DNA from: Acanthamoeba lenticulata
Lineage: Eukaryota > Discosea > Longamoebia > Acanthamoebidae
Length of the DNA stretch: 57,372 nucleotides
Assembly: GCA_002179805.1 (NCBI GenBank)
Contig: NAVB01000222.1
Span: 1-57,372, forward strand
Direction of reading: 5' to 3'
The position numbers and the translations under genes are program-made. The notes under the pieces are model-generated. The model worked only from the letters and a program-made list of their open reading frames with translations, had not been told where the DNA came from and ran no database searches. Below are positions 1 through 57,372 of this stretch, one piece after another (position 1 is the stretch's first letter; every line of letters starts with the position of its first letter).

Positions 1-1416
1 GCACATACCAGTCTGGCCGGGAGGGCTGTCGGTAGAGGTGATCATCATCGCATTGACCTGCGAAAGGGAGCTGAAGGCGTGCGCTCCCCACCTCGCCTGA
101 TGATGGTAAAGGAAAATAAAAAAGATCTCAATAATTTAAATGCCTCAAATTTAGAAAATTAGCGATAAAAAGACTCAAAAAACAATAAACAAAAAAACAA
201 AAAAGTTAAATTATTCTACGTAGGGCTGGGAGCTGAAGGGGGTGTTGCCGTAGCGGAACGAGTGAGGAGACGCCAGGCCGTAATCAAACAGCATGCCTTG
301 CTTGGCGCCCCAGTCGCGGTTGATCACAACCTGGGTCCAGAAGAGGTCGGTCGCGTTGTCGTTGATGAACATGGTGTCTGATTCGCCGTCGAGGTACGTG
401 AAATGGCCGAACTTGAGCGTCACACTCTGGCCACCAAATAAATAGAAAAATATTGAGAATAAAATGAATAAAAATGAAGAAATAGTCGACATTCCAAACC
501 TGGCTCGTCACGCCGACTTGGTAGTTGATGATCTCCGAGGGCTGACCCGTCTGGTTGGTGCCGCGGACGATGAAGAGCGCATCGCTTCCACCCGGGTTGC
601 GCTGGTAGCTGGCGTCCACCAGCGAGGTCACGTGAATGTTGCCCTCGGGCATCTGCGCAGTCATTGGCTCCTCCATCAGGCTTCTCTATTCATGTGCGCT
701 ACCGCGATTGGTTGGCGTCACAACGGACCTTGGCAAATCCGACTTGCGCGAGGTTGTCCAGGGCGAGGACGACCACCTTGTCAAACGAGATGAGGTAGAT
801 GTTGCGCACGTTCCTCATGTCCACGTTGCTGTCCGGCAGGATCTTCCCAAAGGTGACGGAAGAACAGAAGTTGCGCTGGATGGTGAACGACAAGGGGAAC
901 AAGCGCGGGATGAGGACGTCGTAGAAGCAGTTCTTGGCGTCCTGCAGCAACACGCGCAGAACGTCGTCGTAGCCGTTGAACTGCGTGTAATAGGCCAACA
1001 CAAGGCCATTGACTGGAGTCACATCAAGAGTGGGCAGGTTCCACACAACAGTGCTGGTGACCTGCGCTCTTTGTTTTGGAATCGACGAGAAATGAAAAAA
1101 ATACCAACAAAAGTCAATAAAAAAAAAGAAAAATACAAAAAGAACGAAGGCCGGAGATAAGAGGAGAGATGGGGGGAGGCAGACAAAGCACGAACTGGGT
1201 GTCAGTGCCGATGACGTTGTTCTGGGAGAGCCAGTATTGTTGTATTTCGTTGCTGTTGGTCCCCAGGCCAGGCCCACGAGCCACCGACAGCCACCGCGAG
1301 GTGTCGTTGACGACATAGTTGCAGCCGTTGCTGACAATGTGCCCACACTGGGCTGGAGTGACCCCGCAGTGGAGCAAAATCAAGAGGAGGCCCGCCAGCA
1401 GCGCAAGCGCTTGCAT
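1..1416 (-). CDS. Secreted protein of unknown function, 3' end beyond the window
   Basis: I do not recognise the family. The ATG at 1416 opens a clear signal peptide (MQALALLAGLLLILL, then a small-residue region), and mature exons with scattered Cys and N-glycosylation sites (NDT, NQT, NAT) follow. Exons are about 1416-1193, 1061-729, 654-501, 426-217 and 97 to the edge. The separating introns are very A/T-rich on this strand, and every join I can make is phase 0. The fourth exon could instead end at an in-frame stop at 211. However, a GTAGAA donor there and a pyrimidine-CAG acceptor near 98 enclose sequence of the same A/T-rich type as the other introns, and the frame stays open to base 1, so I favour continuation. 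Likely secreted or cell-surface; no catalytic motif seen. Confidence 0.6.
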
Positions 1417-1689
1417 TGCCACACGACTTTCTAAGCACCTACGCCCGATACTAAACTTTTCTTCGCCGTTTGTCCCAGAGGCTTTCTTCATTCTCGCCCT
1501 ACCAATCCGGTTAAGCTCAACACCGGAATCCAAGAAATGGGCGATGGCAACGACGTTGCGCTCACCACGAGCGCTTCGTGGCTGCTGGCTTCATGTGGTG
1601 GTTAACGCGTTCTTCGCGTGCATCTTCCCCAACGAAAACGGCGGGTCAGCAGTCTGTCGTTGTCGTCCAGCTGAACCTTGGTTTGTATT

Positions 1690-4079
1690 TCAATTAGTGT
1701 CTGCTCGGGAAGGTGCCTCACCTTGTGAACATTGGCGGATGTGCTCGGCCGTGCCTGCATGTGGTGTGCCAGTTGGGTGTGTACGTGTGGCCACACAGGT
1801 AAGAGACAAGGAGGCAGGGATCTCTCCTAAGGGGAGTGTGGCCCGTACGAGCGAGGGTGACACGCGCGCCACACTCGGGGCAGGGCGTGGTGGAGGCGCC
1901 GCATCGCGAGACGTGCTCGGCGAGCACCTTGGCCGGGAAGAGATTCTCACAAAAGCGGCATGCGACCAACCTGTGATGCCGATCGATCACCATGCTGAAG
2001 TGCTCCAGGCCAACGGCCCTTTGCGGGTTCTCTACACGTACCGTTGTGGGCATTCCTCGCGCCTGTGCGCCAGGAGGGCGCTCAGGGGCAACGCAGCGCC
2101 ACACGCACACGCCAACTGGCAATGGCGACACACAGAAAAAAGAAGGATCAGAAGGTCTGCTCGGCTGGTGGCCAGCAGGGAACTGGACAACAGGACGGGG
2201 CCGTACAGGCGAGTGCAGGAGCTCGGCGTGCTTGGCCGCTTCGGAGCGGGGCACGACCTGCCCGCACTCGGGTTCCAGGCAGCGCAGATTGTTGCGTTGG
2301 CAAAATGCCTCGTGGCGCGCCAAGCTCTCTGCGGGCACGCAGCGAAGACTGTGGCCAACAACAGCAACAACAAGGACGAGGTTCAGTTCTCCACAACTAA
2401 CAATGTTAATTTGAACAAACACGTACCAATTGGCGCAGCAGCGCTGCTCCACCGCCGCAGTGGCGGAGGCGTCCTCGACATCTGGGATGACCGGAAGCGC
2501 AATCAGAAATCAGGTTTTAACGGCAGCACGAGGCACAACAGCACGCACGCGGCTCGGCGGACAGGCTGATACGAAAGTGCGCCGGCCCTTTGTAGCCCTC
2601 GACGGCGATGTAGATCGGTTGCTGCTGTTGGTCCACACGTTCGTTGGGCGGTGGAACCGCCAGCTGCACGCTGCCCACCTCGATCGCCCTCCATGCGTGC
2701 TCGAGCAGAGAGGGCCGCGGGCTCGTGCGCGACACAAACAAGTTCGGATCTCCCTTGAGAGCTTCCTGTCCTCGCGCCGGTCTGAACATTAAAAAACAAG
2801 AATAAAAGGCAGCGTTGGGCCCAATGACATACGACGACGATGCGGGTGGCCTTCCCGTCGGTGTGGCGAGGAGGCACAAATGCAAAGTAGGCCGGTCGCG
2901 CTTCCTCGGCGGTCGCGTCCACGGCTTGGCCCAACTCCAGACTCTGGTGGGACCGTGTGCTCTGCGCAGTGAAAGGTCGGTGAGCATCGATCATTGCTAC
3001 ATCTTCTTCGGAGAGGACGTCGCGGGCCACGGGATTACCTCTCCCTCGGGCGCGGGCGCGGGAAGCAGTTCGACCTCCAGCTGCACCTCCACGATTTTGA
3101 TCGAGTCCGCGGGCTGGCATGCCTCCACATGCAGACGATGGACGGCGTCCTGGCATCGAATCCACACATCCGTGCCTGCGTCCCGCCCGACGCCCCGCCC
3201 CAATGGGCCCAGCTTTAGTGCGGACGGCCTCTTTCCTTGGGTGTTGACGCGGTCAACGGACGGCACCTTTGGTGAGGCTGCAGTAGTGGTAGGAGAGATG
3301 CTCCTCGAGCCTGCGCAGAGAGCAGCAGCAGAGTGGAGACCCTGATCAGCAGCGGAAGGAAGGAAGGTTCTTGACGCAAACGACAACATGACTGGATCGA
3401 AACGTACACGGCCTTGGGATTCTCGAGCGCGGCCCACGTGCTGTCCACTGGCCGAAGGCGCACAAAGGTCCCTGTCATGACGCACCCGCGCTTGGCGTTT
3501 AAGCACCGAACCCGAGCTTTCTTGGCAAGAAGAAGACGAAGAACAAACCCAGCGGCAATGGTGGTGAAGCCAGGTTGATGCGCACTTCATCTCCTTCCTT
3601 CAACTCGAGCTGTGTCATCATCTGAGCAACGCCCAAAAGAGTGCACCGGTCAGTTCAGGCAGGCCGTCATGGTTGGGGACTTGAGCCATCCTTTTATGCA
3701 AGAGGTTTCGCACCCACGACGGGAGGATGGCCACGGAACTGTGTGGTGCCGTGAAGTCGGCCACGCCCGCGTAGGCAGTGAGCTCTGCCGCGAGTGCGGT
3801 GTGAGATGTGTGGACAGCAAAGCGGCCGCCAGAACAAAAGGCACTCGGGGCAGAGCCCGGGAGACACGTACTGGGCGAAGTAAAGCTAATCACCTGAAAG
3901 ATTAACGGACCCTCGGCCACCAGCTGCCCCAGCCGCCCAAGCACTTCACTGCCCAAGATGACTGCCCATTCCCGATGAGGCAACGTCTTGCGGCGTGTCA
4001 GTGCTGCAAGAGAGAGCCGTACTCTTGTTGCCACACTCGATATCGGGACGTTTGGCAAAGACTGGCGGATGGGCGGCAT
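1690..4079 (-). CDS. UFD1-fold protein with TRAF/XAF1-like zinc fingers (PRLI-interacting factor K type)
   Basis: The N-terminal half follows the UFD1 fold block by block across short exons: WAVILGSEVLGRL and GPLIFQV (first barrel), AYAGVADF with LPSWVRNLL (second barrel), LKEGDEVRINLA, then TFVRLRP with LENPKAV, and finally CQPADSIKIVEVQLEVEL. The C-terminal half carries Cys/His fingers: CCANC joined to LRCVPAESLARHEAFCQRN, CRFCENLF...HVSRC and CPECGARVTLA...HIRQC. This order matches plant PRLI-interacting factor K (UFD1 domain plus zinc fingers). UFD1 itself works with Npl4 and Cdc48/p97 in extracting ubiquitinated proteins; a similar ubiquitin/p97 adaptor role here is inferred. One intron uses a GTACGT donor near 2425. 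The stop is at 1690. The first exon is uncertain: 4079 is the first ATG in the UFD1 frame, and a short upstream exon beginning near 4179 is possible. Confidence 0.7.
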
Positions 4080-4429
4080 ACAGTCCGCCGTGCCACTGTC
4101 AACAAAAAGAAATGAGCACGTACTTCTAGAGGTTCAAGAGAGCGTTCTTGTGGTGACTTACTCGTCGTGCTTGCGCCATGCCAAACCACTTTTTTTGTAC
4201 TGTTTTTCGTTTTTTGTTTTTTTTTTCTTCTTCTGTTTGTTTGTTTGTTTGTTTGTTTTTCTTCTACTTGACTTCGACAAACCCCAAGCGTTAGGGGTTC
4301 GACCACGGGACGGACACCAGATGAGGGGCGCATGGCAGCCCCAGGCAGATGTTGTGTTTTGTTCATATCCCAGCAAACAAGAGCTCCAACGTTATGTACA
4401 GAGAGTTGGGGAGGTTAAGCCAAACAGCC

Positions 4430-5689
4430 CTAGCCCAGAATCTGGCTCAGGAAAGCCTCCTGCTCGGTCGAGAGGCCGTCGGCATCTTGCTGTTCTTTTT
4501 CCTCTTCTTCGAGCCGGGTAATGTCCTGCTCCAGTTCCTGCTTCCGTCGAAGGAGGGACTCTAGCTGCCGCAGCTCAGCGTCCTCGTTGTCCCGCGATTC
4601 CTCATCTCGGCGACCGTCGTCGTGGCGCTCTACGAGCTCCATTGGTTCCTGCTGCTCCGTCTTAGGCCTCTTTTCCTCTGCCTTGGTCTCGGTGGGCAGC
4701 GACCGTCGACGGCCTGAGCGAGGTTGACGCGAAACTTGGGCAGTTGAAGAGGTCGTTGCAGAGGACGATCTCGTGCGGCCTGCGGGACGGCTGCGTCGTT
4801 GTTGCCTGCTGTTGGCAGCAGCCGGTGCAGAGGCGAGGCACCAGACGTGGTCGCTCTTGGCCGTGCCCAAGGGCGGGTGGGGCTTGTAGAACTTGTTCTT
4901 CTCGTTCTTGGAGAGGCACGAGCGGATGGCCGCCTTCCAGTTGCGCTTGCCCTCGATCTCCTCGGGGAAGGCCTCTTCGATGGCCGTGTAGATGTCAGCC
5001 AGGGTGCCGCGGCCGCCCAGTTGGCCCAGGGCCCACTCGGCCTTGGCCACCCATGTTCGAGGCGCAGGATGGGGCACTTCAAAGCACTCCACCTGTTCCT
5101 CTTCCTGCATTTCTTCGACTTCTTCCTCCTCTACTTGTGACTCTTCTTCATCTTCGTCTTTTGCTTCGTCCTTTACGCTACGCGGCCGATAAACGTAGTC
5201 CTCATCGGTACAGCCCGTGCTCTGCCGCTCCTCAGAGACGGTTCGTCGAGGCGCCTCAACCACCTCAGCCTCTTCTTCGCCCGAAGCGGCGGTGCGAGCC
5301 CGCTTGGCAGGAGGAGCCGAACGGACGGCTGGCTGAAAGGAAACCGCCGTCGTCATGGTTGGTGTAGTAGAGGTGGAAGTGGTGGTAGTCGTGTAGTCAG
5401 AGTCGAGGACGTCAGGGTCCAGGTGACGCTTCCTGCCTCGACCCACATGCTTGACACGACCCTTCTTCTCGCCTCGGCGGGTGAAGTCGTCTTCTTCCAT
5501 GGATACGTGTCTCAGAATTGGCGAGCTGCTGCTCGCGGCTTGGCGCGGTGAAGCCCCCGTTTGCGGCTGCTGCGGTGTGGTAGGCCGCTCTACAACGGCC
5601 GAACCAGCACCGGCCTTTGCGTGCAGGTGGTGATGGCTCATGTGATGGTGGTGATGATGATGGTGCGTTCCCTCGCGGGTATCGAGCAT
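4430..5689 (-). CDS. Forkhead-like winged-helix protein
   Basis: Apparently a single coding exon of about 419 residues. Past the middle is a winged-helix segment, AEWALGQLGGRGTLADIYTA followed by IEEAFPEEIEGKRNWKAAIR and SCLSKNEKNKFYK. It matches the forkhead pattern of helix 2 (IY..I...FP), recognition helix (W...IR..LS.N) and first wing. The flanks are low complexity: a poly-His run near the N-terminus, Ser/Thr-rich and basic stretches resembling nuclear signals, an acidic Glu-rich block before the domain, and a Glu/Arg coiled coil at the C-terminus. The ATG at 5689 is chosen because reading upstream meets a likely 5' UTR acceptor (ATATCAG near 5720) paired with a GTAAGC donor near 5765. 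Probably a DNA-binding transcription factor; other winged-helix families cannot be excluded. Confidence 0.6.
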   Translation of the reverse strand: MLDTREGTHHHHHHHHMSHHHLHAKAGAGSAVVERPTTPQQPQTGASPRQAASSSSPILRHVSMEEDDFTRRGEKKGRVKHVGRGRKRHLDPDVLDSDYTTTTTSTSTTPTMTTAVSFQPAVRSAPPAKRARTAASGEEEAEVVEAPRRTVSEERQSTGCTDEDYVYRPRSVKDEAKDEDEEESQVEEEEVEEMQEEEQVECFEVPHPAPRTWVAKAEWALGQLGGRGTLADIYTAIEEAFPEEIEGKRNWKAAIRSCLSKNEKNKFYKPHPPLGTAKSDHVWCLASAPAAANSRQQRRSRPAGRTRSSSATTSSTAQVSRQPRSGRRRSLPTETKAEEKRPKTEQQEPMELVERHDDGRRDEESRDNEDAELRQLESLLRRKQELEQDITRLEEEEKEQQDADGLSTEQEAFLSQILG

Positions 5690-6194
5690 GCCTTGCTCTT
5701 CTTCTCCTCTTTTTCTTTCTGATATGGTTGTGGGGTGTGGACAACAAGGCAACTCAGCTTACAGGGTTCTCAACCAGGGAGCTATGGATGGTGATGTGGT
5801 GATAGTGTGTGTGTTCGTGTGTCGGGTGTTTGTACAGAACAAAAGGTCTTTGGCCGACCCGTAGACTTACGCGGAACTTTGGGGGCGTGCGGGATTCCTT
5901 GGTGCCACGGACTTCTGGTTCGGTGGGGGGGAGCTGTGGCCGTTTGGTGAGCTGTGTTGTGTGGGTCGTCTACGCGTTGGCCCTTACGACAACGCGCCAT
6001 ACACCACGCGACGTGTCCGCAGACTCTTGCGGCGGAATAACGGATTTCTCCGAAATGGAGTTTCACCAAAGCCGAAAACGTTCCGAAAGAATCCAGAAGG
6101 CACGCGTTGCCAAGACACCTCACGCAACTTTTCTTTGCTTTTCGCTGATCATTTCGCATGGTTTCCATTCCAGGTCCGCATCCCGCTCGTCTGC

Positions 6195-8978
6195 CTACGC
6201 AGCCGCCTTGCGTTTGCCCTGGCGCTTCTTGGGCGGCGACGCCACGAGATTGCTGAACTTGAGCACGGCTTGTGCGGCAATCGGGTAGCATCGCGACCAG
6301 GGTTCTGTCGAGGAGTGACCACCGCTGACGCGTCACGACTTGGCCAAGAAGGCACAAACACATAAGTGGGCGTGGCGTACCGGCGAAGAGCAACAGCTCG
6401 CGCAGGGCCTCGTGCTCTCCCATGCTGAAGAGCACTTCGCAAACACTCGTGAAGCGCATCGTCGAGGTGCATGACAGCGCCGTGATCTCTCTCTGGAAGC
6501 TCTGTTCACCACCCGATGAGTAATGAACACTATTTCTCGACATCAAGACATCCAGAGGCGCGCACCTCGACTTCTTTCACGTAGCGCAGGGCGTGTTGTC
6601 GTGCGAGCGCCTTCTCGCCCGCCGCCCAGTAGGCATCGACCTTGAGCGCCACGCAGGCCAGAGTCGACGTCATGCTCGTTGCCACCCCGCAATTTGCTGA
6701 ACCAAGTCACCCTCACTCATCAGACCAGGTCCATGTTGTTGTTGTTGTTGACGGCGATGATGATGATCATGATGGCGATGGGACGCACCGAGGCTCGCCA
6801 GCGCGGACTCGTAGAGATCGAGTTGCCTGAGGAGCTGCGCAAAGAGCTTGTCGGCCTCCTCGCGCGCGCCAGACCCGGCGCGTCCCTCGGCCTCGGCGGC
6901 CTGCCGCCGGTTCTTGTAGCCCAGGAGCAGGAAGGTGCAGTTGGTCACGTGCGTGGCGCTGATTGTCGACTGGCGCAGCTGGTGGTACAGCTTCTGCCTC
7001 TGGCCCTCGTTCTGGACATGGGCCACCCGCGTGCTCAGGTACTGGGCATACGGGTCCACGACGACGACGGCGGAGGCGGCCAAGCTCGCGTCGGCCGCCG
7101 GCGGGCTCGAGGGCGGGCTGACGTCGGGACTCGACTCGGAAAAGTAGGAGAGGACCGAGATCGGGAGACGCGTCGTGGGGTTCGACGTCCCCGATCGGCC
7201 GCGGGCGGCAGCGCAGAACGAGCGGACCAGCGCGGCCTTGTCCCGGAACGAGTTGGACGGGTCGATCAGGTAGATGTAGAACGAACGCGAAAACACATCT
7301 GCGTCGCCGGCGGGCATGAAGGAAGGAATGAGGGAAAGAGAAGAGGAGAGACGAAGAAGAAGGAGAAGGAGAGGGCGCGCGGACCGGTGTGGTAGGCTCC
7401 GAGGTGCTCGCACATGCGGAGGGCCAAGGTGGTGTAGTACGAGAAGTGGTGGAAGTCAGACTCGCCCAGCGCATAGTAGGCCATGGCGTTGAGTCCCTCG
7501 GCCACCTGCCATGCCACCATTTTATATTGTTTTTTCTTTTTTTTCTTTTTTTTGTTAATTCATAAAACGAACCTCGATGCTTTGCATGTCAAAGAGGTCG
7601 GCCAACTGCGTGCGCGCTCGATTGTAGAACTCTTTCTCCGTGTTACGATCGCCGATCGCGCGTGCGGCTGCAGGCGGAGGTCAGTCCCTGGCATGCCTCA
7701 CACTCGCGAACAAACAAGAGGGAGAGGAAGGTCCTCGACCTAGCGCGACCAGAATGTTGACATTGAACTGGAGAGGGTCCGACGTGCATTCCTCCTTGTT
7801 TTGCTGCGTTGGCGGGTGAGCTTCAACATGCAACAAAAACAAAAAACAAAAAACAAAAACAAAAAACAAAAAACAAAAAAGCAAAAGAGGGAGGGAGAGA
7901 CCAGGCTCACGCGGAGGGTGTCTTCATGCATCGCCGAGGGGTGCATCACCGTGTAGGGCCAGATCTGCTCCTCAAACGTGTGCGCCAGGCGGCTGAATTG
8001 GGTAAAGTACTGCAGGTGGGCGTCGCCCGTCCACAGCTTCCACTTGTAGATCGGCGCATGGGTCTGACGCTTGCCGTTGCCTTGCCCGCCCCGCGTTGCC
8101 TTCGACGTTTTCGCTTTCGCTTTCGTTTTCGCTTTCGTTGTTGTTGACTTCGGGGTGGTCTCACCGCCGGCGGTAGCGGGGCGGATCGCGAGCTGTGTGG
8201 CGCCGGACCTGTGGGCCACCGCGGGTGGCGGCAGTGTGGCGAGCGGGCGAAGCGGGCGCAGCTTCTGTTGCTGTTGTTGTTGCTGCTGGAGCCGCCGTGA
8301 GGACGCCTGCTTGGGTTCCGGCGGGAGCGGCGGAGGGTGGAGCTGGTCGGTTCCGCGGGCGAGGCGCGACTGCGGAGGAGGGCCGAGAGGCTCGTGCCAC
8401 TGCATCATGGGACCTGAAGACGTGGAGGTCGTCGTTGTGCTTGGCATCGTCGTCGTCGTCGTCGTCGTCGTACTCTTCATCGTTGTGGACGTCGTCACGG
8501 CAGCGGCCAGTGTCGTCGTTGCCGACGATGAAGCGGCTGAGCCTCGGTTGGGCTGCGCGCAGAAGGGCGGGGCCAGCAGCAGCGGCGACGCGAATGGATC
8601 GGGCAACGTGTGCTCGAACCGTCGCTGCTCCATCGCCGGCGGTCTGGCTGCGTAGCTCCAGTGCTCGTGCTGGGCGTAGGCCGACGGCTGCTGCCATGCT
8701 GGACTTGGTGGTGGCAGGTTGTGGGGTATCGCTTGGGGGCAGGGCGGGGGACCTCCGGAGGTCAAGGCTGGCCCGAGTGCGCCACTTGTGGTGGTGGTGA
8801 CCACCCCGGCTGTGGACCGTTCGCCCATCTGAGGAAGAAGGCAAGGCATCATCTTGTTTTTTAAAAAAGAACGAAAAGCGGAAAGAACGAAGAGAAGAAG
8901 GAGGTTTACCTCGAGCTGAAACGAAGGGAAGGGGAATCGAGCGGCCCCCGCCAAGAAGGGGTGGACCGGTGGGTCCAT
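6195..8978 (-). CDS. Transcription-factor-like protein with a GAL4-type middle homology region
   Basis: Multi-exon. After a short first exon (8978 to about 8913), a long Pro/Thr/Ser-rich exon ends with a basic stretch and a conserved-looking block (YKWKLWTGDAHLQYFTQFSR). Short exons then give EFYNRARTQLADLFDMQSIE and VAEGLNAMAYYALGESDFHH, followed by FSYYTTLALRMCEHLGAYH. These align with the fungal-type middle homology region (residues around F..AR.LLD, VQALLLLA.YE, A.RMA..LGLH). The C-terminus ends in a short basic tail (PPKKRQGKRKAA) after joining the last exon, with the stop at 6195-6197. No Zn2Cys6 cluster is visible upstream, so DNA binding is not established. An intron near 7840-7880 has an (AAAAAC)n-like tract. 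The exon chain in the second half is approximate. Confidence 0.55.
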
Positions 8979-9224
8979 CTGCGGCGGGTATGTCAAACCT
9001 CTTCTTTTACTTTGCCTTTCTGTTGTCGTTTCTCTTTTCATGCACGGAGATTCTTGTTTATTCCGTTTTCTTTGTAGCAGAACTGAGCGGGAAAGTCGCG
9101 ATAAAATGGAGTTGTATTATGTTCACGTGTTTCCTTTCAGCCAACAACAACAGCCCCAGAGGACACCTCCATCTGGAGGCCTCCTCACCGAGGAGATTGT
9201 GATTGGGAGGCATGTAGAGAGGGC

Positions 9225-12200
9225 TCAGTTGAGGGCCTTGACGTAGTAAGACGGGAACCAGCCCACCTTCTTGTTGCAGCACCCGTAGTAGAGGCCGTCC
9301 TCCTCGTTCACGACCAGTACTGAAGATGGAGAAGAAGAAGAAGATCAGAACTACGAACAACAACAAGAAGAAAAAGAACGATGAAGGCCGTAGAAGAAGA
9401 GGGAAGAAGGGGTACCTCGAACGGAAGCGCCACGGGGGAAGGAGAGGTGCTTCTTGTCGGAGCTCTTGTAGGTCTGGAGGGCCTTGGCCATGAACTTGGT
9501 GTTGGCCATCACCTCGCTCTCGCGCAGCTTGGTCACTTCCTTCCTCGATCGCGGGCCAGACGGGAGCGACTTGAGCGGCGATGAAGAGGAAGACGACGAG
9601 GCTGAAGAAGACGAAGAGGTCGAGGACGAAGATGAGGTCCGGGGGACGGCGGCCGCTGGCTTCTTGCGCGGGGCCACCGCCACGCCGTTCTTGCTCGCGC
9701 TGACTCGCTTCTTCTGGGCCGGGCTGTTCGCGTGCTTGCGGCTCGCCGGCGACTTGACCGCCGCCGCCGCGGCCTTCCTCCTGGCCGCGACCTCGGGGCT
9801 CATCGGGCTGCCCTTCTTCTCCTTGATGTTCTGCAGCTTCTGCATGTAGAAGTTGTTGCGCTCCTGCACAGCCTGCCTCTTCTTCTGCTGCTGCTGCTGC
9901 TGCTGTTGCTGGGACTTGGCCTCGACGCGGCCGCGGTTGTTGGCGTCGCGCTCCTGCTGCTTCTCGCGGCTCCGCGCGTCGATGCGCGAACGCGAGCCGC
10001 CGTTGACGGCCTCCTCGATCTGCTTGCGCTCGGCCCGGATGGAGCTCATCTCAAACTCGATCTTCTTGCGCTCAGTCATGAGGGCCGTCCGCTCGCGCTC
10101 GATCTCGGCCAGCTCCATCCGCCGCTCGCGCTCGCGGGCCAGCTGCTTCCTCATGTTCTTCCAGGCGTCCTCGTCCTGCTCGTCCCCGCCGGTCGCGAGC
10201 GTCCGCATCATCTCCTCCTCGAGGGCCTTGACGCTGTCGCTCGACTCGGCCCCGACGGGCTGCTGGCGGGGCTTGACGTTGTCCTTCTCTTCGTCATCGT
10301 TATCCTCAAAGTCGTCGTCGCTCGAGACGCGCTCCTTGCCCTTGGCCCGCTGGCGCTGGTGCTGGTGGGCGACTTGCTCGGCGACGTGCGCGGCGGCCTT
10401 GATCTCCTCCTCGCGCTTCTCGACGGGCGTGTGCTGGAACACGACCCAGTGGTCCGGGTCGAGGCTCTTGCAACCGTCCCCGTACAGGCACTGCGGCCTC
10501 TCCTCGTTGACCTGCCGCGCCAGCCCGCCTCACGTGAGTCGATGATGAAATAGACGAGAAAAATGATAACGAAAATGGAGAGAAGACGGTACCATGGTGG
10601 TGGCGCCCTTCTTCTGGAGCTTCTTGCGCTTCTTCATGATCTTCTCCATGTCCTTCATCTGCTTCTTGGCCTTCTTGTCCTTCTGGGCGCCGACGCCGCC
10701 GCGGAGGGCAGCAATGGGGCGCACGAGGAGAAGCGGCTTCTTGTGGGCCTTGGCCAGCGCCGTCTCCACGCTCTGGCGCTTGCTGGCGCCGGCGGCCTTG
10801 CGGTCGGCCCGCTCCAGAACGGCCTCGACGTCGCTCGGCACCCGGCGCGCGCCGCTGCTGGCCTTCTTGGCGGCGGCCGCGGCCGTCGTGCCCGAGTCGA
10901 CGCTCGCGCGGCGCTCGTGGACGACAACGACGGGCCCGGGCGCGGCCACGGCGGCCTTGACGATGTCGCCCGCCACGGCGTCCCAGCTGATGCCCTTGGT
11001 CCGCCTTGATGAGAGATCATTGATCAGCTTCTTACCGGCGCTCCCCGCCGCGGGCTCGACCACGAGCGCGGTCCTGGGCGTGGGCGGCAGCGGCTTGCGG
11101 GGCGCCAGCGGCTTGCTCCCCTTGCGCCGGGGCAGGCCGACGACACCCTCGACCGACGGGCTGCGGTCGCTGTCGTTGCCGGCCTTGAGCGAGCCGTTGT
11201 TGCTGCTGGTGGCGCTGTGCGTGCCGCTCGTGGCCGCCGAGTCTGTCGTGGTGTCGGTCGTCACCACCGAGAGGCTGTCGGTGCTGTCGACAAGGAGCGG
11301 GAGGCCCATGGCCCGGCGGGCGTCGTTCTCGGCCGCGGCCGCGGCGGCCTGGCGGCGCTCGTCGGCCTCGCGGAGCTGGCGAAGGGTCTCCTCGCGGGCG
11401 GCCATCTCCTCCTCCATCTTGCGGAACCAGGCCTCGTTGCGGCGCTTGAGGGTCTGCTCGCGCAGGCGGCGCTCCTCCTCGGCCCGCTTCTTGGCCTCCT
11501 CGAGGCGCAGCTCCTCCTCGACGCGCTGCTGCATGCGCTCCCACTGCTCCTCGCGCTGCTGCCGTTCGCGCTCCTCTTCCTCCTTCTTCGCGGCCTCGCG
11601 CCTCTGCGCCTCGCGCTCGGCCGTGGTCGCGGCCTCGTCCTCGCGCTTCTTGCGCTCCTCTTCCTCCTTCTTCTGCTTGTCGAGGGACCACACATAGGTG
11701 CAGCGGGCCACCAGCTCGTCCCGCATCGGCTCCGGCTCGGCCACATCTTCCGTCGCGGCGGCTTCCGGCGCGGCCTTGGCGGCCACCGCGTCGACGTTGT
11801 CTTCGCCGCTGTCGTGGAGAAGGGCCAGCATCTCGCGCTTCCGGCGCGAGTCTTCCTTGACGACGACGATCTTGGCGTGCTCGTTGGAGTCCTGGCTGGC
11901 CCTCTTGTCGGCCCGTCGGCGCTCGACCTCCTCGTCGATCTCCTTCATCCACATCTCGCGCTTCTTGCGCTTCTGCTCGTCCTCCGGGTCAACGTTGGCC
12001 ACCTCCTTCGGCTTGTCTGCCTTGGCGGGCTCCTCCTCAGCGGGGGCGGCCGCGGCGGGAGTGTCGAGCTCGGCGCTCCCAGAGGCATCAAGCTGCATGC
12101 GGCGCTCCTTCTCCTTGAGCTTGGCCTCCTTCTCGCGGATCTGGGCCTCGACTTGGCGCAGGTGCTCCTCCTTCTGCCGCATCTCGGCCTCGATCTGCTG

Positions 12201-13784
12201 CAGCTCGGCGTCCTCCTCGGGGTTGTTGCCCGCAGCCGAGGCCGCCGCGAGAAGCTTCTTGCGGCGCTGCTGCTCCTTACGACGCTTCCGGCGCTCCTTC
12301 TCGCGCTGTCGGAGCTCTTCTTCCTTGCGTCGCATCTCCTCCTCCTTGCGCTTCATCTCCTCGAGGCGGCGCTGCATCTCCTCTTCCTTGCGGCGGATCT
12401 CCTCGCGCTTGCGGCGAAGCTCCTCCTCGCGCTCCTGCAGCATGCGCTGGAGCTCCTCGTCCTCGCCGTCACTGTCGCTCGTGGCCTCGGTCATGAGCTC
12501 GGTGTCGGTATCGACGTCGGAAAGCTCGGTCGCGTCCTGCTCCGTGGTGAAGGTGATGTCGCTCGTGTCGATGTCGCTCTCGCTGCTCTCCTCGCTTTCG
12601 CTTTCGTCCTTTGTCTTCTTGCCGTCGGCCTTCTTCTTGCCGATTTCGTTGGCGATCCGCTGCATCCACTCTTCGTTCCGCTTCTTCATCTCCTCGATCT
12701 TCTTCTGGAGCGCGAGCTTCTTCTCGTCGTCTTCCTGGTTGTCGACCTCCTCGCCGTCATCGTCGGCGTTGTCGCTTTCGCTTTCGCTTTCGCTCTCGGC
12801 TTCTTGAATCTGGTCAGGAACGCGGCGGCGAGCGTCCTCCCGACTCCGCGTGCGGAAGACGCCGCTACCGCTCGACACGAGGTTGGCGATGCCCGACGCG
12901 ATGCCAGAGAAGGACGAACTGCGCTTGCGCATGAGGCCCTCGCCCTGCTGCTGGTCGGCCGCCTCCTGGCTCCGCTTCTTGGCGACCTTCTTGTCCTCGC
13001 GGCTCTGTTTCTTGCCACCGAGGCCGGACACGGTCATGAAGGTGCCCGAAAGGGTGATGCCAGACGAGGCCTCCACCACGTCGGAGAACGAGATCGTCCT
13101 CTCCTTCCCAGACGGAGGCGACTGTGTAGAGCTGTAGACGAAAACACGGACGACTCGTTAGCGGCTGCTCTTTACTCCCCCGTAAAGGGAGACAGACGCA
13201 AAAAACGTACTTGTCGTCGCTGGCGGGCATCTCGATGGAGACCTTCTTACCCTTCTTCTTGTCGCTGGTGCGCACCGCCTTCGGCTCGTCATCTACGGCC
13301 TGGCGTTGCAGCTCCTCCACCATCTTCTTCTATGCATATAGATTCGAATAAGCACTTTGCAAGCGAAGGGCTGGAATCGCGACGACGTACGGGAGGAGGG
13401 GGCGCGAAGAGGTTCTTTTGATGGTGCTCCTTGCAGTAGTAGTAGCCATTCAACTTCCTCAACCCGGTGGGCTTCAACACGATTCCGCAGTCCTCACATT
13501 TGAGACAACCCTGTCGATCGGCTGCAATCAGCGAGAGAAAGAAAAAAAAACAATGCGCTAATGCAAGAGGAAATGTTGGGCGAAATTTGCGAGAAAATAG
13601 CTACCCGCAGTCGTGCGGAGGATGCAGTGTGGAGCAGTGGCTGGAAGGGGAGGAGGTGAAGGACGTAGTCACAGACAAGAGGGGAAAGCGCTACCTGATG
13701 GAAGACGCGTCCGTTGGCTTCGACTTTCTCCGCGGCGTAAACGTTGTTCTTGCACGCGTTGCATTGTTGTCTCTTGGCCAGCAT
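9225..13784 (-). CDS. LIM - coiled-coil - PBZ zinc finger - coiled-coil - SH3 protein
   Basis: Six exons join cleanly: 13784-13695, 13510-13391, 13323-13211, 13131-10593, 10511-9416 and 9319-9225, giving about 1,350 residues. Residues 8-61 form a LIM domain split by an intron: CNAC...FHQ joined to GCLKCEDC, then YYYCKEHH. A long Glu/Arg/Lys coiled-coil and acidic/Ser region follows. At about residues 959-981 is ERPQCLYGDGCKSLDPDHWV then VFQH, which fits the PBZ consensus (Cys, Tyr-Gly, Cys, His, Phe, His at the right spacing; Ser where a basic residue is usual). A second coiled coil, poly-Gln and poly-Ser precede a C-terminal SH3 (AKALQTYKSSDKKHLSF, then LVVNEEDGLYYGCCNKKVGW and FPSYYV). LIM and SH3 are protein-binding modules common in actin scaffolds; PBZ binds poly(ADP-ribose) in other proteins. 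The combined role is inferred. Confidence 0.8.
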
Positions 13785-15680
13785 CGTGTGTGTGTAGTGT
13801 TGTGTAGTGGCGAGTTCTATTGGGCTGTGTCTCCTTCCTCTTCTATGCGAATGTTCTCCTTCAAGCTTGTTTTTCTCTCTCTCTCTCTCTCAAACGGTAT
13901 GTATGTACAGTAGTTCTTCTACACGCGGGCAAGACTCTCTTGCTCTGTGCCTTCTACTTCTCTTCGTGTGTCGGTGGGGTTGATAGGTTCGTACTTTGAG
14001 AATGAATGTTAAACGCTTGGCTTTGCCGGCGGCGTCCCAGCCGGGAGCGGAGGGCGCCACTTTGCCGCAGCCGCACAGGCATCTCTTCTCGGTCCTTCCC
14101 TCGCGGGTTTGGGCGAGTTTTCGGGCCGTTCTGTCTTTGTCTTCACTACACCGACGACGTGATCTCAGCCCCTCCCGCCCTTCCTCGAGCAAGCGTGTTC
14201 TTCCGTGAGATTTCTGCTTCGTCGCTTTCGCTCTTTTCTACGCCTTTTCGCGCCTTCCGCACGTCTTTTCTGTGGTACGGAGCACGCGTCCGTCGCACGC
14301 CAAAGCCCTGGTCCTGTGCGACAGGATTGCGCGGTTCGAGTGCCACCGACGTGCGTCAGAGACGAACAGTTTCAAACGACAAGTTTGGCAAAATCATTAA
14401 GTTTGGCCAAACTTGTGGCGGGAACTGTTCTTTTGTGTTCTTGGGTTGTGTTCGTCGAAGAGGAGAAAATGTGGCCAGCGAGAAGGAGGTGTGGACACCT
14501 CGCGCAGCACTGGCGCATAGCTCTAGGAACGGAAAACCAGCTGTAAGGAGGATACACGCGATGGTGTTGCCCTCCTACAGTAACGATCTCGCGAACATAC
14601 TCACCACCGCAGCCTTCCCCCTGTGAAGGGACTGCACTCACAAGCCAAGAGACTCCTGGCCCGTGCTGCGGCGACTTTCGCCCACCATTCCACGCCCCCT
14701 GTGGCGACAAGAGTCCCTCTTTCACATTTGTCTTCTTGGCGTTGTTTATGGGAAGTGTCAACTCCGCTACTTTCACGGGCTCGTTTGGCCCCTCCGTGTC
14801 TCCAGCACGCCGAACTGGGCGTGCAGGGCACGTCTCAAAACGTTTTTCCCACTGTGGCAATACGTGTATCCTTAACTGGAGCGACTTTTTTCTCTTGGGG
14901 TGCCCTTTCGTGAAAGAGATGCGCCTGTGAGGCCTCATGTTCCAGGTGGCGTGTGGCGGCCAGCAGTTTGGAACCCCGGCCCAGGGCCTGCCTGGGATCT
15001 GGACAAAGTCGGTGGCCGACAGCGGGCACGAAGGCAAAACCATCACCAGCAGAGAGCCCAACAACTCCAGCCGGTCAAAAGAAAACTCCCTCCTCTTCGC
15101 AAGGCTACCCTGCGCCAACACGCCAAACTGCCCACTGCCGCGCCAGGGCCAAAATGGGCGCTTGGTCAGGCTCTGTCTCGTTCACTCGTGTACGCGGACG
15201 GAGCTGTCAGACCGCAACCGGGAAGCGTCAGGACCGAAAACAGGTGTGTAGGCGCATGATAAGCGAGCTTTTATCATCTTTTTCTCTTGTCCAAGTGGGC
15301 CTAAGAACGACGCAATCGTTTCCTGCTCGCCATTTGGGAATTCGGACGATTGGAACGGCTGCTTGGCAATTTATTGTCGACGTTTCATTCGGCTTTCTAG
15401 CAAATGTCAGCGGAGTCACCGCTTGAAGACGTACGGGGAGGTGGCCCAAGAACCGAAGACGAAGACGAAGGCGACACCTGGCGAGAAGAAAAGGCGAGAG
15501 TAAACAAACTGCAGCAGTCACTCGTGTTGCCACCCGTCGACCACACCAGTCAAAGCCTCGCGGTGCTCTACTCTGCCTCGAAGAAGAACTTGTTCGCCTG
15601 ATTCCGTTTTCTACAACAGAATCTGTTCCCCCTACATCTCTCTCCCTACACACAAAAACTCGATATATATAACGGAAACC
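13785..15680. other. 1.9 kb without a convincing gene
   Basis: Open frames exist on both strands (the longest on minus, 14372-15121, 249 codons) but show no domain, signal peptide or recognisable family. They lack the strong codon bias and disordered-protein look of the flanking genes. The stretch holds the probable 5' region of the LIM gene, an imperfect inverted repeat at 14364-14430, and just upstream of the CBM21 gene a TATA-like run (ATATATATAA near 15662). Confidence 0.4.
14364..14430. repeat. Imperfect inverted repeat (hairpin-forming)
   Basis: Two nested complementary arm pairs: GAACAGTT (14364-14371) with AACTGTTC (14423-14430), and ACAAGTTTGGC (14379-14389) with GCCAAACTTGT (14406-14416). 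The loop contains a further copy of GTTTGGC. It lies in the gene-poor stretch between the LIM and CBM21 genes. It could be a structured RNA, a small mobile-element remnant or chance; no flanking target duplication is obvious. Confidence 0.6.
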
Positions 15681-16242
15681 ATGTCGAAGGATTTCGCTGT
15701 CAAGTTCACCAAGGCCTACCTCATCACCGAGCTCACGTCTGAGGGCGAGACCTACAAGCTCCAGGTGCAAGCCGACATTCACCCCTACCCACAGAAGTGT
15801 ACGTGCACCAGATTTTGTTTCGGCCCGATTTTTCTTCAGTTCTTCTGCTTCATCATTCCCGGGATTTGGACTGCAAGCTCATATGATGATGATGATGTCT
15901 CTCCCTCTTGCAGTCGATATCGTTGGTGTGCACTACACGTTCGACGAGTGGCAGACGACCCACAAGGCGCTCGGCGATTGGATCGCTGGCGAGCACCCGT
16001 ACTCGTCGCCGCCCAAGCGCCGTGGTGAGGGCCCCTCGATCAAGCGCCGCCACGACGATTCGCAGTTCGTCATCGAAATCCCGCTCGGGATGGAGCCGCT
16101 CGAGCCCGAGGACAAGATGTGGTTCGCTCTCTACGCCACGCGTCCGGCCTACGGCTCGTGGGAGCCCACCATGACCTGGGACAACAACAACGGCTGGAAC
16201 TACGAGGTCACCCTCGCCAACGTCCAGCAGCGTGAGCCCTAA
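15681..16242 (+). CDS. CBM21-domain protein (glycogen-targeting type)
   Basis: Two exons, 15681-15798 and 15914-16242, joined across a GTACGT...TTGCAG intron, give 148 residues, nearly all one CBM21 fold. The diagnostic features are the start of the core strands (FDIVGVHYTFDEW), the acidic/FVIEIPL strand, MWFALYAT, and the hallmark WDNNNGWNYEV near the C-terminus. CBM21 binds glycogen or starch and, in PP1 regulatory subunits (PPP1R3 type), brings phosphatase 1 to glycogen. A weak VKF near the N-terminus lacks the basic residue expected of a PP1-docking RVxF motif, so PP1 binding is uncertain. The protein could be a stand-alone glycogen-binding protein. The start is supported by a TATA-like run about 20 bases upstream and by the Met being the first in frame. 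Confidence 0.75.
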
Positions 16243-16866
16243 ACAACACGCGCCCCACTACTTCTCCAACGCGGCCCTTTCTACTTCGCTCTGTACACAC
16301 GAACCCTGTGGCGCCACCCCGCACGACAACACGACGACGACGGCGACACAGATCAACGACGATATGTAAAGCCAAAAAAACAAGAGAAAAACCGAGTGAG
16401 CGAGGAGGGGTCACGATCATGACGGCCAGCGGCAGGCGATGGAGCTTCAATCGACGATGGTGCCCGTTGTTGGTGACCGCAGATATAAGCAGAAGGAAGA
16501 GGAGGAAGGAAGAGGAGTGCTCTTTTCCGACACACGACGTCAAGGTGGTGCAGATGCGCCCCCGCCTCGACGGACGCGCTGGTGGAGCCAGCATTCCACG
16601 CCTCTTCCTCTCCCTTCTGTTTTAGCTTCCCCTTTTTTGATTTGAACGGCGCCCAACGGGACAACAAAATACACATAAAAACAATACACAAAACCTAGTT
16701 TCAACACCTAGAGTGGAGCTCCTGGCTTTCTACGCACAAAGAAGAAGTTGATAATGATGGTGGTGATGGTGGAGCTGCCCTAGGGCCTGCAAGAAAGAAG
16801 ATAAGGACATCAACCTTGGCAGGGTCTCCAGCTGGTGCTTCATTCGAAGTGGGTGTTGACGCGTTA

Positions 16867-18030
16867 ATGGTGGAGCTTGTAAGCTTCGTCTTCAAATTTG
16901 TGCAACCCTTGACCCTCCCGGCCTGCAGTGCCGTTTGCCAGGGGTGGAGCCAGTCCTTCCGCTACTTTCTCCTCATCATGAGTCCAAACATCAAGCTGCC
17001 CTGCATGGCTCCTTCCTCCTACCCCTGTCCTGTGCCAACGGCTGCCCGTGGGACGAGTGGACTTGCCGCATCCGCGGGAGGCCATCTGGATGTGCTCGAG
17101 TGGGCGCGTGCCAACGGCTGCCCGAGGGACGAGTTTACCTGTCGAGATGCTGCCTTGACAGGCCACCTGGATGTGCTCCAGTGGGCCCGCTCCAAGGGAT
17201 GCCCATGGGACCACTTCACTGCGTGGATCTGCGCCTATGCTGCCAGGGCAGGCCACCTTGACGTGCTGCAGTGGGCACGCACCAACGGCTGTCCATGGGA
17301 CCCACACACCTGCAGCGAGGCGGCCAGAGGAGGCCACCTTGACTTGATCGAGTGGGCCCGCTCCAGGATACCTGCCGCTACGCGGCGTGCAGGTCACTTG
17401 GACGGGCTTCAATGGGCCCGCCAAAGAGGATGCCCATGGGACCACTTCACTTGCTACGAAGCGGCCTGGGGAGGTCATCTAGAGGTGCTCATGTGGGCTC
17501 GAGCGAACGGTTGCCCGTGGGGATGGCTCAGCCAAACTGCTGCTCAGGGCCACTTGGACGTGCTCAAGTGGGCGCATTGAAACGGCGGCCTTTCGATGGG
17601 GTCACCATGCACTGCGGCGGCCAGGGGAGGCCATCTCGAGGTGCTCAAGTGGGCCCGCGCCTATGGCTGTCGATGGGACGCGTGGACCTGCCACTTGGCA
17701 GCGGCCAAGGGCCATCTGCGTGTACTCCAGTGGGCCCGCGCGAACGGAGGATGTTGGGAAGAACCACTTGCAACCAGGCGGCCCAGGGCGGCCATTTGCA
17801 AGTACTGCAGTGGGCCCGCGCTAACGGCTGTCCGTGGTCAAGCAGCACGAGCAGACAAGCAGCGGGAGGCAGGCCACGCACACATCCTCGGGTGGTTACG
17901 CGCGAATGGCGCCCCAGGATGGACAACAACAACCGTTCGCAATGAAGATGTTTTTGTTTACTCTTCTTCTGTGGAAAAGGCGCAGAAGGCCTTGGAGACG
18001 CACTGCCGGACGGCAGAGGAAGACCACTAG
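16867..18030 (+). pseudogene. Decayed F-box / ankyrin-like repeat gene
   Basis: The N-terminal segment looks like an F-box (ELVSFVFKFVQPLTLPACSA followed by VCQGW). It is followed by about ten copies of the amoeba-style ankyrin-like unit GHLDVLQWARANGCPWD. The reading frame is broken in several places. The first repeat (NGCPWDEWTC near 17040) is in a different frame from the next one. A TGA at 17578-17580 interrupts a repeat that otherwise continues in the same frame. Near 17756 the repeat moves to another frame (TTCNQAAQGGHLQVLQWARA) and returns near 17860 (HILGWLRANGAP). One repeat near 17370 is shortened. Introns cannot easily explain all of these, so I call a pseudogene. The last frame's stop (18028-18030) overlaps the stop of the convergent gene. 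Confidence 0.65.
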
Positions 18031-18689
18031 TGGTGGCCGTGGTTGTGGTGGTGATGGTGGTCCGGGGTAATGACGGTGTAGTGGTGGCGGCGACGGCGGG
18101 CACAGAGCACGCAGCAGCCCACGCAGGCCGCGCAAGCGCCAATACCACCAACGACGAGGAGAACAACGATGGCAATGCCACCACCGGCCAGCTCTGCGCA
18201 CGTGAACAACAACAACACGAGGTGAGCCACGGAGTTGACATAAATCCTGTTAACGAGAAAAAAGAAGGGAAGCCTCATACGGCAGCTGGACGACGTGCAA
18301 GTGGCCGACACGATAGAGCACGAGCAGTCATACTGGCATAGAAAGAGAAAGCGACGAGAGTTAACAACATTGGTTGCGAGGGTTTGGCTCATTTCGTGTC
18401 TAAACAACCGACAAAGAATAGGTTGTACCTTGCAGAAGAAGTTGTCCGAGCGACCCACGACGCATTCGCAATACTCGGTGCTGTAAAAGTTGGGGTACTT
18501 CAGCGAGCAGGTGGCAGAGTCGTCGCGGGTGGTCTTGATGTAGGAAGACTCCTCATGGTCGTCGGTGCTCACTTCGAGGGCCGCGTTGAAGCGCTTGTCG
18601 GCCAGGGCATCCTGGCTGGTGGGCTGCTCGCTAATCAGCGGCGACAAGAGGAGCGAAAGGGTGACAAAAGCGGCAGCCAGGCCCTGCAT
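18027..18689 (-). CDS. Small type I membrane protein, Cys-rich ectodomain and His-rich tail
   Basis: Family not recognised. The ATG at 18689 starts a signal peptide (MQGLAAAFVTLSLLLSPL). A short ectodomain has paired Cys (EYCECVVGRSDNFFCK joined by an intron with a GTACAA donor to YDCSCSIVSATCTSSSC). After a second intron comes one strong transmembrane segment (GGGIAIVVLLVVGGIGACAA) with clustered Cys at its cytoplasmic face (CVGCCVLCARRRR), a stop-transfer Arg cluster and a C-terminal His-rich tail. Three exons. The juxtamembrane Cys may be acylated (inference). The His tail could bind metal or be low-complexity drift. Its stop overlaps the end of the convergent ankyrin-like relic by three bases. 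Confidence 0.65.
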   Translation of the reverse strand: MQGLAAAFVTLSLLLSPLISEQPTSQDALADKRFNAALEVSTDDHEESSYIKTTRDDSATCSLKYPNFYSTEYCECVVGRSDNFFCKVQPILCRLFRHEMSQTLATNVVNSRRFLFLCQYDCSCSIVSATCTSSSCRMRLPFFFLVNRIYVNSVAHLVLLLFTCAELAGGGIAIVVLLVVGGIGACAACVGCCVLCARRRRHHYTVITPDHHHHHNHGHH

Positions 18690-18860
18690 GTTGTTTCTGT
18701 GGTTTTGTCGAACTGCAGTTGCCCATGCGGGCTTTTGTGTTGTTTTTATTACCAGCGCAACTCCGCACCAACGAGGGCTGGCATGTCCCCTTTTCGCGAA
18801 GTGCCAGGGCCACGACTTTCGAGCATCATTTCCACATGAGGTCTGTTCTTCTTCTTCTTC

Positions 18861-20428
18861 TTATTCCTTCTTCGCCTTTCTCGCAGACCTTTTCGGTGGT
18901 AATCCGGATCGAGCTCGCCGGCACAGGAGCCGCCGCACGAGGCAAATCGCCAGGGCGAGGAGGGCAAGAAGGACGGCGAGGAGGCTGTAGACCGCGCCAA
19001 GCCCAAAGGCAAAGAAGAGGCACACCAGCGTGACGCACTCGTGAAGCTCTTCCACGTGCGCCAGCGGCACATAGTGTCGCCACAGGCCAGTCGACGTCGA
19101 CGTCGACTCGTCGCTACGTTGTTGTTGTTGTTGTTGCGGCCTTCCCCCGTCCGCCATGGCGTAGCCCATCTGCTGCCACGCGGCGTAGGCGACGTCCGGC
19201 CGGTCGGTGATGATGCCGTCGACGCCTGTGCCCGTGAAAAGCGCGCCAATGAGCTCAGCATGATGAGCTCCCGAGCGAGCGAGAAGGTGCGAAGAAGAGA
19301 AGCAGCACCTTTGGCCAGCAGGCGCCGCATGTAGCGGGCGTCGTTGACCACCCAGTACTGCACCTTGGCGCCGATCGAGTGCAGGTAGTCGATCATCTCC
19401 ATCCCTTCCATGGGGAAGTCGCCCACAACTGCGCAGGACATGATCAGGACGACGAACGAACGAACGAACGAAACATCGCGTGAGCCGAGAAGAACGAAAC
19501 GCAAAGAACGAAGCCAACACGCCGCGCCGTACTTGTGGGCAGTTGGTAGACTTCAGCAGGCGGCAGGGCGAGGCCCAAGTAGTAGTCCAGCGTGTTGGCG
19601 CCCGAGCCAAGGAAGACCTGCGCACCACCACTTGGTCAGACACTCTGCCGGCAGCTTCTTCACGATGATGACGTCAAGGGGGAAAGACGACGAGTGCGCG
19701 CAGACCTTGATCCGGATGTTGGTGGCTTCGGTCTCGCAGGCGCCCGTGGCGACGGCGCCCCGCGTGATGTTGCGAAAGTGGTCGATGACGTCGCAATACC
19801 GGCTGACGACAACGAAGCGCGACGAGAAGCGCGGCTGCGCGCGCAGGTGGCGCCAGGTGAGCTCGGCAGCCAGCAACTCGTGGTCCTTGATCTCGACGTT
19901 GATCCACGCGTCGGGAAAGGCCGCGAGGAACTCGTCAAAGGCGGGCACTCGCGCCGGCCTCTCGTCCTCGCCATTGCCATTGCCTTGGCCGACGTGGCCG
20001 CCGCGATAAGGGAAGGTCAGGCCGCCGTCGTGGGTGTAGTGGTAGCCGGCGTCGAGCGCGAGCATCTCGTCGAGCGTCTTGTCGCGCACACGTCCGTGGC
20101 CATTGGTCGTCCGGTTGACGTGCTCGTCGTGGAAGACCACCAGCCGGTCGTCGGCCGTAAGTCGCACGTCCATCTCCAGCACGTCGGCCCCGAGCTGCAG
20201 AGCCGAGTGGAACGCATGCAGCGTGTTCTCTGGGTTGAGGTAGCGCGAGCCGCGGTGGGCGAGGATGAGCGGCCGCCGGGCCTGGAACAGCCAACTGTCC
20301 CGTGCTGAAGGAGACGGCAACGATGACGACGGCAACGCGTCAGCAGGCGTGTGGGAGGCTGCTACGCCGACGAGGACCGCCAGAACCGTGGCAACTGCGA
20401 GCGCGACTCGAAGAAGCCGAGCCTCCAT
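18861..20428 (-). CDS. Glycerophosphodiester phosphodiesterase, membrane-linked
   Basis: Hydrolyses glycerophosphodiesters to glycerol-3-phosphate and an alcohol (family knowledge). The GDPD signature is complete: LILAHRGSRYLNPENTLHAF (catalytic His and metal-binding Glu), then LEMDVRLTADDRLVVFHDEH (metal Glu/Asp and second catalytic His), INVEIKDHE, and at the end of the barrel GVDGIITDRPD. The N-terminus is a signal peptide or anchor (MEARLLRVALAVATVLAVLV), so the barrel is probably outside the cytosol. After the barrel comes a poly-Gln stretch, then a long hydrophobic segment (VYSLLAVLLALLALAICLV) followed by a basic tail. Three introns lie in the last third; the one near 19460 contains a GAAC tandem tetranucleotide. 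The ATG at 20428 is chosen because the signal peptide follows directly. Confidence 0.85.
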
Positions 20429-20707
20429 CTTGGCCAAGGGTGGAAAAGAAGCAGAATCACACAACCCCGCAACTTGCAGCGATTAACCGAATGAGGGAGA
20501 GATTTACACTTGAAGGTGCACAAGGCACAGGACCTATTGATGCAATCTGCTGGTGGCGAACAAGAAAGAGTAGTGTAATCCAGGCCACACCACACGCCCT
20601 CGTGTTTTCAAAACAGTTTCCAAAACAGCTTTTTGTATTTTTGCTCCCGATTTCGTGTAAGAAATGCATAAATAAATGGTGCTTGAGGCTACAAGCGGCG
20701 ACCGTAA

Positions 20708-23700
20708 TCACGCGTCAGCGGCCGTGGTGGGCTTCTGCTTGCGGGCCTTCGAGGCCGTGGGCGCGTCGGCCTTGTCCGCGTTGCCAGTAGCGCCTTTGGC
20801 GGACCGCTGCTGCTGATGGAGGCCGTCCTTAGGTCCCACAGCCGCAGAAGCAACGGCGTTGGAGGTGGTCGTTGTCGTGGCCGCGGCGGAGGTGGTTGTT
20901 GAGGCCGCGCCCGAGTGGTACTTGTCCTCGCGCTCGCGCCGGCGCTCGCGGTCCTTTTCCTTGTGCTTCCGCCGACGGTCGCGCTTCTCCTTGGCCGCCC
21001 GCCGCTCCGCACTCTCGCTTTGGGGCGTGTTGGTGGTGGACTCGTCGCTACTGCTGCCGTTCCCGCGACGCGCCCTCCGGCGGTGCGTCGTCTTGTGGCT
21101 GTTGTTGGTTGTCGTGCGACGCTCGTTGTCACTGCTGCCGCTCGCGCTGCCCGTGCCGGTGCTGCCGTCGCTCGGGCTCGCGCTACTGTTGGTGCTGGTG
21201 CTGCTGGTCGTGCGATGGCGGTGTCGCCGGCGTCGATCGCGCTTGCGCTTGGCGGCCGAGTCCGTGGAGCTGGAACTGAGCTCGCCCAGCTTCTCCCGCT
21301 CCTTCCGCTTCTTCTCCTTCTTCTTGCGCTGGCGGCGCTTGCGACTCGTCGGCGACTCAGTGCTGCTGCTGCTCGAGTCGCTGCCTCCGCCGCCAGCGGC
21401 GGACCGGAGCGCCTCCCTGTGCTTCTCCTTCTCGCGGCGCTGGAGCTGCTTCTCGCGCTTCACGCGGCGCTTGTCGCGGCGCTGCTGCCGGCGCTTCTCT
21501 TTCTCGCTGTCGCTGGTGCTGAGCTCGCCCAGCTTCTCCAGCTCCTTGCGCCGCTTCTCGCGTAACTCGCGCCGCCGCTCCTTCTCGCTGTCGGTGCTGC
21601 TGCTCGTGCTCGTGCTGCTGCTGCTCGAGTCCGAGTCTGAGCCGCTCGTGCTCGACGTGCCGTACTTTCGTTTCTGGCGCCGCTTGTCGCCGCCCTTCTT
21701 GCCTCCGCGCCGCTTGGTCGAGGTCGAGCTTGCGTCGCTGCTGCTGCCGCTATCACTATCGCTGTCGCTGCTGCTGCCGCCGCCGCCGGCAGACCGGTGC
21801 TTTCGGCGCACTTTGCGCTTGCGGCGGATGCGCCGGTCCCGGTTCTGTTCGCTGTTGGTGCCTGTCGGGCTGCCGCTGCTGCTCCGGTCCCGCCCGCGCT
21901 TGGCCTTTCGGCGGCGACTCCGGCTCCGGCTCCGAGTTCGGCTCCGATGGCTCCGGCGCGCTTCACCGTCGCTCCCGCTGCTCAAGCTGCGTGTGCCGCC
22001 GCGCTTCGCCGTCTGCTTGTTATTCCGCCGTCGGTCCCGCCCTCGCTGCTGATCATCGTCACTACTGCGAGTCGCAGCGTTGTGTTTCTTCTTGTTGCTG
22101 TTGTGAGGCTTGACGACGTGCTTACTGCCACGCCTCTTGCTTGGCTGTCGAGCGCCGTGATCACTATCGCTGCTGCTGCTACTCTTGATGGCGCTTCCGC
22201 CGGTCTGGAGACTCTTCTCGGCGCCCTGGCTCATCATCTGGTAGAACTGCTCGGTACCGCTGCTCCGCTTCTGTTGGCGGTGATAGGCCGAGTCGACCGA
22301 GGCTACAGCGCCAGTCCGAAGGGCGGCCAGCAGCTCTTTGCGCTCGCGCGCCATGCGCATCCGCAGGTAGAGGATCTCGTGCTCAAGGCTTGGCGGCTTG
22401 TTGTTGATATTCTCCTCGTCGTCGTCTTCGTCGTCGCCCTCGGTCGTGGTTCCGCCGCCGCCGAGCATGTGAGCCAGCCCGCCGAAGTGCGCATCTTGCC
22501 GGCCAGCAAGCAGCAAATCGTCGGCGCCACTGGTCGAATCGCCGGCGCTCCCATAGCTTGAGCGGCGCTGGTAGGCCATCGTGCGTGCCTCGGTGCTCAG
22601 AAGGCCCGCGGCCGGCGGTTGGGCCTCTGAGGCGCTGGGCTCATCGCCCTCGACGGCCGGGCTCGGCTCGTCCGCGTCGGTTGCGGGGCCTGCAGAGGCC
22701 TCGGTCTCCTCGGTCGTGGCGAGAGGAACGGCGGAAGCGGCGAGTCGAACGCGCTCCTCCTCGGCGCGCTTGAGTTTCTCTTGGAGCGCAAAGTGGCTGT
22801 GCACGGCTTGGTTGGAGAAGGCGATGCAGTGGGTCGCCATGTTCGAGCATTCCTGTTCACGACAGAGACCAGGCACCTCGGTGAGGAATGCGAATCATGA
22901 ATGAAAGAGATGAGAACGGAGAGGTACCTGAGTGAAGACATGACGAACTGCCATTTGTATCTCGCGGGACGTGATCGTGTTGCGTTTGTTGTCGCGGGCG
23001 AACTGTGCGGCCTGCGGTTGAATCACGAAGTGAGTTGAAGGTGAAACAGAAGAAAACAAAACAAAAACAAAAAACAAAGGCAGGCGTACAAGGGTGGCGA
23101 TGCGGTCGAAGACGAGATTGACGATCTTGTTCATGACGACAAGGCTCATCTTGGAGAGAGTGAGGTCCGGGTGAAGCTGCGCCGCCACCCGAGCAATCGC
23201 CTTGCGATAGTCGGTCGACGGGTCGATGTGCAAGTGGGCCGGGAGGGCCGTCGACGCGCCGCTGCCAGCGCTCATCAACGACATCGCCGCTGTTGTTGGT
23301 GGCGTGCCGACGCGGAGCTCCATCATTGCTTCGGGCCACACCGATGGCGGCGTTCCCACGCGGTCAGCCGACGACGACGGCAGGGGCGGGGGGAGGCGCT
23401 GCGGCGTCGGGCGGTCGAGCCGCGGCGGGCTGGGCGGGGGCGACTGCGAGCGCGGCGACGGCGCGCCCACGGCCGTGACCTCGATAGAGAGCGGCGTGTT
23501 GCTGATGCGCAACGGTGATGTGGCGCGACCGCCCGGCGGGTGGGTGATCACCACTGTGGTTGCCGCTGCAGCGGCGGTCTGCGAGGCGAACCCCAGCGTT
23601 GGGGAGAACGAAAGCGAGCGCTGCGGAAAGGGCGGCGACTGGTCGTCGACGGCCGCGGGCTGGCTTTGTGTTCGGAGCAGCTGTTGTTGTTGATGGTGGT

Positions 23701-25423
23701 GCTGGTGGAGCTGCTGCAGTTCCTCTTCGGCCTCCTCATCGTCGGCGTTGGGGCCCACCATCCCGAGGTAGATGGCCCATGGTTCGTCCTCCTGCGGCGG
23801 CGGCGCCTGCTCAGCGGTCGTTGTGGCCGACGCGGCGACGATGTCCGACGACGGAGTCGCCAGTGCCAACGCTAGTGGCTGAGCATCGGCGTCCTGGTCA
23901 CCAGCGGTAAAGAGAACCTTGGCCGCGGAGGTCGTCCGCGGCGTGCCCTCGGCAGAAGGCTGGGCCGAGTCATCTGCACACCCGCCAGCCTCGTTCGACG
24001 GCGACTGTGTGCGACGGGCCCGCTGGGGCGTGAGGACTTGGTCCAGGATGCGCGGCACACCCTCGCTCAGGTGACGATAGAACTCGCCCGAGTCCTCGCG
24101 CTCCAGCTGAGAGCTCAGCAAGCTGACCCCGAGATTGGTCGGACCGCCTGACATCTTCCTCGCGCTGCTGCCGCCGCTGCCACCGCTGCTGCTTTGTTCA
24201 GCAGCGTCAACGTGTTGTGCGGCTTCCTTGGCGGCCTTGAGCGCGGCGGCCTTGCCCTCCTTGCTGCCGCTCAGTGAGGGCTTCTTCTTGGGCGTATCGC
24301 CTTCGCCCGGATTCGCGGTTGTCGTTGTCGATGATGATGTAAACAGAGCGCCTTCGTTCTTCTCCTTCTCGCGCTCGACTTTCTTCTCCTTCTCGCGCTT
24401 GCGGCGTTCCTCGGGCGTGGGGCCCTTGCGTATCTCGCGGCGCTTCTCGCGCTCCTTGTCACTGCCGCTCTTGTCCTCTTCGTCAGCCTTGGCGGAGGAA
24501 GATGAAGGCAACTGCTGCACGCCGGGGTTGATGACGTAGTCTTTGTCCCTCTCCTTCTTTTTCTTGGACTCTTTTCTTTCGCTCTTATGCTCAAGCAGCG
24601 CGTCGTCGGCAGGGACTTTGGTGTCCTTGTCTCGCGGTTGGCTGCGTGGCGATGGCTGGTCGTCACCGGCCCGATCCGCGGCAGCGGCCAGGATCATGTC
24701 GCGATCGCGCTTCTTGGGCCCTCCGCTAAGCCCACTGGCAAGCACCTCGTCTTCGCTCTCGGCGCCGCGCGCGATGGGAGCCACGCCCGTGATGGTGTCG
24801 TCCTGGGTCGGGGAGGTTCCGCGGCCGCCGATGCGGGCCAGCGACGAAACAATCCGCTCGCGCTTCTTGCGCTCACGCAGGTCGTCGGTGGCGGCAGCAC
24901 TGGAGGCTGATACGTCCACGGGCCCGCGCTCCCACTCCTCGGCATCGTCGGCGTGCTGCCGCTCGCGCTCCTTCTTGGATTCGGCCTTCTCGCCCTTCTT
25001 CTTGCGCTTCTCCTCTTCCTTGGCGCGCTTTCGGGCCTCCTTTTCTTCCTTCTCTCGCTTCTTGCTTTCCTTCTCCCTCCTCTGGAGATCGATGTAGTCG
25101 TCGAAGGAATTGGAGGCGTACTCGTTGGTCCGTAGATCGGTCAGTGAGTCACTGCCGTTTGGCACGTCTTCGAACGACTTGGAGAGATGACGAGAGGCAT
25201 TGCCCCAATTGGAGGCGGTTGGAAGCTCGGCAACCACCAAATTGTTGGGGGGTGGTATTGCGTGTTGCTTAGTGCTTCGCGCCTTCATCTTGCTCATAGG
25301 GTTGATCGAGCTCAGGGACGAGGCGAGAGAGGCTTTTCTGTTCTTGACCTTGGGTTGGGCCGCGTTTCGATCGGGTGTCATTTCGTCCCTCGCGATTGTC
25401 GGCATTGCGGAAGGGGTGGACAT
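20708..25423 (-). CDS. Giant disordered protein with an internal histone H2B-like fold
   Basis: Three exons, 25423-23090, 23011-22928 and 22876-20708, all phase 0, give 1,528 residues. Residues 1 to about 735 are low-complexity, charged (Lys/Glu/Ser). Residues about 736-835 match the whole H2B fold: STDYRKAIARVAAQLHPDLT, then SLVVMNKIVNLVFDRIATL (alpha1 to alpha2), AAQFARDNKRNTITSREIQM and AVRHVF (loop 2 and alpha3, with the H2B hallmark NKR.TITSREIQ.AVR), then MATHCIAFSNQAVHSHF, which lines up with the H2B-specific alphaC helix. The remaining 700 residues are RS/SR-like, rich in Ser-Asp and basic runs resembling nuclear signals. It is probably a nuclear chromatin-linked protein. The splice joins fall inside the fold and restore it, which supports the model. 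Confidence 0.8.
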
Positions 25424-25972
25424 GATTGATGTGGGGCTGATGAGTTGGGGTGTTACGGTTCAGATGGAGATGCGCTATGGACAGGAATGAAGATGAGAAA
25501 GAATGAACAGCGGTGCGACGTCGTCTAACCGCGGGAGAGCAGTAAAATTACGAATCGATCGAACGCCTCTACGCCTTGCTGAGACTCCAACGTAATCGTC
25601 CACGTGAAGGTGAGCAGGTGTCAATGGGTTCGTATTGAAAAAGAAAAAATGAATGGAAGAACAGAGTAGTAGGAAGTGGGCAGATGGGCTGTGGGTGGCT
25701 TAATGGCCTCTACTACTACTCATGAGGAGAAGAAGGCTGGTTCGATGGATGTTAATGAGGGTTCGCACTCGTCGATTTCAGTTGCCCCAGTGAATGTTGC
25801 TGGCCTTGGCTCTTTTATCGCTGGATACTTGCGCAAGTGTCGGCATGAGAAATTTCTCAGCGCTTCGCGGAAAGGACATAACTTGCAAAAAATTCAAAGC
25901 ATCTCAGTCGGGCGCCACGCAACAAACCAGCAACAGCAGATGAAAGTGAAGCCTAGATAATGAGGCGGTGCT
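25424..25972. other. Intergenic stretch, possible small gene remnant
   Basis: This is the upstream region of the H2B-like gene. A plus-strand frame from an ATG at 25703 to 25960 encodes about 85 residues (with NVAGLGSFIAGYLRKC) that match nothing I know. Its more A/T-rich codons differ from neighbouring genes. I do not count it as a gene. Nothing else is seen. Confidence 0.3.
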
Positions 25973-26434
25973 TTAGTCGTGCTCGCCATATACTGGGTCG
26001 TAGTCTTCATCTTCGAACCCGTCCTCATCTTCCAGCTGACCGGGCACCACATGCTTGATCAAATCGCAGCCACAAGAAGCGCAGACCGTGAGCCCTCGCT
26101 CCTCTTCTCCCTCGTCCTCCTCTTCGCTCTCTTGGACTGGTGGGCGCGTAGCGCCCCACGGGTTACCGCCTCGCCCCCTTCCTCGTGCGCCGCCGTTTGG
26201 GCGGGCCACCGGTGGTCGCTTGACGGCGACGAACTCTTGGCACTTGCCGCAGTCACACACAGATGGTTGCTCTGTCGTTTCTCCTTCACCACCGTCTGTC
26301 TCCTCCTGTGGTCGTTCGTTGACGGGCTCCGCGGCCTTGCGGGTTGCTTGAGTCGTTGTGGCTGGAGGTACGGGCGCTCCCGTCAGGCCCAGTCTCTTGC
26401 GTATGAGCTCTTTCATGTCCGTCATCTTGCGCAC
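25973..26434 (-). CDS. Small zinc-binding-like protein
   Basis: One exon, up to 153 residues. Not recognised as a known family. The second half has two Cys clusters, CDCGKC and CASCGCDLIKH, separated by an RG/basic and acidic linker, and it ends in an acidic tail. Cys spacing suggests a zinc ribbon formed by the two clusters. The N-terminus (MTDMKELIRKRLGL) could be a short helix. The ATG at 26434 is taken, but Met5 (26422) is an equally good start. The Glu-rich acidic blocks argue for a nuclear or regulatory protein, but that is only suggestive. Confidence 0.5.
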   Translation of the reverse strand: MRKMTDMKELIRKRLGLTGAPVPPATTTQATRKAAEPVNERPQEETDGGEGETTEQPSVCDCGKCQEFVAVKRPPVARPNGGARGRGRGGNPWGATRPPVQESEEEDEGEEERGLTVCASCGCDLIKHVVPGQLEDEDGFEDEDYDPVYGEHD

Positions 26435-26574
26435 AGAGCTACGCAGCGCGACGGGCTGTTTGTTCTAACTCTAAAGTGACTTCTTGCGCTTGTTGTGATA
26501 GTCATTTTCTTCGTTTTTTTCTTGAGTGAATCGATTTTGCGTGTACCAGAAAATTAAAGGAACAAGAACGCAAC

Positions 26575-27068
26575 ATGAACGACGTAGTGGAGCTTATCGG
26601 CTACGTGACATATGTCATAATGGGCTGCTTTTGCGAGTGCGAGAAAGCGGTCAACGTGGGGCGCAGCCAGGACCCGGTCAGAGGGCGTGGGTTCACTTGT
26701 GGCAGAACGGCTGCCGCTGGCGCGTGAGGATTGGGCAGGTTATCTGGCAGTGCTTCAGTGGGCGCAAGCGAACAGCTGCCCTTGCGACGAGAGTACCAGT
26801 TGCGAGGCTGCGGGGAAGGTTGGAGGTGCTTCAGTGGTTACATGCCAACGGCTGCCCGTGGGACAGCTTGATCTGCGCCTATGCCGCCTGGAAAGGCCAT
26901 CTTGCGCGCCAACGGCTGCCCGTGGGATGCGGAACAGACCTGCAAGGATGCGGCCAAGGGAAGCCACCTTGCTGTCACTTGGAGGTGCTCCAGTGGGCCC
27001 GCGCCAACGGCTGCTACTGGGACGAGGAGACTGACCTGCGCTTGAGGGCGACCAAATTCTTCACATAA
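26575..27068 (+). pseudogene. Second F-box / ankyrin-like repeat relic
   Basis: Starts with an F-box-like remnant (ATG at 26575, MNDVVELIGYVTYVIMGC). Ankyrin-like units follow that are recognisable only by changing frame: GYLAVLQWAQANSCPCD near 26740, LEVLQWLHANGCPWD near 26830, and HLEVLQWARANGCYWDEE near 26980. Between them, parts of the units are missing (for example the sequence after GHLARQRLPVG). The repeats are of the same type as those at 16867-18030, so both are probably copies from one large amoeba gene family. Frame changes at nearly every repeat make a functional spliced gene unlikely. Confidence 0.6.
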
Positions 27069-27282
27069 CTTTAAAACATAGTCCTTCCTCCTTCATTCAC
27101 ATGCTTGTGATGGTGTTAAAACGGAGAGATGATGTTTGGAACATGGCAAATGGATGTATTTGTGGCGGAGAGAGGCATCAAATCTTGATGAAAAAGGGAA
27201 GGCAAATGGCTTCTCAGGAGGCGAAAGAGAAGAAGGAAGCTAGCAGCTGGCGATTGGACTGAACTGCTTCGACGCGGCAGGC

Positions 27283-28317
27283 TTAGATGCGGCGCAGTTC
27301 GGCACCCTGGCGGACCTCAGCGAGGAAGCCCTCCTTGTTCCAAGTCTTGATGCTCACGTCTCCGTCGATGGCCGGGGTGGACTTGTCCTCAGTCTCGACG
27401 TGCTTGAGGTCAGCACCTTGGCGCACCTCGTCGAGCAGCTGGGCCTTGTTGAGCTTCTTGGTCTTGGTGAGGGAGGCCGCCGAGAGGTCGGGCTTGGACT
27501 TGTCCTCGGTCTCCACATGCTTGAGGGCCTGAGTGGCCGCGGCGCCGCTGCCGATCTGCTTGACGATCTCGTCGCGCTTGGCCGCAGCTGAGCTCACGCT
27601 CTTGAGGACGTCGAGACGCGCGCCCGAGCGGTCGTGGATGAGGTCGTCGCTGACCTGGTTGAGGTTGCGTGGGTCGGCCGTCTTGATCTCCTTCTGGAGA
27701 TCGGCGATCTTGTTGGTCTTAATGTGCTCGGAGATGTTCTTGTCGTCGATGGCCACCGTCTTGAGGAGGCCCTTCTCAGTGGGCTCCACGTGCACGAGCG
27801 GCTTCTTGGTCTTGCCCTCGCGGATCTCCTCGAGGAGGGGCGCCTTGTCGAACTGCTTGAGCTTGAACTCGTCCTTGGCCACGAGCTGGCTCACCTCAGG
27901 CTCATGCACCTCGACATGCTTGAGGTGGCACTTGTCGGCGCCACCAGCGCGCTCCACCTCGGCCATGAGCGCGTGCCTCTTGATGATGGTGTCGGTCACC
28001 TCGGCGCGGTCCTCCTCGCTCGTGGCGGTGGTACCGGCGGCAGACTGGCCTTGAAGCTTCTGCTGGTGGCCCTCACGCTCCATCTTGGAGTCGCCCATGA
28101 GGTGGCCCACGGCCTCCTTGACGCCGCCCACGATCTGGTCCTTGTAGCCGCTGGCGACGGCCGCCTCCGTGGCGACGAACTCGCGGGCCTGGGCCACACG
28201 CTCGTCGGCGAGCAGGTTGTCGACGGTATGGTGAGCCTGGTCGATGGTCGCGTTGACGGTGTCAACGAGCTTCTCCTTGATGTTGCTGATGGTCTGCTGG
28301 GTCTGTTCGAGGGCCAT
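27283..28317 (-). CDS. CsbD-like domain fused to actobindin-type beta-thymosin/WH2 repeats
   Basis: A single exon of 344 residues. After an N-terminal helical region (possible amphipathic helices) comes a CsbD-type stress motif (YKDQIVGGVKEAVGHLMGDS, then KMEREG). The rest is about five to six beta-thymosin/WH2-like units, each a short helix plus an LKHxET-type actin-binding motif: HLKHVEVHEPE, PLVHVEPTEKG, a degenerate third unit, then two near-perfect units, QALKHVETEDKS and QLLDEVRQGADLKHVETEDK. The last half-unit is FLAEVRQGAELRRI. The unit closely resembles Acanthamoeba actobindin, which sequesters actin monomers. By analogy this protein should bind several G-actins; the CsbD part, a bacterial stress-protein motif of unclear biochemistry, is unexpected. 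No intron is seen. Confidence 0.75.
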   Translation of the reverse strand: MALEQTQQTISNIKEKLVDTVNATIDQAHHTVDNLLADERVAQAREFVATEAAVASGYKDQIVGGVKEAVGHLMGDSKMEREGHQQKLQGQSAAGTTATSEEDRAEVTDTIIKRHALMAEVERAGGADKCHLKHVEVHEPEVSQLVAKDEFKLKQFDKAPLLEEIREGKTKKPLVHVEPTEKGLLKTVAIDDKNISEHIKTNKIADLQKEIKTADPRNLNQVSDDLIHDRSGARLDVLKSVSSAAAKRDEIVKQIGSGAAATQALKHVETEDKSKPDLSAASLTKTKKLNKAQLLDEVRQGADLKHVETEDKSTPAIDGDVSIKTWNKEGFLAEVRQGAELRRI

Positions 28318-28646
28318 TGTTGTGTCGATTGTTTGTTTGCGCTAAGCTGTTTGGTTTGTTGTTGTGTTTGTTGATGATGAAGAACAGACCTGTCCTCCTT
28401 TTATCGTGTCTTCCTGCCGGCAGCATCAAGGCACAAGACCCTTTGCTTCTGATGTGAATTCAGTGGAGAGGGACACCAAAGCCCGAAATCTGGCAGGTTG
28501 AGCCCGTGGACTTTCCTGTGGGCGTTTGCCCAGCCCAATGAGCCTTTTTTAAATTGATATAATTTTCTAAATTCACACCAATCCCTGTTTTGTGTTTATT
28601 TTTTGTGCCTGAAAATAAGCTTCTTTTTGGTGAAGGTTGAGACCTC
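28318..28646. other. Intergenic, no gene seen
   Basis: The upstream region of the CsbD/beta-thymosin gene and the 3' flank of the propeller-like gene. A T-rich/A-rich tract lies at 28548-28620. No feature supported. Confidence 0.4.
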
Positions 28647-30328
28647 TTACACATCGCTGGAGTTGATGGGCTGGTAGTAGGTCTGGCGTTGGACACGGGA
28701 CCTGCCGAGGTAGAAGAACAGGCAGACGCAAACGCCCACGGCGACGAGGCCGCCAGCGCCGAGGCCGAGGCCAAGGCCGATCATGGGCAGGTTGGGCTCC
28801 TTGGCGTGCGGCGGAGACGGAGAGGGCGACGCCGAGGGAGTGGCCGACTGCTTGCTGGGCGACGCCGAGGGCGAAGGTGACCGGCTGGCCGTGACCGACG
28901 GGGTGGGCGAGGCCGAGTGGGCGCTGGGCGAGGCCGACGGGGTGGGCGAGGCCGTGTTCTGGCTGGGCGAAGCCGACGGGGTGGACGACGGCGAGTGCGC
29001 GCTGGGCGAGGGCGTCGGGGTGGCCGCGCGCGAAGGCGAGGGCGTGGGCGACGGGCTCACGCTGGCCGCCACCTGCGCAGAAGGCGAGGGCGAGGGCGAG
29101 GGCGAAGCGGCGGCGGTGGTCGGCTCGCCGAGCACGACGGCGACAAACGCCGAGTCGCCCTGCGTCGAGATGGTCCACGTGTTGCCATCGTCCGACGACA
29201 CGCCGACAACGCCGCCATTGTCCTTGGAGCCGGCGGCGACAAGCTCGCCCGAGCCGGCCTTGCGCGTGAGGCTGGTCCACTGGGCGCCGGCCGAAGCGGT
29301 GGCCACGAGCTTCCAGTTGGTGCCGGTCGTGGTGGTTTGCCAAATCTGGCCCTTCTGGTTGGTGACGACCCACGTCTTGGCGTCCACCAGGGCGATGCCC
29401 GAGACGGCGGTGGTGAAGGGCAAGGTGACGGCAGTCCACTGCGTCGAGGTGGGCGAGTTCGACACGCGGAGTTGGCTGGCGCAGGCGGCCACGGCCAAGT
29501 TGGCGTTCAGGACCGCCAGCGCCGTGCACTGGCTCCCCGTGACGGAGTTGTACGTCCACTGGTTTCCATCGGTCGACGTGTAGAAATAGCCGCCCAAGAC
29601 TAGCCACCAACAACAGCATGACCCTCATGATCAGCCACCAGGCGTGCACAACAACAAAACACAAGGCGACGAGCCCACGTACTCGCGACGCCAAAGGGAG
29701 AAGCGCCGACAGAGACCGCGATCAACCCGGTCGTATCGCCCAAGGAGTGTTTGTTCAGCTGGCCCCAGGTGCGGCCGCCGTCCTCCGACGTGACGGTAAA
29801 GGGCTCGTTGTAGACGGTGCCAACAACCACGCCAGCTGCCACTACGCGCTGCACATTGCCCGCGACGTGAGCAGGAAGTTCAAACCTCGTTTGTTTAATT
29901 TCTAAGTGCAATTAAAAATTTAAAAATAAAAGTTTTTAAAAAATACAAAGAAAAAGAAGAGCGGTATTTAAAAATCTAAAGGTGGGGAACAATAAACGGA
30001 TGAGGCGTACCTGCGAGTTGAAAAAGGCGACGTTGTGGAGTCCCGAGAAGGAAAAGGTCGATGGAGACCACGTTCCATTGACGTAAGCAATGGCAGACGA
30101 CGTCCCGACAGCAACGAAACCGTCGGCGGCGCCTCCGGGAGCGGCGGCAGCGGCAATAATGTTTTGGGCGTTCAACGACTGGACGCTGGGATTTTGATCC
30201 GTCGCGCTTTCATACATGTACACCTTGTCTTGCGTGACGCAGGTGAAGCTCTGCGCCGTCGCGCCGACGAGGATAAACGCCAGCAGCACCAAGAAACTCG
30301 CCCGTCCGAGGCAGCTTGTCGTAATCAT
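28647..30328 (-). CDS. Cell-surface protein with BNR/propeller-like repeats, Ser-Pro stalk and TM
   Basis: The ATG at 30328 begins a signal peptide (FLVLLAFILVGATAQ). The first exon ends near 30012 with a GTACGC donor and joins phase 0 at about 29857. The ectodomain carries BNR-type units (SEDGGRTWGQL, STDGNQWTYNS, SSDDGNTWTIS) as in sortilin-like or sialidase-type beta-propellers, with no visible sialidase catalytic set. A stalk of roughly 120 residues made of (S/T)PSPSAS repeats follows, then one transmembrane helix (MIGLGLGLGAGGLVAVGVCV) and a short tail with a tyrosine motif (QTYYQPI) that could direct sorting. It looks like a type I surface receptor or adhesion protein; the ligand is unknown. 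Three exons; the intron at about 29690-29600 is less certain. Confidence 0.65.
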
Positions 30329-30625
30329 CTTCTTGTTCCGGCCGACGTCGTCACTACGAGCTTGCCCAACGGAGGCCTCTTTGTGGAAGAAAACAGAAGA
30401 ATAAATCAAGGACCCGACCACGAAAGGGAGGCGCGACACCTCCACTGCGGTTTCCGCTAATTAATGCCAGCGGAGTTTGTGTAATAATAATCTTTTTTGT
30501 GACAAAATAAGAAATAAGGCGTTCTCTATTTTCGTTTGTTTGTTGCCAACTTGGCGCCAAAAAAAGGGAACAAGCCGCCTGCTGCCCCAGCCTTTATTCA
30601 CTCAGTAGCAACCCGAGCCAAGGCC

Positions 30626-31724
30626 TCAATAAGCGTAACCAGACCGCGTTGCTCTTGCGCCCGAGGGCTTGAGCATGGGATAGCGTTCGCGATCCTCGTC
30701 GCCTAATTCGTAGGTCTCCTCTTCGTCCTGTTCGCCATAGCCGTGCGAGTGCCGACCGCCCTTCCTTGCGATCTGACGGACGCGCTCCTTGGGCATAGCT
30801 GCGAAGCCTACGCGGTAGTAGCCACGTCCGGTGTCCTCATCCTCGTCGGCTGGGATCTCGTCCATGCTGCCTTCTGCGTACTTGGCCATGTGCTTGAAGC
30901 CATGCGAGTGACGCCCGCCCTTGCTGGCGATCTCCCGCACCCGCTCGCGGGGCATTGTAGCGAATCCCTTTCGGGCGCCTTTGCCGTAGTAGCCCATGCG
31001 GTCCTCGCGCGACTCTTCTTCATCCTCATAGCCCACACCTTGGTCTTCTTCCTTCAATGAGTGTCTCTGCTTCCGCTCGCCTCGCTCATACATCCTGTCA
31101 GACACCAATGACCATGAACAATGAGCATGTGGTGCGACTTCTGGACAAAGCAGGAGTGATCACCTTCTCACAGTACGCGCAGGGCCGAAAGCGTAATCGC
31201 GGTCCCGGCGTCCATACGACTCGTACTCGCCCTGGTCTTCGTCCTCATCCCTGCACACAAACCAACACAGGGCAGTAAGATCACCACATTCTATGGGTTC
31301 AGTTTTTCGGGTAGGGCAGCGGCTACCGGTCGTATCCAAGATCAGTTTCTTCGCGCCGCCGCTTGCCTGACACGCGCCCGCCCTTGGAGGCAATGGCGCG
31401 AACCTTCTCCTTGGGCATCGACGCGAAACCTTGGCGCGAGCTTCCTCTACCTCTGCGGCCACCACCATCATCTCCTTGCTCCTCTTCATCATAGTCTTCT
31501 TCTCCTTCCTCTTCATAATCACGGCGACGTCGGCCGGAGGAGCGGCCACCCTTAGAGGCGATGGCTCGCACTTTCTCCTTGGGCATCGACGCGAAGCCTC
31601 GTCGTGATTTTCCTCCGCCGCGGCCCTCGCCGTAGTCGTAGTTCTCCTCTTCCTCTCCTTCGCTGTAGTCAAGGCTCTCGTCCCTGTCCCTCAGGTCGTA
31701 CTCTCGCCGTTGACGACGTGACAT
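30626..31724 (-). CDS. KGG (con-10 / GsiB-type) repeat stress protein
   Basis: Three exons. The first (31724 to about 31327) has two units, RRGFASMPKEKVRAIASKGG and RQGFASMPKEKVRAIASKGG. A short second exon carries DEDEDQGEYESYG. The third (from about 31096) has GFATMPRERVREIASKGGRH and GFAAMPKERVRQIARKGGRH. Joins are phase-consistent (CG|G at the first intron, AG|G at the second). The unit is the KGG stress motif known from bacterial GsiB-like proteins and fungal conidiation protein con-10. These are hydrophilic desiccation or starvation proteins; a role in encystment or stress here is an inference. Linkers are highly charged (Asp/Glu/Tyr/Arg). The minus start faces the plus start of the Ubl gene across about 280 bases, a likely shared promoter region. 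Confidence 0.75.
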
Positions 31725-32002
31725 CTCGCTCTTGCTGGTGTATTGCTGGTGAAAGATGTGGAGCAGCCGCCTCTTATACTTGCCCCAGTGGTAGTTTTAG
31801 GCGGCTGCGGGCTGACGGCTGGGCGAGTCGCTGGGGAAAAGTCGGACAGCTTGGCGGAATGATCGGGACAACATTATGGATGGCTGCAGCATATGATGCA
31901 CCGTGCCTCCCTTCCTCCATCTTGGGCTCGAGCTGCGCCTCTTCGCGCAGGAAGAAAGGAAAAAAAAAGTCGCTATTCCTCATTTTCTTGCAGCTGAACA
32001 AG

Positions 32003-32491
32003 ATGGCGGACGGACGACTGCTCTTGGAGGTGGAGCTGCCCAGTGGCTCCCCATTGAACCTTCGTGTTAAAAATGACGTGAGGTTGCACAGAATCAAGCG
32101 TGTCGTGGAGAAGGTTTGCTTCCCTCACTCTACTCACGTCTTTTACTAAACGGACCGCCCGTTGGGCGCTTCTGCAGCGTACCGGGTTGTCGAGTTCTGA
32201 GCAGACGTTCTACTACGCCCATCGTGCTCTTGCAGGCGACTACCCTTTATGCCACTACAACCTTGTGTACGGTGCATTTCGGCCTTTCGTCCCTCTTGCC
32301 TCACGGTGGCCGCTGGCTTATGCAGGGCGGACGAGGGAGGAATCGTGCCTCTTCGAGTTGAACACAGTCTCTTGGGTGGTGAGACCTCGTGCTGCATATG
32401 CTTCATCCCGTGCCCACCACCCTGTTGCAAAAAGAAGGATGGATACGGCAATGACGACGACAAACAGGACAACTACTATCCCTCCACCTAG
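32003..32491 (+). CDS. Ubiquitin-like protein with a short Cys/Lys-rich tail
   Basis: Three exons, 32003-32113, 32178-32266 and 32326-32491, give 121 residues. The joins restore a ubiquitin fold: LLLEVELPSGSPLNLRVKND (beta1-beta2), IKRVVEK (helix), then FYYAHRALAGDYPLCHYNL and IVPLRVEHSLLGG. The last aligns with the end of ubiquitin (DYNIQ...LRLRGG), so a Gly-Gly sits where ubiquitin ends. The tail begins ETSCCICFIPCPPPCCKKK and is acidic at its end. The Gly-Gly might be a processing site, or the Cys cluster may be acylated for membrane attachment; both are open. It is clearly not ubiquitin itself. The third-exon frame was chosen because the other two frames stop quickly or lose the fold. Confidence 0.6.
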
Positions 32492-32762
32492 CTTCAGGTA
32501 GCCTCTTGCTTCTGCCCAGCCAGCTGACCAAGGTACGCCGTTTTGTTATTTTGCTTTATTTTAAATTTTTTTGTTTCCCGCGAGTAAAACTGGAAGGAAA
32601 GTCGCTGGTATGGAAGCCAGGATCGCGCTGACTCGCCGTTCTCTTGTCTTGTAGTTCGGGAGAGCAGGGCCAGAATCAGTGTGGGTCCATTCTTTACAAT
32701 AAAACACAAAGGTTCTCGTCTACACACTACTTTCCCTGCCTCTACGCACATAGAAAAAGAAG

Positions 32763-35380
32763 ATGTGGGAGCTTGGTTTCGCGCTGGTTGCCGTAGTTGG
32801 CTTCTCGGCGTGGGCCTTGTTCCGCCTTTATGAAATCATTCGCACCAAAAGCGAGGCCTCATGGGCTCCCAAGGTTCGTTCCCCTTCAGTAACTCCCCCC
32901 CCCTCCCCCGTCAAACCGCGTTAACCTGTGTTACAAACGTAGGTCGAGGCTGAGGCCGAGTTTTACTTGCCTTTCTCGTACCGCAAGATGAAGCGGGCCA
33001 TGCTTGACCTCCTTCCTCAACGAAAAGAAAGGTAGACCTTGAGCTCCTCCATTCCTGCATCGCCCCTCTGCTGATCGCTACTTGCCGCTACTCGTACGCA
33101 GAGAAATATTTACATCAATTCTCGAGAAGCTCGAGCTGGTGCTGACCATGCGAAAGTATCCTGAAGCACGCCGCCTGCTCGCGGACTACACCTTGCTGAA
33201 TCCCCACTCTGACCCCAACGACTTTGAGTACTTCGCCGTCTTCTGCATTCATCCTTTCGGCCGCGAAGGCCTTACTCTGGGTCGTTTTTTGCAGGGAGCT
33301 CAGGGCGGAAAAGGTAAGCACTTTGGAAGACCGCTTCTTGCTGTCCTGCCGCGAGATGCTCCTCAAGGCCAACTACACGCCCGTCACGCGTGAGGAGGTG
33401 CACTCTCGATCCAACCCGCCCTCTCCCCTTCTTTGTGTCTGCTTGCTCACCAGCTTGCTCGGCCAACGTCAGCTGGAGTGGGCGCTGCGGGAGGACTATC
33501 TGAGCACTCTGCCGGTCGAGATCAACTGGGAAGGGCTCGACCCCGGTCCCTTCCGCCGCTACAAGTACAACTAGCCGAGATCTTTGCGACGTGACGCATA
33601 TGGTATGCTCACCGCGTGTGCGCACACAGGGAGATGCAGGAGAAGGCGGACAATCTCGAGCGGTTTGCGCCGCACAGCGACAAGGCCGAGAACTCGTTCA
33701 TTCCATCCAACCGCGTGTGGGTTTTCCGTCGCGGCATCGGCATGGACAAAACAGAGGTTCGAGTTCCTTCTCCTCTTGTGATGATGCTCCAGTGGTACTG
33801 ATCAAACCACGCACCAGGACTACTTCATGTTCGAGAAGATCGACCACCTGCTGGTAATCGGCTTCACATGGCTGTCCGATCGCTTCCCGTCCCTGCTTCG
33901 CATCTTCCCTTTCCTCGGCAAGGTTCGGCCGCTCCCGTCTGCGAAGATCTGCGGGATTGGCCTTCGCTTTAATGTGGCGGCATGTGATGCAGGTGCGGAC
34001 GGTCCAAGAGAACGAAGCGCGACGACAGGCTCGCGGCGGTGGGCGGAAGCGCGAGCGTCACAATCTAGAGGCGGCGGGCCTGCGCACGCTGGACAGCGGG
34101 AGCGCGCCCGAGGAGGAGGACAGCAACATCATCCAGCGCCGCACTCTGTTCGCTGATGTCCGCAAGCACGGCCTCGGCTCGCTCTTCCGAAAGAGCACGA
34201 TCGTGGAACCCACTTACAAGGAGCTCGTTGTCATGTACAAGCGCGACCCGCGCCTGTCCGTCGCCGCGCTCGACCCGACCCACGCCACGGCCGTCAACGA
34301 CCACGGCATCTTCCTGCGCACGTATCGCAACATCCCCATGGTTCGGCCTCCCCTCTACCCGCCTTACCTGCGCCAGGACTGATTGTCCTACGATGGCTGG
34401 CTGGCTGAACCACACAGTCCGACTTGGAGCTTGTCTTCCCGGAGAAGAAACTGGGCGTGCGGCCGATGGACTTTGTCTATCTGGCCGCGACGGGCGCCAT
34501 CGGCATTGCGACCCTCATCATCCACTTCTCCGACGAGATCAGCTCATGGTTCGGCCTGGCGGCACTGCTCAGTTTTGTGATGTTGGCCGTGCGCACGTTC
34601 ATCACCTACCGCTACAGCATCATCTATTACCAGCGCTTCATGCTGGGCTTCCTCAACGACAAGGCGTACGGCTCCTCATCTCATCTGTCCTCTCCTTGTA
34701 CTGTGTTAAAGCACGTCGTGATACTCCACAGGATGTCGAGTGACCGCGACGTCCTCCTGTACCTCATTGACAAGCTGAAGCTGCAGGAACTCAAGGAGGT
34801 GAGGTTCATCCCGTTGATGAAGACGACTGTTGTGGGCTTTGGCTAACGCGCGCTGTGGTGGTGGTATCCGGTGCCTCCGAGCAGAGCGCCGTGTTGTACT
34901 TCTTCTTGTGGACATACGGCAAGCAGACGCCGCAGCTTGCCCACAAGGTGCGTGCTCTTCCAGTAGGGGTTCATGCATCAATCGGTGATGATGCTGACGA
35001 TGCGACGGCAGGTATGCGAGGAATTCATGATGGATATCCAGAGGCGAGACAAGCATCCGACCCACGTCCGGTTCGCCGTGCACGACGCGCTCGCGCGATT
35101 GCTCGCCCTTGGCCTTGCCAAGCGCGCTGATGGTGAGTGAACTGTCTCTGCTTGTTTTTGTTTTTCTAATTGTTTACGCTCTCTTTGATACCCTCATGTT
35201 CGATTACACGTAGGGCGCGAGGTGGAGGACATCGACGACAACGCCGAGTACGTGGCGACGCCGCCGGAGAAGGCGCCTCTCGTGCTAGGCGAGCACTGGG
35301 CCCACATCTTTGCGACCACACACCTGCCCAGCGACGCTGCCATCCCCTACACCAGCGCGTCAGCCCCCAGCTACTACTAA
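32763..35380 (+). CDS. DUF3754 / TMEM143-like membrane protein
   Basis: About ten short exons. The start at 32763 gives an N-terminal membrane segment (MWELGFALVAVVGFSAWALF). Next comes the family block FYLPFSYRKMKRAMLDLLPQ, a helical region with LEKLELVLTMRKYPEARRLL, and ANYTPVTREE. The second half has two close transmembrane helices (FVYLAATGAIGIATLIIHFS and GLAALLSFVMLAVRTFITYR) followed by YYQRFMLGFLNDKAYGS, a typical DUF3754 ending. The C-terminal exons include a helix continuing to HWAHIFATTHLPSDAAIPY and the stop at 35378-35380. The function of the family is unknown; human TMEM143 is mitochondrial, so a mitochondrial membrane location is possible but not shown here. Several introns still have open frames, so exon edges are approximate. 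Confidence 0.65.
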
Positions 35381-35520
35381 GTGATTTATTTATGCCTCTT
35401 CTTCTTCTTCTTCTTGTGCACAACAGCAACAAAATGTGTGCACCAATCTTCTTCTTCTTCTTCCTCTTTTTCTTCTGCTAGTTGTTCTCAGGGGTGGATG
35501 AAGTGCCCGTTGAGCCACGA

Positions 35521-36136
35521 TCAGACAAATGAACCTCGATCTCGAAAAGGGGGTAGAGAGGAGCGTCGTCCTCATCGGTGGGTAGGTTGAATTGCTTGAA
35601 CTTCAACTTGAAGCCCAGCTTTTGCCTGTTGATCTGGTATAGGTGGTTGGTGTGATGTTACACAAGCCCAGAAAAGGAACATGAGGATGAAGCAAGAAGG
35701 GTTGGTACGTCGTCAAAATAGTCGCTGATGATGCGGGCAACGGCGTTGATCTGCGCAGCAAGCTTCTTTTCCTGCTTGAACCGGCGATAGATAACAAAGA
35801 CGGTGTAATCCCACCAACTGTTGGTGGTCATCAACGCCAAGCTCTCTTCATGTATCGGTCGCCACAGCTCGTTCACCATGCCCATGATATCTGCCCATTG
35901 GTCTTCTGCACAGTGGCGTTGACGCAAAGAGTCACAACAGTCCAGTAATGTCAACGAAAAGTGGAGCTCAAGTGCAGGAGCAAGGAGATCGGACCAGTAA
36001 TGACATCCTGGAGAAGAGGCGGAAAGGCGTCATCATAAAGTTGGGAAACACCTTCTTGGCCTGAAGGAGGCGCCTTCTCTCTTATTTGAATCGCTTTGCC
36101 CTTGTTAGGGTTGATGCTTTTCATGCGGATCTCCAT
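35521..36136 (-). CDS. Unknown protein
   Basis: Not recognised. The ATG at 36136 (MEIRMKSINPNKGKAIQIRE) lies just after a TTTAG acceptor. The two upstream exons (about 36290-36180 and near 36350) have no usable ATG in frame and look like spliced 5' UTR. The middle exon carries an aromatic/charged block (TTNSWWDYTVFVIYRRFKQE followed by KKLAAQINAVARIISDYFDD), which looks like a helical domain rather than low complexity. The last exon has NRQKLGFKLKFKQFNLP, and the frame stops at 35521-35523. No signal peptide or membrane segment seen. It is divergent from the RCC1/BTB gene starting at 36378. Confidence 0.45.
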
Positions 36137-36377
36137 CCCTAAATGAACCAGGTTCAGTGGGTTTCATAAATGCTATGCGAGTGAGGTACCTTGGTCGCTA
36201 CTCCTCCCTGTTGTTGATCTGAGCTTCTTCCCTTGCGTGCGGTCACCTTTTCCTTTTGCAGCCTTGAAAGAGAAATAGAATAATTGAGATTTTCCTGCCA
36301 ATGTTTCCTCGAATTAATTAAGAGTCTTGGGCCTCCGAAGGCGGTCTTACCTCGCTGTTTTCTACTGCACGAACACA

Positions 36378-39147
36378 ATGGACGCCCCCCTGGCCGTACC
36401 TACCGGAGCTCCGCTCGCCTCTAGCTGGCTTTTCGGTAATCCAACTATCCAGGACCGCTTGCGCAAAGGCTCGCTGCGCCAAGTATGCTGCTCCTCCGGC
36501 TCACTCTGGCACCTGTTTGGTACCTCCCTTTCTTGTTTCTTCGTCGGGGTTGTTCTCTCATCAACATCACACTTGCACGCAGAGGACGGCGTTTGTTTTG
36601 GGGAGTACGCCCCCTTTGGCCTGCAGGCTCCGCCCCGACTCTGGACAATTTATTGTCTTTCTGCGCACACACATGGCCTCACTCCCATGTTGCAGGGTGA
36701 CGGCCACGGGAGACGCCATTTGGCATTATTCCTCTGATGCTCCTTCCCCCAATGCTCCTTCCTCCAATGCTCCAAGCCTCGCCCATAACCACACCCAGCA
36801 GGTGGCCTGTACTGACCGTTCAGCGATCCTCCTGCACAAAGGCGGGCAGAAGCTCTCCTGGTTCTATCAAACCAGTGATTTGTACGTGCGTATGGTTTGG
36901 CATTGTGCGCTGGTTGGTCCTCACTACGTTCTTCTTTTCACAGTCAACCCCCAATTCATCCGAAAGTTGTTGATGTGCCGAGCCTTCTTCCTGCAGGATG
37001 TCGATGTCGAGCAGTAGCTTGCACGAACGCGTGCATGGTCTTGCTGACAGACAAGGTGATGATGATGATATCATGAAAGCTGGGTGATCTTGCCGTTCTT
37101 AATCCAAGTATCTCTGCTTTCCAGGGCGATGTCTACTCAGGGAACAAGCTCATCGCCCAGGGCGTTGTTTCCATCGCCGGCTCTTCCAGCTTTTGCCTCA
37201 TGCTCCACGGCACGTCAGCCCTGGGGCACCGTTGTCGTATGTGGCACACGCAAGTCCTCATTCCTGCATGCACATGCATGTCTCCCATTCCCTGCTCTGC
37301 GCAGAAACCGGGACGCTCAGCGTGTGGGACGAGTTTGAGGGCAAGCTGCACTCACCGGTGGCTGGTGATTTGGAGAAGCTCCGCTTCAAGGCCATCGCCT
37401 GCGGTGCCAACCACGCAGCGGGCATCACCCGCGAGGGCCGGCTCTATGTTTGGACCTGGCCCAGCGTCTCGTGCAATCGGAGGGTCCTGTTGTCGCTGTC
37501 GAGCCGGCCGACCGTCCGCTTTCTCCACGAGCTCAGCGAGCGGCCCATGGCCGCTCTCGCATGCGTGGCGGACGTCACTGCTTGGTACACAAGCCTCATG
37601 CTTCCTCTCGGCCCGAGACGAGCACGACAACGGGGATCACCGCTAATGTCATCGTATCATCAGCGCGACCGAGAGTGGGCGCGTGTACTGGTGGATCAAG
37701 TTGAACGGCCAGCTGCTCAGCGCGGACGAAGAGGCCAAGGGCCGGTGTCCGCCTCGCCACGCCGAGGCCGTCAAGCTGGCCTGCCGCACGGCTTGGCGCC
37801 AGTCCTTCCGCGGGACCGACCCACACCGGGCGGCGCTGGCGCGGGACATCGCAACGCTGTGGGCGCCCTCAGGCAATGATGCGTGCGCCTTTGCTGACGC
37901 CAAGCTTGGTGGTAAGCCTCTTGGGCCTTTCTTTGGGCTTTGTCGCGGCCATGTCTGACCACAGCGACGTCGTGCCAGACATGTCCTGCCATCGCGTCCT
38001 CGTGAGCCGCGCCCGGGGCTTGGAAGCGTTGATGAACGCACAGACCCCAGGCGACAGCGGCGACCTGCACGCCGAAGCCTTGCCTCTGTTCCTCGCTTGG
38101 CTCTATGGCGTGCCGCTACCCCGCCCGCTCGAGTGCGCCCCGCAGTTGGCAGAGCTGGCCACCCGGCTGGACGTCCCCGCCTTTGGGCAAGCCCTCTCCG
38201 CGGCCCAGAAGCAGAAATGGCTCCGGTGTGATGCTCTGACTCACAACAGCCTCTCGGAGGCGTTGGCCTCGTTCATCAATAATCCGCTCTACGCCGACGT
38301 GACCCTTGTGGCCGAGGACGGCAGCGAGATCCCTGCACACAAGGCCATCTTGTGCGCGCGGTCGTCCTACTTCCGTGCCATTTTTGCGGCGGGCATGCGA
38401 GAGGCGACGACCAACATCGTCCGGCTTGACAACTTGTCACACCATCAACTGCTTACTCTGTTGCGCTTTCTCTATGCGGCTCAGTACGCGCCTGCTTGCT
38501 CTGCGCCCAGAGGTTTTTCCTGCCTTCCACAACTCACTACCTGCCCCACACAGGTTGGATCTGCAGGAAGACACAGTGGTCGATCTGCTGTTTGTTGCTC
38601 ACTTGCACCAACTGTCCGCCCTGCAGGAGCAGTGCGAGAGCTTCATTGGAGAGGTATGGCATTCCTTACATGACAGGCCTTTGACGAACCTCCAACGACA
38701 TGATCATGACCACCGTTCTTCAGGGCTTATGTCTGGAGAACGCGGGCTACTTCCTGGAGATGGGCCACCGGCTGAAGCTTTCGCATCTGCAGCTGATCGT
38801 TTGGCACTACATCTTGCAACATCGAGTCGAGTTTCACACAGAAGCCGGTCAGCAAGCATTGGCCGAACACCTCTCGCCCGATCTGCTCCAGGAGTACACG
38901 GCCAAGAGTACGCCGCTTGCAGCCAAGTCGTACATTGCTAGCTGTGATGTCCTGACGATCTTGTCTTGTCTTGTCGGTGTATGCCGCAGTCGCCAGCGTG
39001 CAGAAAAAGAGGCGCCCGAAGAAGGACACCGGCTTTTCACTTCTCCCACCTCTTGCGGCCCTCTCGCTCAAACCTTTGGCAGCCACGCAAGCGACCTTCA
39101 AGCGCACGTGGAAGCCCGATGATGATCATACCGACAAGTTGAATTAA
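36378..39147 (+). CDS. RCC1-like repeat and tandem BTB protein
   Basis: Many short exons. The first half has RCC1-type blade sequences (VTATGDAIWHY, ETGTLSVWDEFEG, AIACGANHAAGITREGRLYV). The second half has two BTB regions. The first is divergent (SCHRVLVSRARGLEALM). The second is clear: NPLYADVTLVAEDGSEIPAH followed by KAILCARSSYFRAIF, with a BACK-like helical tail (GLCLENAGYFLEMGHRLKLS and HLQLIVWHYILQH). The C-terminus is basic. RCC1 plus BTB proteins often act as substrate adaptors for Cul3 ubiquitin ligases, with the propeller choosing the target; that role is inferred. The stop is at 39145-39147, shortly before a tRNA gene on the other strand. Confidence 0.7.
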
Positions 39148-39181
39148 AAAATGCCGGTGGCGCGGAAGGACAAAAAATAAG

Positions 39182-39254
39182 CTCCCCGGGCAGGGTTCGA
39201 ACCTGCGACCTCACGGTTAACAGCCGTGCGCTCTACCAACTAAGCTACCGAGGA
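39182..39254 (-). tRNA. tRNA-Asn (anticodon GTT)
   Basis: The 73-base minus-strand sequence folds as a standard cloverleaf. The acceptor stem TCCTCGG pairs with CCGGGGA (one T-G pair), with discriminator G. The D region is TAGCTTAGTTGGTAGAGC. The anticodon stem CACGG/CCGTG holds loop CTGTTAA, so the anticodon is GTT. The T arm is CGCAGGTTCGAACCCTGCC with good A and B boxes. No intron and no encoded CCA. It lies between the RCC1/BTB and YchF genes, both on the opposite strand. Confidence 0.95.
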
Positions 39255-39354
39255 CCCTTACACACCACTGACAATTAACAGAGAATGATTTGATGTTAGA
39301 CAATTGTCAGGAACATTTAAGTTTTTTCCTCTATGTTTGCGTTCCCTGTTCAAG

Positions 39355-41346
39355 ATGAAAGCCCGGCAGAGCTCGTGGACTTCCTTGCGTGTCCTTGCTC
39401 CGGCGGCCTCGCCGCGTTGGGCATCAGCAGCTCGTCCTGGTAGTGCGCTGGGAGGGCTGAACCTGATTGCTCGGCGATGGGCGGCAAAATCCGCTGGCAA
39501 GCAGACCAGTGTCGCTAGTGGCCAAGCGTCGGCTCTTTCCTACTTTGTGGCCCGGACCACGTCCAATGGGTGTGGCATAGTCGGTACGTCTATCTTTTTC
39601 TCGTCGTGCGGCTCCGGCGCTACTGCGTTGATTTTAAACGTTTTGTTCAGGCATGCCCAACGTGGGCAAGAGTACCTTGTTCAATGCGCTCACCAGCAGC
39701 CAGGTGGGTCCGCCTGCCACACGTTTGTGGTGTCTTGCGCCGTCCGTCGGCGATGTGTGACTGACCTTGTTCACCCACAGAGGGCACGAGCGGAAAACTT
39801 TCCCTTCTGCACCATTGACCCCAACACGGGCAAGGTTTGGGTGCCCGACCCACGCCTCGACACCCTCGCGGCGATTGCCCACTCGAAGCGCACTCTGCCA
39901 TGCCAAATGGTGCCCGCGCTTACTTCCATCTTTGCTCGGCTCCTAGACCTTCTCACCCGCCTCTTGTCCTTTGGAATGGCAGGAATTTGTGGACATTGCT
40001 GGTCTCGTGGCCGGCGCGTCCAAGGGCGAGGGCCTGGGCAACAAGTTTCTGGCCCACATCCGCAACGTCTCCATGATCCTGCAGGTGGTGCGCTGCTTCG
40101 ACAACGCCGACGGGTCCGAGCAGGTCACGCACGTCGAGGGCACGGTCGACCCGGCGCGTGACATGGAGATCATCAACACGGAGCTGCTCCTGGCCGACCT
40201 CGAATCTCTCACGACGGCCTCTCAGAAGCTCGAGAAGCGAACCAAGCTCGACACCGACGCGGAGAAGCGACTCGACCTCATGAAGCGCACTCTCGCCGTG
40301 TTGGACGAGGGCCAGCCTGCGCGGAGCGTGCTCATCTCGGCCGAAGAGTGGCCCACCTTCAACGCCTTCCAGCTCTTGACCAGGTGCGTGCCACTTTGAC
40401 CAAACTCGCACACGATGTGCTTCCTCACCACGATACGGTGCGGGGACAGCAAGCCCGTGGTCTACTGCTGTAACGTCAAGGTGTGCGATCTTTTCCATCC
40501 TAAATTCCAATTTTTATATTTATTTTTAAATTTGTTATATTTATTGATTTATTTATTTTCCGACTAGGAAGAAGAAGCAGCCACCGGGAATGCGATGGTG
40601 GAGCAGGTGAAGCAGGCCGTCCTGTACGTCAACACTTTGTCCCTTGATGAACATGGCGTCACCGCTGAACTTGAAGGTGCTCCTTCCAGGAAGGAGGAAC
40701 CGGGCGTAGACCCCAACGAGAGGGTGCTCGTGGTCTCGGCCAAGCTCGAAGCTGAGGTCCGTCACGCATCGCTGCAGCATATCATAGCCTAGCGCTCACT
40801 GATAGCCACAACATGACTCTACTGCAGCTGGCCAACATGGAGAGCGCCGAAGACCGCAAGTCCTTTTTGGAGCTGTACGGCCTGTCGGAGACCGACGCGG
40901 GCCTGCCCAAGGTCATCCGAGCGACCCGCCAACTGCTTCAGCAACAGCAGTTCTTCACCGTCGGCGAGACCGAGGCCCGCGCCTGGAATATCCCCAAGTA
41001 CGTACTCGTTGGCTTCAACTTCGCATCGCCATGATGAACTGATTGATGCTGATGGTGGCATCCTACCAGGGGAACGACAGCGGTGGACGCTGCGGCGGTG
41101 ATCCACACGGACTTTGCCAAGGGCTTCGTCAAGGCCGAGGTAAGCTGAGCAAAGAGCTTTGCGTAGTGCTCGTGGCTCGTGTTCTCATCGTCTTGCATGG
41201 TTGATGTGGTGTAGACAATCGCCTACAACGATTTTGTGGCCGCAGGGGGCGAGAAACGAGCAAAGGAGCTGGGCAAGGTGCGCTTTGAGGGCCCTGCCTA
41301 TGTCGTACAAGATGGCGATATCATCCTCTTCCATCACCGCAAGTAA
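39355..41346 (+). CDS. YchF/OLA1-type GTPase, probably mitochondrial
   Basis: About nine exons. The G1 P-loop is [14 protein letters not shown], then [20 protein letters not shown] (switch I region, as in YchF), and [20 protein letters not shown] (G3 with the family's DIAGL). [14 protein letters not shown] follows, then a coiled-coil insertion. The G4 position reads YCCNVKEEE, as expected for YchF, which lacks a normal NKxD and prefers ATP. The C-terminal TGS-like domain is represented by [21 protein letters not shown] and [14 protein letters not shown] 75-residue N-terminal extension ([20 protein letters not shown], Arg/Ser/Ala-rich, no acidic residues) looks like a mitochondrial presequence, so this is probably the organelle paralogue. 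The ATG at 39355 is the first Met of this extension; the stop is at 41344-41346. Confidence 0.85.
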
Positions 41347-41410
41347 TACAAAGAGAAGTTGCCCCAAGCCACGTGCCGCAAAGCTGGAGCCCAGTTCGCA
41401 CTTTTACAGA

Positions 41411-42903
41411 TCACTTGCGCCTGCCGTTGTCAGCGCGAGTGGCAAGCCACTCTGTGATGTGGTGGTACAGTTCGTGGCGGGCGGGCTCCTCCAAGAGCCC
41501 GTGCGACCAACCCTCGAGTTCGTGGTAGGTCTTGTCCTGACTTCGTGCCCTCGCGTAGAAGCGCTTGCAGCCCTCTTCGTTGGTGGTTACGTCTTGTGTG
41601 CCCTGGCACAGCAGAAACGGCCACGTCACGCCCTCCGTCATCTGCCGCGAGCCAACGTCACAAGTCAGGCGAGGACAAGAAAACAGCAATCAAGAGTGAA
41701 CGCGCAGCGCACAGAGCTGACACGCTGCATGGCTTGCAGCATCTCCCAGGCCCACCGCGCTCGCATGCCATACGGGTAGGTGTAGGTCAGCGGGTCAGAG
41801 ACGTAGCAGTTCACTGCGTTTGCGCCCCAGTAAGGCAAATAACGTTCAGGTTCGCAACTTGCGCGAAAGAGTCGAGTACCGATGTCGGGATCGAGCGGGT
41901 TGTTGGTCCAGGGCGACGCCTGGAAGGGGATCAGCTTGGGCAAGTAGCGGCTCAGGAGCCTGGAATTGAAAAACAGAGATTAGACCTGACGCTCAACAAA
42001 AGTGTCAGACTGCACCAGCACGAACCTCACGCCATTGAGCATGATGGGCGACGCCGAGGCCTTATGGGGCATGAGGGCGGGCGCCAGCAAGATCACACCA
42101 CTCCACATGTCCGGCCGCCGGTCGGCAACTTGCACAACGATGTTGCCTCCCATCGAGCTCCTGCCCATCACACAGCGCCTCATGACGATGAGGAGGAGCG
42201 CGCATCTACCAGTGGCAGCAACTCTGATCAGAGGGAGCGACATACCCGGCAAGGAAGTGGGGCAGATGCGCGTAGTCGGCGTAGCGGGTCAGGATGTGGT
42301 CCACAAACTGTTCAAAGTCGTCCAGGTAGTCGCTGAAGCGCTCCACGTACCCGCGGTCTCCCTCGCTTCGGCCAAAGCCTTGATGGTCGAGCGTGAAGAA
42401 GAGGAAGCCTTGGGCAGTGACGTGGTCCGCTATTTCCCACAGCCGCTGGCCGTAGCCGCCAAAGCCGTGCGCGTAGAAGACGACGCCTCTACGAGGCAAA
42501 AGGGCGTTCAACGCACGTGTGTTGGCTTGTTACGCACAACACGAACGACTGAAGAGGAAGAAGAGGACAAGGGCAAGTACTTGGGATTTGTGCCAGCTGG
42601 CGGCATCCAGGCGTGCGTGTAGAGCCATAAACCTTGCTTGTTCTTTATGAACGTGGGCCCTGTGCAGCTTATGATCATAAGCTAATTAGAGAGTACTCCC
42701 TACACCAATGAAGCGCATCAATCAAATGCACCAGGGGAAAGCGCATGGCGGAAGGTAGAATGGTGAGGATCGGCAAGAGGCCGGAGGCCGCGGTAGAGTA
42801 GCCAGCAGAGAACGGCCCAAGGTAGAAGGATACCACAGAAAAAGGAGAGGGAGATCCACGAAGAAATGAAACAGTTGTGCGCCGTGCCGTTATCTGCCTC
42901 CAT
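41411..42903 (-). CDS. Monoglyceride-lipase-like alpha/beta hydrolase with N-terminal anchor
   Basis: The catalytic set is intact. The oxyanion region is VVFYAHGFGGYG, the nucleophile elbow after splicing is FLAGSSMGGN (G-S-S-M-G), the acid is in QGTQDVTTNEEG and the His in GWSHGLLEE. The order and the cap region (YLPYWGANAVNCYVSDPL) match the monoglyceride lipase/lysophospholipase family. A first exon from the ATG at 42903 adds a membrane segment (LSFFCGILLPWAVLCWLLY), so the enzyme is probably membrane-bound; a middle exon supplies GLWLYTHAWMPPAGTN. Likely hydrolyses monoacylglycerols or related lipids (family inference). It starts 176 bases from the divergent SHK-like gene, a probable shared promoter. 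A paralogue without the nucleophile lies at 51297-53012. Confidence 0.75.
42666..42683. repeat. 18-bp perfect palindrome
   Basis: AGCTTATGATCATAAGCT is its own reverse complement. It lies in the intron between the anchor exon and the second exon of the lipase gene (minus strand). No known site is implied. Confidence 0.8.
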
Positions 42904-43079
42904 CTTCAAAAATCAAAAAAGAACAAAAACTACTGAAAAGGCTGATTACCTCGAACTGCCAGCTTCCAGTAAAATTGGGTTGGTACGTCTTTCTAAAAAA
43001 TGATCGGAATGCCGGGAAAAGCCCAAGCAAGCCCAAGGCGGCGGCCTTTCGATTGTTGTTGTTTGCCTGCATCGGGGAG

Positions 43080-46034
43080 ATGGATGCTCCCTCCGCCTCC
43101 TCCTCCGTGGAGCTGGAGATGACGACGCATACGAGTCGGAGCGGAAGTGCTGCCGGCACGGCAGCGGCAACGGCAACCTCGTCGTCAGGTGTCCAAAAGC
43201 ACAGTAAGAAGAAAGAGAAGGCGGCCACGAAGAAGAAGAAGAAGAAAAAGACCAAGGAGAAAGATTCGCGCGAGAAGCGCGATCAAAGCGACACAGAGCA
43301 GGCCTCACCTGGTAAAGTCTGTCGTACTGCATTTCGCTCTTGGTTAAAATTAACTCGTGATTTTCTTTTTCCATTCGGGTGCTCAAAGCGCCTACCGACA
43401 GCCGAGAGAAGAAGCCCCTTACATGGCAGCAGCTAGTCACCACTTCGCGACAAGATGATCAAGATTACATGGACAACCACCATGAAATTGGCATGAAGGA
43501 GATCGTGGTGGTGGATATGCTGGGCGAGGGTTCCTTCTGCACCGTGTGGAAGGGCAAGTGCCGCGGCAAGGAGGTGCTCATTCGCATCCTTAAGCTCCAT
43601 TCAGGCAGCCTCAGCAACAAGGCCCTCGGCCAGTTGCGCGAAGAGGTCAAGCGACTCAGGTTCCTCCTCGCCTTATCGCCATACCATGCCTTTCATTCCA
43701 TACTCACCTGCATCCACCTCGCCACAATCATCCACACCACAACAACTTATATTATTTATCCTTGTGTTTTTGTATTATTATTATTCTTTCTTCTTTACGC
43801 AGCAAAATCCGAAACCCACACATCGTGCTGTTCATGGGCGCTTGCCTCGGTACGCGCCCCTCCCTCCGAGGCCCAGCTCCAAGGCTTTGGCTAATGCGTC
43901 GTGTGTGTGTGTGTGCACACCAGAGCCCGGCTACCTGACACTAGTGACAGAGTACATGCCCTCCAACCTGGAGATCAAGCTTCTGCGCGACCGCGACCGC
44001 AAGGATATCTCCCCCTACCAGCGGCTCAAGATGGCCAAAGACGCCGCCCTCGGTATATCATTCTTCGTCATTTTTTTTTCTTCTCTTTGTTATTTTTACT
44101 GACGTGGTCTTCGCCCACAGGAGTGCAGTGGTTGCACAAGATGAACACGCCGATGGTGCACATGAACTTGCACCTCTCCAACCTCTTGGTCGTCCTCCTC
44201 TTCCTCTTCTCCACCATATCATCATCATCATGACCGTGGACGATCATGACTGACACCAATTTACTGTTTGGGGGGTGGGGGAACTGCTGCAGGTGGGTAA
44301 CGATGGGGTGGTCAAGATCGCCGACTTTGGTTTCCTCAACATGCGCCGCACGTGCGCAGGACGACGCGACCTCGCCAGTTTTGTGTATATGGCCCCCGAG
44401 TTTCTCCAGCACGGCATCAAGAGCGAGAAGTGCGACGTGTACTCGTTTGCCTGCTGCCTCGCCGAGATCCTCTCTGGTACCGCCCTCAGAACTCGCCTCG
44501 TTCTGCTCATCTGATAGCTCCAGCAACTCTGATCATCATCATCATCATCATTTGTTATGAACATCAACAATGCAGGGGAGGAGGTGTTCAAGTCGCTCAA
44601 ACGGGAAATACTGCTGTCCAACCAGCCGGAGGTGGTCCTCTACGACAAGATCGTACTCCGCGGCACCCGTCCCAAGCTATCGCGCGACCACGGTGCCCCC
44701 CCCCCAACGTCGACGCGCCGCATGACTGAATGACTGATGGACCGGGCGAATGGGGATGGATAAACAAATGGCAGTGCCGCCGCCACTTGTGGCGTTGATC
44801 CGGCGAAGTTGGTCGCCCAAGCCGGAGGACCGGCCCAATTTCGACGAAATCATTGAAGTGCTCGATGCCGCCATCATCGACGCCGTCATCAACGACCCCG
44901 CGGGGCGTGCGCTGTGGCGGAACAATTTTGCTGGGCACACGCGCGTGTCGTGGGACGACCTTGTGACGGCCCTTTGCAACCTCTTCATGATCCCCGTCCC
45001 TGCCCTCAACGACGACAAGAAGCTTGACGTCCACTGGCGGTGCCTCAAGGCCCTCCTCGTCACCGGTGGCGTCGATGATCCCTCGGCCGGTTCGTCGCTC
45101 TTTTTCCAGTAATTATAACCGAAACTTTTTGGAAACTTTGTCTCTAATTCTTTGTTGGTGACTTGCTGGCGGTGGGGAGCAGATGGGAAGCTGACGTCAG
45201 GCAGCGGGATGGTGACGCTGGAGAGCTTTGGCAGCAATTTGGCCTGCTTCGGCCCGCTGATGACGCTCGTCGGCGTCTCCTTCCTCACACGCGTACGGAC
45301 GCACCACCTCCATGATGGTGATCGTCACCATGGCTGATCGCCTCCTCGCCTCCAACCTGGTCTGGTCTCTTGTCTCGTCTCGTCTCGTCTCGTGTTTGTC
45401 CCTCGACAGTTGCGAAGCGTGGTGGAGCTCGAGTACTTCCACGGCTACATCACCCCCGAGATGGCCGAAGAGCGGCTCACTGGCCAGCAGGCGGGAACGT
45501 TCCTGCTGCGGCTGAGCTCGCACGCGGGCATCTTCACGGTGTCAGTGGTCACGCGCAGGGGCGTGGAGCACAAGCGCATCCTCTACAATCCCAACGCCGA
45601 ATCGGGTACGTCATTGTTCTCATTCTTCTTCTTCTTCTTCTTCACTTTCATTTCGTTTGTTGTTCCTCACCAGCGCGTGCTCACCCCTTTGAGCAGGCCC
45701 CGTGTACATATACAACAACGCCGCCCACCGCAGCATTCCTGAACTGTATCTCCCTCGCCCCTGTTTCTTTGTTGTACTCATGTTGATGAGGCAGATGATG
45801 ATGATGAAGAACTCACGCACTCGGGTATGCAGGCTGCGGGTGGAGAAGGGGTCGTTCCAGCACTCGTTCTCGTCGACGCGCTACAAGAAGCTCCTCGCGC
45901 CGGGCGACTCGCCGAGCAACGCCAGCGCGCCGCGTGGCGCAGGCGGGAGCGGCGGCTTCAGGTCAGATTACCTCATCCCGGGCGGGTGGGGTCCGGACAA
46001 CACCCACGAGAGCACCGGCGGTCGCCCCCTCTGA
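43080..46034 (+). CDS. SHK-type kinase-like protein with SH2 domain; probable pseudokinase
   Basis: A multi-exon gene. A Lys-rich N-terminus (KKKKKKKTKEKDSREKR) precedes a kinase domain. The Gly loop LGEGSFCTVWKG is intact, but the beta3 motif reads EVLIRIL (Arg in place of the catalytic Lys). The catalytic loop reads VHMNLHLSNLLV instead of HRDLKxxN, so the catalytic Asp is Asn and Lys is His. DFG (IADFGFLNM) and APE (YMAPEFL) remain. A middle region follows, and then a C-terminal SH2 domain: LEYFHGYITPEMAEERLTGQ, QAGTFLLRLSSHAGIFTVSV with the phosphotyrosine-binding Arg, and HKRILYN. Kinase followed by SH2 is the Dictyostelium SHK layout. It probably works as a phosphotyrosine-reading scaffold rather than an active kinase. 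The ATG at 43080 is the first true ATG; the stop is at 46032-46034. Confidence 0.75.
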
Positions 46035-46176
46035 TCGATCAGAGTAGGGGCCCACAACGACCAAATGAACCCATTTTTGTTATTTATAAGTCACGTGTAC
46101 CGACGACGAGACTGGCGAAGGTGGATGGTTGCGGCTTGTGTTGTTGACTGCTGTACAAGTGAAGGCCGCTTTATCG

Positions 46177-46638
46177 CTACGTCGAGCAGCCGCCGCGCAG
46201 ACGAAGGGCGAGGTGAAGAGTCGAGTCCTTCTGGATGTTGTAGTCGGCCAGCGTGCGATCGTCCTCGAGCAGTCTGCCGGCAAAGACGAGCCGCTGCTGG
46301 TCCCGGGGAATGCCCCACATGTCCTGGACCTTCTGCTTCACGTCCCCAATCGTGTCCAAGCTGGCGACCTCGAGGGTGAGGGTCTTTCCGCGCAAGACCT
46401 TCACGAAGATCTGCACGGTGCCGCGAAGGACGAGGTGCAGGGACGACTCCTGCTGGACATCGTAGTCGGCAAGCGTGGGGCCGTCCTCGAGCCGCTTGCC
46501 GGCGAAGACGAGGCACTGCTTGTCAGGGGGTACGCCCTCCTTGTCGTGAATCTTCTGCTTCACGTCCCCTATCGTGTCGCTCGGCTCGACCTCGAGTGTG
46601 ATGGTCTTGCCATATTGGGGCTTCACGAAGATGTGCAT
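46177..46638 (-). CDS. Diverged di-ubiquitin without an internal cleavage site
   Basis: One exon, 153 residues, two ubiquitin units. Unit 1 starts [20 protein letters not shown], keeps Lys48 (AGKRLEDG) but has Gln at 63 (DYDVQQESS). It ends LHLVLRGTV, with the Leu-Arg-Gly-Gly processing end lost. Unit 2 follows directly ([17 protein letters not shown]), has Arg at 48 (AGRLLEDD), keeps Lys63 (YNIQKDS) and ends LRLRGG plus Cys-Ser-Thr. Both differ at many places from ubiquitin, which is otherwise nearly invariant. A normal polyubiquitin precursor is cut after each Gly-Gly; here the first junction should not be cut, leaving a permanent linear dimer whose C-terminus could still be matured. It could also be an expressed relic of a polyubiquitin gene, but the frame is intact. 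Confidence 0.75.
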
Positions 46639-46820
46639 CGTCTGCTTGTGTGCGGGACGCTTTTCGGTGTTTGTTGGAAAAGAAGCTTCTGTCCTTCGAC
46701 AGGGACGCCAATGAACAACACGCGTTAATTTTATAAAAAGGGCCGGTCAGTGGAACATTTCAGTCTTCCACCAAAGTACATTTAACGCCAAACAAGAAGA
46801 ATACAACTAGATTGTAAGCC

Positions 46821-48583
46821 TTACTCAGCTGATGGCTGGATGAGGCCACTCTTGTCGTTGGTCTCGGCCTTCCTGAGGTTGCCTCTCGTGAAGCCAGCGA
46901 TGGCCCCGAGGAGGGCTGAGCGCGCGCCTCCTCCTTCTTCGCCGGACGTCTGTCCGCTGGAGGCGGCCATGGGCGCAGGCGGCGGGGGCGGGGCGCCAGG
47001 CCCGGCGGCGAGCGCGGGTGGTGGCGGAGGCGGCATGGCTGCGGCCGAGACTCGATTCCTGATCTTGGCCTCTTCGGCCTCGACCCGGCGCGCAAAGTCA
47101 GCCCACAAGGCCGTCGCGGCCTCCTCGAGCCAAGCGCGATCGCCCGTCTCGCTGGCCTCGGCCAGCAGCGAGGCCACCAGAGTCTCGTGTCCGCCCTGCA
47201 GAGCAGCTACGTCGTCGAGCAAGGCCTGCACACTGGCGTACATGCGCGGGCCTGGCAAAAGGCGGCGCTGGATCTGCGCCCAGCCCTGCTCGAGCTGGGT
47301 GTAGTTCCGCTGGAGCAGCGCGTAGCGCGCCGAGGCCGCGCCGGGCTCGGCCCGCTCCCCCGTGAGGTTCAACGCGAAGTCGTGAAGCTCATCCGCAAAC
47401 ACGGTCAAGAGCGGGAAGAGGGCCAGCTTGCGGCGCCAGCCCTCGGGGATGCCGTCGGCGCCGTAGAAGGCGCCCGCCAGCTGGCCGTAAATGGCGGTCG
47501 TCGTGTCGGCGTCGTCGCCCAGGTTGGCCACCAGGAGCGCGCCTTCCTCGAACGAGTTCGTGGCGTGAAACGCCCACAGTGCCGCCTCGAGGCTCTTCAC
47601 CACGAAGCCCGCGCCGACGATCTCAGGCGGCTGTTTGGTCTTGTACTCGCCCCGCGCGATCGCATCGATCTCGGGGCACAAGGGCTGCTCGTCGGCAAAG
47701 AGGCCTTCCACGGGGCAGTAGATGTCGTTCGACAGGAGCTCCGCCTTGGACACACCGTTGAGCGCGCCTGGAACAGCTCACGAGCCAAGTCAGAAGGTGC
47801 TCGAGCGCTGAGTTGGCGCGCGGTGGTGTCGGTACCGATGATGAGGGCGGCGTAGTAGCGGCAGGCGTCGATGCACATGATGGAACCGTGCGTCGTGCGC
47901 GAGGAGTCGCCAGCCAGCGCGATGGCCTCGCGCGGTCGCGTGGCGTAGGCCAGCACCACCGGGCACAGGCGCATGAGCGAGCCGTTGCCTGCCACAAATA
48001 TTTGAGTGATTAAGATAAAATAGACTTACGTGAAAGAATAGTAAAAGAGGCAAAGCACCAGCTCGGCTGAGCTCCCCGGTGGAGGCCGGATAGGGCTCGG
48101 TGCCTCTGCTCTGCTCAAACTTGTTGAGCGAAAGGCGCGTGGCAATGCCGATGTCGAAGCACTGCCCGTTGGAGCTCAGGTGGCCTTCCTTGTACCTGCA
48201 CGGTGAAGGATGGCCCGAGGTCAGCGACGTGCTCGTAAGTGGCCACGCCCCGTATGCATACCAGCGCGTGTAGCGCGAGAGTTGGTCGATCGGGTCGAAG
48301 GCGCGTCGCTCCAGCAGACTTTCGGCCAGGCAGAGCGCGAGCGACGTGTCGTCGGTCCACTGGCCTGCGAGCAGGTTGAAGGGCCCGCCGCCGACCTAAT
48401 GTGCCCCCATGCAGGAGCATCAGCGTCAGCAGCGCGGGCAGTGCAGGTGTACAACATAAAGTGCCGTACGATATCGGTGAGGGGAGGCACGGAGGGATCC
48501 CCGGGCCTCTTGAACTCGAGCGTGGTGCCCAGTGCATCGCCAGCGGCTAAGCCCAAGAGCGATCCTCGGTAGCGATTTAGCAT
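46821..48583 (-). CDS. ADP-ribosylglycohydrolase with polyproline and WH2 (actin-binding) tail
   Basis: Five exons from the ATG at 48583. The enzyme part is typical of the DraG/ARH family: [20 protein letters not shown], then [19 protein letters not shown] (metal-binding TDDT), [24 protein letters not shown], and near the end of the fold [20 protein letters not shown] (second metal site). All expected acidic metal ligands appear present, so the enzyme should be active in removing ADP-ribose. After a helical region the C-terminus has two polyproline runs ([11 protein letters not shown] and APPPPPAPM), then [20 protein letters not shown] followed by ETNDKSG. This is a WH2 pattern: amphipathic helix plus an LRKAET actin motif. 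The polyproline-WH2 order is that of WASP-type proteins, where polyproline recruits profilin. The fusion suggests delivery to actin; the stop is at 46821. Confidence 0.8.
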
Positions 48584-48727
48584 TGTGGCTTGGTGTCTTG
48601 TGTAGTGCGTTGTTTGTTCCCTTGTTTTGTTGCGGGACCGGTGTTCGGTGAGATTTTTGTTGTGTGAACGCAGAAACAAATTTGGAACTGTTTTGAAACG
48701 AAAACCAGAACAACATCGATTAAAGAC

Positions 48728-50487
48728 ATGCAGAGAGCTCCTGCCTCGCTGATGCGGTCAGTGCGAGCGGGCGCAGCGAAGTTTGCCCCTCTCCATACTC
48801 CTGGTACGCAGCGTATTCCGAGTGATCAAAACGCAATGAACGAATCATTACTCACGATACGAGCGCACATCGCAGTTGGCAACTCGCAACTGCTGACAAC
48901 TCGAGTGCCGCTCGGCCTCTGTAGTGGCCGTGCTTTGCACACTTCGTTGGCGTTGCGTGCGTTGTCGTTCCCGTCCGTGGGGCACGGCAAAGTGCGCACC
49001 GGCGACAAGCCTGACGAGGACGAAGACGACATTGAACGAGAGCTCGACGAGTTTGATCCAGAGGAGCTCTTTGAGGACGAGGAAGTCACCAATCGCCCCC
49101 AGCAGCGTCGTCACGTCCCAGCAGCGACCGACGGAGGTACGTTTTTTTGAATCCACTTCTCCGCAACCACAGTTCACACGAACATAACCCTTGCTGTACT
49201 TGACGCAGAGGCCGATGCCGCCGTCATGAAAGAGATCGCCGACTTCAACCTGTCTGGGTGCGCCCAGCTGCTTTTCACCCCTTTGGTGCTTCTCACAATC
49301 GACTTACGCTCACTTGCACAGCGAGCAGTACCACCGGCTCGGCATGTGGAACGAAGCTGAACAGGCCTTCCGCGACACGCTTGCGCTGGTCGACGAGCAC
49401 CTCGGATCGCACCACCCGATCGTACGAACAGAAGCTGCCCCTCCTTATTCTTCTCTTTCCTCGTCTTCTGGTGATGGCACATCACCATCACCATGGACGC
49501 CGAGACCGGGCCTAAGCGGATATGTCGTCGTGCAGGCGGCCGTTGTGCTGAACAACCTGGCGCTTGTGTGCCGTCAGAAGGGCGAGCTGGGCGAGGCCGA
49601 GCAACTTCTCCAGCAGGCGCTCAACCTACGCAGGTTTGCAACCGATGGCCGTTTGTTCTCATTATTATGATTATTATTGTTCTCGACATCACGACGCTCA
49701 GAGGCCAACTGTAATGCGCGATGTACGCAACAGAGCGCACTTGGGGGCGTCGCACCCGCGTGTGGCGGTCATCCTGGACCATCTGGGCTCCATCTACCGC
49801 CAGCAGAAGCGAACCGACGACGCACTCGACGTATTCCGCCAGTCTCTTGCCATTGTTGAGGAGTGGGACGCCAAGAAGCGCAGCCCCGAACGAGCACGAG
49901 CTCAGAGCGCTTCTGAGCGAACAGCGCAGCAGACTGGAGAGGCCGAGCCAGAGACCAGCCTGATGCTGGACGAGATTGACGCCAACGTCGGTGCCGACGA
50001 AGACGACGACTGGGAGGATCTGATTGATCTCGGCACGGCGCAGAACAACCTGGCCCTTGTCCACTACCAGCTCGGCAACTACGCTGAAGCCGAGGGCCTC
50101 TTCGCCTCGGCCGTGGCCAAGGCCAAGCAACGCGAGCAAGACCGCGAGGAGATGGAGCGACGCGGCGAGGCTGGCGAGGTCCAGGTCCGGGCAGCCCGGC
50201 GCGATCCGCTGGCCGCGTCCTCGGTCGTCATGAGGAAGAACCTGGCGCTGTGCCTGCTCAAGCTGGGCAAGCTCGAGCAGAGCGAGCGCGAGCTCAAGGA
50301 CGCGCTGGACCACCTGCGCGAGGAGGTCGGACTGCGGGAGCACGAGGAACCCGTCATTGACGTCTACCGCCACCTTGCCCGAGTCTACGCAGCGGCGGGC
50401 AGAAGCGATGAGAGCGCGTTCTACGCCGACAAAGTCGCCCGCCACGAGGAGAGGAAGCGGGCCGCTGACGGTCTACAAAAATTGTAA
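48728..50487 (+). CDS. TPR-repeat protein, probably mitochondrial
   Basis: Multi-exon. Exon 1 (MQRAPASLMRSVRAGAAKFA) joins across a GTACGC intron to VGNSQLLTTRVPLGL and SGRALHTSLALRALSF, an Arg/Ser-rich, acid-poor start suggesting a mitochondrial presequence. An acidic linker (DKPDEDEDDIERELDEFDPE) follows. The rest is TPR of kinesin-light-chain style: YHRLGMWNEAEQAFRDTLAL, VVLNNLALVCRQKGELGEAE, VILDHLGSIYRQQKRTDDAL, QNNLALVHYQLGNYAEAEGL, NLALCLLKLGKLEQSERELK and YRHLARVYAAAGRSDESAFY. TPRs bind proteins; the partner is unknown. Human TTC19, a mitochondrial TPR protein of similar repeat style, is a possible relative but I cannot confirm it. The stop is at 50485-50487. Confidence 0.7.
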
Positions 50488-51296
50488 AAGGACTGTGACG
50501 AGATTCGAACTCGAGCTATTTCTTTTTCATGTTTGGTTCGGGTCAAGGACGGGATTCGAACCGCACCGTGGAACTTGGAACCTAAATCGACGAGAACTCA
50601 AGAAAATGGCCTGCAGAAATGCCGAGAGGAATGGCCCGACCACGCCTGGACGACCCGACGCGGAGGGTTGAGCGCTCATATTTCCGGGTTCTTCTCGGTA
50701 CCGCTACCCATACTATCGCCGAGCGCTTCCCCTTGGCTCTAGGAAGCCAACTACGACGACGTCCCTGCGTTGGGATTCAAAATCAAGCCATTCTGCTTCT
50801 CGAACCTGACCCGTACCAGCCACCGCCCGGTAACGCAACAGTCGTACTGCGACAGTCATCACCTCCATTCATCATCGTCTGATCACCACGCCCTCAACGT
50901 AGCCATAAACCCGCCCGGTCTTGTTTGGTAGGTGCCCGCATCCACGCTACCGGCCCCATGGGGACCGTCCACTTGCGGCATTGTTGCGGCCGATTCGGAC
51001 CGTAAAAGCGACTAACTTGGAGCGGCAAATGTCTTTAACGCCGGCGGGCAGTGTTTATTGGTGTCCCTTCTTTCGTCGACGTGACAACTAGCCTGATCCA
51101 ACGAAACCGAGCTTCTCCTCGACCACTCCGCCCAGCGACCACAGACAAGCAAGAAAGCAGGCCGACAAGGGGCAACAAAAGGCCAGAGAGCCAAAACAGA
51201 CAAGGCCGACCAGGTCCCACACAAGGCCTCAACAACACACGCCCTCACAATCTTGGATAGATTCCAGAAGAGAAGGAAAGGGAGAAAGGGAGAGAG
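50488..51296. other. 0.8 kb without a recognised gene
   Basis: No domain or credible spliced reading frame seen. Two short stretches (near 50497-50510 and 50547-50560) resemble the tRNA T-loop B box on the minus strand (GGTTCGAATC type), but no cloverleaf can be built around either. The last 100 bases are the A-rich leader of the lipase-like gene. Confidence 0.4.
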
Positions 51297-53012
51297 ATGG
51301 CCGACAACAACAACAACACACAAAACAGCCTCACGCTGTCCATAGAGCTGGACGACGCCTTTGAGGACTTTTTTGCCCAACCACCCCAGGACAGCCCGTC
51401 CAAGCTCCTCACAGGCAGCTTCGCCAACCGACAAGACCTCAACCTCTTCACCTACGCCTGGCTCCCCAAGTCTGGCAAGCCCATGTACGTCCTCCAGCCC
51501 ATGCGTGTGTCCTTCTTCGTCTTCATCTATGGGCCCGAGGAGTTTCGCGCGAGCTTGTTACAACAATGCGTGCATTACATGTCATCATTTCGTATATTAA
51601 CGGGGCCTTCTGGGTATCTCCGTGCGCCCACAACAGAGCTTCAGTATTCCTCTTCCATGGGTTCGGCGAACACGCGGGCCGCTACAAGCGCCTCGCCCAC
51701 GCGCTCAACCAGCAGGGCTTTGCCTTCTTTGCGCTCGACATGCAGGGTACGCATGACGTCTCTCTCTCTTCCCTTTGGCGTCACGGTCCTTTGGCGCTCA
51801 CGTGCTCGCCGCGGACGTGACAGGCCACGGCAAGTCGGCCGGCAAGCGCGGCTACGTGGGCAAGTACGAGGACTTGGTCCGAGACGCCTGCGACTTCATC
51901 AGCAAAGTGCCGCCGGTCTACCTGCAGCTGCCCAAGTTCCTCGTCGGGGCGGGCATCGGCGGGACGATCATCAATATGACGGCCACGCTCACGCACGCGC
52001 GCAGGCCGGGCTTCTTCGCCGGCCTCATCTTCCTCAGCCCCGCGGTCAAGCGCGGCCAAATCGCGGCGTCGTCGTCCAACGTGTGGCGGGCCAGCCTGTT
52101 GGGCCGTAAAGTGCGCGTGTCCGACCCCCAACTGCTCTCCCACGACCCCGAAGTCGGTGCGTGTCGACGTCCCTCCTCTTCATCGCCATCATCACCATCA
52201 TCGTCTTCATCATTGTCTTCTTCTTCTGACGTCCCTCCTCTTCATCGCCATCATCACCATCATCGTCTTCATCATTGTCTTCTTCTTCTGACGCCGTCGC
52301 TGTGTAGTGGCCAATTACCAGATGGACACGCTGGTGTTCCACGGCAAGGTGAAGAGCTCGACGGCGTCGCAGCTGCTCAAGGCCATGGCCTGGCTGGACT
52401 CGCCGCGCTCGGTGGACAAGATGACGTTCCCCTTCCTCATATGCCAGGGCTCGGCCGACCAGATCGTGTCGCCTCTCGGCGCCAAGCACCTGCACGACGC
52501 GGCGCCGTCCAAGGACAAGCAGCTGAACCTCTACAAGGGCTTCTATCATGACCTCGTGCACGAGAAGGGCGGGGAGCGGGTCGTGGACGACATCGTCTCG
52601 TGGATCGCGAAACGAGCCGCAACGGCCGAGTTCACGCCCATCCCCGCCGAGGCCCAGACGCCGCGCTTCTTCCCCGAGCCGGTCGAGAAGAAGGGCTCCC
52701 TCGTACGTTGCTCCCTGGCTTTGGCCTGGTCGACTAACCCGGCGTTGCATTGCGTCATCATCATCTGACCAGACGTTGGGTGCGAAACAGATCGGTGAGC
52801 GCAAGGCCTCGTGCCCGCCAGAGTCGCTGGAGAACGAGTTCGGCATGGTGGCGCCTCCTTCGCCCGCGTTCAGCCTCGACCGGTCGCTGTCGCTCACGAT
52901 GCCGGCCATCGCCTGCATCGGCGAAGACGGCGAGGGCGAAGCCGTCGCGAGCGATCTCCTGCCCGAGGACCAAAACGCCGCCTTCTATCTGGCTCCGCCT
53001 GTGCGGGCGTGA
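51297..53012 (+). CDS. Monoglyceride-lipase-like protein lacking the nucleophile Ser (probable pseudoenzyme)
   Basis: Five exons with GTACGT-type donors (51485, 51747). The fold is that of monoglyceride lipase: VFLFHGFGEHAGRYKRLAHA (oxyanion loop), FFALDMQGHGKSAGKRGYVG, then the elbow FLVGAGIGGTIINMTATL. In active members the elbow is G-x-S-x-G; here Ser is Gly. The acid (CQGSADQIVSP) and His (GFYHDLVHE) remain in place. A Gly at the elbow means no acyl-enzyme can form, so I predict a lipid-binding or regulatory protein. The N-terminus is acidic and Asn-rich; the C-terminal extension (SLENEFGMVAPPSPAFSLDR onward) is outside the fold. Intron 3 contains a perfect 62-bp tandem duplication. The intact paralogue is at 41411-42903. 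Confidence 0.75.
52166..52293. repeat. Two tandem copies of a 62-bp intronic unit
   Basis: The unit starting GACGTCCCTCCTCTTCATCG at 52166 is repeated exactly from 52228, and the first bases of a third copy (GACG) follow. The unit is pyrimidine-rich with TCATCA runs and lies in the intron between the third and fourth exons of the lipase-like gene, extending the polypyrimidine tract. It probably arose by recent slippage or unequal exchange. Confidence 0.9.
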
Positions 53013-53412
53013 GACACCAGCCAGCAAGCCAGCATCGTTTTGTTTTTGTTAGGGCCACCAACCCCAACAACTCTCTGTATTCTTGCACCTCAGCAGCACC
53101 AGCCAACCCAATTATTAATATAAGACGATATTTATTTTATTTATTTATTCATTCGAATAAATTATTGCAAAAACTCAGGTCACGACACGGCTGGCTTTCT
53201 AGTCACTGGTGTGAGAGGGACCTGACCTCTTTTATCCTTGATGCACACAAGCGTGCACATTGACCATCATTTCTGCTGGGCATAATCATTCCTGAACAAC
53301 CGCGTTCGCTGAGCAAGACCTTGCCCCAAACTGGTTGGTGCTGCAACCACGCTTTTATACACAAAATGTTCCCAAATCACGACATCGCCGTCTGCCCGCG
53401 CCGTCCCGCTCA

Positions 53413-56393
53413 TCAGTATCCGGACAGACGCAGCTCCTCCTTCTCGTTGTTCACTGCTGACAAGGATCTGCATCAGCGTTTTCTTCTTCATCTTCTTTGT
53501 CTCCATCATCATCATGAGCACGTACGAATATCAATCTGGCGGGTGATGGCTTGCATCCACGCGATCTTCTCCGGCGCAGAGTCGGCCTTGAGGTGAAGTA
53601 CACGCCCGTCTTCTTCATCAGTCACCACAAAGATGCGCTCGTGGTCCTCTTCGTTCCCTGTGTTGCGAGGTCAGCCGATCGATTGACTAAAGACTCGTAA
53701 ACCACCACATAAAGCAAGCAGGCACCGTCGTAGGAGTCGATGGAAATGGCGTCGAGGAGGAAGACGCGCTTGAACTTGAACTCACGTTCCTTGAGCTGCT
53801 TAGTCTCGAGGAGCATGTCATCAAAGAGGAAGAACAGGTGGCGTGAGAACGGCAAGGGCTGCTTGTCCAGCGGACCCTTGGACTTGCGCCACTTGGACGG
53901 CAGCCGGATGCTGCTCCCCTTCCCTGCACGATTATAAAATGAGCCATTTGCACTTTTTAATTTTCAAAATGTTATTTTAACAAAATAAATCACTGAATAA
54001 ATACTATAAATACTATACCGTGAGCGAGGCGAGCGCCCATGCGACCCTCGGTGATGAACTTGCGGCCGATTCGGTCAAAGAGGGACAGATCGCCGTGGCC
54101 CACGAGTCCTGGTGGCGCCACCATGTCAGGAGAGGCGCTTTCGTTTCGACTCGCCGCATGCGTGACAAGAGAAAAGGCGCGGTACCCTTCTGGATGAGGA
54201 GAAGCTTTTGCGTGTTCTCCTCCCTGCGCTTGCTCTCGTTGACGTGGGTGTTGACCTCTTGTACGGCCATCAGCAGATCTTGCAGCTCCTGCGCCTGCTT
54301 GGACTGGGCCGGCGAGTCGTTGAGAATGTCCTTGATGAGGAGCTCGTAGCGCGGCAAACGTTGGATGGGCTGTCGAGAGAATACAACAAACGTTGTCAAC
54401 AAAGTACAGCAAAATAAATAAACAAATAAAAAATAAAAAATAAAGAAAAAAGAAAAAAGATGATTACCACAACAAGGAGGGAGGCCAGGGTCTCGTTGTG
54501 CTTGCCCAAGGCGCTGGGCTCGTGTACTCGCGCGTTTGGCGACTCTTGTCGCTCCTACACGCATGTAGCAGCGTTAGCCTGTGGCCGTTTATACGCACAG
54601 CTTGATGACGCACTTTGATGAACTCGGCAAACTTGCGAGAACGAGCAGTCTTTTGGTTCAGGAGTTCAATGGCCTTGGGGAAGTTGTTGACGTACTGCGT
54701 ATAGATCTGCTCTTTCGCACGTAACAGCCAGAAAGGTGAATACATCGAAAATGATGGAAAAATGGCAAATTATTTGAAATAAAATCAAAAACATACCTTG
54801 AGGTAGGGCACAAAGGAAGCAAGAGCGCGACTGAAGGTGGCCGAATTCTTGAGCTCGTTGAGGAGTGTCGTGTGGAGCGTGAGCATCATCGTGATTTCTC
54901 TGCTGAAGAGAGTCTACACCCCGCCGCCGCCGCCGCCACCGTGGTCGTCAGTCTTCAACAACCCACCACGCCTCTAGGCGGCGGGGGGAGGGGGGAAGAG
55001 GAGGGCAAACCTCCATCTCGGCGGCCGAGAGGATTTCGCTCCCACTAAGCAGCGCTTCGCGGAGGGGCGCCATGTAGACCTGAAGCGCGAGGCCCAAGAG
55101 TCGATTTCAAACCACTACTGTCCGGTGACGGCAGAAAAAAAACGCAACAAGCAAGAAGGAAGGGGAAGGTACCTCGACGATGGTGCGAAGGTTGTGGACG
55201 TAGGTCTCTTCGGTGGTGAGGAACTCGTTGATGATCTGGGTACCGCGTAGGGTGCGCGTCTTGACAGCGCTTCCACCAGCCGGGCGCGTGGTTGCGACCG
55301 CCGCAGGAGGGACGACCGGGGGCAGCTGCGTCATACCACCCGACCCGGGGGCGCAGCTGAGCCGCTCGGCGACGCGCTTGAGGGTCTCGTCTCGGCGCTC
55401 AAAGTCTTCGCGCACGATGGCAATCTTCTCGTGCTTGGGTACCTCACTGCTGCCGATCAAGTGTTTGAGCCGCTCCTTGGTCCGCTTGCTGCCTCCTCGC
55501 GCGGGGGCGTGTTGCCCGTCGGCGGGCTCGGCGCTGCCCGTCGAAGACGGTGGGGGCGAGGCATCTCGATGGATGGCGCTGCCACTGCCGCTGCTGACGC
55601 TGATGGTGCTGCCGCTGCTGCTACTGCTGCGACTTCCCACATCGATGTGACTGGCAGCGGCAGAGTCCAGCGTGTGGCGGCGTGCGCGGCCGGTTCGGAC
55701 GTGGTCGTGCTTGGACGTGGACGAGGCATCTTGCTCTTCCTTGCATCGCTGCTCGGCGGCCTCGCGTCGCTCGCGCTGGTTGGTGAGCCGCCCACGGAGC
55801 CGGGCAATCTCCTGCTGCTGGTCCTCGATGCGTTGGGCGAGGAGGGCGAGCTTGGTGCGCAGGCGACGTTCCTTCTCTTCCATGAGGGTCTGCTTGGTTC
55901 GCTGGCCCTCGATGAAGGTCTGCTGAAACCACACCTTTTCGTTCAACCTCTTGATCTCTTCCTGTAACTGCGATACCAAGGCTGTTGGTGACAACGCTGA
56001 AGAAGAAGGTCGGCTGCTGAGCACGGTGTCGATGACCGTCGCCTCATCTTCGGCATCTGCATCCGAATCCTCTGTGTCATCTTCGCTTTCTTCTTCGCTA
56101 ACGAGGCTGTCGGCGCGACTGCATCGAACACCACTACTCGAGCTGTCCTGCCCCGCGGCGAAAGAACGCTCGGTGAGCTCGTCTAGCAGCGCATCCTCCA
56201 GGTCCTCGATATCCTCTTCGAAGTATTCTTCTTGCGGGCAGCTTCTGCTGTCGATACTGCTTGGTTGGCTACTCGTGGCGAAGAGTGTAGTCCGCTGTTC
56301 CTTCATTTTGAGCAGGTCCTCGATGAGGTCGTCCATGCGGGCGATGGTGGCTGTCGCCGTGCCCACAGGCCGCAACGTAGCCAGTTGACTCAT
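53413..56393 (-). CDS. RhoGEF with DH and PH domains
   Basis: An N-terminal exon from the ATG at 56393 (about 390 residues) has acidic clusters and a coiled coil (LQEEIKRLNEKVWFQQTFIE). The DH domain starts at TQIINEFLTTEETYVHNLRT (CR1) and continues over several exons (LLNELKNSATFSRALASFVP, YTQYVNNFPKAIELL) to PIQRLPRYELLIKDIL (CR3). A PH domain follows: GDLSLFDRIGRKFITEGRM, RHLFFLFDDMLLETKQLKER, KFKRVFLLDAISI, RIFVVTDEEDGRVLHLKADS, and the final helix EKIAWMQAITRQI. It activates Rho/Rac-type GTPases by nucleotide exchange (family role), so it feeds actin control. The last join (GTACGT donor near 53528) gives PVNNEKEELRLSGY and a stop at 53413; without this splice the frame stops at 53512. 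Confidence 0.75.
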
Positions 56394-56964
56394 CTTCCAC
56401 CTAGGAAGAGGCGTCGATTAGACTTGTTGCAACTCTACGCAAGAGTACAGGGAACGCCCGTGGTGCCTAAAGGCCGTACCTCTATGCAGCTGAATCTAAT
56501 GCGTACCTTACTTCGATACAGGGCCGCTCAACTCAGGCTACTTGGCGCAACCTTCTTGATCAATGGTGGCTGGCACAGGTGACTCCTCTCAGGTGAGACA
56601 ACTCGATTTTGCCGTCGCACGACGATGTAGACAGCGCACCAGCAGGCCTTGCGAAAAGTGCGGGAAAGGACCACTAAAGGCGCCCAAGCGACGCGCCGCC
56701 AAGTCCTGGTCTCCAAGTCAGTCGCTGTGGTCCACCTGGTGTCTCCAAGGCCACTCAAGTGGTGTCCGGAGGACCGGCGTGTAGCCGGATGCAGCCGGCA
56801 TCTTCAGCTGGCAACGGCGTTGTAAAATTTTAAGATGCAAAAATAAAAAGCGGGGCTGTAGGAAAATTATTTTTGCATTTTAAAAAAATGTAGTGGAAAA
56901 GAACTCTGCGGTTAAGACCAGAAGACAAAACCGTTTGGACAAACAGATTAAGTCTAGAGGCACC
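56394..56964. other. Intergenic, no gene seen
   Basis: The shared upstream region of the RhoGEF (minus) and saposin-like (plus) genes. A/T-rich from 56820 to 56890. Short open frames on both strands carry no recognisable motif. Confidence 0.4.
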
Positions 56965-57321
56965 ATGAACACCTTACGACTCTGCTTAATTTTCTTGCTT
57001 GTACTCGCCAGTGGAGCTATGGTGGCGGCGCAGCCGGAAGCAGAGTGCGTCCATTGCAATATGATAGGGTCATGGATTGTGGCTTGGCTTCAGACAAACA
57101 CAACCCAGGAGGAGATCGTCAACAAGCTCGAGGCTGTGTGTTCTATTGCGCCGGCTCCTTACAGCCAAATGTGCGACGGGCTTGTCGAAAAGCTCCCTTC
57201 GCTGGCCGGATTGCTTTCCCAGGTTCTAGTTGAGTCTACTTGCTCGGAAATTGGAGCATGCCCGTGGGAGTGGAAGCGACAGACACAGCACACCCAGTCG
57301 GACCTTCCGGACACAGATTGA
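56965..57321 (+). CDS. Secreted saposin-like (SAPLIP) protein
   Basis: 118 residues in one exon. The ATG at 56965 opens a signal peptide (LRLCLIFLLVLASGAMVAAQ); an upstream in-frame start at 56893 is not an ATG and is not preferred. The mature part is one saposin B domain with the six Cys in their normal places: ECVHCNMIG, VCSIAPAPYSQMC, and STCSEIGAC. Hydrophobic helices lie between them. Saposin-like proteins bind or disturb membranes. In amoebae the family includes amoebapore-type effectors used against engulfed bacteria, so an antimicrobial or lipid-handling role in phagosomes is likely but unproven. A short hydrophilic tail (EWKRQTQHTQSDLPDTD) follows the domain. Its stop codon lies in one arm of a perfect hairpin. 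Confidence 0.8.
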   Translation: MNTLRLCLIFLLVLASGAMVAAQPEAECVHCNMIGSWIVAWLQTNTTQEEIVNKLEAVCSIAPAPYSQMCDGLVEKLPSLAGLLSQVLVESTCSEIGACPWEWKRQTQHTQSDLPDTD

Positions 57322-57360
57322 AGTTTGTAGGGCGAGTCATTTACAAACTTCAATCTGTGT
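57311..57360. repeat. Perfect 19-bp inverted repeat over the saposin-like gene's stop codon
   Basis: ACACAGATTGAAGTTTGTA (57311-57329) is exactly complementary to TACAAACTTCAATCTGTGT (57342-57360), with a 12-base loop. The TGA stop (57319-57321) lies in the left arm, so the mRNA would have a strong hairpin spanning the end of the coding region. It could be a 3'-end or stability element, a small-RNA source, or a recent inverted duplication. Confidence 0.9.
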
Positions 57361-57372
57361 GGTGAAATATGA

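Follow-up and report, generated by a model that had tools for sequence, protein, structure and literature searches.

An ADP-ribosylglycohydrolase joined to a polyproline–WH2 tail in Acanthamoeba lenticulata, a candidate actin de-ADP-ribosylation enzyme

The DNA analysed was a 57,372-nucleotide stretch of contig C202 from Acanthamoeba lenticulata (the window), in which a gene on the minus strand at 46821–48583 encodes an ADP-ribosylglycohydrolase (ARH) fused to a proline-rich tail with a WH2 motif. The gene model was built on splice signals alone and contains five exons; its four introns are 66–74 nt long, all with GT–AG boundaries, and splicing gives a clean protein of 494 residues (Table 1). 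Between these coordinates the original prediction had placed a set of ARH motifs, a pair of polyproline runs and a WH2 at the C terminus, and all of these elements do sit in one gene. It had also described them as sharing one frame with no break. This is correct for GDDADT and for everything from the two proline runs to the WH2, which together occupy one exon and an open frame of 318 codons, but incorrect for TDDT (exon 2) and GNGSLMR (exon 3/4 junction), which, like CFDIG (exon 3), are separated from them by introns; the location of TDDT and GNGSLMR in other exons rules out a single-frame reading of the whole gene. A frameshift suspected before ALNG proved to be a 68-nt intron, across which splicing gives IIGALNG, comparable with ILGALNG in the related metagenomic protein P0001.

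Table 1. Exons of the fusion gene and domains of its predicted product, with positions in the window
Feature	Position	Strand	Content or basis
Exon 1	48470..48583	minus	Start codon, GDALG...LEF (ARH N-terminus); also exon 1 of the C203 copy
Exon 2	48262..48395	minus	Holds metal-binding TDDT (48345-48356)
Exon 3	48059..48195	minus	Holds CFDIG; its Asp aligns with DraG Asp97
Exon 4	47836..47988	minus	GNGSLMR (starts at exon 3/4 junction) and SRTTHG
Exon 5	46821..47767	minus	GDDADT (47502-47519), three-helix bundle, proline linker, WH2, stop; one open frame
ADP-ribosylglycohydrolase domain, residues 1-309	47379..48583, including introns	minus	Pfam PF03747, PDB relatives
Three-helix bundle, residues ~326-423	47037..47330	minus	AlphaFold2 model, mean pLDDT 89.2
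Proline-rich linker, ~34 residues, two runs (47016-47033, 46977-46991)	46935..47036	minus	Sequence
WH2 motif	46845..46934	minus	Pfam PF02205; identical in the C203 copy

For assignment of the enzyme domain, the Pfam profile PF03747 was matched to the protein in three pieces. Two of these scored above the curated cut-off (E values of 1.3e-19 and 1.1e-13), and the first-exon piece alone gave E 0.00013 and 22.2 bits, below the cut-off of 26.2; taken exon by exon, the match extends over most of the domain and places the protein in the PF03747 superfamily. All of the ARH core motifs are present (TDDT at residues 52–55, GDDADT at 263–268, CFDIG, GNGSLMR and SRTTHG). They include the metal-binding TDD and DxDT/S pair. 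Between the enzyme and the prolines lies a conserved three-helix bundle that was absent from the original prediction; it aligns, wholly or partly, with 10 relatives, and a structural search with it returned no significant match to a named fold. The proline runs that follow may bind profilin or SH3 domains, and the corresponding part of the linker in a model of the Balamuthia mandrillaris homologue (P0002) has low pLDDT.

The WH2 motif was matched by PF02205 with E 4e-8 and a score of 33.1 bits (cut-off 23.1), and in a whole-genome profile scan it ties with its own copy on contig C203 for second of 28 matches. It ends 7 residues short of the stop codon. The tail had been called WASP-like, which is a loose term: in WASP-type nucleation promoters the WH2 is followed by a central and an acidic Arp2/3-binding region, and no such region stands behind the WH2 here, so that Arp2/3 activation is not suggested. 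Weak matches below the Pfam cut-offs were also seen, to Thymosin on the window tail, to Raftlin in P0002, and to HEF_HK and DUF7556 in the Pelomyxa schiedti protein P0003. PADLOC gave no match with P0002 or with the last exon of the fusion gene.

A second copy of the gene was found on contig C203, the first 9 kb of which align with window positions 43484–52631 (95% identity over the main 8.8-kb block). By this measure C203 represents either a second haplotype of the C202 region or a very recent copy of it. The copy has the same five exons, with four GT–AG introns of differing lengths, and encodes 492 residues; the two proteins differ by two single-codon indels and seven substitutions, and their WH2 motifs are identical. 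Values of dN and dS between the copies were 0.004–0.011 and 0.034–0.055, respectively, in the ARH, bundle and linker, and the last 29 codons showed no change of either kind. Judged by these values, the fusion gene is intact and evidently under constraint, a comparison that does not speak for deep conservation.

The whole genome (48.5 Mb, 1825 contigs) was then scanned for both domains. Among solved structures, a profilin that it encodes comes nearest to Acanthamoeba castellanii profilin II (1f2k; 11 differences over 125 residues) and profilin I (1acf), in keeping with an Acanthamoeba or close relative. ARH matches (E <= 0.001) were obtained on at least 18 contigs and WH2 matches (E <= 1) on at least 25, and only C202 and C203 appeared in both lists, in a shared-contig test that is coarse and whose match counts are lower bounds. 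None of the remaining 23 WH2 contigs carried an ARH match. Sixteen other contigs carry ARH matches; a tblastn search with the window protein, run on regions of 14 of them, returned one weak match (35%), and 13 of the 14 gave none at E 1e-3. The ARH family is expanded in this genome, where PF03747 gave at least 32 exon-level hits spread over the 18 contigs. As to the tail, several other WH2 proteins end in the same style as the fusion protein, among them one on C892 and C654 with, by eye, an SH3-like region, then polyproline and WH2 (ALLxxIxxF...LKK), and the polyproline–WH2 proteins of the genome are suggested as a place from which the fusion tail could come.

The same ARH+WH2 order had been proposed as something to look for in other Amoebozoa, and it was found, with the tail conserved, in Balamuthia mandrillaris (Amoebozoa, Discosea, Centramoebida). 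Its protein of 508 aa, P0002, runs in the order ARH, bundle, prolines, WH2; PF03747 covers residues 14–313 (profile positions 1–286), and the WH2 scores 27.6 bits against the Pfam cut-off of 23.1. P0002 is 68% identical to the window protein over the ARH, 42% over the bundle region and 52% over the WH2 tail, and has another linker and extra loops. Aligned with the Balamuthia tail, the WH2 stretch scored 80, which none of 20,000 shuffles reached (best shuffle, 49). The protein database already tags P0002 with PF03747 and PF02205 but names it only by its ARH domain (ADP-ribosyl-[dinitrogen reductase] glycohydrolase), and the open-access literature yielded no described function for this protein.

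Among the best 120 matches listed in each of two protein searches, with 8000 candidates scored in each, P0002 was the only protein with a precomputed WH2 tag. A protein search with a bundle-to-tail query, again with 8000 candidates scored and probably crowded by proline-rich words, recovered only P0002 and missed P0001. This metagenomic protein (477 aa) has an ARH 77% identical to that of the window protein and ends in prolines followed by ALLSAIAHFDVTKLCRRDN. This end can be aligned to the beginning of the WH2 (9/21 identical) without a Pfam call, and may be a short WH2 cut by an intron. The enzyme and bundle together were found in P. schiedti P0003 (Archamoebae), in P0009, P0122, P0126 and P0129, and in the transcriptome protein P0158, and part of the enzyme or bundle in P0121 and P0005. 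A precomputed WH2 tag is carried by none of these eight, several of which are metagenomic gene calls and possibly incomplete; the C terminus of P0158, NFLSAIQKKST, is perhaps a remnant or the start of a WH2-like helix. Actin docking is thus not general to the family, and the ancestral job of the enzyme need not involve actin.

A tree of 36 rows was built, in which 26 rows were bundle-less proteins hand-picked from 222. The ten bundle-bearing proteins cluster in it (0 of 500 shuffles were as low) but need two changes rather than one, with Pelomyxa placed among the others (80/74 support). One change was seen in 2% of 200 bootstrap trees, and the supports are rough rather than settled. On this tree a single origin of the bundle-bearing proteins is possible.

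By sequence, the nearest solved structures were Thermus ARH 2cwc (218 bits) and 6dre (194 bits), followed by Listeria Lmo0067 (116 bits), DraG (100 bits) and ARH3 (73 bits), with human ARH1 matched only when a profile was used (56 bits). Human ARH1, ARH3 and ADPRHL1/ARH2 belong to the same superfamily and are distant in sequence. A fold search with the Balamuthia model ranked 6drh/6dre first, then Thermus ARH, with 8za7 in sixth place; the PDB titles are "ADP-ribosyltransferase toxin/immunity pair" for 6drh/6dre and "ART-ARH type toxin effector-immunity protein pair" for 8za7 (Listeria). An NCBIfam scan of P0002, P0001 and the last exon of the window gene gave "ADP-ribosylarginine hydrolase Tri1" (NF041672) as the best match, with 277, 294 and, for the last exon alone, 100 bits, all below the equivalog cut-off of 490 bits. 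The DraG equivalog TIGR02662 (cut-off 337 bits) was missed as well, with 128, 152 and 56 bits, respectively. Scores below both cut-offs mean that family membership does not reveal the substrate specificity. By these scores the fusion enzyme is an ARH superfamily member near Tri1 that belongs to neither named equivalog, and it is nearer to the Tri1/DraG-type arginine enzymes than to ARH3.

Tri1 is a bacterial protein whose N-terminal extension blocks its toxin, and we take the Tri1 of 6dre/6drh to be an immunity protein, in keeping with the PDB title. It shares the ARH domain and the same core motifs with the fusion protein and stands second by sequence, first by fold of the Balamuthia model and best in NCBIfam, but it lacks the helical bundle, prolines and WH2. 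The N-terminal extension is in turn missing here: in P0002 and P0001 the match starts at model position 62–65, and the window protein starts at the ARH. DraG, which acts on nitrogenase reductase in nitrogen-fixing bacteria, shares the ARH fold and catalytic motifs, and an Asp is aligned at the position of its Asp97; it has no such tail, and the scores of the relatives fall far short of its equivalog cut-off. The determinants of arginine versus serine specificity in ARHs remain to be shown (PMC5727137), so that arginine specificity of the fusion enzyme stays presumptive.

Over the enzyme portion of the last exon, the other ARHs listed show 55–66% identity, and those with a named organism are all bacterial. 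Thirteen were aligned, of which 12 stop at or shortly past the ARH end, and the extension of the other, P0028, is unlike the bundle. On these comparisons, the ARH may plausibly have come from bacteria by transfer. A scan of viral contigs returned nine ARH loci at 32–54% identity; a viral source of the fusion was set aside, as no WH2-like end was seen by eye in the seven loci translated, a set that leaves out L068 and L070. ARH domains joined to phosphatase-type Pfam domains (PF00782, PF22784, PF05706 and others) recur in P0025, P0106, P0111, P0123, P0170, P0199 and further proteins, and P0125 and P0127 carry, by eye, two different ARH domains in tandem.

Many bacterial enzymes put actin out of action through ADP-ribosylation of Arg177, an attack that bacteria-eating amoebae have to survive. 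Within the genome, which has 105 actin-family matches overall, Arg177 was present in all six actin loci read, each time in the context HAILRLDLAG and 166 residues after the Asp of DNGSG; this Asp we take to be actin residue 11, and hence the arginine to be 177. WH2 motifs bind monomeric actin (G-actin), not filaments. Their binding has been likened to that of the thymosin N-terminus (PMC9266650), and toxins that modify Arg177 are described as attacking monomeric actin and collapsing filaments (PMC7390403), so that the tail and the supposed substrate match. According to a review, ADP-ribosylation by Salmonella SpvB activates actin degradation in Acanthamoeba rhysodes (PMC8402458), which indicates that the genus meets actin damage of this kind. 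Human ARH1 is reported to strip automodification from two exotoxins that also modify actin (PMC9787417), and the authors of work on Adprhl1 raise the speculation that actin modified by toxins may be freed by ARH1 (Adprh) (PMC7390403); an antidote function would thus be in line with the ARH family. Actin modified at Thr148, by a toxin that acts on filaments, is reported to be bound less well by profilin and thymosin-beta4 (PMC9266650). It is a less likely substrate, given this weaker binding and the bond to threonine. No match to the arginine-writer profiles PF01129 and PF03496 was found in the genome, in a search in which the control profiles were silent too.

The best reading, which we hold tentatively, is of an actin-tethered ADP-ribosyl hydrolase, probably an antidote to actin-modifying bacterial toxins. 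The WH2 tail would bind monomeric actin, and the flexible proline linker would bring an ADP-ribosylated arginine of the tethered molecule, most likely Arg177, within range of the ARH domain; this domain would then cleave off the ADP-ribose, and the actin could polymerise again. Bacterial prey and pathogens that ADP-ribosylate actin would be the likely selective pressure. Actin binding, arginine specificity, actin as the substrate and the antidote role are all features that we infer. A possible history, put forward with some reserve, is that amoebae acquired an ARH close to the toxin-immunity hydrolases of bacteria, which gained the bundle and then, in Centramoebida, a polyproline–WH2 tail that would catch and repair Arg177-ADP-ribosylated G-actin and return it to the polymerisable pool.

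The ARH and WH2 are truly fused. The gene model does lean on splice signals, as might be held in favour of a gene-model or assembly error that drew in the WH2 of another gene. Such an artefact is very improbable and, on the evidence at hand, close to refuted: ARH, prolines and WH2 lie in one uninterrupted exon on both contigs, the frame survives the two 3-nt coding indels between the copies, and the Balamuthia protein shows the same domain order. The original prediction had itself named a WH2 exon belonging to another gene as a ground for abandoning the fusion, and the ARH–WH2 junction inside a single exon speaks against it.

A serious possibility, nearly as likely as repair of actin itself, is that actin is the anchor and another protein the substrate, with the WH2 serving to bring the enzyme to places rich in actin, for instance phagocytic cups; small GTPases, Arp2/3 subunits or proteins marked by the amoeba's PARP-type enzymes would be candidates. 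The genome contains 47 matches to PARP-domain exons, which makes endogenous ADP-ribosylation likely, and the retention of enzyme and bundle in relatives without a WH2 call leaves room for a job without actin docking. However, a WH2 binds monomers rather than filaments and would be poorly suited to directing the enzyme to a cortical site. ADP-ribosylation of Arp2/3 by a toxin has been reported (PMC9688287), which would suit a substrate other than actin. The residues that carry PARP-type marks, on the other hand, are usually acidic ones or serine, and the enzymes ARH1 and DraG are specific for arginine (PMC5727137, PMC6309922). It is improbable that the protein is mainly an actin regulator, its ARH fold serving to scaffold or to read ADP-ribose in the way put forward for Adprhl1 (ARH2). 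Heart Adprhl1, described as an ARH-family pseudoenzyme affecting actin filament assembly (PMC4990356, PMC7390403), does already link the ARH fold to actin assembly (PMC7390403), but the ARH active-site motifs are present in both the window protein and its Balamuthia homologue, and the work on Adprhl1 makes no mention of WH2 (0 occurrences in PMC7390403).

A fusion of an ARH to WH2, or of an ARH to any actin-binding partner, was not found described in the open-access literature. The architecture is new, both families being known, and its new element is the direct fusion of an ARH to a predicted actin-monomer binder. We know of no earlier dedicated actin de-ADP-ribosylase, and if the enzyme does repair toxin-modified actin, the fusion protein would be the first. 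An eraser joined to a predicted G-actin binder would offer a direct handle on eukaryotic repair of such actin, and would bear on the reuse of immunity-type enzymes from bacterial conflict as eukaryotic innate defence.

The neighbourhood of the gene was read by eye. The next gene downstream (46177–46746, minus strand) encodes two tandem diverged ubiquitin-like domains with the end LRLRGGCST. On the plus strand, the flank at ~44.2–46.0 kb holds a kinase piece and then an SH2-like stretch (FHGYITPEMAEERLTGQQAGTFLLRLS), and from 48715 onward the other flank encodes a TPR-like protein, transcribed divergently. Elsewhere in the window, at 27376–27444 on the minus strand, an ORF of 352 codons appears to encode a thymosin/actobindin-like protein of multiple repeats, in which several LKHVETEDKS-like motifs occur; its WH2 score is 19.4 bits, below the cut-off, and a copy is present on C888. 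At C37:14618–14701 (L028), an F-box-like protein has, by eye, a WH2-like end (NSRLALLGDIAAFDKRRLRRVHTHDRSG) that scores 20.7 bits, below the Pfam cut-off, and could possibly be an actin-directed F-box protein.
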